A stretch of DNA of 64,000 bases from Bryum argenteum (taxonomy: Eukaryota > Streptophyta > Bryopsida > Bryales > Bryaceae), in NCBI GenBank assembly GCA_037043015.1, contig CM073322.1, positions 817,601 to 881,600 on the forward strand, written 5' to 3'. Under the pieces are notes generated by a model, which saw only the letters and a list, made by a program, of their open reading frames with translations, was not told where the DNA came from and ran no database searches. Of this stretch, positions 1 through 64,000 are shown in pieces (within the stretch, counting starts at the first letter, position 1; each line of letters opens with the position of its first letter). The translations under genes were made by a program, and so were the position numbers.

Positions 1-1701
1 CATGAAAGCCAAATAGTAAACCAAAGGTTGATCGAATCCCAAACGACCCAAATTAGGCCTAAGTCACTTTAGGGGTTAAGCACAAGATATTACACTTGAA
101 AGTTTGATCTTCTTCGTTCTCTTACCAATTTTGACAACTTTGTACAAGTAACTAGGTTTCAATAGGTAACTAATGAGTCAAATGGGCATGGATTTTATAC
201 TTAATTACATGAAAAACTTGTATAAAATCAATAAATAGAACCTTCTGAAAGAATCTTTTCACTAATTATGGATAACATTTTGAGATAATCTTTTGAAATA
301 ATCTTTTGACTAATTATGGATAACATTTTGAGATAACCTTTTGAATAGTTAAATTGCATGTTAACGTTAAATTACAAAATACAACTTGAGGTGGAGATTT
401 TGTATATATGAAAAAGATGACGGTGATGTTTCCAATTGAAGATATTGTAGTTAGTATATGGCTCCCTTGCGTGAAGTTCCCATTTTACCATTCGTGGTTC
501 TTGCTCCAATTTTTTTTAGAATTCTACAAAAAGCTATCGATTAATGAAATGGCATAAACAACACATGGTATAATTTTGTAAAATTAGATACCAAGCCTTT
601 AAGAAAATAAAATAGGTTGACCCTTAAAATGTCTACGCATTCACAATTTTGAATGATATAGAGTATGCCTCAAAACAAGGTCATTGGCGGTTTTCATTTC
701 CAACAGATACATGGTCATACCTCATCAAGTGCATTACCATATGCAACAACAAAAAAATCCATTTGTGATCTAAATATGTGAATATGTATTGGCTTGATAG
801 AGGCCAAAAATATATGTTTTATGAGAGAGAAGCCACTTTTGGGCACTTCATGTGGCCCTAAGTGAACCAAGCTTTTAACACTTTTTGGTTCTTGTTCACC
901 TCCAAAGTTTAATTTTTGGTTGCCCAAAAGACCGCTATGCCTTGTAGTTTCAAGACACTTTTTGTTTGCAAAAGTGATTAGTGACTGGCAATATATAGGA
1001 TATGCAATTGATGTGCATATGAATAAGTAAATAAACAAGAAAACCAATCCCTTTGAAGGGTTGGAGTGAATAATACCCGCTTTAAAAACCATGATTAACC
1101 AAGTTTGGTGCAAATAAGAGGCTTGTAATGGTAAAACATGCCTCATGGTTCATTCAAAGTTGATTGTTCGATGTTAACCATTGAATGAACTCTTCTAAAA
1201 CTTGACTGTTCGATGTTTACCATTTGAGATATCATAACATCCAAAGTTTGTCTCTTAAGATTGTTTGTCTCCCATTGTCAACATTGTTTTTAACACTTTT
1301 CGAGGATGCTCTTGTAAAATTGGTACTTTTTTTACTTGGGCCCCTTTGGAGATTAAGTAGTGATTTCGTTATAAACATATTTCTAAAAAAAGTAAAAAAG
1401 GCTAAATTTAAACGGTCTGAGTTTAGCTCTCAAACCAGGAATTGTCAAATGTTGAAAACTCAAAAATTGGAATTTGGTTGTGCAAATTTTACCACACATA
1501 CTTTTCAATATAGGGAGCTCCTAGTCACAATTTTAGGCAAAAAAAAAATCAATTTTAACCCGTTCATCTAGGCTGCCCAAAATAGCAAAAACCCCAATTA
1601 TTCCTCGTAGACCTTAAAGGGTTAATTTGATCATCAATTGTCAAAGTGGAGATGACATTTGTTTCAAAGAAAATAATCAAAAACAAAACGAAGATGACAT
1701 C
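1..1701. other. AT-rich intergenic DNA, no gene recognised
   Basis: I see no gene here. Short open frames near 0.7-1.1 kb (minus) and 1.2-1.6 kb (plus) lack recognisable motifs and splice context. A direct repeat of roughly 50 bp occurs twice between about 250 and 340; both copies contain the phrase ctaattatggataacatttt. Confidence 0.6.
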
Positions 1702-1704
1702 TTA

Positions 1705-2005
1705 GGGTCACTTTACACACAGGCTGGGGCCGGCCGAAGAGCGGGCTGAATTCAATGGCCAGAGCTTAGGCCCAAGTTGGGAGGTTCGGGTCAGGGTAAA
1801 CCTTGTCCCAACTGCATCGCTTGGGCCCGAACATTTTGGCGCCAAAACAGTGCCACATAGGATGCCACATAGGATAAATTGAAGTTCCGGTCGGGCCCTA
1901 GTGTAAAGCCATTGGGCCCGATTTGAAAGAATTGAGCCATCCTATTGGTCAAAATTTGAAGAATTCGGGCCGGCCCTCAATCCGGCCCCAAGTATAAAGT
2001 GGCCC
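1705..2005. mobile_element. Harbinger-like MITE, 301 bp, TTA target duplication
   Basis: The two ends are imperfect inverted repeats: GGGTCACTTTACAC on the left and the complement of GTATAAAGTGGCCC on the right, followed inward by GC-rich GGCCGG-type sequence. A TTA precedes it (1702-1704) and follows it (2006-2008). TTA duplication and a G-rich end fit the PIF/Harbinger (Tourist) superfamily. There is no coding capacity. Its right TTA is also the left TTA of the next element. Confidence 0.7.
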
Positions 2006-2008
2006 TTA

Positions 2009-2180
2009 GGGACGCTTTACATGGGGAGTGAAGCCGTACCATGGGGCTGATGAAGAGCAAAAATCCTCTCTGACGTAATATTCTCATTCTTTAAATTACA
2101 AGTAATGGACCAATTACATTCAGAAATTTTTTGCCCTCCTTTGGCCCATGCTTCGCTTCACTCCCCATGTAAAACGTCCC
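2009..2180. mobile_element. Harbinger-like MITE, 172 bp, TTA target duplication
   Basis: Terminal inverted repeats of 26 bp run 2009-2034 and 2155-2180 with a single mismatch; the outer part reads GGGACGCTTTACATGGGGAG. TTA flanks both sides (2006-2008, 2181-2183). A relative with the same left end lies at 27325. Non-coding. Confidence 0.85.
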
Positions 2181-2749
2181 TTATATATTCCAACTGTGAA
2201 AGTATCCACCAAACCATTTCTTTTGCATAAAGTACACTACCCATAAACGATGTAGTAAAATAAAAAACCCATCTTTCTTGAATTGGTGGGACAAAGGCAT
2301 GTCTTCCTTTCCAAATTCCAATACCAGAGATTTGCATTGATTCTAAAGATACCATCAAAAAACAAGTTTTATATCAACAATAATAAAATCAATCATTCAT
2401 GTTACAAGTTTAGAAGTAGATAAATGCAGGCAGATACAATAAAAGAGGATATGCAATCTACTTGCGGAAAGGCATTCCTGATTGAACATTACAATTCACC
2501 CACTATCATTAGTGTGCCACTCATGTATCATATTTTAAAGAATCGGAGATGGTGGGTGTAAATTAATCTGTAAATTCTTTGCTTGCAGCATCATTAATGA
2601 AATTCTTATGTGCAAGACATACTGTTGATTATCCCCTAAAGGAGAACCCCAACAGTGTCCTCCGGACGGTCATGGCCATATCTGAAATTTGTGGACAAAG
2701 TTTTTCAATTGGACAACTTGCTTTGACAATTTGCTTGGACAATGAGGGA

Positions 2750-3483
2750 TAAATAGATAAATAGAAACTCCTGTCCTTTCTAAGGGGCCGGCGTGAATGA
2801 AGTGTCTGTTCGTAATGCTAATATCCCAATGGCCACCGGACAAGGGGAATTTAGAAAAATACTACTTCCCCCTCTCGAGGGTGGACACTATAACTACGCT
2901 AATTTCTAGCCTAGTTACTAGTGCCTTGAAGTCTATACTTGACATAGTATCCCTCCAAAGGGCTTTGAGGTACCTATACAACAAGGTCCAAGGACCTCCC
3001 ATAATAGTTGGGTGGACTATAGTGGTGAGCACCACGCCGGCATGGGGAATAGAACCCACGACCTCCTCATTGGGGGCCTAAGACCTAACCACCAAGCCAA
3101 GGCTTGTGGTGCCTTCATTTGGGATAGACACATAGAAACTCCGGTCCCTTTCTCAAGGGCCGACGTGAATGAAGTGTCCATTCGTAATGCTAATAACCCG
3201 ATGCCCACTAGATAAGAGGAAATTGTGACAATACTACTTCCCCCCTTTGAGGGTGGACGCTATAAGTAGGCTAGTTTCTAGCTAGTTACTAGTGCCTTGA
3301 AGATATTTGACATAGTATCCCCCAAAGGGCTTTGAGGTTCCCATACAACAAGGTCCTAGGAACCCCCACCTTAGTTGGGTGGACTATGGTGGTGAGCTCG
3401 ACGCGGACATGGGAAATAGAACTCACGACCTTCTCGTTGGGGGCCATGAGTCCCAAGCACCAAGTCAAGATATGTGTTGCCTT
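2750..3483 (-). mobile_element. tRNA-derived SINE, tandem dimer
   Basis: Two head-to-tail copies of one family (about 2750-3112 and 3113-3483) lie on the minus strand. Read on that strand, the head has an A-box-like TGGCTTGGTGGTTAG and a B-box-like GTGGGTTCTATTCCC (compare the tRNA GGTTCGANNCC), then a body and a tail of TCTAT-type simple repeat. A perfect 12-bp duplication, GACAATGAGGGA, flanks the whole dimer at 2738-2749 and 3484-3495. Related copies lie near 12.0, 18.0 and 43.6 kb. Several short open frames here are by-products of the repeat. Confidence 0.75.
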
Positions 3484-3621
3484 GACAATGAGGGACACTT
3501 AATATGGAGAGTCAAGGCCAATAAAAGTCCAAGCCAATTCACTCACATTTTGAGCCCCATTGGCTCCATGGGCCACTTGGAGAACACATTAAACAATTAA
3601 TAGAAAGGTGGCCACTTCCCC

Positions 3622-3985
3622 CATGTGTAAAGCCCTTGGGGCCGATTTGTAGTAGGAAAAACAAGGCCATGGGGCCAATTCGTATCACTAGCTACATTCC
3701 ATGATTTTGGTTTGTTCACATTAAGATATTTTAGTGATATAAAGATTTTGTAATGAAATCAAGCAACGGCCTCTAGCATGAATTTGCCTTCCATGCTTGA
3801 ATTTCCCAACTTTTGGAGTGCGGGCGGTGTCATAAATTGTCCCCCATTCATCATAATATAATTCCAAAAAATTGACCTTAACTCTCAATGTTAATTCCTT
3901 CGGGTCAATTTCAAGAATTGGACCAATTACAATTATAGAGGATTCGGCCATGAATTGACCCCTTGTGTAAAGCGGCCTTGAGATG
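3622..3985. mobile_element. possible diverged MITE
   Basis: The left side (ccatgtgtaaagcccttggg) and right side (ccccttgtgtaaagcggcc) resemble the CTTTACAC ends of the neighbouring elements, and part of the interior matches about 1900-1940. I could not define a target duplication, so the limits are approximate. Confidence 0.35.
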
Positions 3986-4254
3986 AGGGTTTGCAAACCA
4001 ACTCATTCATCAGAACACAAACCATTGAAAACTGAGTGTCAATATCCATGAGGATTTCCACCAAGCTTGGTGGAAAGAAACACATCATGTAGAAATCCCG
4101 ATGGTAGAACTAGTGGAAACTACCCTCTTTCCATTAGTGGCAGAATTGAAAGGTATCACTGAACTCCAAAAACCAAGTAGTGTTAAGTTTCAAGAAGAGC
4201 GACATGATTTGTGAGTAGGTTCTAAGAAACGAGGCTTTATTTGGCAATAGCTTA

Positions 4255-5190
4255 GGGTTGTTTTACACTATGGACCATAAATGATGACCACAACTTCAAA
4301 TTTTTGATTGGAGAGTAAAGTACTCTTGGTGCCATTTGCCTTTTCACTACCTTGAAAAAGGAGAATGACCACTAACTTTGAGGTCTCCAAAGTATGCTAA
4401 ATATGCCTCATTGAATAATGTTTTCAAGGTCTCCTTGATTATAGTTGAGTCGAAGCAAATGCCTCGACTCAACCACAAGTCTACAATCAAGGAGACCATG
4501 AGGCTCAAAAACCAAGCCAGTCAAAATCCATTTTTGATGTATCATAGTAAGAGCTCTTGGTCAAGAGCCATGACCATGAAATAGATTTTAATTTTCTTGA
4601 TCATGGCTCCTGGTTCATAGTGTAAAGGGATTCTTATACGATAATTCACAAGTTCTAATAGTTCAACCACTTAGGATCCCTTTACACTAAAGACCAAGTG
4701 TCGCGACCAAGAAAATTAAATTCAAGTTCATGGTCATGGCTCTTGGTCAAGAGCCGTGACCATGAAAAATTGAAAATGAAATTTTGAGTGGCTTGGTCAC
4801 ACTTGTAGTGTAAAGTGGATGTGGACCGGGACAAGTTTAAGGTCAATTTTCTAATATAAATCATCATCATTCTCTCTTTTACCCTCCTCTTTATCCTCCT
4901 TTCTCCTTAAATGATTGAACACTAGCCAATTAATGATTTTTGAGCCTCACCGTCTCCTTGATTGTAGTTGAGTTAAGGCATTTGCTTCGACTCTATTATA
5001 ATCAAGAAGACCATGAAAAAATTATCCAGTATGGAAAATTTATCATACTTTGGGGACCTCAAAGTTAGTGATCATTCTCCTTTTGTTGACGGTAGTGTAA
5101 AACCAAATGGGATCAAGAGTACTTTACTCTGCAATCATAGAATTTAGAAGGCCATGGTCTATCTTCATAGTCCGTAGTGTAAAGCAACCC
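4255..5190. mobile_element. foldback-type element, 936 bp, long inverted arms
   Basis: The outer ends are inverted copies: GGGTTGTTTTACACTATGGA on the left and the complement of a TAGTGTAAAGCAACCC end on the right. The arms (about 4255-4634 and 4677-5190) pair over most of their length around a spacer of about 40 bp; for example the block around ctttgaggtctccaaagtat near 4375 recurs inverted near 5050. TTA precedes the left end (4252-4254) and TCA follows the right (5191-5193), compatible with a diverged 3-bp duplication. The right arm alone recurs at 44618-45127. Confidence 0.7.
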
Positions 5191-5193
5191 TCA

Positions 5194-8100
5194 CTCTTTG
5201 ACATAAAATATCAAATTTACACATTAAGCACCACCAATGCAACAAAACTCAAGTTTCTGAATCACTACATCTTGTTATGCCTTATGCAATATCACCGGAT
5301 GTAAAAGAGAAATTTAGGCTCATTCCAAGATGCAACCATAATCTGGACCCTCGTAACCCCTACAAATCTTTGATACACAATTGTCTAAATTATCAAAAAG
5401 AACCTTCTTCTACTTCAAGCCCAAAGAAACTCAATCTAAGCATTAATAAGAAGATTCAACCATAGGATCTTGAAGTCAACTTGACCCTTTACTCAAATGT
5501 CAAATTTGAACCAATTTCTTCAATTTTGAGATTATAACGGTCAAAGCTGACTGAATTTTTTCCTCCGGAAATCCCAAAAAGCCATTTCGGCTTTCTTGGA
5601 TCTTCAGGGGTTAAATTTGAAAAGTTTGTACTGATCACGTTATCTTCTCCTTACACAGACTCAATATGAAGCTAGTTTGATTCAGCAGGTGAGTCTCATA
5701 GGTTACATATCCTCTTTATTGAGTTTCTAGAGAAAGCCTACCATCATGGGTTTGAATGGATCTCATAGCGTAGTAGCTTCAAAGTCCTGCATCAATACTG
5801 TGATTTAAGAATGATATTTCAATAATCAATCTGGTGTTGAAGATGTTTCAAACTGCTACTTCTTTATATCACGACCTCGTTTGAAGAACGACGAAGTCCT
5901 AGCACTTCTATTGAGCAGGGGTTGCACTCAATCCTCACAGGTCTTCTTAGGCATCTGTGGTGCGATAGTTGACCGGATCGTAATTCTCTGTGCATTCCGA
6001 GAAGACCTGATTAGAGCTATCAACCGTTGACAAAGAGGGGGTTCAAAGTTTTCATATGATTCGGCTGCTTAATTTCTGAGATGCGAAATGTCGGTGCCCC
6101 GACTCCGGTGGTTGCACAAGGAGATTTTCGAGGTCTTTAGGTCACCAAACCTCCTCTGTAAGCAACGGGTAAGTTAATTTCTCAGTTGTTTAAGCTACTA
6201 AACATTCACTATTGCTGCCAACTGACATATTTGTTGTTTGATAGCTTCTTCGAGTTGCACAATGAAACAAGACAGTATGTAGAGTAGGCATGTCCAAGTG
6301 CTGCAGTAAGCAAATGGTTTGCAGGAAAACCTTTAATCAGTGAATGAGTGGACCAACAGATCAAGACAAGGAACAGAGAGACGGCATGTCCAATGCAGGA
6401 AGAGAAAAGTTCGGTGAAACACCTATCTGTGAAGGAATGGAACCAACATATATTCGTTCCCCTTGCAAGCTCTCTGGAGTCAAACCCCCAAAACATACAA
6501 CAGTAAGACCCAGGAAAACAAGCCTTCGAATGCTTGTGTTCAGGGAAATGTGAAACATTCAGGTAATTCTGCGTAGAAGCTCACACGTTTTACAAGCTGT
6601 GTACCGCGCTCGTTAGTGTGTGGAACTTTTCAGCTTCTTAGGGGATGTTGCATGAGGTCATATTTGTTCCAAAGCCGGAAGGTACGAGTAGAAGTCTGTC
6701 AATGAACACCAACACAATCGAAGTAAAACTCCAAGCTGACAAGGCTGGTGTGGAGTGCGAGACAGTGAGACAGATCATATGAAAGTCACCAGCATCATGA
6801 AACATGCACCAAAATCACTGAGTAGCAGGTATCTTACAAACACTTCAGATATGGAAGGAAAGAATTCAACGAATTAGAGAGGAGTAGCAATCCACGATAA
6901 GATCAGCAGGGTACATCCCACTTAAAATTTTCTCTTGAGCTTCATGTTGAGAAAATTCGGGAATCATCATCCGTTTATATGCACAAATATGTTTACACTC
7001 GCAAGGTAACTCTGAACCTTTAATCTATCGATAAATATACACGTGCTCCCTCATGACTCCGTTCAAAGATCATACATTACCTTAACACGAAAGTCATCTC
7101 CAAGACCAGTCTCAAGGCAATGGACAACCTAAGAGCCCCAGTAACAAGCTTCTTTCCAAGTCCATAACACATGATATCAAATCCAGATCTAGCTCTAGGC
7201 ATGAGGTCAAGGAGTGCACTATCACAAAAGGTGAGTGGTTGGTGGCAGCACATGAATAAAAGAGCCAAAAGTCAAATCAAGGAGAGATCTAAGTGCCAGT
7301 GAAGGAAGCTACGAGAATGCTTGCAAATGGCAACATAATGTCCCCTATCGAATTGTAGTGCGAATCATTTCGATATGCGATTGATTTCCCCTGTCGACTG
7401 CTTGGGATCTCGACCCTCATGACCTGGAAAATTTGTCGTACTGAGGTTCTGCCACTCGTCTCAACATCACCATCAAGAAAGGTCGAGCGCAACCAACCTG
7501 TTTGCCGCGTGTAACGTTTACGTATCCCTACAAAGGAATATTTACCTCGACCAGAAGTACTTCGACTGGAGAGCCGGAACAGCGAGCAAGTCATGCAGGA
7601 TGATTGCACCTGAGGGGAAATGTAAATGTTCATGGATACCCCACGACGTCTCAAATGATGTAAGACTCAAAGCTTCCGACAACCTATACAGCGCAGCACT
7701 CGGTGGATTTTGCAAATGACACCCTAGGTTGAGTATACTCCGGAGTGCTTCTGTGGGTCGCCTCTATGCACTGATGTAGATACCGCTAGTGAATATTCGA
7801 AGGCCCTGCCTTCTCGTGGCTCGATATCATCAAGTACGACTGCTCGCGTCTACCTTACCAGTTTCTGCAAAAACGTGCCCAAGAAGAAACAGGAAACTGA
7901 GGTAGGACGCTGGAAAAAAAATGCGGTACACGCACTTTCCTCTGGATAGCGATAAGATTCACCTCACAAGTACGCATGAAGAAGTACACCTCAACAGGCG
8001 AGGGACGGGAATCTTCGACCACATCCCAAAACTTCTTATACTCTGAACATTCTCAGATTGTGCTAGCTACGAAAGTGAAACCGGCTTACGAAAAAAGCAC

Positions 8101-8867
8101 TGTATCGATGTGGACGTCAGACGGGTCAGAACAAGATCAAGACTCTTTTCCGAAACTTGAGTAGTGATTTGCAAATGACTCACGTGTCATCTGTACGACA
8201 AATTGGGCTTGGGCATGTGCAGGAGAAGTGCAAGTAGTTATACGTTATACCTTCAATTAGAGTGTATGTAGTAAGTCTGACTATTTCAAGCATTTGGACC
8301 TGACAGGACTGTGAGGAGGACAACAGAAATTAGCGCAACAGGCCACTGTCCAATTGAATAACAATGGCATAATTGCTACTTTCACAAATTCCATGAGGTC
8401 AGCTTTTGAACTTCACTGCAGCAGAATCCTTGGAGGCCTTTCGACTTAAACCTTCAGTACAGTAGACAGTCTAACTCAAAGTTCTCACTTGCAATACTGC
8501 GATGAGCACTACCTGAATGAACTTACATCAAGCAGTATTACCCTTCAAAGTGATCATTCAAACATATTGTCCCATACGGTCAAACATCTGGGGTACAAGC
8601 ATTCGTTCTCGTACCGTACTTTCGACAGTCTCGCCTCAACTGTGAGACTGATAGTACTGGTCAGCAACGATGAAAAGGGGCCTCTTCGATGTCCACTTTC
8701 AATCAACAAAAGACAAAAGAAACGCACCAAATCGTAAGACTGTTCTACGTGGCTTCTTCAAGAGTACTGTGTCCCAACTCTTTACGATGTTGTTTCAGAA
8801 AGGATAAGTGCATCGACAATAACACTAACTCCGGACCATATGTCGATCAGAGGCATCAACAATTCAT
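5194..8867. other. diverged D/E duplication unit, no confident gene
   Basis: Part of this stretch (about 5520-6330) is a diverged copy of the E block found at about 12.6-14.9 kb: the sequence around gtcggtgccccgactccggt (6092), followed by cctcctctgtaagcaacg, recurs at 14.10 and partly at 22.55 kb. The stretch 6330-8867 contains only short frames without recognisable domains. Splice-like sites occur (cagcag then gtgagt near 5690) but no continuous protein could be assembled. Confidence 0.45.
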
Positions 8868-8973
8868 TAACCAGCTCACAACTTGTCAGTACCAGACGAT
8901 GGGCTATGACAATCTAGAGTTCTGACCATGAATCAGAAGTATTGCACGGAAATGTTCGAAGCACAACACGAAC

Positions 8974-9180
8974 TCAATGAATATTAGATATTATATTTAT
9001 TGCGATGGTGTTGTCAACCAGCATCACCGAACCATAAATACGGCCATCATTCGCCAACACTTCCCTTATGCTAAAAACGAGGCCGATATAAGTAGTCAGA
9101 GCACAAGAACGAGCTACTATTCTAGCCACAAACTTAACTGCAACACGATCTAATTCTATCACGAAGTTCAAAAACTAGCG
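8974..9180 (-). other. conserved coding-like block downstream of the acidic gene
   Basis: On the minus strand one frame reads a 60-plus-residue peptide with the phrases VIELDRVAVKFVAR, SCALTTYIGLVFS and GRIYGSVMLVDNTIAINII. The same peptide, with a few substitutions, is readable at 15470-15600 in the D2 block, partly frameshifted. Conservation of hydrophobic and charged positions suggests former coding sequence, perhaps an exon following a splice acceptor near 9172. I do not recognise the domain. Confidence 0.35.
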
Positions 9181-9412
9181 ATACATATTATGTGAGATGC
9201 ATGATGTCCAACTATCATTGCTGTAATACCCAGTCATTTTCAAAGTAATCTCTAAAATTTATATCTTGATACAACAATTTCCATAATAATAATCACTAAA
9301 CCAACTTGAATCTGAACTACGATTCAGATTCAGTCCGACTGAAATCGGATTTATTTTTTGCGCCATACTTCACTATCCTACCTTTTTTTCGTTTTATTCT
9401 CGTCTTCGAGTT

Positions 9413-9888
9413 TCACCACCCATCCGTGCCAACCAATTCGGGGAATGACGAGATCATGTTTAAGTCCTCAGAAAAAAGCTCTCCAACAACGATACCCCAG
9501 CCAAAATCCACCTCCCCTCTTTCATCAGAAACTATCACGTCTGGGAGGGGGTCGGCAGTCACTGTCTCAGCTGCCGATTCAGCAGTATCGTCGGCTGGTA
9601 CCTCTTCAGGATCAGTAACCTCTGTGGTGTCACCAGCAGTGCTCGGCTCCCAATTTGCAACATTCATCAGTAGCACACTGTCGACGGGCCCACAGGCATT
9701 AGTATTGTCACATGTTCCTCTCGGCCACTTTCAGTTCTTACTGCTCGATCGTTGTCTTCCTCATCCCCGTCAACGACAACAAATTTAACATGTTCTTCTC
9801 GGCCACTTTCGGTTCTTACTGCTCGATCGTTGACTTCCTCCTCCGCGTTAACGGCCGCATCAACAGCAACAACTTTAACGCTTTCCAT
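9413..9888 (-). pseudogene. acidic-repeat protein, D1 copy, frameshifted
   Basis: This is a paralogue of the intact gene at 15712-17037. It begins with ATG at 9888 (MESVKVVAVDAAV) and has two copies of the (E)NDRAxR-type repeat with the linker TESGREEHV. It then loses about 76 bp relative to the intact copy, near 9690, which shifts the frame to an early stop. The C-terminal part stays readable in another frame and ends with the family tail GEVDFGWGIVVGEL and SFPELVGTDGW. An exception would be an intron over the deletion, but no convincing splice pair is present. Confidence 0.6.
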
Positions 9889-9905
9889 CGTGGTTATCAA
9901 ATGTT

Positions 9906-10420
9906 AACAAACCCGCTCGCTTCACCCAATCCTGCACACCTTGCAATGACTCCTTCAGGACGGAGGGCCGCTGAAAACTGCACGAATACTTCCTTGCTCT
10001 CAAATAAGCTTCGATCTTCGATTGAAATGAAGGACCGCGAAGTGAAGAACCGGGAAGAGGTCCCAGTGCCTTCGGAGGACGACCCTTCCTCTCGCGGTTC
10101 ACAATCAATATGAGAAACCCGCTTGCTTCACACACTTCTGGTCCTTGCAAAGGACTTCTTCAGGACGGAGGGCCGCTGAAAATTGCACGTATACTTGCTT
10201 GCTCTCGAATCTTCGATCTTCGATTGAGAGGGAGAACCGTGAAACGAAGAACTGAGGAGACTGAGGTCCCAGTGCGTTCGGAGGACGACCCTTCCTCTCG
10301 CGGTTCACAATCAATTTGAGAAACCCGCTTGCTTCACACACTTCTGGTCCTTGCAAAGGACTTCTTCAGGACGGAGGGCCGCTGAAAATTGCACGAACAC
10401 TGACTAGCTTCAAGCGAAGC
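9906..10420. repeat. about 207-bp tandem repeat, 2.5 copies
   Basis: Units start near 9906, 10111 and 10318; each begins with a gaaacccgcttgcttcac-type phrase and contains cttcaggacggagggccgct. The array lies just upstream (minus-strand sense) of the broken acidic gene. Only diverged single-copy traces are visible at the matching place in the D2 block, so the amplification appears specific to this copy. Confidence 0.7.
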
Positions 10421-10606
10421 CTCAATCTATGAGGTGAGATGAGGTACCTCGAAACTTTTATAGTGCTTTCGGGGTCCTTCGGATGCCACTTACTCTAGCA
10501 GGTTCACACTTTCGGGATCCACGTCATGCGGTCACCCTCGTACATGCGTTCACTAGGAACCATGTGCGACTGGTCCGTTGAGAGGGATCTGGGTTGGCAA
10601 TCCGTA

Positions 10607-10702
10607 CCGGTTATCGATCCGTCCCAGTTATCGATCGGTCCGGGATATCGATCCGTCCCAGTTATCGATCTGTCCGGGTTATCGATCCGTCAGGGTTATC
10701 TG
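10607..10702. repeat. 17-bp short tandem repeat (ttatcgatccgtcc type)
   Basis: About five units of roughly 17 bp (34-bp higher period), built on the palindromic core ATCGAT with the phrase gttatcgatccgtccc. A shorter, more degenerate version is at about 17840-17905. In both D blocks it lies several hundred bases upstream of the minus-strand acidic gene. Confidence 0.7.
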
Positions 10703-12001
10703 CAGCCGTCGGAGAGGCTCGTGGCAGTGGCAGTGGAACGTGATAATGGATAAAGGATAATGGTGAAGGTGGGTGATGCTGCTCATGCGATGGCCAAATA
10801 TCCTTGTTACTTGGTAGTAAGATTTTTATCTTAAAGTGTCTTAACACTCATGTGTAATTTTACATTTTCAGGATATGTTACATGTAAAACCATATTCTTG
10901 TTATTATAATTACTAGTATGCCCTCTTGACGTTGTCACGCACACTTAAATTCTTGTCCCTCTTGTTTTTCTGCTAAGATATAATTAGGTCATTTTAGCAC
11001 ACCACCCCTAAGAGCCATCCTTGGATTAGGGATGGGGATGGTTGAAGGAGCCCCATAATTTTAATGTCTTGGTTGAAAAAGCCTAGAAGTGTGCTCATAG
11101 AGTAGTTCAGACAACAAGGTCCAATTTGAATTCAAAATTATCAGAAATGACCTAAGGGGTCAACTTGTAAAATCCTGCGATTCAGAAGAAAAGCCCATTG
11201 ACAAGGGCAAACGGCTCGTACGGGCAAAAGACAATGATCCCTCTCACTTGGTCCTCCTACAGATCTCTGTAAATCACTGCTACGAGCGTTTCTCGGGGCA
11301 AGGGAAGAGGAGGGGTAAAAAGCCCCTAAATTTTTAATGTGTAGGCTTTGAATACAAAGGAGTTCTAGGCCTCTCGAGTAATTTCATGCCGTAGGCCCCA
11401 TTTTTGAATTCAAAATTATCAAAAACAACCATTAGAGGTCTAAATTTAAAAAAAAAGTAGGGATTTTGAAGAAAAAATTCCATTAGCTAATGGAGGCTCT
11501 CAGGAGTGTTGGTTGCACTTGTTTACTTCCCCCCTTCACCTACAATACCCATGTTTCCCGTAGTAAGACTGGTACTACAAGAAAGCATACATTGATGAGT
11601 GGTGATGCTGTGAATGTACTTGACCCCTAAAGGTGAGTGAGGCCCACATCGAGTCGATCGGACTTTGGTCAACCTCTCACTTACTTGTTTTAGATTGCAT
11701 GAACTTGGAACCTTTTCCATCACCTTTTCGGAAAGTCATCTCATGCTCCAAAATTCCTTATACTTCATGAGATATTTACGGTCAAAGTCTGAAAAAACTA
11801 GTCGAAATTTGCCCAAAATTGATTAAAACGCAGAAAAGACTTCCAAAATTCACACAAAAATTGAGATTTTAATTATGTTCAATTATTGTTTCATTTTTTT
11901 TTAATTTTTTTTTTTTTTATTAATCTTTTTTTCCCTTCTTCACATGTAGAAACGGTAATAAGGCATGATTTCACCATTTGGATTTTCAATCTAGTATTAA
12001 T

Positions 12002-12292
12002 GTCGGCCTGGTGCTCACCACTATAGTCCACCCAACTATTGTGGGAGGTCCTTGGATGGTCCTTGTATGGGTACCTCAAAGTCCTTTGGGGGATACTATG
12101 TCAAGTATCTTCAAGGCACTAGTAACTAGGCTAGAAACTAGCGTAGTTATGGTGTTCACCCTCTGAGAGGGGGAAGTAGTATTGTTCTAATTTCCCCTTG
12201 TCCGGTGGCCATCGGGATATTAGCATTACGAACGAACACTTCATTCACGCCGGACCCTTAGAAAGGACCGGAGTTTCTATCTCATATCTACT
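12002..12292 (+). mobile_element. tRNA-derived SINE, 5'-truncated copy
   Basis: Plus-strand copy of the family seen at 2750. It starts inside the head (gcctggtgctcaccactata) and ends with aggaccggagtttctatctc. The A-box part is missing. I could not define a target duplication. Confidence 0.65.
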
Positions 12293-12794
12293 TAGCCGTA
12301 GGTGCCCTGAATGCGGTCACGACGCCGAGGAGGCGGACAACGATCGAGCAGCCGATCTGCTCCCAGACGTTATCGTTGTCAATGAGGAAAGAAGGAGGTT
12401 CATTTCGGTAGGCCAGGGTAATCGCTGTTGAATAAACAAGCCGTCGTCAATTCTTGGTCATCACCACGGAAGTCAGTACCGTTGTTGCCATTTGCCTCGA
12501 GACTCGACGGCGAGCAGGCGGAGAACGATCGAGAAATAGAAATTGAGGTCTATCTCATAACCAACCCAAAATCTGGACCCTTCTAAACAGTCTGGTACAT
12601 AATCTGAAAACCTAGTACGTGATTTTTTCTTTCACTCAAGCTTTAGCTTGTTGCAGTCAGTGATTCCATTTCGCCAATCAATCCGGTAATGAAGATGTTC
12701 CACACTGTCACTTCTGAGTATCACAACCTGTTTTCTCTTTTGAAATGGTGTGCAAGGAGCACATAGCTTGCATCACTTTTTACATTAGGTTGTG

Positions 12795-13417
12795 GGGCAA
12801 TGGTAAGCTTGGGGTATCACTTTTTGGACACACTAATTAGGTTATTTTTATTGAAAGCCTCCAAAGTTTGTCTAATTTAGTCATTTTAATCAAGTAAAAA
12901 GACCCTAAAATAGAAAATAAAATATCATGCACCTCACTGAAATCAAAGTATATATGCCTATAGATTTTCTTTTAGATTTTTTATTTTTTTTGGATCCATT
13001 CATAGATGAGGGAAAAAGTGTTGAATTTGGGGATTTGCAGGCATTATAGTGCACAATGAATTAATTTTTTTATTATTAAATAAATTATTTTGTATTCTAT
13101 ACAAGAAGATGTAGGTCATATTCAAAAATCATATTAAAATAAAAATGGTTGATATTCCATTTGCTTGATTCTATGGATTTTAGGTTATTGGGACATGACT
13201 TACTTTTTCAACTAAAAAATCAAATAAAATTACTTCAAAATATTTTTTTAATTTTTAATTTTTTTTCTTGATACATTATAAGTATAGACAACTAAAACCA
13301 CATCTAATGAAGTCTTATTGTATTACAGTTTAAAAATGGATATGCTTGTCACACCAGCATAGAGTGCAATTGTTCATAGGACAACCTTTTTGGGTACCCC
13401 AACCAGACTATCACCCT
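12795..13417. mobile_element. AT-rich insertion, 623 bp, unclassified DNA element
   Basis: The matching E block at 21801-21810 reads straight through ttgtgaggcacttg, so this is an insertion into an otherwise shared sequence. GTG occurs on both sides (12792-12794 and 13418-13420) and once at the empty site. The ends are weak inverted repeats: GGGCAATGGTAAGC against the complement of an end reading CAGACTATCACCCT. No coding capacity is seen. The superfamily is unclear. Confidence 0.6.
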
Positions 13418-13653
13418 GTGAGGCACTTGTAGCATAAAGTATGCTACGATAGGTCGAATCTCTGATAGAAGGTTGATTTTTAGGGATTTTTATGCTACCC
13501 TCCCCTATGCCACTCTACTGTACCACTCTCTTGGGCTAGTTTAAGGTTGTCTTGAACCAACCACGTCCTCACCTAAAATCCACCCTTCTATTGAAAATGG
13601 GGTTAATTGAGAAGGGTTGCACATAGCCGTACACACAATCTTCCTGGGTCTTA

Positions 13654-13926
13654 GAGCATGGCCATTCTTGCACTGAAAACAATAAGAAACGCAACTATCG
13701 CGTGTTTGTATTTAGGGAGGAGGGCCACCGTTCAAGCATGGAACACTATTTCCCCTGCAGGGCACACTTAAAATCCACTCGATAGAGAACACGTGGGAAA
13801 TGCAAGGAACTTGTGATGAGACCACATGCATTGTAATTATGGGTTGTAATTATGGGTGGGGTTGTAAACATATTCCGGAGGAGGTTGCTCTGAGTGTTGA
13901 TATTGAGAGCAAGAGTGGCCATGCCC
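13654..13926. mobile_element. Harbinger-like MITE in E copy 1
   Basis: Inverted ends: GAGCATGGCCATTCTTGC on the left and the complement of GCAAGAGTGGCCATGCCC on the right. TTA lies to the left (13651-13653), TTG to the right. The same insertion is present in the second E block at 22025-22397, so it predates the duplication; this copy has lost about 100 bp of interior. Confidence 0.7.
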
Positions 13927-14260
13927 TTGGGGATAGGGATTTGTGATGCCAAAGTTGACCAAATCTTAAATCTCTGCCTTTTAGAAAGACCTGATTAGAT
14001 CCATCAGATACTTATTCTGTTATTTTATGAAATGGAGTCAGAAGTGTTCGTTGCTATCACGTCTACTAGCTGCTTATTTCTGAGATGATGGTCTGTCGGT
14101 GCCCTCAACTTCGGTGGTTGCACTGACAAAGTGTTCTTTGAGGATTTAAGGAAATCAAACTCCTCTGTACGCAACGATAAGTTGGTTCTTCAGTTGTTTT
14201 AGCTACTAGATATTCATTCTAAATCTCAACTTTATTTACCTGGTAATATTACATATGTAG

Positions 14261-15324
14261 CGCGATGTGGACTTGAGGAGGGAGAAACTTCGATATTGTT
14301 ACGTAGGTGATATTTCATGTGCCATTATGAAGCTTATCGTCGAGAAATGCTCAGGGGCCTGTCGATGGCACAATTCAATCTTGAGCATGGCAGGAATTGC
14401 ATGATTGCATCTTGAATCACTGCTTCGTTCAAGTTCAAACTGGACCTTAGACCAGACAGTCAGAAGTGCTGCAATGAGAGAGTTTGCACTGACAGATCAA
14501 TCATGCGAGCACACCAATGCACCTCTCCATTCAGATATTGACAAACATTCGATATCATGTCAGAAATGTCGCTTTTAACACCTTAAGTCGGTACTCGGCA
14601 TCATTCCCATCATCAGTTCTCACTGGGGCTTCAACTACGAAGGATTCCGACTTCAGCGAAGCACGATAGCAAGCAGCCAATTAAGCTGTTACACCCTGTG
14701 ATCTTACATCCAAAAAGAATCTGTGGTACAATTCTTTCTCTAAGTCACATGGCGTATGACCTAGAGTTGCAAATACAGAAGTTTTCCTTTCTCAGAGGAC
14801 AACTTTATTGTTTGATAGCTTCTCCTAAGTCGCAAAAGCAAACAAGACAAGAATCAGAGTAATCATGTTCAGTTCAGTAAGGAGTTGTTCGTTTGCAGGA
14901 AGACCTTTCAGCGAAAAAAAAGAGTGCAGCCACCAAATGCTACACAGCTTTTTAACTTTTTCATATTATTTGCAATTAATGCAAGCTCTACATTCCCATG
15001 GCCTATTGAAGGCTAGTTTGAGCTCCAGGTGGTGCAGCCATCAGAACAAGAAAACTTGTTCACTTCAAGACATAATAAACAAAGCATAAACGAACATAAT
15101 AAACAAAGCACCATGACTATTTGCATGCACTTTCCCCACAAGTTGAGGATTATAACTCCTTCGTCAGAGAGAGTTACTTCCAGTTAAATTATTCGTTCTT
15201 GGTGGTGAACCTTTATGGTGTGATTAGCACCAAATTTGCATGAGAAGTTGAACCCGCCACCACCCGATGAACCTAGACGATTCTGAAATCTGCTCGCTTT
15301 TGAGGACACACTATCCCGTTGCAC
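14261..15324. other. linker between E1 and D2, no confident gene
   Basis: The phrase ttgtttgatagcttct (14810) and its surroundings recur near 6230. On the minus strand 14590-14690 contains a decayed exon-like piece that matches 31780-31860. The stretch 15145-15324 recurs at 22750-22945 and on the minus strand reads a serine/glycine-rich frame with FNFSCKFGANHTIKVHH. Nothing complete can be called. Confidence 0.4.
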
Positions 15325-15711
15325 TAACCAGCTCACTCTTGAAGTTTCCAGTAGCAGACGATGGGCTATGACAATCAAGAGTTCCTGACCATGAATCGGA
15401 AGTATTACACGGAAACATACGAAGCACAACACGAACTGAACGAATATGAGATATTATATTTATTGCAATGGTGTTGTCAACCAGCATCACCGAACCATAA
15501 ACACGGCTATCATTTGCCAACACTACACTTATGCTTAAAACGAGGCCGATCTTAGTAGTTAGAGCACAAGAACGAGCTACTTTTCTAGCCACAAAGTTCC
15601 TTCAACTTACTGCAACACGATCTAATTCTATCACGAACTTCAAAAACTCAAAATATATACTATTGGAGATGCATGATGTCCAACCATCATTGCTGTTATT
15701 CACCCCGTCAT

Positions 15712-17037
15712 TCACCACCCATCCGTGCCAACCAATTCGGGAAATGACAAGACCATGTTAAAGTCCTCAGAAGACAGCTCTCCAACAACGATACCCCAGC
15801 CAAAATCCACCTCCCCTCTTTCCTCATCAGAAACTATCATGTCTGGGAGGAGGTCGGCAGTCACTGCGTCAGCTGCCGATTCAGCAGAATCGTCGGCTGG
15901 TGCGTCTTCAGGATCAGTAACCTCTGTGGTGTCACCAGCAGTGTTCGGCTCCCAATTTGCAACATTCATCAGTGGCACACTGTCGACGGCCACTGCTGGT
16001 CGCCCGACAATTGACTCAGCTGTAGCTCCGCCTGCACCAGTGGCGTGGCCGATGTAAGTTAGAAATTCCACAGGCATTAGTATTGTCACATGCTCCTCTC
16101 GGCCACTTTCAGTTCTTGCTGTTCGATCATTCTCGTCCCCCTCCGCCTTAATGCCCGACTCAACGGCAGCAAATTCCACATGATCTTCCCGATCACTTTC
16201 ACTTCTTGCTGCTCGATCATTCTCGTCCTCCTCCGCCTTGATGCCCGACTCAACGGCAGCATATCCAACACGATCTTCCCGATCGATTTCACTTCTTGCT
16301 GCTCGATCATTCTCGTCCTCCTCCGCGTTAACGCCCGACTCAACGGCAGCAAATTCAACATGATCTTCCCGATTACTTTCAATTCTTGCTGCTCGATCAT
16401 TCTCGTCCTCCTCCGCCTTGATGCCCGACTCAACGGCAGCGTATCCAACATGATCTTCCCGATCACTTTCACTTCTTGCTGCTCGATCATTCTCGTCCTC
16501 CTCCGCGTCAACGCCCGACTCAACGGCAGCAAATTCAACATGATCTTCCCGATTGCTTTCACTTCTTGCTGCTCGATCATTCTCGTCCTCCTCCGCCTTA
16601 ATGCCCGACTCAACGGCAGCAAATTTAACATGGTCTTCTCGGCCGCTTTCAATTCTTGCTGCTCGATCATTCTCGTCCTCCTCCGCCTTGATGCCCGACT
16701 CAACGGCCTCAAATTTAACATGGTCTTCTCGGCCGCTTTCAATTCCTGCTGCTCGATCATTCTCGTCCTCCTCCACCTTAATGCCCGACTCAACGGCAGC
16801 AAATTCAACATGTTCTGCTCGGCCACTTTTAGTTCTTGCTGCTCGATCGTTCTCGTCCTCCTCCACGGCGACAACGCCCGCATCACTGGCGACAACACCC
16901 GCATCACTGGCGCCAACGCCCGCATCACTGGCGCCAACGCCCGCATCACTGGCGCCAACGCCCGCATCACTGGCGCCAACGCCCGCATCACTGGCGCCAA
17001 CGCCCGCATTGACGGCGACAAGGATAACGCTATCCAT
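15712..17037 (-). CDS. acidic tandem-repeat protein of an unrecognised family, 441 aa
   Basis: Function unknown; I recognise no domain. The frame starts at ATG 17037 and ends with TGA. Layout: residues about 8-60 are a 7-residue minisatellite (GASDAGV type); about 60-330 are nine copies of a 30-residue unit built on EEDENDRAAR, a serine/glycine linker, REDHVEF and AAVESGIKA; the single-copy C-terminus includes AVAVDSV, GDTTEVTDPED, ADLLPDMIVSDEERGEVDF, GWGIVVGEL and SFPELVGTDGW. It is strongly acidic, probably disordered, with no signal peptide or membrane segment. Because the 90-bp period is a multiple of three, other frames on both strands are also open; this one is chosen because its unique C-terminus is conserved in frame at 29336-29740 and readable at 9413. 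Expression is unproven. Confidence 0.6.
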   Translation of the reverse strand: MDSVILVAVNAGVGASDAGVGASDAGVGASDAGVGASDAGVGASDAGVVASDAGVVAVEEDENDRAARTKSGRAEHVEFAAVESGIKVEEDENDRAAGIESGREDHVKFEAVESGIKAEEDENDRAARIESGREDHVKFAAVESGIKAEEDENDRAARSESNREDHVEFAAVESGVDAEEDENDRAARSESDREDHVGYAAVESGIKAEEDENDRAARIESNREDHVEFAAVESGVNAEEDENDRAARSEIDREDRVGYAAVESGIKAEEDENDRAARSESDREDHVEFAAVESGIKAEGDENDRTARTESGREEHVTILMPVEFLTYIGHATGAGGATAESIVGRPAVAVDSVPLMNVANWEPNTAGDTTEVTDPEDAPADDSAESAADAVTADLLPDMIVSDEERGEVDFGWGIVVGELSSEDFNMVLSFPELVGTDGW

Positions 17038-17948
17038 CGTGGTATCGAAACGAGTGCTGACTCTTAGTCTAGGTCCTATAACGTATGTAGAGCCTGCTCG
17101 AGTAGCTTTTCAAGCAGTCGTCTCGTTCGAAATCGGTTTGGTTCGTCACGCACTCACGCGCGAACGCAAACTAAAAACAGAACGAAACGGCTCTGATACT
17201 TGCAAGCTAGCTTATCACAGGTCTGTCTTCGGGAAGGAGGGTCAAGAAGACACCACGAATCGCCTCCTCTCTGATACAGCAGACCTGCGTCTTGCAAGGA
17301 CTGCGTTCCGGACTACTAGTACTGAAACTGCATGAATCGCCTCGCCCCCACCTCCTATCCTACACACCTGCGTCTTGCAAGGGCCCCGCTCACTGAAGAG
17401 CAACTGAGCGCCACTGCACGAAAACTTACTTGCTTCCAAACAAACTGTGTTTTTGGAGTCTAGTACTTTCCCGATAAGGGAGTTCCTAAGTACTAACTGT
17501 GTTTTTGGAGCTGTGATAAGGTAGCTTGCAAGTGTCAGAGCCTTTATATACCTCCCCGTCGAAGGCCCCTAGCCAGGTTCAAATTTTGGGATCACGGTAT
17601 AACGTAAAATGACACTGACACGTGGATCAAGGTTATTGGTTGTCATATCCGGCACGAGGAATATCAAGCTTGTCAGTATGGGGGAGCAAGTTGGGCGAAC
17701 GAGTGTCCGTCATATCTGGCATGTTGAGGCGATGGGGCGGACAAATTTGTTCCGGGCAGCCGGCTGCCTGCCCGGTTTGACATTAAGGATCGATAGCGAA
17801 CTGTCAGAGAAGAACCGTCTGGGAACCGTCAAAGGGATCTGGGTTATCGATCCGTTCCGGTTATCGGTCCGTCCTAGTTATAGATCCGTCCGGTTATCTG
17901 CAGCCGTCGGATAGGCTCGCGGCAGTGGCAGGGGAACGTGATAAAGGA

Positions 17949-18264
17949 GATAGATAGATAGAAACTCCGGTCCTTTCTAAGGGGCCGGCGTGAATGAAGT
18001 GTCCGTTTGTAATGCTAATATCCCGATGGCCACCGGACAAGGGGAAATTAGAACAATACTACTTCCCCCTCTTGAGGGTGGACACTATAACTACACTAGT
18101 TTCCAGCCTAGTTACTAGTGCCTTGAAGATACTTGACATAGTATCTTCTCAAAGGGCTTTGAGGTACCCATACAACAAGGTCCAAGGGACCTTCCACAAT
18201 AGTTGGGTAGACTATAGTGGTGAGCACCACGCCGGCATGGGGATTAGAACCCCACGACCTCCTC
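17949..18264 (-). mobile_element. tRNA-derived SINE, 316 bp, with 12-bp target duplication
   Basis: Minus-strand copy of the SINE family, cut off within the head (starts ggaggaggtcgtgg in its own sense) and ending in a (CTAT)n tail. CGTGATAAAGGA flanks it at 17937-17948 and 18265-18276. The paralogous D1 block at about 10736-10760 reads through without the SINE and so serves as an empty site. Confidence 0.85.
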
Positions 18265-19985
18265 CGTGATAAAGGATAATGTAGATGGTAGGTGATGCTG
18301 CTCATGCGATGGTCAAGTATCCTTGTTACATGGTAGTCTGGTTTTTATCTTAAAGTATCTTAACACTCTTGTATAGTTTTACTTTTCAAGATATGTTACA
18401 TGTACACTCATATGCTTGTTATTATAATTACTAGTATGCCCTCGAGGCGTTTCTACGTACACTGAAATTTTGATATCTTGTTCCTCTTGTTTTTCTTGCT
18501 ATATGTATAATTAGGTCATTTTAGAGACCATCCCTAAGAGCCATTCTTGAAGGATGGGAATGGGTGAAGGAGCCCCATGATTTTAATGTATTGGTTGAAA
18601 ATGCCTAAAAGTATGCTCATAGAGTAAGTCGGACGACAAGGTCCAATTTAAATTCAGAATTATCAAAAATGACCTTACGGGTCAAATTGAAAATTCCTGC
18701 GATCCATAAGAAAAGCCCATTGACATGGGCCGCTGGCTCGTACGGGCAAAAGACAATGATCCCTCTCGGGCTCTCACTTGGCCCTCTCACCTACGGATCA
18801 CTGTAGATCACTGCCAGGAGCGTTTCTCGGGGCAAGGGAGGGAGGGGTAAAGAGTCCATAAACTTTTAATGTGTAGGTTTAAAATGCAAAGGAGTAGGCT
18901 ACCCGAGTAATTTCAGGCCGCAAGCCCCATTTTTGTATTCAAATCTATAAAAAACAGTCCTCAAGGGTTAAATAAAATTGTCTTATGGGGGCTCCGAGGA
19001 GTGCGGTTGCACTCGTTTACGGCCCCCCTCACCTACAATACCCCATGTTTCTTGTAGTAAGACTCAAACGACATGAAAAGCGTACATTGATGAGTGGCGA
19101 TGCTGTGAATGTACTTGACCCCTGAAGGTAAGTGAGGCTCAAATCGGGTCGGTTGGACTTTGGTCAACCTTTGACCTTCTAGTTTTAGATCGCATGAAGT
19201 TGAAACCTTTTACACATTGTAGAGTTTTTTAATACCCTTCCAGAAAGTCATCCCATACTCCAAAATTCCTTATACTTCATGAGATATTCACGGTAAAATT
19301 TTGAAAAAACTCTTTGAGATCTGCCCAATATCAATTTGAAACTTCAAAAAAAACTTCAAAAATTCACACAAAATTTGAATTTTTAATTTTGTTCAAGTTT
19401 TTCTTTTTTTTCTTTTTTTTTCTTCACATGTAGAAACAATGATAAGGCATTATCTCACTGTTTGGACTTTCATGTAGATTTTTTCATGCTATTTTAATTG
19501 TTAAAGATTAGGCCTTGTATTCAAAATTTCAGCATACCTCCATCACTCCATGTGAAAGATAAGCATCTTTTCAAGTTTTATATGTGGCCTATGAGGGTAA
19601 AAATTACATATACATATTCCTTACTCACCTAGGAACAAGAATTTGAAGAGCCTCATGTCAACTCTCTTTTCAAAAATGGTACTTTTGGACCCAAAACTTT
19701 ACTCTGTCATTCTACAACATGGTAAAGAACTTTGTTTTCAATTTTGAATGTTATGATCTCACAAATGGTGAACAATTTGAACCCAAGATTTGGTGTACAT
19801 GTCCATGTACAAGTTAGGTACCAAGATATGGTTACATACCTCAAAGCTTATTAAAAACTGAAAATTTGCATCTTGCATCAAAAGAGTTTTTATTTGTTTT
19901 GAGGTTGTTCACAAGGTTAAGATCAGACAATTTCCACTCTACCATTTCCGATTAGAGCTGCAGGTGGAAGACCATGAGGGACTTA

Positions 19986-21327
19986 TGGCCCTCGCACATG
20001 AGGGTTTTGGGCTCAGCCTGGGCCTGGCCAGGGCCCCCTATTATTGGAAGGGGCCTGGTTGTGCCTCGCGGCAGGTGGCTGCTGGGCAGCCATCCCAACC
20101 CCGCCGCCAGCCCTCCCAATTTACCCCAGCCCCCCGACCCCTAGCCCCCCTTACCCCTAAATAGACCTAATGAATTAAAAGTTACACATAATTTTGATTT
20201 TTCAAGAAATAAATAAATTTAATGGTTCACAAAAAATAAAAGAAATGTACAAGAATTAGACAAAGAAATGTACAAGAATTAGAATTTCAATTAGAAAATA
20301 TTTTATTAGAAGAAAAGTTTGAAAGTTTAGGCTTTTCCCGATTTTTACAGAATAGAATCTCAACTATCTAATAACCCTATGTTATGTATTGGAGGATGCT
20401 TTCTTTGGGACCGTATTAGTTTATTATTTCGAAATCATCACTTTATTTTTTCATGTCAAAACTTAGTTATAGATGAAGAAATGCTAAGAAGATTATATGT
20501 TACTCAGGGAGCAAGATGAGAACAAGAAAAATCTAGTTGAAGTCAAAAAATTAAACAATTTTTTCTTCATCGAGGGTATGGTCGAAATTTCATAAATGAT
20601 CTTTCCATAAATTGTTGGAATCAATCACCTTTATTGAAGAAAATAGTTTTGAAAATTTTAAGTGTATTGAAAAAATTGGTATTCAATTAAAATGCCCACA
20701 AGTATTTACTCCTGTATATTTATATCAGAGTTGGTTAATTGAAAACCCACTAGAAAATAAGACTCGAATTATTAAATAATCAACAAAGATGGTTAAAATT
20801 TAATAATTTATTATTTAACGATTCTTTTGTTTATTCTACTGTTTTAGAAATTTATTAATACTTTTGAAAAAATAAAATTGCATCAAAGTTTATTGAATGA
20901 AATGACAAAAAGATTACTTTAGAGTGGTTCAAGTCACTGGAACTTTGAATAATAGTGAAAATTTAGATAAGAAGGGAGGAGAAATATTTTTTATAAATCT
21001 TGGAATAGCTAATAAATTTATAATAGAAATGATGGAATCATAAGAAAAATCGGTAGGGAAGGGGATGGGAAAATAAAAAGGGATGGGGACAATAATGAAG
21101 AGAAGAAGAGAGAAGAGGTGGGGTCAAAGGGGTGAGGGTAAGTGTAGTTAAGGAGTAGTTAAGGGGTCACTTTTGGCTTTTGTGGTTTGGGCAAGTTGGT
21201 GGAGAGTCGGGCAGGTGCCGCTCGACTTGGCTGAGTAGGCTGGTAGCCTCGGAGAGGGCTCACGGCAGGCTGAAGCTAGCGGAAGAGCCCTTGCTCAGCC
21301 CTCCGTCAGCCCCATGTGCACAGGCCA
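19986..21327. mobile_element. TTA-flanked non-autonomous element carrying plastid-like DNA, 1342 bp
   Basis: The ends are imperfect inverted repeats: TGGCCCTCGCACATGAGG on the left, and TGGCCTGTGCACATGGGG as the complement of the right end, with inward similarity around gggctcagc. TTA lies on both sides (19983-19985 and 21328-21330). GC-rich shoulders surround an AT-rich core that contains a ycf2-like stretch. No transposase is visible. Inference: a Harbinger-type element that acquired a plastid segment, or plastid DNA that landed inside an existing element. Confidence 0.6.
20205..20920 (+). pseudogene. nuclear plastid-DNA insert resembling the 3' part of ycf2
   Basis: The AT-rich core translates, with several frameshifts and stops, to pieces I recognise as the C-terminal region of plastid Ycf2: DEEMLRRLYVTQGAR (from 20472), IKQFFLHRGYGRNFINDLS, PVYLYQSWLIENPLE, then NNQQRWLKFNNLL and a final EMTKR-type piece near 20900. 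The seed-plant equivalent has the ADEEMSKGLL, SIYKRWFIKN, NRQRWLRTN and DQMTKTLLRKRWL phrases in the same order. The high AT content and sequence suit a bryophyte-like plastid. It is broken and cannot encode Ycf2. Confidence 0.7.
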
Positions 21328-21330
21328 TTA

Positions 21331-22575
21331 ACCGTAGGTGCCATGAATGCGGTCACGAGGCTGAGGAGGCGGAAAACGATCGAGGAGCCGATCTGCTCCT
21401 AGACCTTATCGTTGTCAATGAGGAAAGGAGGTTCATTTCGGTAATCGCTCGTGAATAAACAAGCCATCGCCAATTCTTGGTCATCACCACGGAAGTCAGT
21501 ACCGTTCATGCGATTTGCCTCGAGCCTCGACGGCGAGCATGCGGAGTACGATCGAGATATAGAAATTGAGGTCTATTTCATACCCAACCCAAAATCTGGA
21601 CCCTTCAAAATAATCTGGTACGTAATCTGAAAACTTACGTGATTTTTTCTTTCACTCGAGCTTTCGCTTGTTGCAGTCGGTGAGTCCATTTTGCTAATCA
21701 ATCTGGTTTCGAAGATGTCACCTCGTCTGAGTACCGCAACCAGTTTCTTTTTTGAAATGGTGTGCAAGGAGCACATTGCTTGCGTCACTTTTTGCATTAG
21801 GTTGTGAGGCACTTGTAGCATGAAGTATATGTAATAGGTCGAACCTCTGATAGAAGGTTGATTTTTAGGGACTTTTATGCTACCCTCCCCTTATGCCACT
21901 CTCCTGTACCACTCTCCTAGGCTAGTTTCATGTTGTCTTGAACCAACCACGTCCTCAACTATAATTTACCCCTTCTATTCATAGGCAGTTGCACATTGCC
22001 GTTACACAATCTTCATAGGTCTTAAAGCATGGCCACCCTTGCATTGAAAACAATAAGAAACGCAACTATGGGGTGTTTGTATTTAGGAAGGAGAGCCACC
22101 ATTCCATGCTTGAACATTATTTCCCCTACAGGGCACACTCAAAATCCACTATGTGCAAAAAAAACTCTATGCAATCTTCTCCAGACACTGTTTTTGTTGT
22201 TACAAGAGAAGTGGGTGCTAAAAACAAGAGGAGAAGACGAGCCACTTGGAACTCGGAACTCATGCGGCAGGGAGCACGTGGGAAAGATGGGGAACTTGTG
22301 ATGAGAACACATACATTGTAATTATGGGTGGGGTTGTAAACATATTCCAGAAGAGGCTATTCTTAGTGTGATATTGAGAGCAAGAGTGGCCATGGCCTTG
22401 GGGATAAGGATTTGTAATGCCAAAGTTGACCAAATCGTAAATCTTTGCCTTTTAGAAAGACGTGATTAGATCCATCTGATACTTGTTTTGTTAATCTGCT
22501 GCTATCACGTCTATTAGGTGCTTATTTTCTGAGATAATGGTCTGTCGGTGCCCCCAACTTCGGTGGTTGCACTGT
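21331..22575. repeat. E block, copy 2, with acidic-gene remnants
   Basis: Matches 12297-14160. It opens with the same internally deleted acidic-gene remnant on the plus strand (21350-21440; EEAENDRGADLLLDLIVVNE). It lacks the 623-bp insertion and carries the fuller version of the shared MITE (22025-22397). Confidence 0.65.
22025..22397. mobile_element. Harbinger-like MITE in E copy 2
   Basis: Same insertion as 13654-13926, about 100 bp longer. Left end aagcatggccacccttgc; right end is the complement-type gcaagagtggccatggcc; TTA on the left (22022-22024), TTG on the right. Confidence 0.65.
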
Positions 22576-22749
22576 AGATGTCTAAAAACACCTCATATGT
22601 TGAATTTGGACAAAATTTGAGTACTATATGGTCATTCAAAATTTCCATGATTGGTTGCTTTGTCCAGTTTCAGTGAAGTACCCGATCTGTGTGTACATTT
22701 AGCTCGACTCAAGCTAAAATTCCCAAAATCATTGAATATTCCCATTATA

Positions 22750-22945
22750 ACGAAATCCGTGTTAGGATTATAACTCCTTCAGCTGAGAGAGATTTACTTC
22801 CCATTCGATTTTTAGATCTTGGTGGTACCTTCATGGTATGAATAGCACCGGATTTGCATGAGAAGTTGAACTCGCCACCACCCGATGAACCTAGACGATT
22901 CTGGAACCTGGACACACTATCTTCGCTTTTGAGGACACACTATCC
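22750..22945. repeat. third partial copy of the D-block leading edge
   Basis: Matches 15145-15324: the phrases attataactccttc, gcatgagaagttgaac and gatgaacctagacgattctg appear in the same order. Similarity fades after about 22945. This implies at least three duplication units in this part of the window. Confidence 0.65.
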
Positions 22946-23895
22946 CCCACGACTCGCAAAACTGTCTGTACGCAAAGTCGGTGGTGTTCAAGCTGAAGAA
23001 CCTCTTCAATTTTGCAGATGGAGCGGATCGGAGGAACGCAACTCTGGTGGAACTTTCCAGATTGACAAATTCCAATGAATTGGTGAGTCTGTTAAATTGA
23101 CAATAGTCCAAGTATCATATTGACACTCAGACCAAAACTCGATTATGCTGCCATTACGAAGCACCCATTGCTCTTTCCTAATGTCGGTTCCCTGCGATGT
23201 TTCCAGCAAATTGCCATTTTAAAATTAAGTTGAGGAATAGAGTAATAGGGTCATTGCGTCTAGTAGTGAACGCGACGCTAATGAACACAGGGGTACATTG
23301 GGAATCCTTGTCTGCTCACCCTCTTGCATGTTGAAATTTTCTCCTGTGAGTGGGGAAGTCATAACAGAAAGTTTTTTTTCCACACAAACAAAGAGTTTCC
23401 CGAACTGCAGAACAAGTTGAAATCAACTTCGATCACTGTCGATCTGAAGGATGAATGAACCAGTAACCTGCTCGCTTTTTTAGTTTCAGATAGCGAAGAC
23501 TAGGCTACGGAAAGTCAGCGTGCCGACCATAAACGGGCAAGACTTGCATCCATGGAAAAACATGAAAATCTCAAGTAAATTGCACTCGAATGGTGTTGAC
23601 CGTAGCCATATGCAAAAACTTATGTGTGACTATCCTCCCCAACAACTGGTGAGTTCCCTTTCCAGGATCATAATTTCACAAAGGCGTAGTACATGTTGCA
23701 CGGCCATCAAAAGAGGCTCCCTGCTCAAGATGCGTACCATCTAAAACTTGATCGCATCCAAATTACATGGGCTATGCCTATGCTCTATGACTGCTGGAAA
23801 GTATGTTTTGAGTTCCTCGCACAAGAGGAGGCTAACTTCAACACAAGAACTATAAGTTCCTGACCCACTTATTCGCCATATCTAAGGATATCTTA

Positions 23896-24221
23896 GGGCA
23901 TGGTCACTCTGCTTCCAATATCGGTACTGAAAACAACCTCTTCCGTGCGTGTTTTGAAACCCCACCCATACTCGCAATACATGCATTCCCATTACAAGTT
24001 CCTCACAATTCCCACCCGCTCCCCGCTGCGTGCGTTCCCAATCGATTGTCTACTCCTCTTTTCGCTACCGGAAGCTCCTCCCCACTTCTAGCTTCTGTCG
24101 TGAAGTCCAAAACAGCTTCCGAAACCAGCCCTCCTTCCCAGCCCCCTCCCTGAAAGGGAGAACCTGTATAGTTGCGTTCCGTGCGTTACGTGCTGTTTTC
24201 AGTTAACAATTGAGCATGCTC
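23896..24221. mobile_element. Harbinger-like MITE truncating an acidic-gene copy
   Basis: Left end GGGCATGGTCACTCTGC, right end the complement of GAGCATGCTCAATTG; both ends continue into a ctgaaaac-type phrase. TTA flanks it (23893-23895 and 24222-24224). It sits at the point where the minus-strand acidic-gene copy would enter its conserved DFGWGIVV motif. Confidence 0.7.
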
Positions 24222-24578
24222 TTACTCCAGATATTTATTTCCAAACGAAATCCACCTCCCCAGGTTCTTCTAAGTCCGGCCTCATCGACGTCTTGGAGGA
24301 GATTGGCAGCCAGTGTCTCCAGTGCGGATTCCGCAGGACCAGTAACCATCTGTGGTGTCACCAGATCGAGTCGATCTGGCTCCCGTTTTCCAACGCACAC
24401 CAGTACCACGCTGTCGACGGCCACTGCATCAGCTGTAGCTCCGTTTGCCAACGTGTGACTGGTGGAATCAGTGGAAACCCCACAGCCATTAGTATTGTCA
24501 CATGTCGCGTCCACCGTTCTGAGTTCTCGCTGCTTGTTCGTTGTCCGCCTCCTCGGCAACTTCAGTAGTGACCTCCAT
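24203..24578 (-). pseudogene. acidic-repeat protein, 24-kb copy, frameshifted and MITE-truncated
   Basis: Starts with ATG at 24578 (MEVTTEVAEEADNEQAAR), very close to the intact copy at 29336. A small indel after residue 18 shifts the frame to a stop. In the next frame the family segments remain readable (LANGATADAVAVDSV, then AANLLQDVDEAG). The conserved DFGWG motif is reached out of frame, and the sequence is then cut by the MITE at 24221. Upstream on the minus strand are the same splice-like sites as at 29 kb: an exon end reading ggttcctcagcag before gtatgt near 24865, and an acceptor gttgcag before ggtgccgtattt near 24615. Confidence 0.65.
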
Positions 24579-24899
24579 GGTGCTCCGCTTGAAGTGGTAT
24601 CCACAAAAATACGGCACCCTGCAACAGGCGTCCGAGCTCACTGATTCAGCACGATGTTGATAAACTGATACAAAATAGACTCCGACACATTCAACCAGAG
24701 AAGGAGGACAAACTTAAAAACTGACACTCTCGGCCAGAATTGTCTGCAGTCGATGTGAAAGCAAAAGGAAGCTGGCTTACTGATGTAGCTAGTTCTTTGC
24801 TCACAATCCTGAAACTACTACCCTATTTCAAACACTTGAGGGGGGAGGAAGAGATCAAACAACATACCTGCTGAGGAACCAGAGAGCTGTTTGGGCAGA

Positions 24900-27800
24900 A
24901 GAGTTCAATGTTTCGCTACTTATAGGAGGGCCGATAGAGGGAGCATACCAAGAATGAGACGCCTTCCTTCGCTGGATGTGGGTTCCGGTGTCATCTTCGC
25001 TTGCCTGCCAGTCCCTGCCCTCTCTTGAACACAATTTTTTATTTTTTTAGATATTATTTTCTCCATAACCCAAAAGAAGTCCAAATTCCAAGGATTGTGA
25101 AGTTCAAGGGTTTGGAAATTTTCAAGGCTTTTTCGAAGTTTTACATTTCAAAGGTTCACATGGGATACAGGGCGGGTGAAGCAGCGGAGCAGCACAGATC
25201 GAACTTGGATATCCATGGATACCGGAGTACAGAGAATATGCTGTATTTGTTCCAAGAATCTTCCACATACAAATGAATTTTATGTACTTCTAGAATATTT
25301 AGAAGCAATTGATGATGGGTATCTACAAGTACAGAAAATAGTGTATACGTATAAATTTAGCAAGAAGTACATAGTCGAAGTTTGAAAATACACGAATGTT
25401 CCTTTTTCCTGGTAACCTTGCGGATATGCTTCATTAGACGACGGAGTCGCATGCAGGGGCAAATAGTAATGGGAGCACGATTTATTACACCATAGTACCA
25501 GACAGACAGAAACTTTACTCAGTTAAGCGTGCCGAGAAGGAGGTCGGTGCCATGGAGTTCACTGTTTGTGCGTAGGGACGGTGCGTCTGAGGTCATCTGA
25601 AACCGACTATTCAAAAAATTCCCCTGAAAAGGGAGGTGTATCGTTTGAGGGTGCTTTTCTCTCTGAAAGGAGATAAACGTTATAAGGAATCGTCTTCTTT
25701 TTTTTATTCCATTCTGTAAATTACAATGAATTTTGAAAGCCAAAATGTTACTAATATACTTAAACATTGATATGTAGGTTGATCTTAAACTCATAATGAA
25801 TAAACTAAAGTTAAAGATTTTTTTTAGCCAATCGATGTATTAACCCCTCAACTTCCCAACCTACTTTTAGCCAAAAAACACAATTTCAAAAATCCAGTAG
25901 CAAACTTATATGGATAAAAAAAAAATTCAACAAGAAAGTTGTTAAGAATCACTTTAAGATCATAACCATGAAAAAAGAATCATGGATAACTGTTTTTGAT
26001 TTCACAAGAATTGGGTTGCAATGATAAAGCGTGCTCCATCCTTGACTTAGGTTCTAAATCGAGCCTTGTTTGTGGATGAATTAATGGAATGCATTTTAGT
26101 GAAAACAACTCTTGTTTTTGAATTCCCAAGTGATTTCATCCAAAACAAACCTCAGATGCAGAAGTTGTGGCCCTTCAAAGTTGCTGCCCCATCCAAAATG
26201 TAGTTTTTCTACATTCGGGGAGTTTAGGTATTAATCAATTGAGAGAAATATAATCATGAATCTAAGTAGGAAAACCTACTTAGCATACATGTTTGAAATC
26301 CTCGAGACAGCCATGTCTAAAACCCTTCCAGACAGCCATGTTAATTCTGTGAACAAATTATTGTTTTTGAACTAAATTTACTTACTTAAGGCACCTAGGA
26401 ACAAGAAATTGAAGAGCCTCTTGAAGTCATATCTACTTCTAAGAATGCAAAGCACTTCTACCCTCCTCACAACAATGAAAGAAACTTTCTCTAGCTTTTA
26501 ACATTACAATCTGACTCACAAATGATGACAAGTTTGAATTCAAAATATGTACGTGAACCACTTGGGTACTACCGTACTAGTTATATAAGCTCTAGTTACA
26601 ATCCTCAAAATATGTCATAAAGTGAATTTTTCTTCTTTAAGATGTCAATGGAAATGATATATATTGATTTTTCGTAATAATCATTATATTCCCATGGAAC
26701 CCGGGGTCTTACCAGTATGAAACAGTAATACTTGAAAAGAAAAGAAGTCATGAATGATTGGTAATCATTAGTGAATCTTTGAAGTTTTATGAGTTTATTG
26801 TTGATGGGTAGATTTTGAAAATAAATAAGAATCCACAATAGTTTGGATAAAATCAAGTTGCCATAAGCGCAAAATAAAACTTTGAGAGTAAGTAACCTCC
26901 AGAATGGAAGGAATTTAGAAGTAAGATATGAATTGCCCCCATGTAAGTTGCTACCTCCCTACCCGATGACCAATGACCGGAAGCCGGGGTTAGGGTCTCA
27001 TCAAATTCAAGTAACTGGATATCATAAAAGTAAATAAAAATATAAAAAAAGGTATGGTTTTAAAGTAAGAGGTTGGAGTAATATAGGAACTCTGATCCCA
27101 TTTTTAAAATTAAAATCTGAAAATAAAATTTTATTCTTTCAAAAAAACGGGCAATGGTTCGTGGTAGCTACCATGGAGGCGCCCTAGAATCCATGGAGAC
27201 CCCCCTCAAGGCCATTTTTGATGATTTTGAATTCAAAAATGGGGTGTGATGCCCCAAATTACTTTCAGGGCATGCTTCTTGGAAATTTAAAGCAACATAT
27301 CAAAACTTGGGGGCTCCCTACTTAGGGACGCTTTACATGGGAAGTTAAGCCGAGCATGGGGCCGAAGGAGGGCAAAAATTCTCTCAACGTGGTCATTCCA
27401 TTACTTGTAGTTCAGAAATGAACCAATCACGTTGAAGGGAGTTTTGCTCTCACGGAATTGTTGCTCTTGATCGGCCCCATGTACAGCTTGACTTCCTATG
27501 TGGAGCGTCCCTTAGTATTGACTTCCTATGTGGAGCGTCCCTTAGTATTGACTTCCTATGTGGAGCGTCCCTTAGTAGCTGCTACGAACGCTTACCCCAA
27601 ACAAACACTCAGTGTTTTCACTTTTTTACCGGCCCAGGCAATTTACTCAGTCGGGGAAGAACATTAAATCAGAAGATGCGGGGAGGAAGAACTTTATGGC
27701 TCCCAGCAGTGAGGCGGTTCCTCACATAGGCTCGTGTAGCTAGGGCGGCTCCATTGCCCCAGACTGGTAGACCGCTACAGACGGCCTCCGCAGCCACCCC

Positions 27801-28640
27801 GGCTATCCATTGCCACCACGTACTTTATCAATGATCTGAGAGCAATCATCCTCTTGTTGAACCTCGCACTCATTTTGAGCAAGACTTTTCTTATGGAAGC
27901 GTACTCATCAAGCTCACAGAATTCAATCAGGAGACTCTACGCCCTGGACCACTATGGGTTGATTAGTGGTCTTAAAGGTTTCTTTCATTTTTATGGTCAA
28001 TTTCTTGGTCTGAAGATTCATTTTTTGGGGAATAAGTGGAAATAATCATACATCAGGTGGACGGCTAAGGGCCTTGGATCGGAGGGAGCTGATCAATTTA
28101 GGTAGATGCTACGGCTGCTTGTCTAGAATGCTGATGATGTCTTGCTCAAAAAGGTTGCGTGGGACAGAAGATCTGTTGCTGGCTCAAAAGATGTGATCAT
28201 GACCCTAGCTACTATAGTGTGTGAAATATTTGTACTCGTTTAAATTTCTTTCATTGATGAATGTGCATAATTGTATTGAAGATTCAGTAGTCTTCAATGT
28301 GGTTGCGAAGTACTTTACGGTTTCGAAAACAGATCATTTTGATTGCACAGGCAAGTTGATAGGAAAACTGTCTCTCAGTGCTGAATTCGTTAATTATCTC
28401 AAGGGTACTGTACAGTATGGGGATCTGGAGCACTTTTTGTTTGTCCGCTTGCCGCCCAACCTTGCCCATGCGAACCTTGAAATGAAAAACTCCATAAATT
28501 CAAAAGCCCCAAAAAATTCCCGAACTCCCAAATCCTTGAACTCATCAACGCTGGAATCCTGAAATCTTTTAGATCGTAGAGAGTACTAATAAAAGGAAAA
28601 TTAAACTAGGTTCAGGAGACGGCCGGGACCGGCAAAGCAA
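24900..28640. repeat. spacer between two head-to-head acidic-gene copies, with inverted arms
   Basis: The arms around 24.96-25.15 kb and 28.48-28.66 kb are inverted relatives: gtgtcatcttcgcttgc on the left matches the complement of gcaagcgaagatggcac on the right, and both continue into an AT-rich phrase. Between them are AT-rich dispersed repeat (25.8-27.3 kb, similar to 18.9-19.9 kb), a MITE at 27325 and short frames without recognisable domains (for example 27854-28045 and 28221-28562, plus). No gene is called. Confidence 0.5.
27325..27577. mobile_element. Harbinger-like MITE with triplicated right end
   Basis: The left end GGGACGCTTTACATGGGAAG matches the MITE at 2009. TTA precedes it (27322-27324). 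The right end is repeated three times as a 30-bp unit (27488-27517, 27518-27547, 27548-27577), each reading acttcctatgtggagcgtcc followed by cttagta, so each unit has its own terminus plus TTA. Confidence 0.8.
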
Positions 28641-29335
28641 GCGAAGATGGCACCGGGTAACCCCACCCAGCACAGGGAGGCCTCCCATTCCCGGCAAGTT
28701 CTCTCACTCAATCCTCATAAGTAAGGACGTTCAACTCCTTTGCACAAACAGCTCCCTCACTGGTTCCTCAGCAGGTATGATACGTTGTTCGATCACGATT
28801 AGTAATCTTCCTCTCCTCACTTTTCGAATCTTTGAAGCATAATTCTCGTTTCGGGACTGCGGGCAAAGAACTAGTTCAGTAAGCTAAGCGTGAATCAGAC
28901 AATTCTGGCCAAGAGTTAGAAAATTTTGAGCTTGTCTTCCATTTCGGGTTGAATGTGTGGAGTCTGTATAGAATCAGTTTGTCGATATCATCTTACTTGA
29001 GTGTATTTGGACGTCTTCTTCAGGGGGTATGGCAATCTTGCGGAGCTTTCAACCCATCTGCACAAACAGCCCTCTAGTCCCTCAGGTGAGCTGATCGATC
29101 ACGATATCTTCCTCTTCTAGCATCGCAAGGTTATTGTTTCGGGATTGTAAGCACTGAACTAGTTCTTTAAGCCAACCGCGAAATCACTCCGGCTTTCTCA
29201 GAGAGAATTCTGAATGAGATATACCACTTTTGAGCTTGGCCTCCTTTTTCTGGTTGTTTGTGTCGAAGTCTGTGTGCTAATTCAGTGAGCTTGGACGTCT
29301 ATTTCAGGGTGCCGTATTCTTGTGGGTGCCACTTC

Positions 29336-29740
29336 ATGATGACCACCATGGAGGTCATTACCGAAGTTGCCACTGTCGCCGAGGAGGCAGACGACGAACA
29401 AGTAGCGAGAAGTGAGAGCGGTGAACATGTGACATTACTAAATTTTCCAACTGATAAAATCAGTTGCACGTTGGCAGACGGAGCTACTGCTGAGGCAGTG
29501 GCCGTCGACGGCGTGCGAATGGTGGAAGTTGGAAACCATGATTCAGACACTGGTGATACCACAGAGCTTTCTGCGGAATCGGCAGTGGAGGCAGGGACTG
29601 GCGATTCCCTCCGAGACTTCGATAAAGACGAGGAAGAAACTGGGAAGGTAGATTTTGGTTGGGGAATTGTTGTTGGGAATCTGTCTCCTGACAACTATCA
29701 GCAGATCGCATCATTTCCCACATTGCTTGCAACGGATTAG
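29336..29740 (+). CDS. acidic protein, one-repeat member of the family, 134 aa
   Basis: Function unknown. It is the shortest intact member of the family. The start is ATG 29336 (MMTTMEVITEVATVAEEADD); the conserved alternative is the ATG at 29348, where the 24-kb copy begins. It has one copy of the repeat core (EEADDEQVARSESGEHV), then LADGATAEAVAVDGV, a serine/acidic stretch, and the C-terminus GKVDFGWGIVVGNLSPDN and IASFPTLLATD. No signal peptide or membrane segment. A probable 5' leader intron ends at ttcag 29308, just before ggtgccgtattct, which matches the acceptor region of the 24-kb copy. An upstream exon-like phrase ending cctcagcag before gtatga lies near 28774, and a partial duplicate ending ctccctcag near 29083. 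Confidence 0.6.
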   Translation: MMTTMEVITEVATVAEEADDEQVARSESGEHVTLLNFPTDKISCTLADGATAEAVAVDGVRMVEVGNHDSDTGDTTELSAESAVEAGTGDSLRDFDKDEEETGKVDFGWGIVVGNLSPDNYQQIASFPTLLATD

Positions 29741-30359
29741 TGGTGGGCAACGGAGTGGAATTTAGCTCTTCTCCGTCCTCACTTCGATCCCGTTCTGGTG
29801 TGTGAGCTTGCAGTAAGAAATAGCAGATAAGTGGGTCATATAACAAAGGCGTCATGTACTGCATGCGTCTCTGCTACTGATTTCACCACCATGTTTTTCC
29901 CATACCAAAATCCGTTTTACTTGGAATAACACCACCACACTCCGTAATGTTATCTATGTTTCAAACCCGGACTCTTGAAGTATTGTAACCTCACATAGTC
30001 TTGGTCCACATTCACATATTTGAAACATTCACAATCATTGGAAAAATTCCAACCATCCTAAACCCGGCAATAACAGAATTGCCGATCATATTCGCATTCC
30101 TCTGATCCGCCCATCCGGCAAAATTCATCTCTCAGGTTCCTCAGCCTGAACCCCATAGGCTTCTGTGTACAGACCCAGTTTCGTGAGTCGTGCTTGTCAA
30201 GTGCCCCTGGAAGCGAATAAGTTCTGGGGCTAGAACCCAGAATCGTTCATACCATGAAGGTTCCACCGCGTGGTGATGGGTTCAACATTCCATAAGGATC
30301 AATCATGTCATGAAGAATGTATCACAAATACCTAGAATTCAATACATCACAACAGAGGC

Positions 30360-31335
30360 AAGGTTTTATGACTATGGGCGTAGTCATATTGTCAAGAGCG
30401 ACTCGTGTTATATGATAGTTTGTGGTTGCATCACGTTATAACTAAAACTATGATTTTTCATGTCCTAGCCCCAAAACTTATTTGCTTCTAGGGACACTTG
30501 ATAGAGTCTCAAGCGAGTCATGTTATGATAGTTCGTGGTCACATATCACACGTTATGATTATTTGTAATCATCTTTCATATAATCATAAACGGTTGCTGT
30601 CATTGTCAATGCTTACGTGGCTTCATCCCATTGCGCAACCCGTCCCATCACCATCACAAATTTCAACTCACAACCTTCTCTCCTATCAACTTGTATCCTA
30701 CACCCTTGGATCATGAAGATCAAGGGTTGCGATTAAAGAGTGCACAACCGGTTATGAACGATAACCGACTTGCCGCTACGCGGCTCTACCAATCATCTAA
30801 TCCATATTCATATTATGATAATTTGTGGTCACTTATCACACGTGATGACTTTTTGTAATGCCATGTGGCTCCTTGTTGAAACATAGTTCTATGACATGGT
30901 TCTAAGATGACTACAAATTACTCTTCATTGCTCCAAACAATATGACTATGCCCATAGTCATAACATTGAATTCATTGTACCAATATTTTGGTCGCTCCAA
31001 ACAATATGACTACACCCAAAGTCAATCATAGTCATTAACATTAAGGTTGCTCGAAACAATATGACTACGCCCATAGTCATAACATTAAATTCGTTGTACC
31101 AAAAATTATATTTTGAGCCATTTACTCTTCATCGCTCTGACTACACCAATGATCAATTCGAGTGATTGAGTCATTTACTCTTCGTTGCTCCAACATTATG
31201 ACTACACCCATAATCATAACATTGAATCTTGCTCCAACATTATGACTACACCCGTAATCATAACATTGAATCTGTTGTAGTGATAGGAAGTAATCATAAC
31301 CTTGAATGTGTTGTAGTGATAGGAAGTAATCGCTC
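30360..31335. repeat. diverged repeats around the palindrome tatgactatgcccatagtca
   Basis: At least five interspersed copies of a tatgactac-cccatagtcataac phrase (about 30941, 31000, 31055, 31198, 31240), each followed by attgaat-type sequence. The copy at 30941-30962 is a near-perfect inverted repeat. Another motif, gtggtcacatatcacacg, appears near 30536 and again, diverged, near 30826. Confidence 0.6.
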
Positions 31336-32221
31336 TCAACCTTAGTTGAATTCTCAACTTATGATCATAGTGCATAAAAGTAGGAATAAATCTGGTGCTT
31401 TGTTCATTATGTCTTGAGGTGGGCCTTTCTCTGTTTCAGATGGCTTCACCACCTGGAGCTCAAACTAGCCATGGGAGTGTTAAGCTCGCATCATTTGTAT
31501 GACATGAATAAGTTGAAAATTCTGTAATAATCGCGGGTTTCACTCCATTCTTACCTGATCATAGGTTTTCCTACAAAAGTTTCTGAATTGGACATGATGA
31601 CTGATACGTGTATTCTCCGATGTGCAACTTCAGGGGAAACAATAAACTTGTCTTTTGACAAAGGACGACTCCTGTGTTTGGATCTTGCAGTCTTTCGTCA
31701 TTTGACTTAAACGAAGTGTACTGTAAATTTAATTCAAATGTTAAATTACTCGTTCTTAATTAGCTGCTTGCTATCGTGCTTCACTAAGGTTGGAATCCTT
31801 CATAATCGGAGTGCTCGCGAGAGAACTGATGAAGTTAATGAAGCTGAGTATCGGGCTAAGGTGTGAAAACGAGACAAACGTTATATCAAATGTTTGTTAC
31901 TACTTGAATGGAGTAGTCACAATTGGTGTGTTCGCACAATTGATGTGTTGATGTCACTACTGCATGTGTGGTCCAAGTAGAGAGAATGAGTAAAACTGAA
32001 CTGGTGCAAAGGACCCAAGTTTAGCGCAAATAATACTAATTTATGTAAATGTAATCATATCTAGTGCGAGCAAGGAGTTGAATGTGCAATATTCACAACT
32101 AATAGATAAGGATACCAAGGGGTTTTCACATGCACTTACCTTATGTAGCATACCTTACATAACATAAAGTTTGCGTGATGGGACTTGTGTTGTGTATTAT
32201 GGGCATGGCCGTAGAAACCGT

Positions 32222-32571
32222 GCTTGTTGTTCCATTGTTGTAGACTTGGAAGGAGTTCATCACTTTGTCGGGCCCTACTTTCAAGAGAAGCACATTAGCA
32301 AAAAAGGGTACTCCCAAAAGAATTGTTTATGGATGATGATTTGCCATCAATGATGATGGATTGTGCAGGACCCACTAAAGTACTAAAACCTCAATTGCTT
32401 GTTGTTCCATTGTTGTAGACTTGGAAGGAGTTCATCACTTTGTCAAGCCCTACTTTCAAGACAAGCACATTAGCGAAAAAGGGTACTTCCAAAAGAATTG
32501 TCTATGGATGATGATTTGCCATCAATGATGATGGATTGTGCAGGACCCACTAAAGTACTAAAACCTCAATT
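32222..32571. repeat. 175-bp tandem duplication
   Basis: Units 32222-32396 and 32397-32571 are nearly identical; both begin gcttgttgttccattgttgt. One plus frame (VDLEGVHHFVGPYF) crosses the first unit but stops soon after. 175 is not a multiple of three, so this would not be an in-frame protein repeat. Confidence 0.8.
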
Positions 32572-34909
32572 TCATTTCAAGACGATTACACCCTTAGTTT
32601 GTTTCATAATATCTTATTTGTATGTTTCATAATATCTGATTTGTAGGTTCTCTCGGATTTACTCCAATGGAGTAGATTTGAGGGAACCTAGGGGACACAA
32701 AGAGTAATTTGAAAGAAGCAAATAGGGTAAGTACTAAAGTAGAAAGTGAACAACCTGACATGTTGATAAGTGAGTTAGCAAGTGAGTTCCCAAGCATCAT
32801 AGTGTAACTTCGCTGTCGAGCTCTGACCATCAATTGAGGAAGACGAAGCAGCACTTCCTTCAAAACAAGAAAAATTAATCCAATGACTGTGTTGTCATGT
32901 TCTCAACTTGTCAAGTTGAAGCATGTATGGTATCACCTGTGTCGCATCATTCACATGTATGAACTCTCTGCAGAGTAACCTGAACAGTCTCACTTCCACA
33001 TGTCATAAATTTTACATGCTCACAACAAACCCTTTAATCAAGCTGATCTCAAGACTTGTTATATCCGAAACGCCAAAGTGAGTCGCTAGAACAATGAAAA
33101 ATCTTACTCTGATCCATAGAAATGCAAAGTCAGAAGAAGGCATTACCTCGGTCGGTATTGATGTCATGAGAAGGTTGACATTCATACGTTACAATGCTCG
33201 ATTGCAACATATTAGCACAATTCACTGGAATAGAATGCATGAAAAAGGTGTCACCGATGTTTCGACATATAAAAAAACCGATTCTATGAGGAGATCAAAA
33301 GCATCTAATGAAGTAGAGGACGACGTGATTCATACCTTGTGATATCCAGGAGCCGCACGGAAACGCCGAGGGAACCTGCAGGCTATTCATCAGTTCATTC
33401 GACCAGCCATTTCGATACCTTACAGTAAGTAAAGCAGGTGCCTACCGGAATCAATCTAGTAAGATTCCAATTCGGGCTGACTACTAGCTTCAAACTACAG
33501 TAGTCGAGTAGGAATTGTTCATAAAATTGGTACAGACAACCAGATACATCCTCATTACTGTGTCAGTTTTATAACATGGGTTCGGCCATAGAAAAGTACA
33601 GTCAACGTTTCACTTACATTCTCGGAGTCTCCGAAAAATTCTGGCGGAGAATTGCCGAAAATTGGTTGTACTGGGCCTGTATTCCTGTAGCTCTGGGCCT
33701 GTACTCCTGCAGTACATGGTCCTTTTGAGTCGCAATTGGTTCGTACACCTGGATTGACACTCTTCCGATACCTGTACAGACAAATTTTCCGATATGAGTA
33801 CAGACTTTCTCCCGATAGCAACTGGGATACGGCGCTACCGTTCAGCGGAGCCAATAACGGTACCCCACATCAAGATAGCCGTGTGCGGGTATGCTTATTT
33901 TAGGCACGAATACGTGCATAAACAGCATAAGAATCAGCTTAACGTGTGGCACCGTCCATTGACTCACCGCATGTAACAATCTCTATTTGTCAAATCTTCA
34001 ACTCTCAGACAGACTCGCCAACTATTGGCATATTCGCATTCTAAGAATTTGCACCAAAAAGCGACTTGTCTAAGACACTGTTGAATTCAAGACAATTGAC
34101 AAGTACAGTGTACTTCCGGGATTCGGGTAAGCTGGAATCGAAGTTTTAAGCTCCTACCGATTCGCCATTGGAGGCACCGCTCACGCTCGTGTCTACAGAC
34201 TGATCTTGACGGTGCCTAAGTGTTTTGGTATGTACTGTGCAGCTAGAGAGAAGGGATTACCTGTTGTGGACAATGTCTACACATAGGTGACTGCACATTG
34301 CCCTCCTTCCACTTTCTCTGCACATGCAATAGGCTCACAAATAAAATTGCTGGCAGAACTCAAATACTGTACGCTTTGAGTTGGTACCAACAAAACCACC
34401 CAATCTGTATGGTAAACAGTCATCATAAATCTGAACTCCACATACGAACAGATCACAACGTATTTCAGTGTAGACTGCAGGATTCCTACAGTACCCTTCC
34501 GGACTAGAAGATGTCCACGGAATTCGACATGTCCACGGAATTCGACAATGCAAGGGCTTCGGACTTAGGTTGGAAAACACATCCAGGAACTATACTGAGC
34601 CATGGAGGTAAACGCAATACACACATAATTTCATAATGATTGCTGAGGTAGAAGTCACATTCTGAGAAAGTAATGGTAAAAACCCCTATCTCTCTCTTTT
34701 TTTATATTCTTTTCCGAATACTCGTAGCTCGGAGGCTCTGCACTACAGATTAGATCATCCTTGATCTCACTCATTACTTTTAAAAAAGAGGAATGTTCAA
34801 CCTGTCATGTTAAACTAATAGCATTATCTAAGTGCGCAATCACCGCACACCCTGTGCACATTCTAGGTTCATGCAATCTTGCGGAAGTGGGTGCGCACCA
34901 CTGTCTACC

Positions 34910-36868
34910 TCAGTAAGTGACTAAAGGTGCACGCACAGATTTCTTCCTTCCCCTCTGCTGCTTTCGGAAACGAGTTGTAAGACTCGATTTATCAGCTTCC
35001 AACATTGGTGAAGGCTCTGCAATGATGTGTGGAATCTCTGCAATGGGTCCATCCTTTGCAACAGGCACTGATGAACTTTTCACGTTAATTGAACCGGAAT
35101 CTGCGTTCCTACGTTCACACTCAGTGCAGAATTTTCCCTGCTTGAGATCGGAAATACAACGAGAGTTTGAATGACGACCTCGGGGGCACACTAAGCTACC
35201 GAAACTGGGTCTGTAAGGGAAGCCAACGGGGTTTAAACTGTGGAACCTGTTGGCTTTGTGGGAAGGGACTGATCGGAGAGATGCGACTTCTGACGGGCTG
35301 TTGAGATCAACGATTTCAGTGGTGTGCTCAACGGTATTGAAAATGGCTAATTCGTGTTCACTTACCGCAATGCAAGTGTACTCGGGGTACACAAGCAGCC
35401 CGCGTCCGCCCACCCTCTTGCGGCGCATGATCACTTCCCACGGATTGCTCTCGAGACCATCGAGGTTAAGTTTGTGAATCATAAAGTAAACCTCTCGCCC
35501 ACATTCCTGCTCGCTGAACACATACACAGAGTCACCACATTTCACAAGCTGAGAGGTTGCAAGGTGACCCATGTTGGACTCTGATGTTCGCACAAGCGGA
35601 ATGTGAAGCTTTCTGTGCTCCTGCAACCACGTCCTCTTCTTCAGGTCGTAGATGAGGATACCGCGCCCGCGGGTGTCGATGATGGCGCCACACAGAAGGA
35701 GGTCCCCGATCTGGACACCGTTCTGATACTCGTTGAGGCCAAATGGCTGGCACGGCAGGTCTGAGCCTTCGGGACACTCCCAATCTCCAGTCCTTGAGTC
35801 GTATTCTTCGGTCTTGAGCGATACATCCTCAGTGCCAGTGGCCGCACTTCCAGCCACCACAATCTTGTAGTGGCCGTCTTCGATCATTCTGAAGTGCATG
35901 AGAACTGGGTGTCGAGGATACTTCAGTGGCGGTAGAAGTTTCACCTGCCGTGTTAGTGGATTGGAAACGACGATAGATTCGCGGCCAGCAGATTTGCCCA
36001 CGTTGAAGCACACGAGACCTCCATCACCCGCCACGAGATAGTCCTTGAAAAGGTCTGGGTCGGGCGAAGGCAGAACTGTGTTTTTGGCAAAGTTGAGGGA
36101 CGGAAGGCTTTCCCATTCTCGTGTCTTTGTGTTCAGACCAACCCACAGCAAGTCATCTTTGGCATCGACCATAAAAGAAATGGGACTGTACTCACCCTCT
36201 GCCTCTGGCCGTGACTGAACGAACGCTGGGTGAGAGGAAAACTCTTTGTACCCTTTTCCCAGCTTCCCACGTAGTTGCACCGCGAAACGCCAGTCCAATT
36301 GACCGAGTATAAGGTGAATACATTCAGATGGCAATACCTCATTCGGTGGTTCCGTGACTTCATCAGGAACCACTACCCAGTCATCACTGATGTTAAGCTT
36401 CTCGCATTTCTTTCCCAATGAGCTGAGTCTTGCAAATAAGTTGCTTGATTTCGGGGATGTTGGTGCCGTACTATGCTTCAAGTGGCTCTCAACCGTGAGG
36501 CCACTTTCGCTCGAGCTCCAACTGGGTTCATCAAATGAAAATCCAGGTGATTTACCTTTGTGGCCATTTGAAATGGCTTTCTGTCCATTTGATTCGACTT
36601 TGTTTTCTTTCAGTGCTAAACCATTTGATGATTCGGCTTTATGACAATTTGATGGTGCGCCTTTGCGTCCATTTGATGATGCGGCTGTATGTCCATAGTA
36701 TGCGCCTCCATTTGAGGATTCGGCTTTGTCTTCATTTGATGCGGCTTTGTATCCGTTCGAATCGCCTCGGTGTCCGTTTGGAAGCTGTGAAGGCTTCTCG
36801 GTATGAGGAGGGATTTTCGACGGAGTTCTCGAATTTGCCGAGCTGGACACATGAATCAATTCATTCAT
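34910..36868 (-). CDS. F-box protein with kelch/F-box-associated beta-propeller region, 652 aa
   Basis: Likely substrate receptor of an SCF (SKP1-CUL1-F-box) ubiquitin ligase; the substrate is unknown. It is one uninterrupted exon with ATG at 36868. Residues 1-140 are low-complexity, with repeated SNGxKA-type phrases, probably disordered. The F-box is about residues 176-218 (PNEVLPSECIHLILGQLDW, then SSHPAFVQ). From about 225 to 550 there are repeated beta-strand segments such as DDLLWVGLNTKTREWESLP, ESIVVSNPLTRQVKLLPPL and GILIYDLKKRTWLQEH, typical of plant F-box/kelch proteins. The C-terminal 100 residues have a small cysteine cluster (CxxC in FCTECERR) and a basic end (KQQRGRKKSVR). The frame's length without stops and its domain order make the call strong; the exact subfamily is uncertain. 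Confidence 0.85.
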   Translation of the reverse strand: MNELIHVSSSANSRTPSKIPPHTEKPSQLPNGHRGDSNGYKAASNEDKAESSNGGAYYGHTAASSNGRKGAPSNCHKAESSNGLALKENKVESNGQKAISNGHKGKSPGFSFDEPSWSSSESGLTVESHLKHSTAPTSPKSSNLFARLSSLGKKCEKLNISDDWVVVPDEVTEPPNEVLPSECIHLILGQLDWRFAVQLRGKLGKGYKEFSSHPAFVQSRPEAEGEYSPISFMVDAKDDLLWVGLNTKTREWESLPSLNFAKNTVLPSPDPDLFKDYLVAGDGGLVCFNVGKSAGRESIVVSNPLTRQVKLLPPLKYPRHPVLMHFRMIEDGHYKIVVAGSAATGTEDVSLKTEEYDSRTGDWECPEGSDLPCQPFGLNEYQNGVQIGDLLLCGAIIDTRGRGILIYDLKKRTWLQEHRKLHIPLVRTSESNMGHLATSQLVKCGDSVYVFSEQECGREVYFMIHKLNLDGLESNPWEVIMRRKRVGGRGLLVYPEYTCIAVSEHELAIFNTVEHTTEIVDLNSPSEVASLRSVPSHKANRFHSLNPVGFPYRPSFGSLVCPRGRHSNSRCISDLKQGKFCTECERRNADSGSINVKSSSVPVAKDGPIAEIPHIIAEPSPMLEADKSSLTTRFRKQQRGRKKSVRAPLVTY

Positions 36869-37464
36869 CAGTATGAATCATGAATCACTCAGTGTGACGA
36901 TCCGACAAGAGTGTGCAGTTCTGACAACAGCGCATGATAACCTCCAGGGTGTCGCGGCTGCATACAGACATTGTTGTACAGGCACACATACCGTAACAGT
37001 TACACGCAGGAATGTTCAGGTGCAAAAAGTACATGATGTATCGCTTGACAAAACGACCATATGCAGGAGACATGTGAATCCAAACAGTTTAAATTTGAGC
37101 CGGTCTACACTACGGTGGAGAAGGCCGAATCTGAATGCTTGCCTAAGACATGGTACTATACAAACGATTGATATGCCGAAAAAGAATCAAAGACAACAAC
37201 AATAATCAAGAAGATTTGAACGGTTGTAATTTAAGTAACTAAAAGAAAAGTCTACCAGAGAAGTTCACCAAATGGTGATGGGTGATGTGCATGTCTGTTT
37301 CCAGGCTCCCAAATGTTTATTCCGTACATCATACAAATTTGAGCTCTAAAAATCGTGAACAATTTTCAGTAATTTTCACAAATTCTCAACAGTTTTTGTT
37401 GTTGACACGCAATCTTCAACAACAATTTTCAGCAGCGCACTGAAATTTTAGATGCCAGTTGAAC

Positions 37465-38614
37465 TTACTCCGTGTACTGCCGCTTTGGACTTTTCTGTGT
37501 CGGTCCGAATGGTGCTGTCCCTGGTGCCTGTGCAGCTCCGGTTGACCGTTTTACCATGTCTTTAGAAATTTTGCTATGCACCGTGCTTCCTCGGGGCATG
37601 ATAAAGAACGCGAGTGCAATTGCTAGCCACAGCAAAATGGTAAGCAGTGGTAACTGATTTTCAGCAACTGCAAAGGTCTGGAAGGAGAGAAGCAACATGG
37701 ACCTGTACAAGTCATTGGAACGAAAGACATGCTTAATTCGAAGTATCGCATGACCAGACAAGTACAATATAGAGACGATTGCACGGACATGGATGCATGT
37801 CATTCCACCAAGTCATTTCCCAGCAAGCCATTGCGTTGCACCTGTAAGCTCACTGGGAGCTCAGAATCTACTCCGACACCATCTCTGTGATCTCATTGAT
37901 TTCTGGCTCGACTCTTTTCGAGAACCAGTTTCATCTCCCCGGATATCTAGTCCATAGTGATTGACTCTCTGTCAAACAAAACAGTGATGATTTTGTAAGA
38001 CAAAGGGCGAATATGAAGTACCTGATCTTTTGATGGGTGCTTGATTCGCAAATCGAAGCTTGCTCGACTATCCAGATGCGGAGTTCCGGGAGAACCAGCA
38101 GTTGATATCCAACCAGGCTTGGATACAGTAGATGACGATGACACTAGACTCAATAATTTTTTGTTTGTTTCTAAAAACACTACTTATAGCAACCAAGAAC
38201 CTAAGTATTCGATTAGATACAGCAAGAAGAAATTGTTAACTAAAACTACTTCTATCGACTCTGATTCCTCACAAGGGGGATCGAAAAGACGATTGAGAAA
38301 CTGTTTTAACGTTTCGGAGGGATGCGACTTCAACTTGAACGGGAAGGTGATCATAGACGTTCACTGGACTTCCGACAACATGAAATCATAATTTTGGTAG
38401 ACTTTGATTCCAACTCAAGTCTCTCTGCCATGGTACGATTGACGTCTGCACAAAAAGTGGCAGGAGTTTCCAGTTGTTGCTGAGCAGCTGGAATCCCGTT
38501 TAGCATTTTTACGACAGTGACTTCAACAGAGTGGAAGCACGCGAGGAGTCGCTGCCTTGTCTGCAGAATACCAGAGGGCACAGTCAGAGCCAATGCAGAT
38601 GTGGAGATAGCCAT
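37465..38614 (-). CDS. putative small single-pass membrane protein, about 183 aa, three exons
   Basis: Not recognised. I assembled three minus-strand exons that stay in phase: 38614-38403 (MAISTSALALTVPSGILQTR onward), 38148-38022 (SSSTVSKPGWISTAGSPGTP, ending HPSKDQ) and 37677-37465 (TFAVAENQLPLL through QKSPKRQYTE and stop). Donors gtctac and gtactt and the acceptor cttccag fit; the acceptor of exon 2 (ttgag) is weak, so that junction is the least certain. Near residue 120 lies one hydrophobic segment (LPLLTILLWLAIALAFFIM), followed by a basic, proline-rich tail. The N-terminus could be a targeting peptide. The next gene downstream on the same strand is the F-box gene; tandem repeats lie directly upstream. 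Confidence 0.4.
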
Positions 38615-38639
38615 AATGCGAAAAAAGTGTCAAATAGCA

Positions 38640-39170
38640 CCCAGACACGCACTTGAGGAAGTATGAGTTGGTAGAAGGGAGTGAAACGAAACACAAGAAG
38701 TGAAACGAAACGCAAGGAGTGCCCCCATGTTGGGGTGAGCTCTTGCACGAATATTTCTCCCTGCACAAGGAGAGCTAGAGTATCCCAAACCTAGAATGCT
38801 CTCCAGACGCACACACGTACGTCCTGAAGCGCAAATCCAACTACAAAGTTATCAAAACGAAAGAATGAAGCAGATAATCGCTTACGCGTTGATCGGTGAG
38901 TAGCACCCGGACACGCAGTGGAGGAAGTATGAGGAGTTAGTAGAAAGGAGTGAAACGAAACACAAGGAGCGAAACAAAACGCAAGGAGTGCCCCCCATGT
39001 TGAGGTCAGCTCTTGCACGAAAATTTCTCCCTCCACAAGGACAGCTAGAGTATCGCAAACCTAGAATGCTCTCCAGACGCACACACGTACGTACTGAAGC
39101 GCAAATCCAACTACAATGTTATCAAAACGAAAGAATGAAGTAGATAATCGCTTCCGCGTTGATGGGTGTA
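38640..39170. repeat. about 255-bp tandem repeat, two copies
   Basis: Two units (about 38640-38895 and 38896-39170) share phrases such as agcacccagacacgcact, gtgaaacgaaacacaag, cctagaatgctctccagacg and cacacacgtacgt. Shorter derivatives recur at 39545-39830. Confidence 0.75.
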
Positions 39171-40250
39171 ACGTCGGGCATCACGACCGGCGATAGAAAT
39201 TACAAACCTCTCACTGTAGACGCTCAAAATTCTTCTCCGTCAGCTTCAGAATGCGAAGAAATCACAACCTTTACAGTGGCACAAACGATACAGGGGTAGC
39301 AATGCTCACTTGGCGCAAAGCATGAGGTTGAGGGACTACCCTGAGCGAGTCACCTTTATCGGGTGATAATTTCACCATTACTCTAGTTGAACAGATGAAT
39401 TGATGGTTTGCAAATCATTAAATTTAGTTTTTCTGTATGACACATTTAATCTATACCTTCTTTTCGCTAGTAATATACTTCCCTTTCGAAGGTTCAATTT
39501 ACAGACGAACACAATGGGCATCGGAGAAGACATACTCGGGATCATAGTGTTGGGGACAGCTCTTGCACGAAAATTTCTCGCTACACACAAACAGCTAGAG
39601 TATCGCAAACCTAGAATGCTCTCCAGAAGCACAAAATGGGCATCGGAGAAGACATACTCGAGATCATAGTGTTGGGAACAGCTCTTGCACGAAAATTCCT
39701 CGCTACACAAAGACAGCTAGAGTATCGCAAACCTAGAATGCTCTCCAGAAGCACAAACACGTACGTACTGAAGCGCAAACCCAACTACAATGTTATCGAG
39801 ACGAAAGAATGAAGCAGAGAATCGTTTCCATGTTCATGGGTGTGCCGTTAGGCATCACAGAAATCACGAACCTCTCACTGTAGACGCTCAAAATTCTTCT
39901 CCGTCAGCTTCAGAATGCGAAAAACTCACAACCTTTATAGTGACACAGACGATACAGGGGTACCAATGCCCACTAAGCGCAAAGCATGGGACTGCTGAGG
40001 GACAAACCTTGAGCGACTCACCTTTATCAGCTCTCACAGATTCACCATTACTGGAATTGAACGGATGAATTGATGGGTTCCAAATCATTGAATTTAGTTT
40101 TTCTGTATGACACGTTAGGCCTTACCTTCTTTTTCGCTGATAATATACTTCCTCTTCGAAGGATCAATTTTTAGACGAATACAATAGGCATCAGAGAAGA
40201 CATACTCGGAATAAAAAAGGAGTCCAGGTTTTAAAATTCATTAATATAGC
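39171..40250. repeat. compound tandem repeats of about 670 bp and about 120 bp
   Basis: The block from about 39190-39540 (cctctcactgtagacgctc, gatacaggggtagcaatgc, cttcgaaggttcaat) recurs at 39865-40210. Between them a unit beginning atgggcatcggagaagacat is repeated twice (39513 and 39635). One plus frame in that unit reads MGIGEDILGIIVLGTALARK, but it has no further support as a gene. Confidence 0.7.
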
Positions 40251-40330
40251 AACTCAAGCGAAATGGTTGTTACTTCCTACCAGAATTATAGGTCTCGACA
40301 CTGCAGCATGATTCATTTCCAACTGTTTTA

Positions 40331-40680
40331 GAGCATGCCCAGCCCGCACGAGTGGAGCCATTTTTAGTGTGTGAGGAGCCTGAACCCACACACTATCCTT
40401 GTAACCGGATCTACAGGGTTGAGGTCTCCTAAATTCCATAACACCATAATTTCAAACTATCCCGTGCCTTCACTCACTATTTAGCGCACGTCCATATTAA
40501 CTAATGGAAGAGTGACACATGGCAAAGATTTTATTGGCAAAAATAATTTCTATTATAATCTGCTTGTCATGTGATTGGTGAGAGGCCTTTTCCTCTCGCG
40601 TCCGGCCGAGCACATCTACAAGGTTCTGCAAAACCTTGCAGCTGAGCGGCCGGGCCTCACGCACAGGGCTGGGCATGCTC
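40331..40680. mobile_element. Harbinger-like MITE, 350 bp
   Basis: Perfect 15-bp terminal inverted repeats GAGCATGCCCAGCCC, flanked by TTA on both sides (40328-40330 and 40681-40683). The ends resemble the MITE at 23896. Non-coding. Confidence 0.85.
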
Positions 40681-40683
40681 TTA

Positions 40684-42656
40684 GGATGAGCAAGTGTGGG
40701 CATCATCACTTTCCAGCATATTCGTGAGGGTTCCTTTTTCTGGGTAACTTGATCCGAAAGATGATACACAGGATTGTGCTCGAGGATTTGAGGTGTAATA
40801 CTACAGTGATACCAATATTCATTTCACTACGACCGCACTGATAGAGCTGAACATGGTCTGGAGGAGGACCTGCATCACTGCTGATACTTTTTTGGTGCGC
40901 TCAGACGTGTTTCATTGTTTTTAGTAATTAAAATAATCCAAAAATGAAATGTCTGTACCATCAGTCCAGGAAAAGTCTCGGTGACTTCCACGTTATCTCA
41001 TGGTAGTGGTCCGACTAACGGAAGCTCTGACACGCATGTACAGACTATCTTGTCGTTTGTACAGACATTTTGAAGTAATCTGCTGTCTGTACTGTACAAT
41101 CGAGCCACATAGAGATTCTCGGAACCACTAGAGTCCTCGATTATAATAGTACATTAGTATGAGAAAAAGATCATTTCTGATATTCCTTTCCCCGGTCAAA
41201 ATTACTTTTGTTGTTGATCTTGAATCCTCATTTTTGACTTCGAATGCCGAATGTTAGCAATGTCAACAGGATGCGGGCCTCCAATCTTGAATTGAGAGGC
41301 TTCTGCAGTATATAGATTCTAATGGCTGGTGGTAATATGGTGGATATCATTAGAAAAGTCACGGAGGTTATTCCATTTGTTAAATCAGTGCTTGGTGAAG
41401 AATGTCTTAAATCTAGTGCCTCAATGCATTATTCAAGATACCGTGCTAGGAAATAAGCGATTTGGTGTCCCTGTCTCCCTGCCCCCCAAACCCTGCCAGG
41501 CCATATAAAAATTTGGGAATAAATTCGCCCCCTATTTTTTAATTGTCGATGTCACCCATGATACCATGATGAGGTAAGCTTTGAAGAGCCATAACTTCTC
41601 CATGAGACTCGTTTTGGACTAAAACACTTCAGTTGGATTCCAATACGACTTCAGTTTGTGTAGCACAAATTGTAAACCTATACAATGAAGTATGACTTAG
41701 TGGCATGAATTTTAGTGAAGGCAACTTCAATTTTTAAGTTCTCAAATATTCGGCATATTTTACCATCGTAAGCTAATCATGTGAAATGAAAATTGTCTCC
41801 CTTAAAAATAAAAAATAAAGTATAAATATACTATCAAGATGAAAACTAACAACTTTCAAAATGGATACATCATTGATACAAACTTCTGACATTAAATTTG
41901 CGATGATTTTTTGACGATGAAAAAAGTGAATGATTTTCAAGGAGCTATATCTCCTTCGTTCGCCGTTGGATTACCATTGAAGTGGATTTGAAATTACAAA
42001 ACGTTTTGATTTGTATACAAGCATCGTATCACAATCATTTCATTACACAAATTATTGTGTATTTGTAGACATTGTCAGTTGGAAAGCAGGAATACTGAGT
42101 TGCCGACCATAAAATGGCTTTGTTGCGATGGAGGTCTGAAATGAATCAAACGAGTCCCCCAAGCAAAATCAACGAGGATCAGTGTCCGATGATTGTTATC
42201 TAGTTTTTACCTTCTATTGTTCCGAGACAATTGAAGTTTTCTTGACTATGTCATCTAGACAAAACCTTTGTAACGACCGTCCATCATCATTTCTAGCACA
42301 AGGTTCCGCAGAAAATTCATTTTTATCTTTGCTATTGTGAGTAATTTGTCATTGCGATGAAAAAGATAGTTTAGTAAGAGCCATGTACGTGGGCGTTCCC
42401 AACTGACTGGCTAAAGGGATAAGATTGGCAAACGAAAAATCATGAAGCATACAAACTAGTTATTCGACTTGCTGTAGCCGCGAGCCAATGAGATGCCTCA
42501 GACATACCAAAGATGGCGGCCATCAAGAGCCCTCTTACCCATCCATTTTCCACTCAAACGTGCTGTTTACTTCAAATTAATTTGACTTTCTGGAGATTTA
42601 ATTTTATTTTTTGAAAAAGCTTAAATTTTTTGGGCTTTAGGACTTCAATTCTTTTT

Positions 42657-42687
<31 letters not shown>

Positions 42688-43162
42688 CTTTTTTTTCATA
42701 ATGTGGTAAAAGGTGGAATATAACATAACATTGTGTTTTGGGAAGGGTGTGGATTCAAAGGGGTGCCAGTTCTTAAGTTAGATGTAGCACCCCTTTGAAC
42801 AGGCCCCCTTCCAAAATGGGCTTGTCAAATTTCCCTGCTAAATTTTGACCTTTACCACACCATGGTGAAAATTTACAGTAGTTAATGTCTAAATGTTCAA
42901 AAGTTTTGAGGTATTCTTAAAGGGGGGATGAAATCTCCTAAAAGTAAAGTCAAATTGAAGTTAACAACGCATTTAAGTCAGAGTTGGATATATGGCGGGG
43001 GTGTGGCGGGTTGCTACCTTTGACTTTTCTCCATTGCAATGCTATAATTTGATTTAACGATTTGTACTTTCTTAGTACAAGAGTGTTACTAAAATAAAGT
43101 TGTACACCTTTCTAGTTGTAGATTTTTTGATTGGAGTAACTTTATGCATATGGCATGCATCC
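40684..43162. other. intergenic DNA, no gene recognised
   Basis: AT-rich sequence with a pyrimidine-rich (CTTTTTTT)n run at about 42645-42700. No open frame of note. Phrases around 41.55-42.0 kb, such as gagctatatctccttcgttc, look like part of a diverged dispersed repeat. Confidence 0.5.
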
Positions 43163-43165
43163 TTA

Positions 43166-43570
43166 GGGGCAATCTACACGGGGGGCAGCGGCAGAGGTTG
43201 CAAAGGCTAGGGTTAGAGTAGGGTTGGAAGCCAGCTCACCTGCCTGCTCCCCCGAGTTACCAGACGGGCGGGAGAGGCAGCCGTAGGCTCCGAGGTCTAT
43301 AGGAGGGAAGGCACCGAGGTCGCAGGAGGGAAGCAGGAGGGAAGTCGCGCCGCGCCTGGGATTCAAAAGGGCGGGGGAGGCAACTACTGGTGATAGCGCC
43401 CGCCAAACTCGGGCTTCCAGCGTCGAGCGCCTGGAAGGTTTGGAAGTGCTCTCTGCTAGGCCACGTTAGAGTTGCCGCTCCGGGTCTGCCCACCGTGTGG
43501 TAAACAATCAGCAGCTTCAGCCAATCGCACAAGGCAGCTGGTTGCCGTTGTCGCCCGTGTGGATTGCCCC
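43166..43570. mobile_element. GC-rich Harbinger-like MITE, 405 bp
   Basis: The left end GGGGCAATCTACACGGG matches the complement of the right end (CCCGTGTGGATTGCCCC) with one mismatch. TTA on both sides (43163-43165 and 43571-43573). Much more GC-rich than its surroundings. The frames inside are not gene-like. Confidence 0.85.
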
Positions 43571-43589
43571 TTAGTTGTATGCTTTGAGG

Positions 43590-43853
43590 TCATCACACCA
43601 ATGACGGGACTACTAACCCCTTTTGAGGTGAACACTATACTAGTTCCTTCCTAGCCACTAATGCCTTAGAGATAGGGAACATGATTCCTCCCAATGGGCT
43701 TTGAAGTACACATACAAGGAGATTTAAGAACCCCCCACTAGAGTTGGGTGGACTAAGGTGATGAGCACCACGCCAACATGGAGAGTTGAACCCACGACCT
43801 CCTCACTGGAAGCCATGAGCCCTGATCACCAATCCAAGGCTTGTGGTACCTTC
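43590..43853 (-). mobile_element. tRNA-derived SINE, diverged copy
   Basis: Minus-strand relative of the SINE at 2750: it keeps gttgggtggactaaggtgat, gagcaccacgccaacatgg and the head phrase atccaaggcttgtgg. More diverged than the other copies and directly next to the MITE at 43166. Confidence 0.6.
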
Positions 43854-44159
43854 ACCATGTCTCACATCAGATTGAGTTTCCATTGATAAAGTATCCATGG
43901 CGAGCAAAGATGATAATCATTTTTAGTCAAAGGCCCATTGAGTCATATATTCAAATGTAAGAAAACATTCATCAATATTAAAAATTACATACAAGTGATA
44001 ATTACTACCTCTAGTGGATATCCTTTGATCCACTTTTTCAAATAAGCTCATATAAGAATCAAATTACAAATGCACATAATTAGTCATCAGATAACAAACT
44101 GAACTATTCTTAGCAACAAAAAGCATTGATATCTAACTAGTAACAATAACAATAACTAG

Positions 44160-44390
44160 ATGATCCCAATTCCCACATTGCCAATTCTTGGCCATGTCAT
44201 CTAGTCACCAATTGTTCATCACTAATCCACGGAACACTATGAAAAGTGCATTTGTATAAAAAAAAACTCAAACATATGCACTTTCTCCAAATTGCAAAGG
44301 TTTTGAGATAGTAAAATGATCACATGCATTGTATTGAATCTAAACATACATTTACGAACGCAATAGTTCCCGTGTTTACCAATACAAATT
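44160..44390 (-). pseudogene. decayed duplicate of the TSPO last exon and 3' flank
   Basis: Aligns by eye to 46570-46805: tggccatgtcatctag, ctatgaaaagtgcat, tgtataaaaaaa, tcaaacatatgcac and ttaccaatacaaa all recur in order. The stop codon (44270-44268) is kept, but the coding part has lost its frame and the acceptor before it is degraded, so no protein is expected. Confidence 0.65.
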
Positions 44391-44617
44391 GCCGTAATTG
44401 CACTTTTGAATTTACATTTTGTGTGACGTAGATTTACTAGAAATCATACATGGACTTTTACTCACATTTCTTTTACGAAGTTGATAGTAGTTTTTGCATG
44501 ACAAGTGGTTATATTTTTGAATTGACTAGTCAAAGAGTGAGCCAAGTTTGGCTAAGATTGCCATGTTGTTTGCCTCTGCACACCCAATTAGTTACAATAG
44601 ACATCTCTAGTGAAGGT

Positions 44618-45127
44618 CCCTTTACACTATGGACTAAGAGCCATGACCAAGAAAACTGAATTCATTTTCATGGTCATGGCTCTTGGTCAACAGTCGTGAA
44701 CATGATAAACCCAAAATGGCTTGGTCACTCTTCTAGTGTAAAGTGGATTTAGATTGAGACAAGTTTAAGCTCAATTATCTAATATAAATCCTCATTATTA
44801 TCTCATCTACCCTCCCCTTTTCTCCTTCATTCTCCTCAAATAAGTGAATACTAGCCAATCAATGAATCTTGAGCCTCATGGTCTCCCTGAATGTAGTTGA
44901 GTCAAGGCATTTGCTCCAACTCAACTATATTAATAAAAAAGACCATGAACACAATATCCACAATGGAAAATTTAGCATACTTTGGGGACCTCAAAGTTAG
45001 TGGTCATTCTCCTTTTTTTCCAAAGTAGTGTGAAGCCAAATGACAGGGACCAAGAGAACTTCACTCTCCAATCACGAGTTGTAGAAAACTATGGTCAATC
45101 TTCATGGTACATAGTGTAAAGCAACCC
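44618..45127. mobile_element. half copy (right arm) of the foldback element
   Basis: Matches 4677-5190, from ccctttacactatggac to gtgtaaagcaaccc. It lacks the left arm found at 4255-4634. Confidence 0.7.
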
Positions 45128-45349
45128 TAAGTAGCAAGGTCGGTCACTTCCCCAAACTCTATCTAGAAAATTCCCAAGCCTTCTTTTTTTTCTGTTTGAA
45201 AAAGTCAATGTGTTAATATTGATGGAGAACAAGTTCTCAAACTTTCAATGAACTGATCGAAGATCTATCTAAACAAAATGGTACAAAATCTCCTCCTGGC
45301 CACACCTCCTGCACTTCTATCAATCCGCAACATGGTGACCTGATTCAAG

Positions 45350-45808
45350 ATGGCCACACAGTCGATCATCGAGCTAGATTCCTCACCCGAAGCCTCCGAG
45401 GATGCGATCACTCCAAAGTTGGGGCCGAAAACAAACGATGAACGCATAGATGTCCAAGATGATAAGGTGTCCAAGGACGTGGAAAGTCAAATTGGCGATG
45501 GTGATCGATCGCCGCTGCTGGGGGAGAGTAGCACGAGCCCAGCACCACAACTGCAAGACTCTACCATGGCGGAGGTAGAGACCGATTCTCTGCCGTGGAT
45601 CACGCGGCCTGGGAACGGGAAGTGGATGCAAGCTCTAGAATCATGGGAAGAGCAGGAGAAGTTGTGTGCGAGCCGAGTGGACAAGAAGCGGGAGCGTAGC
45701 AAAGATCTTACGAACGAGATTTACGAGCTGATAGGATTCTACACAGTGTTCAGTGACGTGGTGTTGACTGCCGCAATGCAGTCTAACACTAGTAGAAAAC
45801 GGTACTAA
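45350..45808 (+). pseudogene. N-terminal fragment of a plant-specific unknown protein, cut by CACTA termini
   Basis: The frame starts at ATG 45350 and has an acidic, serine-rich N-terminus. It then has a segment (SWEEQEKLCASRVDKKRERS, then KDLTNEIYELIGFYTVFSDV and VLTAAMQSN) that resembles a plant protein family of unknown function in which this segment leads into membrane-associated sequence. The family-like reading stops at codon 145-146, where a CACTA-type terminus begins (45787). The remaining six or so codons and the stop come from the transposon end. The rest of the gene is not found to the right of 48217. Confidence 0.55.
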
Positions 45809-48217
45809 AAGTAACATCTCTAATGTCTCGAATGGCTTGTCCGTAATGAGACGTAGTGTCTTTTTTAGTTGTGCTTCTAATGTCATCAAAATCAAAGATT
45901 GTATTTGTCACTTTTATTGACAAGAGCTCCTTTCACTAAAATGTTTGTCATTGATCCACTTTACTGTATGGGTCTCTAATTGTTATCACTCTTAATTTGA
46001 GATCCAATCCAAGTGATTTCATCCACATTGGACTTTGGATAGAGAAGTTAAGGCTCTTCAAAAGTTGTTGTTTGTCATCCAAAATATTGTTATTTTGACC
46101 CTCTGTTCGGTTAAGGGTCATACCCTTCAAAAAACTGCTCCTGATATTCGGAGCTAACCTTATAGATGTTTGAATGATTGCTTGCTCAAATCACACTCTG
46201 TAATTTTGTCCTAAGTACAAATTAACATGTTAGATTCTTTTGTTTATAAAACAAGGAATATTTCCACACATTGTATCATTCGATTGCTGATAAAATGTGA
46301 ATATTGTGGAATGAGAAGATGACACTTAAAATGGTGTATTTTGCTATCACTCTTATTTTTCTATTAACTCCTAAGTTTCCTTGTGTGTTTTGGAGCTTGA
46401 AACCTCAAAACTGCAAACCTGGGAGTGTGAACAAAAAATTTCTTACTTTTCGAAGACTTCCAACCAATAAAAAAAATAAAACCTGAACATGAACTAATTA
46501 CTCACACAACAAATGCTTCTTCTTTAACAAATGCAAAGCATTAATATCCAATTACAATTGAAATGTCCACATTGTCCCAAATTCTACATTGCCAATTTTT
46601 GGCCATGTCGTCTATGTCTCCAACTATTCATCACCAATCCATCCAACGCTATGAAAAGTGCATCTGTATAAAAAAACACTCAAGCATATGCACTCTCTCC
46701 AAATAGTAAAGGCTGTGAGATGGTCAAATGATCAAAGTCATTGTACATCCAGATGTACGCGTTGAGCATAGTTGCAATAGATACCCTGTTCGCCAATACA
46801 AAAACACAAATGCTTAAATATTAATACTTCAAAACATCAATAAGTTGAATACATTCACTCAAAACCAAAAATGTATAAGCAATAGACCACTCAACTTTAG
46901 AGCTACAAAAAATGGAGGATCATTTGCAAAACTAACATAAAACTTTGGTGCCTTCCCAAACCTTGGTACACTAATAAAAATAAGGTCATTCATGACAATT
47001 GAACGTTCTAAGAACACATTTTGTTACAAGCTTTTATAAAAAAACGTGTATCATAGAAAAAACATCCACTATTAGTTAGAAGACATACCAGCCAATGTAG
47101 GGCACCAACAAGTAGGCAGCGAGTTTCTTGACAGGAAGAAACAAATAAATCGTGACCGCAATTGCCAACCATAGCATTACAATCTCAATAAGTGCAACAC
47201 CCTGTACATGGTACACATATTAGTCAACACCCTTGGAAACAAAACAAAAAAAATCAAAACGTGAAACTAAATACGCTCAAATCGTATAAAAGACACCAAA
47301 ATATGACTTAAGTAGAACAAATTACAATGAGAAACTAGTTGACAAAGGTACACACTATGTAGTCTGATGTATAAAGGTATACACCTACGGATACCAAGAA
47401 TCTAATTTGTATCATAATAAAATCGCAATCCTAGAACAATGCTATATTCTCGATATCCTTGCCCACGAATGGTGCACACACAAGATAGTATAAAATTCAA
47501 ACATTCATTGAAAAGGTATAGGCAAAACAATGATCCTTTTCCGCCAGCGGAACCTCCACTATACATATACAAATATTCAGGCCTTGGACATTTCTTAACC
47601 GTATCATAGCCTTCCCCACGATAAGGCTTAACTACTACAATTCTATCAACATAGTTTTGAAAGGGTTGTTAAACTTACAGGGAGGTGCATGCCGAAGAAT
47701 AACGGAGTCCACAAAAAGTTAAGAAGCAGCTGCACACAAGAATGCATGAAAGAGTCAATACTTAATTGTATGAACAATATAAAAAGCATCTCCTCACTAA
47801 AAAACAAACATGTTGATACTAAAACAAAAAAATTGCATCATTCCTGTTATAAATTTCACATCACAGAAGAGCAACAATCGAATTACCTGAATACCGTATG
47901 CCCCAAGAGGAATCCTTTGCACCGAAAAACCTGCAGAAAACGAAACATTATCAATCTCATATTTACACACTCGCACATTTTCATTCAATAATGTACTAGG
48001 GTAGTTCAAAGTACTTCCTTTCATTTTTACACAAAAGAATCTGGTGTTGTAAACTAAACCCAATTCATACTTCGCACAAAACAAGTGTTTGTCAATGCTG
48101 AACTTACATAAGTTACAATTTAACAGTAGTAGGATTAGTGTTCTTTACAACTTGTCCACTACCACTTGTAGTTGGATTGTTTAGAACAGTCGTGAAGAAT
48201 ACCATTTTCTACTAGTG
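45787..48217. mobile_element. putative CACTA-type element termini, 2431 bp apart
   Basis: The left end is CACTAGTAGAAAACGGTACT and the right end is the complement of a CACTAGTAGAAAATGGTATT reading: 18 of 20 positions agree. TAA flanks both ends (45784-45786 and 48218-48220), the 3-bp duplication expected for CACTA (En/Spm) elements. The left subterminal ggtactaaaag is also typical. Problem: the interval encloses TSPO exons 4-7 while exons 1-3 lie outside, so it is not a simple insertion. No transposase is seen. Confidence 0.5.
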
Positions 48218-48667
48218 TAAGTAGGAATATGAAATCAGAGGGAGGTGAATTTACTAACCTCCTTCTTTCCATACTAGGTACGCTGCGACTCCCATCAGAA
48301 TGTAGAGCGCCGACCACATGATCGGAAACACCCATCCCTGCGAAAAGCATCACATTCGTAAACAGAATTTGACAGTTTTCTTCACAAGAATGGAGGAGGA
48401 TCGAATCGAAGCTTACCGGAGGTGTCCATACGGGCTTGTTCAAATGCTGGTACCATTCTGCACAAAAATGAATCCGATAAGGAAAAGAATATTCAGGAAT
48501 CTTGCGAAAACAAGATGAGGAATCCTATTGTAAAATGCTTGAATATGTTGCAATTACGTACGAGAGTCGTCGCCTTGACCGCCAATGGAGGTGATAATGA
48601 ACGCTACAGTCAATGGCAAGGCCACCGACAGCACCAGAGCACCAATGTTCCGGTAGTTCGGCGCCAT
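46680..48667 (-). CDS. TSPO: TSPO/MBR-type tryptophan-rich membrane protein, 179 aa, seven exons
   Basis: Five-helix membrane protein of the translocator family that binds porphyrins and haem; in plants it is known from the secretory pathway and is stress-regulated. Exons (minus): 48667-48562, 48457-48417, 48337-48259, 47930-47887, 47729-47679, 47201-47089, 46785-46680; all phases agree. Helix 1 contains IGALVLSVALPLTVAFIITS. Family signatures follow: WYQHLNKPVWTPPGWVFPIM, WSALYILMGVAAYLVWKEGG, LLLNFLWTPLFFGMHLP, IEIVMLWLAIAVTIY, LLVPYIGWVSIATMLNAYIW. The length fits the family. The start is the ATG just before the first helix, so the long N-terminal extension of some seed-plant TSPOs is missing. 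It lies head to head with ATG10. Its intron 3 carries one of the CACTA-like ends. Confidence 0.9.
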
Positions 48668-49305
48668 CTGCTCAAACCAAAATAATTCAAACGAAAAAAT
48701 GAGTTCTTCGATCAATCGAGATGGGCTGTCTATCACTCTATCTAGCAAGCTACACTCGTCCAATTTTCTCCTTCTTCAATAAAGTTGTAGAAAGAGCTCC
48801 GGAATTGAAGAAAGCGGTGACCTTGTGGAGTGATTTCTAGAGTAGAAGGCTCTGACTTTGCAAAAGGAAAAAGCAAGAGTCTGGAAGAGGACACCGATGC
48901 TGGGCTGGTCTCAAGCTCGAGGAACACCGATTGTTGGTCGGTCGGTCCAGTGAGAACTTTCCGGGATAAAGCATCCTCTATTACTTAGTCAGAAAATTAG
49001 GGTAAATGAAGCTGAAGTAATTTCTTCGAAGTTACTCGGCGGCAGCTGGTGAGGAGGCTCCTACAGCATTGCGATCAGTAAACAGATTCGGAGTTTGCCA
49101 ATTTGTGCTGGTTTTTGCTGATCAACTCGATCTCGGTTGATTACGTTGAGCTTGTTCTGTTCCTCTGTTGCAATGTTTTAGATTTTTGGGTTTTGAGTTG
49201 CTTGGGTACAGGCGATCGAGGTTTGCGACGAAATTGGTTCGTGTGGATTCGATTTGAGCAGTGATAAACTGAACTTTAAAGTTTTAGAATGTGGATTAGG
49301 GTTAC
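48668..49305. promoter_or_regulatory. 638-bp shared upstream region of TSPO and ATG10
   Basis: The start codons of the two divergent genes are separated by 638 bp and no other gene lies between, so both promoters and 5' leaders must be here. No clear TATA box was identified. That the genes are co-regulated is inference. Confidence 0.6.
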
Positions 49306-51011
49306 ATGGCATGGGATGGAACGCTGAGTAGGGCGGAATTCGAGAGAGCAGCATTGTTTCTAGTGTCGACGTGGGAGCGCTGCTGCCCCGATCTGCCGCA
49401 GTGGACTTGGCAGACGACACTTCTTGGACGAGTAAATCCCTCATCCTTTTTCCAATTGTTCATGTGGTGCAAAAGTAGAAGAACTCCAGGCTTATTTTGA
49501 GGCCAGAGTGTTTGTTCAACATATTCTTGATGATGATAATGATATGTATATTACTCTTGGGGTGAACAGTATATTAACTCTTAAGTAATTTTTAGTGCCT
49601 AAGAGATATGAGACATGTCACTCTTAAAAGATATCGAGGTATCGAACTCCGAAGTAACACATGGCTCTGTGAGAATTTCCCGAGGATGTACAATTACTCA
49701 AATCCCCGATCTAAATCTTCAATCAGCCATGTAAATCTAGAATCTGATTTAGTCCAGATTCCTTGAATGAGTCCAGATTTTTATAAATATGCCAAGTCGA
49801 TCTACAAACAAATCGTGGACAGTTCTTATGATAGTAACAATGATTCTAATCCATGCAGGCATGTGGATACCTAGCGCTTCAAGATGTTCGTGTGATTTCC
49901 GATGCTCCCAAGGTATGATACACTCCACTCGTCGCTATGCAACACTCAAGAGAGAGACATCAATCTGAAGGGCAATTGTGCAGGATAATGTGGAAAGTCA
50001 TGACGACGATGATGCGGATGATGACGATGTAGAGGACCAAACAAGCATGGTATCGTCAAACCTCGTTCACCATGGAGCAATCCCATATACCTTCATTCAC
50101 GATTTGAGCGTTCTGCCTGATTGATAAATTTTGCAGGTCGAAGGTTTGGCTGGAGATTATGAGCAACACTTGTACACATACCACGTGGTTTACAACGAAT
50201 CCTACAGAGTTCCTATGCTCTTGCTTCAAGGTCGTCTTCCAGGTTCGTGCTCCGGGAAAGAACTGCTTTTCATTGCTAGCATGAGACTTTATTGTACACA
50301 TATCTCGCCACAGTTTTTAGGTAGCCTGAAATATTACGAATTGTTGCAGAGTTCAAAGTTTCTGTTCTATGTCAGCTTTATACTGATTCACATCACAAGG
50401 ATGGTGTTGCTCACATGACAAACTAAAAACTGCTTCGTAGATTTAAGGTTTTGCGGCAAGATTGTTGAATAGAATAATGTGGGAGTGATGTAGATGGTAG
50501 GCCACTTGAATGGAAGAGCGTGCTTCAAGACCTGCCTGTAGGTTCGCAACATATCAGCAGCGAGAGTCGATGGACATTCTTGACACAAGAGGTACCTTGC
50601 TACTGAGCTACTACTCGTTTTGGACCAGCAAAATGCAAGTTCTGTTTGCATTGCAGGCTCTTTCAAGTAAAAAGAAGCTCCTTGCTACTGAGCTACTGGC
50701 GATATGCAATTTTCTTTTAGTTCTTATTCAACTATATGCAGTTAGACTTTGTTTGTCAATCTGCAAAAAGGCTTTGCTGACCTTTGTTGTGGCAGGATCA
50801 CCCTCTTTTACACAGGCCATGGTTCGCATTACACCCATGTGGTACAAGCGAGATCATGACTCTAGTCTTCAAGGATGCTGCATCGAGTGCTGCTTCCGGA
50901 TCAAAATGGATGGAAAACTACATCTTGTCGTGGATGTCATTTGCTTGTCCTGCAGTAGGACTTGTGGTTCCTTCACGACTCTTTTGTGAAAGCAAAAACT
51001 CGGCGAGCTAG
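49306..51011 (+). CDS. ATG10: autophagy E2-like enzyme ATG10, 221 aa, six exons
   Basis: E2-like enzyme that receives ATG12 from ATG7 and conjugates it to ATG5, a step required for autophagosome formation in the cytosol. Exons: 49306-49431, 49859-49912, 49984-50049, 50137-50242, 50494-50591, 50796-51011; phases agree throughout. Matches to the family: N-terminal DGTLSRAEFERAA, the WTW segment, an acidic loop at residues 67-78, the core HLYTYHVVYNESYRVPMLLL, DGRPLEW, SRWTFLTQEDHPLLHRPWF, then LHPCGTSE with the expected catalytic Cys165, and SWMSFACPAVGLVVP. The 221-residue length is close to plant ATG10. Within exon 5 the acceptor at 50491-50493 is preferred over the one at 50500, because only it keeps the DGRPLEW frame. 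Confidence 0.92.
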
Positions 51012-52960
51012 TACGATCTTTCAGCAATCATCTCTTTCAGCAAAAACATGTTGGGACTTCGAATGAACACCACCGACAATGTTTCTCTAGAAAGCAGCTT
51101 ACGACATGATGAAAGACTTTCGTCGAAGTAAGCTTTTTCATATCTGAAGAACATGATATTTTTAATTCGCTTTATCTTGTTTTGTAATCTTGAGATTTCA
51201 ACAGATTTCACTGATGTGTTGTGTGTTCGTCAATGTTGCAGATCCTGAAGAAGTATGTCGATACACGGATTCCAGTGATTATTGATAGGAGGTCTATAGC
51301 AATGAAGAAATGCGTACTATTTTTAATGGCCTGTGTATGAAGATTTTTATTTCGAGTGACCATTACATGTACTGATTTTGGCAGTGGAGTATATTGTGTT
51401 TTTGTAAATCGATTTTTAACAGTATTGACGAAATTGGTTTACGAACAAATGATTTCCAGGTTTGTTGGGGGTAACAAGTTCTTCTAAGTGAGAGACCCCA
51501 TCCTTTTGCCTTTGCATTGAAAGATGAGTTGTCTTCGATTAAAGAAGGTTCCACAAAAATGAGAAATGTTGGCTTGGTGAATATTGTCAAAATTATGTTG
51601 AATTTGCCACTTTGTCATGGTTTATTTTCTTCTAATTAGCAAAAAGATTTGTTCTCACTAAATCCATTCAAGTTGCTCTTTGTAGTTCTCTACCTTTAAA
51701 CTTCTACAGAACTTCAAGACATACTTACCAATCCATGTTAGTCAACATTTGGTCCTGCTGGTCTCCTTGAACTATGGTAAACTCCTTCAATATCCAAACA
51801 ACATACAATGTTAATCACCACCATGACCTTATATTGAATGTGTTTCCGAGGAAAGGTAGTCCATGACACCGTTTGACTTTCCTTGTAAATCTGCACCCAC
51901 ATCCATTCCCACAGAAGTTCTTAACGAGTTCCTCATTTTGGTTATTTTCATTTTAAAAAGTGAAAAAATGACGCTTGAGATTTTACATGATTCACTCATG
52001 AATTCAAGAGTTACTCTTTGCTAGGGATCCTATCTCCTCTCTTTACATGTAAACCAAGAGGAAAAAACTTTAGCAGATCCTTTTCCCCATTCTCTTGATT
52101 CTTGAGACTTCAACTTGAACTTCATTTTGAAGTTGACACATACCAAGTGGAAATTCTTAAACTAGAATCCAATTCTAATCTTGATCATCACAACCGAGGA
52201 TGTCTTATCAGACAAAATTCCTATTCATTTGTCAAACACAATTTAGTTGAGATGCACAACTAAGATGTCTTCAATGTATCAAATGTACATCTCATCTAAA
52301 TTGTGTCTAACAAGTGAATAGTAAGTTTGTTTCATAAGACAACAGTGATTCATAACTGTAATATCCATTCAAAAACTCAAACTACAGGGAACGCTTTACT
52401 AAGGCATATTTGCCCTCTTTCAGACAATACAACATCAAGAACAAGATGCTCTTCAATAGAATGGGCAAATCATGAATCAATCGCAGAATAAAAACCTCCG
52501 GGTCGGTATTTTATTCAGTGAAATCTAGTCACAATCGCATCTGATAGCTGCTCAATTACTCAACATTCCTGCCAGTCACTCGATTCCAACTTGCCCGATT
52601 TCTTGCTACAAAGTTAACGCTGTAATCCAGTGTAAGGAACGATGATTGCTATGCCACTCTTGCACTTTGTGCAGTGGATCGCGTAGAGTTTCAGAAATCG
52701 TTGCTCTTACAATGAAAGTGAGTAGCTCAAACTCTTCCGCAGCTCAATTGCACTCGAATTGCCTCAGAATGTCGTGCGATTCACTCTTCTCACCTTCTTC
52801 CTTGGTACAATTGGGGCTTGGAATGGCAGTTTCTCGCATTTTCTAAATTTGAAACGGAGCTCAATTTCATGAATAGAAGTATGGATGAAGTGAGTTTCGG
52901 ATAATTGCAGGTGCGAAGGGTTAGGGTTAGCTGATTTCGGAGTCCAATTCACTTGCAGAG
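51012..52960. other. spacer between ATG10 and the galactosidase gene
   Basis: It must contain the ATG10 3' UTR and the galactosidase promoter. I see no further gene or clear repeat. A short inverted phrase around aagatgtcttcaatgtatca (52262) is not obviously functional. Confidence 0.5.
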
Positions 52961-55900
52961 ATGAGATTCAAGGTGATCCTGACAGTGCTGCTACTTCTGC
53001 CTTGCCTTTGGAGCTTCATCAATGTACGCTTCTCTTCTCCCTACAAATTAATTTCGGCTTGAAGATGATGATGAAACTCCAGTTAAGTAATGCATATGCC
53101 ATGTTTGGAATTTCGTTTTTATTCCGCAGGCAAGCCATAGCTTCGTCATCGAAAATGATTTATTTTTGAAAGATGGAGTCCCGTTTCGAATTCTTGGTGG
53201 TGACTTGCACTACTTCCGTGTCCATCCCCAGGCAAGCCTCAATCAGAATATTTTCAGCATAGAGGAATCAATATTCATCATACTAATGGCGATTTTTTGC
53301 TATTGATGCTTGTATTTCGATGTCAATGGCAGCTGTGGAAGGATAGGCTCCTTCGAGTGAAAGCATTGGGATTGAACACAATTCAAACATACGTGCCATG
53401 GAATCTACATGAGCCTCGACCTGGTCGGTTCAATTTCGACGGGTTCGCAGATCTGTTGACATTCGTGAAGGTGGCCCAATCTCTCGATTTATTGGTGATG
53501 CTTCGCATTGGGCCTTACATCTGCGGCGGTATGTGGTCTATTAATGCTACTACTCTTGATTTTTAGGTACTATTTAGTATTGATGATCGATGAGCTTTTG
53601 CAGAATGGGACTTGGGTGGACTTCCGGCTTGGTTGCTTGAATTGGAGCCTTCAGTGAAACTGCGGTTCTCTGAAGAGCAGTATATTACCCAGGTGGGTAC
53701 GAATAGACCAGATAATGTTTCCATATCAAGTAGAACACACTTTCCTCTTTCTGTTCGATATGTTACACGATCTTCCTTGTCATATCTAAAACATTCATCA
53801 TGCAGCTTGAGCATTAAGGAATCTAGCTTAAAAACTTCTTACAGATGCATCGAGAGCAAACCAGATGTGTATTCATTTCCTGTCAATCAATCCGCCTATA
53901 AATATACTCTGAAAAGGATAATATTTCCATGTAGAACACTTATTTTCCTTTCTGTATCTTCCTGTGCATGAAGTCTAGTATTTAAGCATCCCTCATCCAG
54001 CTGGTGGATGCTTGAGCTTTTTAAATATCCACAAGGGAGGCAATTCAGACTGTTTTTAAGCCAATATGCTTATGCGCATCTTTAGAATGTTGTTGAACGT
54101 ATGAAGTGAGCTTGTTTTGTCTTTACTTAAAGAACCCTAATATCAGCTCAGAATCTAATAACCAGATATAATGTAGGTCTGACATGGCTGTTGTTTAGAG
54201 ATGCTTAACTTTGGTATCAATCCAAACGGGTGAATCATTCCGAATAGACTAGAAACGAAACAAAAAAAATTGACTCATGAAATGACATGGTTTAAATTTT
54301 GCAAAATGGTGTGTCAGGTTGGCAATTGGTGGAAGAAACTGCTGCCGATGGTAGCTCCAATTCTATATTCAGCAGGCGGTCCAGTAATCATGGTGCAGGT
54401 AAACTCCCTCAACAAAAACTCTCCTTGCTATTCGATCTGTAGACTTCATCATCACCCAGTTTACTTCTTGATTTTGCAGATCGAAAATGAATACGGATCG
54501 TTCGCAAATGACAAAGCATACCTGCAGTTCCTCCACAAGCAAGCGAGGTTACATCTTGGAGACGATGTAATCATGTGAGAAGAACCCTCCTTTCTCATTC
54601 TTGCTATATTAAGCAACACTACATATCCTTTTACTAAATAATCAATTCATCCTTTAAACTATCCATTTGTCCAGATACACGACTGATGGTGCAGCCACGG
54701 AGAATCTACGTGATGGCTCCCTTGTAGAAGATGGTGTTTTTGCAGGTTGCATTCACCCTTGGATATTTTGTGCATTTTTAGGGTTTTGGGTTTGAGCTTC
54801 TTGTTGCTGAAAAATGTCCACATTATGTTACTTCTAGTGGGTGATCTAATGTGATCTTTGGTGTCAGCAGCAATAGATTTTTCGACGGGTTCGGACCCTG
54901 CTGCTGCTTTTGCTTTGCAGAAGCAATTCAATCGCCCAGGATTGTCTCCACCACTATCTGCGTAAGTTTCTCTACAACTATTAAGCATATAGAGCACAGT
55001 TTCTTATTTTCATTCTAACATTCTGCTCGTTTGCAAAGTAGAGTTAACTTTGAAACCGAACACAACATGTGATTAAGGCCTACCAACACTTTATTCATGG
55101 TATCAATTATCAGGTCACTCCCAGTTATGATGATTTAAGAATGAATCTAGTATTATTTACTGTCATGTATTTATCAATATACATCTGAAATCCAAAGACA
55201 AACTATGTCATTTTTCGTCAATGTTCTTAAAGCAGAATCTCGACGAGGTTGTTTGATGAATCGAACTTGGCTTACAGAGAGTTTTACACGGGCTGGCTGA
55301 CTCACTGGGGAGAGAAGCTTGCTCAAACCGATGCAAAAAGCACTGCACAGGCTCTTGATGATGTTTTACGACTTAATGCATCTGTTGTGCTCTATGTGAG
55401 TTCGCCACTCTGCTTTGATTCATTCTACCAAATTCTGTGACCCGCACTGATGTTGTACATGTACTTCTTCTGTAAGATGGTTCACGGAGGAACAAATTTC
55501 GGATTTTGGAGTGGTGCCAACACGGGGACTGGAGCTTCTGACTATCAACCAGACATCACTTCATATGATTATGTAAGCCACATCTGTCTGATCCTTATAT
55601 TGCAGCAGCACTTTCAGAAAATCGCAATGCTTTCAGATCCTTTGACACTTTCACGTTGAATGACGACCTTAGGATGCTCCGATTGGAGAAGCTGGAGATG
55701 TGAGCAGTCCCAAGTATCAAGGTTCCCCAACAACCTCAATGCATTATACCATTTTTCCCGTTGTTTTTCCTCGAATGCAAGTCTCTCTCATACGTGAATC
55801 AAAGCATCTTATTCCCTACTAGCATATATTGCCCCAGTGCTATTTCAGATATCCTATTTGCAGTGAATGTCAACAAGGTTATGGAGGAGTTTCATCTACT

Positions 55901-57666
55901 TATAAGCCACCAACAAGACCTTTTTTGATCTCATTGCTTGCATGAAAGTGTAGAGATAAGGAAAGTGCTAAGTAAGTACGTGGGTGCAAAGCTACCTGAC
56001 CCTCCTCCACTTCCTCAACGAACAGCATATGGCAGCATTCCAATGACAGCAATAGGATCACTCTTCGATCTTTTGCATCTCGTCAGCAATGCCAGCACCA
56101 AATCGAAATGGCCCGTCCCAATGGAACACCTCAGACAAGTACACAACTCCATTTCAGACATTTTCTAATGTAAACCCTGCTTGCTTCCCAGAAGTATCTC
56201 TGACCCTGGATTTTTCAACAGGGCTCGGGGTTCATCTTGTACAGATCATATCTACCTGCTAGTGTGCGACCAGGAAGCAAACTTTCAGTGCTGGAGGTAT
56301 CGTATTTTCTCATATGCATCTTATACATCGTTTAGAATGTATAATTGATGGTACTATGGGAGCAGGTGTATGACAGAGCACAAGTGTTTGTTGGAAACAC
56401 TACGAGCAATAGAATACTCGTAAGCACATTAGAACGGTGGTCTAGCAACTCGTTACTATTACCTGCTGCAGCTGCTGTGCCCGGCTCACAGCTTGACATC
56501 CTGGTACTTGCAAAACCCTCGTAATAGCATCAATCCATTTACAAGTTGTTTATAGGAACATGATCCACTTTAATAGCTTGTACAAGTTGTTCGAACTGCA
56601 AGAATATTGTCGTTGCAACCATTTTAAAGCTCTTGAATCTGTTTTGACAGGTCGAGAATATGGGCCGTGTAAATTACGGACCATTCATGGGTGAGAACAA
56701 GGTACCGGTCTTGTCTGTTTTCTTGTCCCCATGATTACTTTCTTTCATCCTAAGAGGTTCCTTGTAAGCTGCTGCTACCATAATAGAAGATAATTCAAGT
56801 TGCTAGCATTGTATATCAAGTTTTAAGACCATTTGTGTCACAGGAACTTAGTACCACGGGGAGTCTGTTGTGTTGTATGCATTGGCAGGGTATCACTGAG
56901 GCTGTACTGCTCGACGAGAATCCCATCCTTGATTGGGATGTGCACACAATTGGACTTGAAAGTGTTGAAGCAATGAAGAGCAGTGCAGAGACGAGTGCAA
57001 TTAAGATCAAGCCACTCGATATTGCACTTAGTGGTCCCGTGTTTTACGAAGGAGCTCTGGTGGTAACGCAGCCCACAGATACATTCATGTCCCTGAGAGG
57101 TTGGAGCAAAGGAGTGGCTTTTCTTAATGGGTTCAATCTCGGAAGATTTTGGCCTGTATGTATCCATCTCTTCTTTAGAGTCTTCTTGCATATCTAAAAG
57201 GCTTTAATTTCAAGTTTCATAATAATGACATTTAAAACGCTCTATATATCTCAAAATTTAGTTGTGAACAACTACTCTCAATATTGACAACAATGAGAAG
57301 GAGCTTGAACTCTTCACATCATGAAATAATTCTTACGATTTTGATTCAGAAGTATAACTATCATGTTGTGATTTAACTATGAAGTAATAGAGTATTGTGA
57401 ATGAGAAGGTGAAATTTTATGTGCTGATTGGTTATTGTTGTGGTGGGTTTTCAGAGTAGAGGTCCACAGTGCAGTCTCTATATCCCAGGTCATCTACTAC
57501 AACTAGGAGAAAACAAAGTGGTGCGCATCCACTACTTAATTCTTAGCAAGCTTCATTTTGAGTGGTACGCTTAAAAGTTTTTTTGTTGCAGATTATATTG
57601 GAGCTTGAGAGTTCAAGCTCAGTGCAAACAATACATTTCATTGATAGTGGAGACTTTACTTGCTGA
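52961..57666 (+). CDS. BGAL17-like: GH35 beta-galactosidase, BGAL17 type, 649 aa, 18 exons
   Basis: Secreted exo-beta-galactosidase, probably acting on wall or glycan galactosyl residues. Exon starts-ends: 52961-53023, 53130-53231, 53333-53528, 53604-53692, 54318-54398, 54480-54574, 54675-54745, 54871-54961, 55236-55395, 55477-55572, 55673-55721, 55954-56138, 56222-56296, 56366-56503, 56651-56701, 56889-57155, 57455-57520, 57592-57666. They give one open frame. Residues 1-21 are a hydrophobic signal peptide. Family motifs: [60 protein letters not shown] with acid/base Glu181, [14 protein letters not shown] with nucleophile Glu278, [28 protein letters not shown] and [19 protein letters not shown]. 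It matches the BGAL17 (animal GLB1-like) branch rather than lectin-tailed BGALs. Intron 2 is GC-AG. Confidence 0.93.
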
Positions 57667-57859
57667 CCTCCCAAAAAGATACAATGAAGATACAAGATCC
57701 AAATCAGGTAGTACTTGAAGTAAGATCATTTTATGTGTATTGAAATAACCTCAACATGTTGACATTTACAATATTGCAGATAAAAGAAGAATTTGTCTTT
57801 TTGTGTGAAATCTCATTTCAAATTCTATAGAGTATCATGCTCTCATAGCAATGTTGAGT

Positions 57860-58335
57860 TTAGTTTACAACATCGTTTACAAAGTTGAGAAGTCTTTGAC
57901 CTCGTGTATAACGAGGTTTGAGGACAAAAATGACATCATTTGAGACTGTGTTTACACGCTTCACAAATTGTTGCAAACATTCTAGAGTTGGGTGGAAATC
58001 AAGATCTTGCCATGAGACAGATGGAGGATAATGTTGAGGAGGAGGTGGAGGAGCTTGAAGGCAAGCCACAGGTTGAATCTCCTCATTGCAGCTCGGAGGA
58101 TCATAAAGATAGTCCACCCATCTGCTGCTCGGAGGATCATAAAGATAGTCCACCCATCCTCGTTTAGGCTCTTCGGACATGAGCTTCCAATCATACACCT
58201 CCAAGATTGTCTTCACTTGGCCATGATTTGTAATCTTTTTGTTGATTGGAGCAAAGAGAAGGTCATGCGACTCTCTATACGATGGCGGCACTGGCTCTTC
58301 TTTTTGCTCTTCTTTCTGAGTCTCCTCCTTGGGAA
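57860..58335 (-). CDS. exon-like frame of unknown function, possibly a gene fragment
   Basis: The open frame follows a possible splice acceptor (cttttag, 58336-58342) and runs to a stop at 57860. It reads a lysine/glutamate-rich start, then PPSYRESHDLLFAPINKK, HGQVKTILEVYDWKLMSEEP, a 12-residue in-frame duplication (WVDYLYDPPS twice, from a 36-bp DNA repeat at 58091-58162), a proline run and a C-terminus with TLECLQQFVKRVNTVSNDV. No start codon or upstream exon could be fixed. It converges on the galactosidase gene. I do not recognise the family; it could be a transposon-carried gene piece. Confidence 0.35.
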
Positions 58336-58342
58336 TCTAAAA

Positions 58343-59797
58343 GCATCCAAGTGGGTTAAGATTAGAGTGATTGATTCTTGACTCTTGAAGCACACATGCT
58401 TTTAACCTTAGATACTCTTCCAAGCATAATTTGTATTACCTATGAATTTACAATCTTGGAAATCGAATTACATTTACAAAAATTATATTAAAGAATAGCA
58501 ATCCAATTACAAGAAACTCAATTTGATACCTACTCACGTGTATTACACGCGATTTACACACGATGTGAATTATAACATTTACACAGTTCATAATTGAGAA
58601 CTTAACACCTAGTGAACATCATTGAGTCAAAATAAACTAGACTACCTCCATATTATACAAGGTAATTGATACATACAATGCATGTCAATAAAAATTAATA
58701 CCACAAAGTGTGATACAATCCATGTAGCTTAAGTTTCTTTCAATTATTATAGCCACTCAAAAGAAAGGCTAGGATTAGTTGAAGCTACTTATACTCCGGG
58801 AGCTACTCATGTACTTTTCATATACAAACACTCAAAGAAAAGCTAGGGTTAGCTCATATTGACTCCCAAGGCAGGTTCTTCAACACCAAGAGCTAGCTTT
58901 TCACACCATCAAAAGAAGAGTTAGCTCATCATGACACCAAGAATGACATCACATTAGAGACAAAGTTAGATACTTACAGATTGGCGAAATCTCTCTAATC
59001 CTAATCGCAAAAAATCCATGACTTCTACTTTCACAAGGTTGCATAACCTAAGTAGCAAGGTCAAATAAGAAACACAATTCCTCTAACCTTATATAACCTA
59101 ACTATACCGACTTCCAAGGAAAGTGCCCCGCGTTGAGTACTTGATATGTAGTAGTCCATCTGCAACTTTACTGACTTTCGAGGAAAGTTCTCCCCGTTGA
59201 GTATTTGGTATGTAGTGGTACATCTGCAACTTAACAGCAGACATATCCTAAAGCTCTATTTATAACCCAAAAGCCTCTGTTAACTCCAACTATATGATCG
59301 ATAAGAACATCTTTACTTTCACACCAACCTCATCTCGAATTTGCAAACAATCAAACCCCTAAAAGTAAATAATGCTTCAAATTAGTTAGTGACAATCTGT
59401 GCGTCATCAAACTGATGAGAAATGCTACAAGCACCTTCTCAAGCCTGTGATATAATGTGAAAAACCCAGACTGGTCTCAGTCCTAGGTCAAGAATAAATG
59501 TTCTGTTCAATCTATCTATACTAAAGAATGCTATGCTCAATCTTCACTTATAACTTCTATACTCACTAAGTAAGCTATGCTTTATCTGTGCTCAAATACA
59601 CAGAGCTCAATCTGTGCAAAGAGCAGATTTTTAGTTTTGCTCGAGAATCCTTCAACTTCTACATAGCGAAGAGAAATGAATGTGATACTCTCGAATCTGC
59701 TCTAGAGATAATGAATAGCTTGAGCCTGTGCTAGAATTTGTGGAGATGGAGAAAATTTCCACAATCCAAAGAATGAGAGGGATTGGAGGTGGCCACC
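58343..59797. other. intergenic DNA, no gene recognised
   Basis: AT-rich. An imperfect tandem duplication of about 80 bp lies at about 59105-59235 (ccaaggaaagtgccccgcgt and cgaggaaagttctccccgtt, each followed by tgagtatttg-type sequence and a gtagt-catctgcaac phrase). Confidence 0.5.
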
Positions 59798-60682
59798 TTA
59801 GAAGTCATCCATGTGACGCTCATAGTAGTTCATGTTCTGTCGTCGCCTCTGCTTCCCACAACAAGTGAGCCACTCGGGCTTGAAGAACATCACGAGGCCT
59901 AGGGACACAAGAAAGGCCACCACCACTGCCAGTGTGGCTCCAATTACAGTTCCAGTGCTACTTTTCGAGCCTTTTGAACTGGCCAAATCAGCCGGTGGTG
60001 GTGGAGCGGGTGGCGACCACGGGAATGCAGGAGGTGACTCCTCGAAGTACCCGGGCGGCGACGTTACTGGCGAGGTAGCACCGAATGCACCAGGCGCAGG
60101 AGCAGGCGGGCCAGGCGGCGGCGCTAGCAGCGATCCCGGCGATGGTGCTAGTACTGGACCAGGCGGTGATGCTGGCGATGGTGCCGGAACTGGACCAGCA
60201 GGAGACTCTATTGCTGGTGCTGGAACTGGGCCAGGGGGTGCCGCCGGCGATGGAGCTGGAACTGGACCAGCCGGCGACGGCGGTAAAACTGGACCAGCAG
60301 GAGCCGGGGGTGATGCCGGAGATGGAGCTGGAACTGGACCAGCAGGAGCCAGAACTGGACCAGCGGGAGCCAGCGATGGTGCTAGAACTGGACCAGCAGG
60401 AGCCAGCGATGGTGCTAGAACGGGACCAGCAGGCGCCAGCGATGGTGCTAGAACTGGGCCAGCGGGAGGAGCCGGAGGTGATGTCGCTGGTGCAAGAACT
60501 GGACCAGGGAATGCTGGCGATGGCGCTAGAAGAGGACCAGGGGGAGCAGGAGGTGAATCTCTTCCCGGTGCGGCGGCTGGAACGAGTTGGAGGAGGAAGC
60601 GGCGAGATCCGTGACATGGGCTGATCTCTACTGCAAAAAGGGCAACAAGGAATACCAGACACAACTTCGTCGTCGTCGCCAT
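59798..60682 (-). CDS. proline-rich, membrane-anchored cell-wall protein (AGP/extensin-like), 294 aa
   Basis: Single exon. I chose the ATG at 60682 because it directly precedes a good signal peptide (KLCLVFLVALFAVEI, ending near CHG, about residue 25); in-frame sequence upstream has no ATG. The mature part to about residue 235 is made of PAGPVLAPSLA, PAGPVPAPSPA and SPPGP-type repeats, a pattern that is normally hydroxylated and O-glycosylated in plants (arabinogalactan/extensin-like). A transmembrane helix (TGTVIGATLAVVVAFLVSLG onward) lies at about 243-267, followed by a short basic tail with a CC pair. So it is probably a type I plasma-membrane protein with its glycan-rich part in the wall. 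Other frames through the repeat are also open but lack a signal peptide. Confidence 0.8.
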   Translation of the reverse strand: MATTTKLCLVFLVALFAVEISPCHGSRRFLLQLVPAAAPGRDSPPAPPGPLLAPSPAFPGPVLAPATSPPAPPAGPVLAPSLAPAGPVLAPSLAPAGPVLAPSLAPAGPVLAPAGPVPAPSPASPPAPAGPVLPPSPAGPVPAPSPAAPPGPVPAPAIESPAGPVPAPSPASPPGPVLAPSPGSLLAPPPGPPAPAPGAFGATSPVTSPPGYFEESPPAFPWSPPAPPPPADLASSKGSKSSTGTVIGATLAVVVAFLVSLGLVMFFKPEWLTCCGKQRRRQNMNYYERHMDDF

Positions 60683-62451
60683 TTCTGCAAGATCGACCGC
60701 ACCTCCAAACTCGTCCTTTTTCAATACGATCCGACCCACATTGCAATTCCTTGCTCACTCACTCTTTCGATGCACCTAGCGAGAACAACAACAGATCGTC
60801 AAAGCTCTACAATCTCAAGCTGCCACCAAAATATAAAACCCTAGATCTCAGATCTGATACCTGCATGCCCTTCAATGACTAGCCACTCACAAACACAACA
60901 ATTCAGAGCTCGGTACCGCTCTAAAACGTAAGCTTCAAGAACAATGTTGGCACTGATCAGCTGCGTCAGTTGAGCGTAAACAGAATTCTAAACAACCCGA
61001 GCTAGCTCATTGTCAGACACGGTCGAGGTAGCTGAAGCATTGGAGTACCTTAATTTGATGCGTGCGCTTGGATGGAGCTAGTGATCGTTTGCTTTTGACA
61101 CGAGAATGCTGCTTTGAAGCGGTCTCGTACTACTCTCGTAGCGGCTTCTCTAATAAACTCGCTAATTGGTAAATGTGGTGCGTGCACGTTTTGGTAGATC
61201 TAAAAATGGATGGACACAGGTCGATCTGCCTGCCTGCGGAGAAGCTCTCGAGGCAGGACTGCCTGAGGAGGGAGAAGCATGATTGATGACAAAGGAGTCC
61301 GCTTCCCAGGAAACGGACCACCGGTACTGTAGTGTCACCGCCTCACCCGGTGCTAGCCCAGTCGCGCCGGTGGTGACATCAACTTACAATTTCGCTACAG
61401 TATCTAGAATTTCCAAAATATGTGGAGTTTTTCTAGCTAAGATCTGATCTGAGAGGTTAGATCTCAACATCATGGAGCTTTAGCTTGACGTGTTGAGGTT
61501 AGATCTCAACAAAAAAATTAGATCTGCACCTTTATCTGAGATTAGTTTTTCTTGGTTCATTGCAATCAAAAATCAACTTCTTGGACCAATCTAGCTTCAA
61601 TGTAGAAACATGGATGATGGATTCATTTAGTTATGTGTCAAGAAGAGGTTTTGGTTAAAATTTTAAAGTAAAGAACAAATCTTAATCTAAGTGAGTGCAA
61701 GAGAAATGTAAGTGTGAATGTGGAAGTCGATAGGTCATCGAAATTTAGTTGATAGGTCATTAGAATTTAGTTGATAAGTCATTGGAATTTAGTTGGTGAG
61801 GGCAAGGCAATCGTTACAAGGACGTTGTTCAGAAACAACAATCCATCAAAGGTAAGCACATGCACATCAACATGTGCATATCAACATCAAGTACATTACT
61901 CATTCAACTATCATTGTTGATGACAATGAATATCCCACCTTTGTGAATTTGGATTTGAACATAGAAGTTTGAGTCCTTAATCAACTTGCTCCATCTTCTC
62001 AAGATTAAAGTTACAAAATTTCATACCCACAACCTTGAAGAGGAAGGTATCATGGTTAGCATACATACAAATTCATCAGTGTACCTACATATGACCAAGT
62101 TCTGGATTCCTCATGATGCAAAACCATCCACGAGCATCACGAGCATAAGAGTAGCAATACAAAATGCGATAGGGACGAGCATAAGAGTAGCAATACAAAA
62201 TGCGATAGGGACAAGTAACATGGAGATTTCATCGTAGGCTTTGTGTGCCCACACAAGCTAACAATAGGATCAAGATTGTGCCCACATCCCTTAAAGTAAC
62301 AATAGGGAGCCTATATTGCAACATTTCATGTGAAACCTGGTCATGAATGCCCGGCATACTCAAAGGCCACCAGCATTAGCTCTATACAGGTCCACCAACT
62401 CATACCCGTGTACGTACAGTAGCCTGCCGCCAGTAATGTACCTCTGCAAAA
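60683..62451. other. promoter side of the proline-rich gene and SPL2 3' flank
   Basis: No gene recognised. A repeat of about 22 bp (agttgataggtcattagaat type, about three copies) lies at 61723-61800. An exact 36-bp tandem duplication (gggacgagcataagagtagc onward) is at about 62138-62210. Confidence 0.5.
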
Positions 62452-63938
62452 TCAGGAGTCGTAGACTCTAACAATGCCAGTGACCGGTTGCCGGCACACT
62501 GGGCAGCGAGGGTTAACTCCATGCTCCACTCTCTGTGCACAACCCACACAACACACGCGGTGCCCGCAGTAGATGAATGCCGCCCGCCGCCTCCGCATCA
62601 AGCACACCACACAAAGCTCGCCATCTGGGACGTCGTCCAGATTCTCAACCTCATCGTCCACGATCGTGTCTTGCCTGCTTGCATGTACCGAACAAAATCA
62701 GCAATCACAATCTGGTACCAAGACTCCTCGTTCCTTGCACAATCCTGAAGGATCCTGACTAATTGGCAAGCTCAACAGTGTAGGACTCTTAGCCATCGAG
62801 CATTTGTATGTGCCTGATTAGGTTGGAGAAACTACTCAGCGTACCTCGTCTCATCAGTCTGACCACGCCTTTGCTGCTGTCTTTGCTTCCACTTCGTCCA
62901 GTTTCTGCAGATAAGGACATATTCGACGTAAATGGGGAGATTCGATTGGTGTAAGCAAGCGAGGATGCAATAATAGCTGACTTCAAGCATTTGGCTAGAA
63001 AGACACCAGATAACCGTAACCAAGTACCATATCCTTGAACGGCATTGGAAGAGTTGGGAAGTCCGACATACTTGACGTTTATGCTACAGAGTGCCAGAAA
63101 TTAAAGGTCAAGTGAAAATAATGATTACATACTTCACAATGGAGTACCCCAAAACGCCAACAGCAACGGTACTGACGGCGAGGCCCGCCCAGAGCAGCAC
63201 TCTAGTACCATTCGCTAATTCCACAAGCAGCTGTTCTCTTGTAAATTCCGTCCTGCATCACCACAATCGGTTGTCCCAAGAATCAAGACCTGACATTAGA
63301 CTGAATAGAAGATTGCTAACCAACAACATCAAGTTCGTAGCCAGATGCTACACAAGACCTTGTGGGAGCATCAAGCACTAGAAAATTGTTCTTAAGTATC
63401 CCGCAAGAAGATATCGTCGGTGTCAAATTTACATACAGAAAAATAGGTAGACGCTTGGAGGACTTGATCACTGGAGTTCCATCTGGAGCACTGTACAATT
63501 CACCAACCGCTGTAATTTCTGCACCAAGAGGTAGGATCTTCTCTTCATCCAAGAGACCAACCTGAAAATAAGCATGTCAAGAAAGAGCCAGTAAGACAAT
63601 GTTGTCTAATAATTGATCGAAGACAAGTTCATTAACTAAAAGAACAGGACACTTGTATCAGACAACCGTACTTGAGGTCAGATTCATTACATCAGTTCAT
63701 TCTAAGTCAGTGTTATAGCAGTCAATATTGGTTAAAGTAAGAAACTGACCGGATAGCGACGCCCAAACATTGCTTGAAAAAGTGTGTAAGACGAAGCTGG
63801 CACTGGATGCAACTGGTGATGTACTGTGACAAGCGGCATAGGATGTTGTGAGTCGTCCAAGTTCACGTGCACATAAACTGCCGATTCGCGAGGTCGGAGA
63901 AACCGGCGGACCTCATTCTCCGCCAAAACAAACGGCAC
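62452..63938 (-). CDS. SPL2-like: SPL2/SP1-like RING E3 ubiquitin ligase of organelle membranes, 3' part
   Basis: Partial: the five 3' exons are visible (63938-63750, 63561-63437, 63252-63133, 62904-62845, 62674-62452, minus); the 5' end lies beyond the window. Relatives (SP1/SPL1/SPL2, animal MULAN) are outer-membrane E3 ligases; SP1 removes plastid import proteins and SPL2 acts at chloroplasts and mitochondria. Visible order: part of the intermembrane GIDE domain (FVLAENEVRRFLRPRESA, ILPLGAEITAVGELYSAPDG, SSKRLPIFLTEFTREQLLVE), a transmembrane helix (VLLWAGLAVSTVAVGVLGYS), a KNWTKWKQRQQQRR linker and a C-terminal C3HC4 RING (CVVCLMRRRRAAFIYCGH, CCVGC, CPVCR) ending VRVYDS. The linker and PDGELCVVCL fit SPL2 better than SP1. 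All visible phases agree. Confidence 0.88.
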
Positions 63939-64000
63939 CTGTCAGAATGTAACCAAATAGGAGTACTGTTCCTTAGTTACAACAACGTCCAGACTGACTA

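Follow-up and report, generated by a model that had tools for sequence, protein, structure and literature searches.

Structure of the element and its surroundings

The window, by which we mean the whole 64,000-bp stretch analysed, spans positions 817,601 to 881,600 of C2, a 34.6-Mb contig in an assembly of 258.8 Mb and 25 contigs (G000:C2:817601-881600). The parts of the element found in it, together with a paralogue of its right flank, are the following.

12292..12805, + strand: paralogue of the element's right flank, homologous to 21328-21817 (86% identity, 514 columns)
19983..19985, no strand: left target-site duplication, TTA (3 bp), read in the window
19986..21327, + strand: non-autonomous PIF/Harbinger-type element, 1342 bp; other places in the genome hold the full-length relatives L010 (85% identity) and L011 (80%)
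19986..20000, + strand: left terminal inverted repeat TGGCCCTCGCACATG, the start of the element
20001..20157, + strand: left arm, subterminal, GC- and C-rich, recognised by its composition and its likeness to the left end of L062
20158..20919, + strand: cargo, a 3' segment of plastid ycf2 matching C12:77007-77836, its frames broken by stops and indels
20447..20919, + strand: part of the cargo common to the larger subfamily B, corresponding to plastid L034:1457-1937
20920..21058, + strand: stretch of about 139 bp to the right of the cargo, common to the cargo-less relatives L058-L061 (boundary approximate)
21313..21327, - strand: right terminal inverted repeat, TGGCCTGTGCACATG in the minus-strand reading, ending at 21327
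21328..21330, no strand: right target-site duplication, TTA (3 bp), read in the window

The terminal repeats TGGCCCTCGCACATG and TGGCCTGTGCACATG are imperfect inverses, agreeing at 12 of their first 15 bases. In 50-bp steps, the GC content was 0.62-0.76 over 20001-20150 and 0.16-0.34 over the AT-rich core, at about 20151-21050. The window copy encodes no transposase; its left end showed 79% identity over 89 columns to that of L062, a transposase-bearing element described below. The sequence-only reading of this DNA had proposed these ends, the flanking TTA pair and the limits 19986 and 21327, and when the ends were reread in the window all of these proved exact to the base. Given that it recurs at many places, the end-to-end structure is far above chance.

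A one-off plastid insert lying between chance inverted repeats was also considered, and is ruled out by the family copies.

Elsewhere in the window, a tandem array with units of about 90 bp occupies 16087-17009 within overlapping open frames of 441, 325, 311, and 260 aa, the 441-aa frame giving only a sub-threshold Pfam match, and a 652-aa open frame on the minus strand (34910-36868) matched the F-box-associated beta-propeller family PF24750 above the cut-off (E 1.9e-06). Rfam and tRNA scans of the window returned nothing that helped.

The cargo is a piece of plastid ycf2

The segment at 20158-20919 aligned to C12:77007-77836 with 84.6% identity over 831 columns and an E value reported as 0. 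C12 is a contig of 114,600 bp, separate from C2, with a Pfam Ycf2 domain (PF05695, E 3e-22), an intact ycf2 3' end, after which come trnD, trnY, and trnE, and a GC content of 0.23 in the 3 kb examined; it was taken as the plastome or most of the plastome, and its ycf2 region was annotated. The sequence-only reading had described the AT-rich core as ycf2-like and named a plastome match as the check on this, and the alignment to the assembly's own plastid contig bears the description out. Consensus sequences of the two cargo forms defined below, A (4 copies) and B (9 copies), were closer still to the plastid, with 89.7% and 94.4% identity, respectively. The piece is internal to the ycf2 coding region and stops 66 bp short of the gene's end.

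At the protein level, a family-consensus reading matched Ycf2 of PDB entry 8xku (residues 2152-2260 of 2294, E 4e-4). This check is modest, since the Ycf2 match was lost with a longer form of the family-consensus query and the broken frames of the window copy itself yielded no Ycf2 hit in the PDB; the real proof of ycf2 identity is the plastome match. Scanning the broken frames of the cargo against Pfam and NCBIfam returned no Ycf2, and a viral contig search yielded nothing that helped.

The plastid DNA adjoining the piece served as a control. Its 1,095 bp directly before the piece gave zero nuclear matches, and the 1,060 bp after it gave seven, 71-290 bp long, none of them at the listed family loci.

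Two other ycf2 sequences were noted. L041 (C7:13885000-13887800) is a free-standing, more diverged insert (81%) corresponding to plastid L034:1092-1852, with no transposon ends. The plastid contig ends (L042, C12:113200-114600) in an inverted, error-rich copy of the ycf2 3' end together with the DNA beyond it, which is probably an assembly artefact.

Family copies, target-site duplications, and empty sites

A DNA search of the same genome with the window element gave at least 72 matches (40 of 162 candidates were scored). Among the fetched loci, ycf2 sequence, whole or partial, was present at 35 nuclear places, or 34 without the free-standing insert L041; these 34 include the window copy and the partial pieces at L040 (42 bp), L043, and L046, while L048, being the same place as L028, was counted once. 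The earlier suggestion that a Harbinger-type DNA element had mobilised a plastid segment within it was therefore borne out at 34 nuclear places rather than one, and the further copies with the same ends that it had proposed to look for turned out to be many, with target duplications of their own.

Both ends were found at 22 copies, and in 19 of them the flanking 3-bp duplications were identical: TCA in 14, TGA in 2, and TTA, ATT, and ACA in 1 each, the TTA being that of the window copy. The three non-identical cases are L023, whose right end is weak, L025 (AAT/ATT), and L038 (TGA/TCA). Chance agreement of a 3-bp flank pair is about 1/64, assuming equal base frequencies. The TCA of L027 is uncertain because the right end there is a 28-bp tandem array; with this copy set aside, the count becomes 18 of 21. 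Of the carriers with more than 400 bp of cargo (n = 30), 21 had both ends, 8 had one, and L035 had none.

Two structural details were observed within individual copies. The array in L027, at about 3500-3970, gave 17 matches, most units consisting of the terminal repeat followed by TCA. The left arm of L018 holds a nested, MITE-like insertion of about 220 bp with inverted ends, starting CACTAAATAGGTAGATTAGTG.

We then searched for empty sites with the joined flanks of 13 copies, out of 18 whose flanks had been joined. Clean paralogous sites were found for L015 (L070 in C10, unbroken across the joint, with a single TCA) and for L017 (L073 in C3); both lack exactly the element and one copy of the target-site duplication. 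L021 has two related sites, L072 and L071 in C4, from which the element is absent; both are diverged at the joint. The other matches covered a single flank, except that of L020, which crossed the joint by about a dozen bases. In the window itself, the homology of the paralogue at 12292-12805 begins exactly at the element's right edge, beside a single CTTA, where the element is flanked by two TTA; this is one-sided evidence of an empty site, because another repeat replaces the left side.

The paralogue belongs to a local segmental duplication, in which window 10639-15317 corresponds to 17838-22946 in direct order, in pieces 78-87% alike and broken by repeats; the element is in one duplicate only. 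Two family copies also lie near each other in L027.

These arrangements are what favours an alternative in which the cargo spread not by its own ends but through segmental duplication or neighbouring retrotransposons: local duplication affects the window (10.6-15.3 kb against 17.8-22.9 kb), and the two copies of L027 are close together. Against it are the 3-bp duplications, identical in 19 of the 22 copies with both ends, the two clean paralogous empty sites, and the window paralogue without the element. For the copies that have clean empty sites this alternative is refuted, and as an account of the family we consider it highly improbable.

Transposase-bearing relatives and assignment to PIF/Harbinger

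An extended pattern built on the left terminal repeat gave 35 matches at 24 places, and its backwards control gave 0. Seven of these places (L062-L068) had no ycf2 nearby, so that same-end relatives lacking the cargo, whose existence the sequence-only reading had also proposed to check, were found alongside the carriers. Complete relatives at L064, L065, L067, and L068 are flanked by duplications of ACA, CCA, ATA, and TCA, respectively. Over 190 columns, the left end of consensus B was 89% identical to L062; its identity to L068 was 90%.

L062 contains a 339-aa open frame with a DDE_Tnp_4 transposase domain (L062:3029-4045, + strand; PF13359, E 7e-20) and, facing it in convergent orientation, a Myb/SANT-like frame of 300 aa (L062:4729-5628, - strand; PF13837, E 2.8e-12). 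A second Myb/SANT frame is present in L065 (2309-3208, + strand; PF13837, E 8.2e-13). No clear right terminus was seen in L062, where another family copy abuts, and the element may be inactive because its right end has been lost against that copy. No complete autonomous element was seen among the fetched family loci, and Pfam scans of the non-plastid segment returned zero families.

PIF/Harbinger elements have a two-gene layout, a transposase and a Myb/SANT protein. We assign the family to PIF/Harbinger because its same-end relatives carry DDE_Tnp_4 transposase and Myb/SANT genes; the 3-bp duplication and the short inverted ends are likewise those of this superfamily. The target differs, the usual PIF/Harbinger TTA/TAA being replaced here mostly by TCA, which is a matter of preference rather than of a strict criterion: in PMC8903248, TTA/TAA accounts for 52.4% of the PIF elements of rice and for 81.2% of those of maize. 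The original Harbinger assignment thus stands on the genes of the relatives, while TTA as a family signature does not, having been found in only 1 of the 19 identical duplications.

CACTA or another superfamily making 3-bp duplications was considered as well, and is ruled out by the DDE_Tnp_4 and Myb/SANT genes in the same-end relatives.

Two of the same-end relatives contain other coding sequence. In L063, protein-kinase fragments (2586-3547, + strand) lie between pieces of the family's left arm and are probably another captured host gene. In L066, a DUF569 beta-trefoil frame (1684-2367, + strand; E 4e-43) begins about 0.7 kb inside the family left end; the right end of this copy was not found within 4 kb.

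A single capture and two forms of the cargo

For the tree and the counts of fixed changes we used cargo matches of at least about 400 bp, 31 sequences including L041, which excludes L038 (a split match), L040, L043, and L046. L041 is among the 10 A rows of the fixed-change and CpG counts; in the tree it falls outside the 30 family copies.

The right edge of the cargo was at plastid L034:1937 in 27 of the 30 copies with more than 400 bp, the other three having it at 1932, 1938, or 1941. The left edge divides the copies into two forms. In the A form it lies at L034:1098-1112 (9 copies, the window copy included), and in the B form, which outnumbers A, at L034:1456-1458 in 20 of 21 copies, with L036 aligned from 1433. 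In the part of the cargo shared by both forms, 12 changes relative to the plastid were fixed (in at least 80% of rows) in A and B alike, and a 13th site was changed in both, but to different bases. The rate of fixed change was the same in the A-only part (8/311) as in the rest (13/480), and therefore all 840 bp of ycf2 arrived together. A maximum-likelihood tree built on the shared part grouped all 30 copies in one clade against the plastid and L041, with an ultrafast bootstrap of 99; the cargo was therefore captured once and then amplified.

Repeated, independent insertion of plastid DNA into or near a common transposon family, that is, ordinary NUPTs that happen to lie in elements, would have to produce the same right junction to the base in 27 of 30 copies, the 12 shared fixed changes, and the clade of 30 with its support of 99, and would have to spare the 1,095 bp of plastid DNA directly upstream, which has no nuclear match. 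Independent plastid inserts do exist in this genome, namely, L041 (ycf2 1092-1852) and the seven short matches to the plastid DNA downstream. As an explanation of the family, we find repeated insertion scarcely credible. That this is a non-autonomous PIF/Harbinger-type family in which a plastid ycf2 fragment was captured once and then amplified is, as regards both its identity and its spread, a reading in which we have very high confidence.

The deeper branching of A and B was weakly supported in the same tree (37-72). The pairs L036/L021 and L022/L013, with tree distances of 0.009-0.016, are the youngest. The window copy and the two relatives nearest to it, L010 and L011, carry the long A-type cargo, yet were placed among the B copies on their right part (clade support 93). 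Their position points to later reshuffling between copies, and the window copy looks like a mosaic of an A-type left part and a B-like right part. Capture took place in an ancestor of the window copy; shortening and reshuffling of the cargo came later.

Junctions and the mode of capture

The four cargo-less loci L058-L061 contain internal segments of the family without ycf2, corresponding to consensus B from 401/407 to 660/661 and then from 1124 to 1260/1262. The right end is present in three of them; no left end was found in any of the four, nor any end at all in L060. The segments which flank the cargo in the B copies lie only 3-6 bp apart in these loci. Since they are joined there, the plastid DNA entered what had been continuous element DNA.

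The junctions could be read by comparing the cargo-less locus L060 (GAGCTGTTTTTCACGAATTACTTTAGAGTGG), most B copies (GAGCTGTTTTTCAAGTCAAAAC...ATATTACTTTAGAGTGG), and the plastid (TTTTTTCACGTCAAAA...ATATTACTTAAAAATAAATGG). At the left junction of B there is a microhomology of 6 bp, TTTTTC, which extends up to TTTTTCACG (9 bp) only in L060, one of the four cargo-less loci. At the right junction the microhomology is TTACTT or ATTACTT (6-7 bp). For organelle integrants, junction microhomologies of 1-7 bp are given in PMC7037861.

Capture by the repair of a break with plastid DNA as filler fits these microhomologies and is, in our judgement, the probable mode. A break inside an element would have been repaired with a stray plastid fragment held by the short microhomologies. 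What the ancestor gained was at least plastid L034:1098-1937 (840 bp), and all 30 carriers of more than 400 bp are its descendants. We infer an original insertion longer than the B cargo because the A form keeps more of ycf2. The B form, keeping about 481 bp of ycf2 beside the original element DNA, would probably have arisen by a deletion between two TTTTTCACG repeats, one in the element and the other in ycf2; in the A form up to 840 bp of ycf2 would have been kept and the left element DNA deleted. The order of the deletions that gave A and B is likewise inferred; none of the copies examined had the intermediate structure, at least 840 bp of ycf2 with element DNA to its left and to its right. 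The transposase and the Myb/SANT protein of full-length, L062-type relatives, acting in trans, would then have moved the element by cut and paste.

Capture might instead have come about through the fusion of two neighbouring elements, the plastid DNA between them being mobilised by the outer ends. Examples are described for maize PIF and rice Mariner families in PMC8903248, and adjacent family copies exist at L027 and L062. Fusion fits less well than break repair, however, because the cargo-less relatives have the flanking segments joined, with 3-6 bp between them in all four; the junction microhomologies, too, agree with filler repair. We regard fusion as unlikely, and retain break repair as the preferred mode.

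Fate of the cargo

The reading frames of the cargo are broken in the window copy and in the A and B consensuses. Differences from the plastid were concentrated at CpG sites, amounting in the A rows (L041 included) to 103/314 as against 591/7508 at other sites, and in the B rows to 98/410 as against 678/9506, so that plastid CpG positions were altered 3.4-4.2 times as often as other positions. This raised rate of CpG change is as would be expected of methylated nuclear DNA. Judged from these features, the cargo is a decaying passenger and no working gene, and nothing here indicates a function.

A benefit of the cargo to the element, whether as a spacer or through a regulatory or small-RNA effect, could in principle account for its retention, and at least 30 forms with more than 400 bp of cargo stand against four cargo-less ones sharing the internal type, found in a search that was not meant to count them. 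The cargo-less forms were counted unevenly, and the broken frames of the window copy and of both consensuses, as well as the preferential change of CpG sites, speak against a benefit, which we consider quite improbable.

Relation to known systems

Plastid DNA often enters plant nuclei and is thought to decay at its landing site. The cargo described here resembles NUPTs in being plastid-derived, nuclear, and decaying, with short junction microhomologies, as described in PMC7037861; it came from the plastid and resides in a nuclear chromosome, apart from the plastome. An ordinary NUPT is immobile and inserted directly from the plastid, whereas this piece lies between transposon ends and was copied with target duplications, the window copy belonging to a clade of 30 with shared changes.

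The nearest parallel found among NUPTs is that of papaya rps15 (printed rsp15) on the Yh chromosome, present in 23 copies ascribed to nearby Ty3-gypsy retrotransposons according to PMC7037861. There, too, a plastid piece was multiplied in the nucleus in a way tied to transposable elements. The papaya retrotransposon is a neighbour, the link being one of proximity as that text describes it; here, the piece is inside a DNA transposon with ends, target-site duplications, and empty sites. The proximity of NUPTs to transposons is also a topic of a 2025 survey covering 30 angiosperms (PMC12572781).

Pack-TYPE elements offer the other comparison. Like Pack-PIF, as portrayed in PMC8903248, the present family is non-autonomous, has TIRs, is of the PIF type, has multiplied captured foreign coding DNA, none of it from a transposase, and has non-Pack relatives. 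The cargo of Pack-PIF elements, as that source describes them, is coding DNA of the host genome; here it is organellar, plastid ycf2 taking the place of a nuclear gene, and nuclear-type fragments, from a kinase, are present at one other family locus, L063. The favoured mechanism for Pack-PIF is the fusion of neighbouring copies, a model of Catoni et al. according to PMC8903248, whereas in this family filler repair is indicated by the microhomology and by the cargo-less relatives, in which the flanking segments are joined. The words 'chloroplast' and 'organell' each occur 0 times in the main text of PMC8903248. Among the open-licence PubMed Central matches listed, we found none that reports plastid DNA multiplied within a TIR transposon, and no earlier case of a Pack-PIF-like family whose organellar cargo was captured once and amplified; this is no proof of priority.

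Significance

One plastid piece joined a transposon and reached about thirty places in the genome, and the junction through which it entered can still be read. The plastid source, the cargo-less relatives, the junctions, and the empty sites are all found within one assembly. The case reveals a route by which chloroplast DNA can be multiplied in the nucleus, links the NUPT and Pack-TYPE literatures, and warns that counts of NUPTs can overstate the number of transfer events. A broader reading, which we put forward tentatively as possible rather than probable, is that the TIR family serves as a permanent carrier, picking up organelle DNA at breaks within its members and distributing it across the nucleus. 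If this were true, some plastid-to-nucleus transfers that have been counted separately in plants would be one transfer, transposed.
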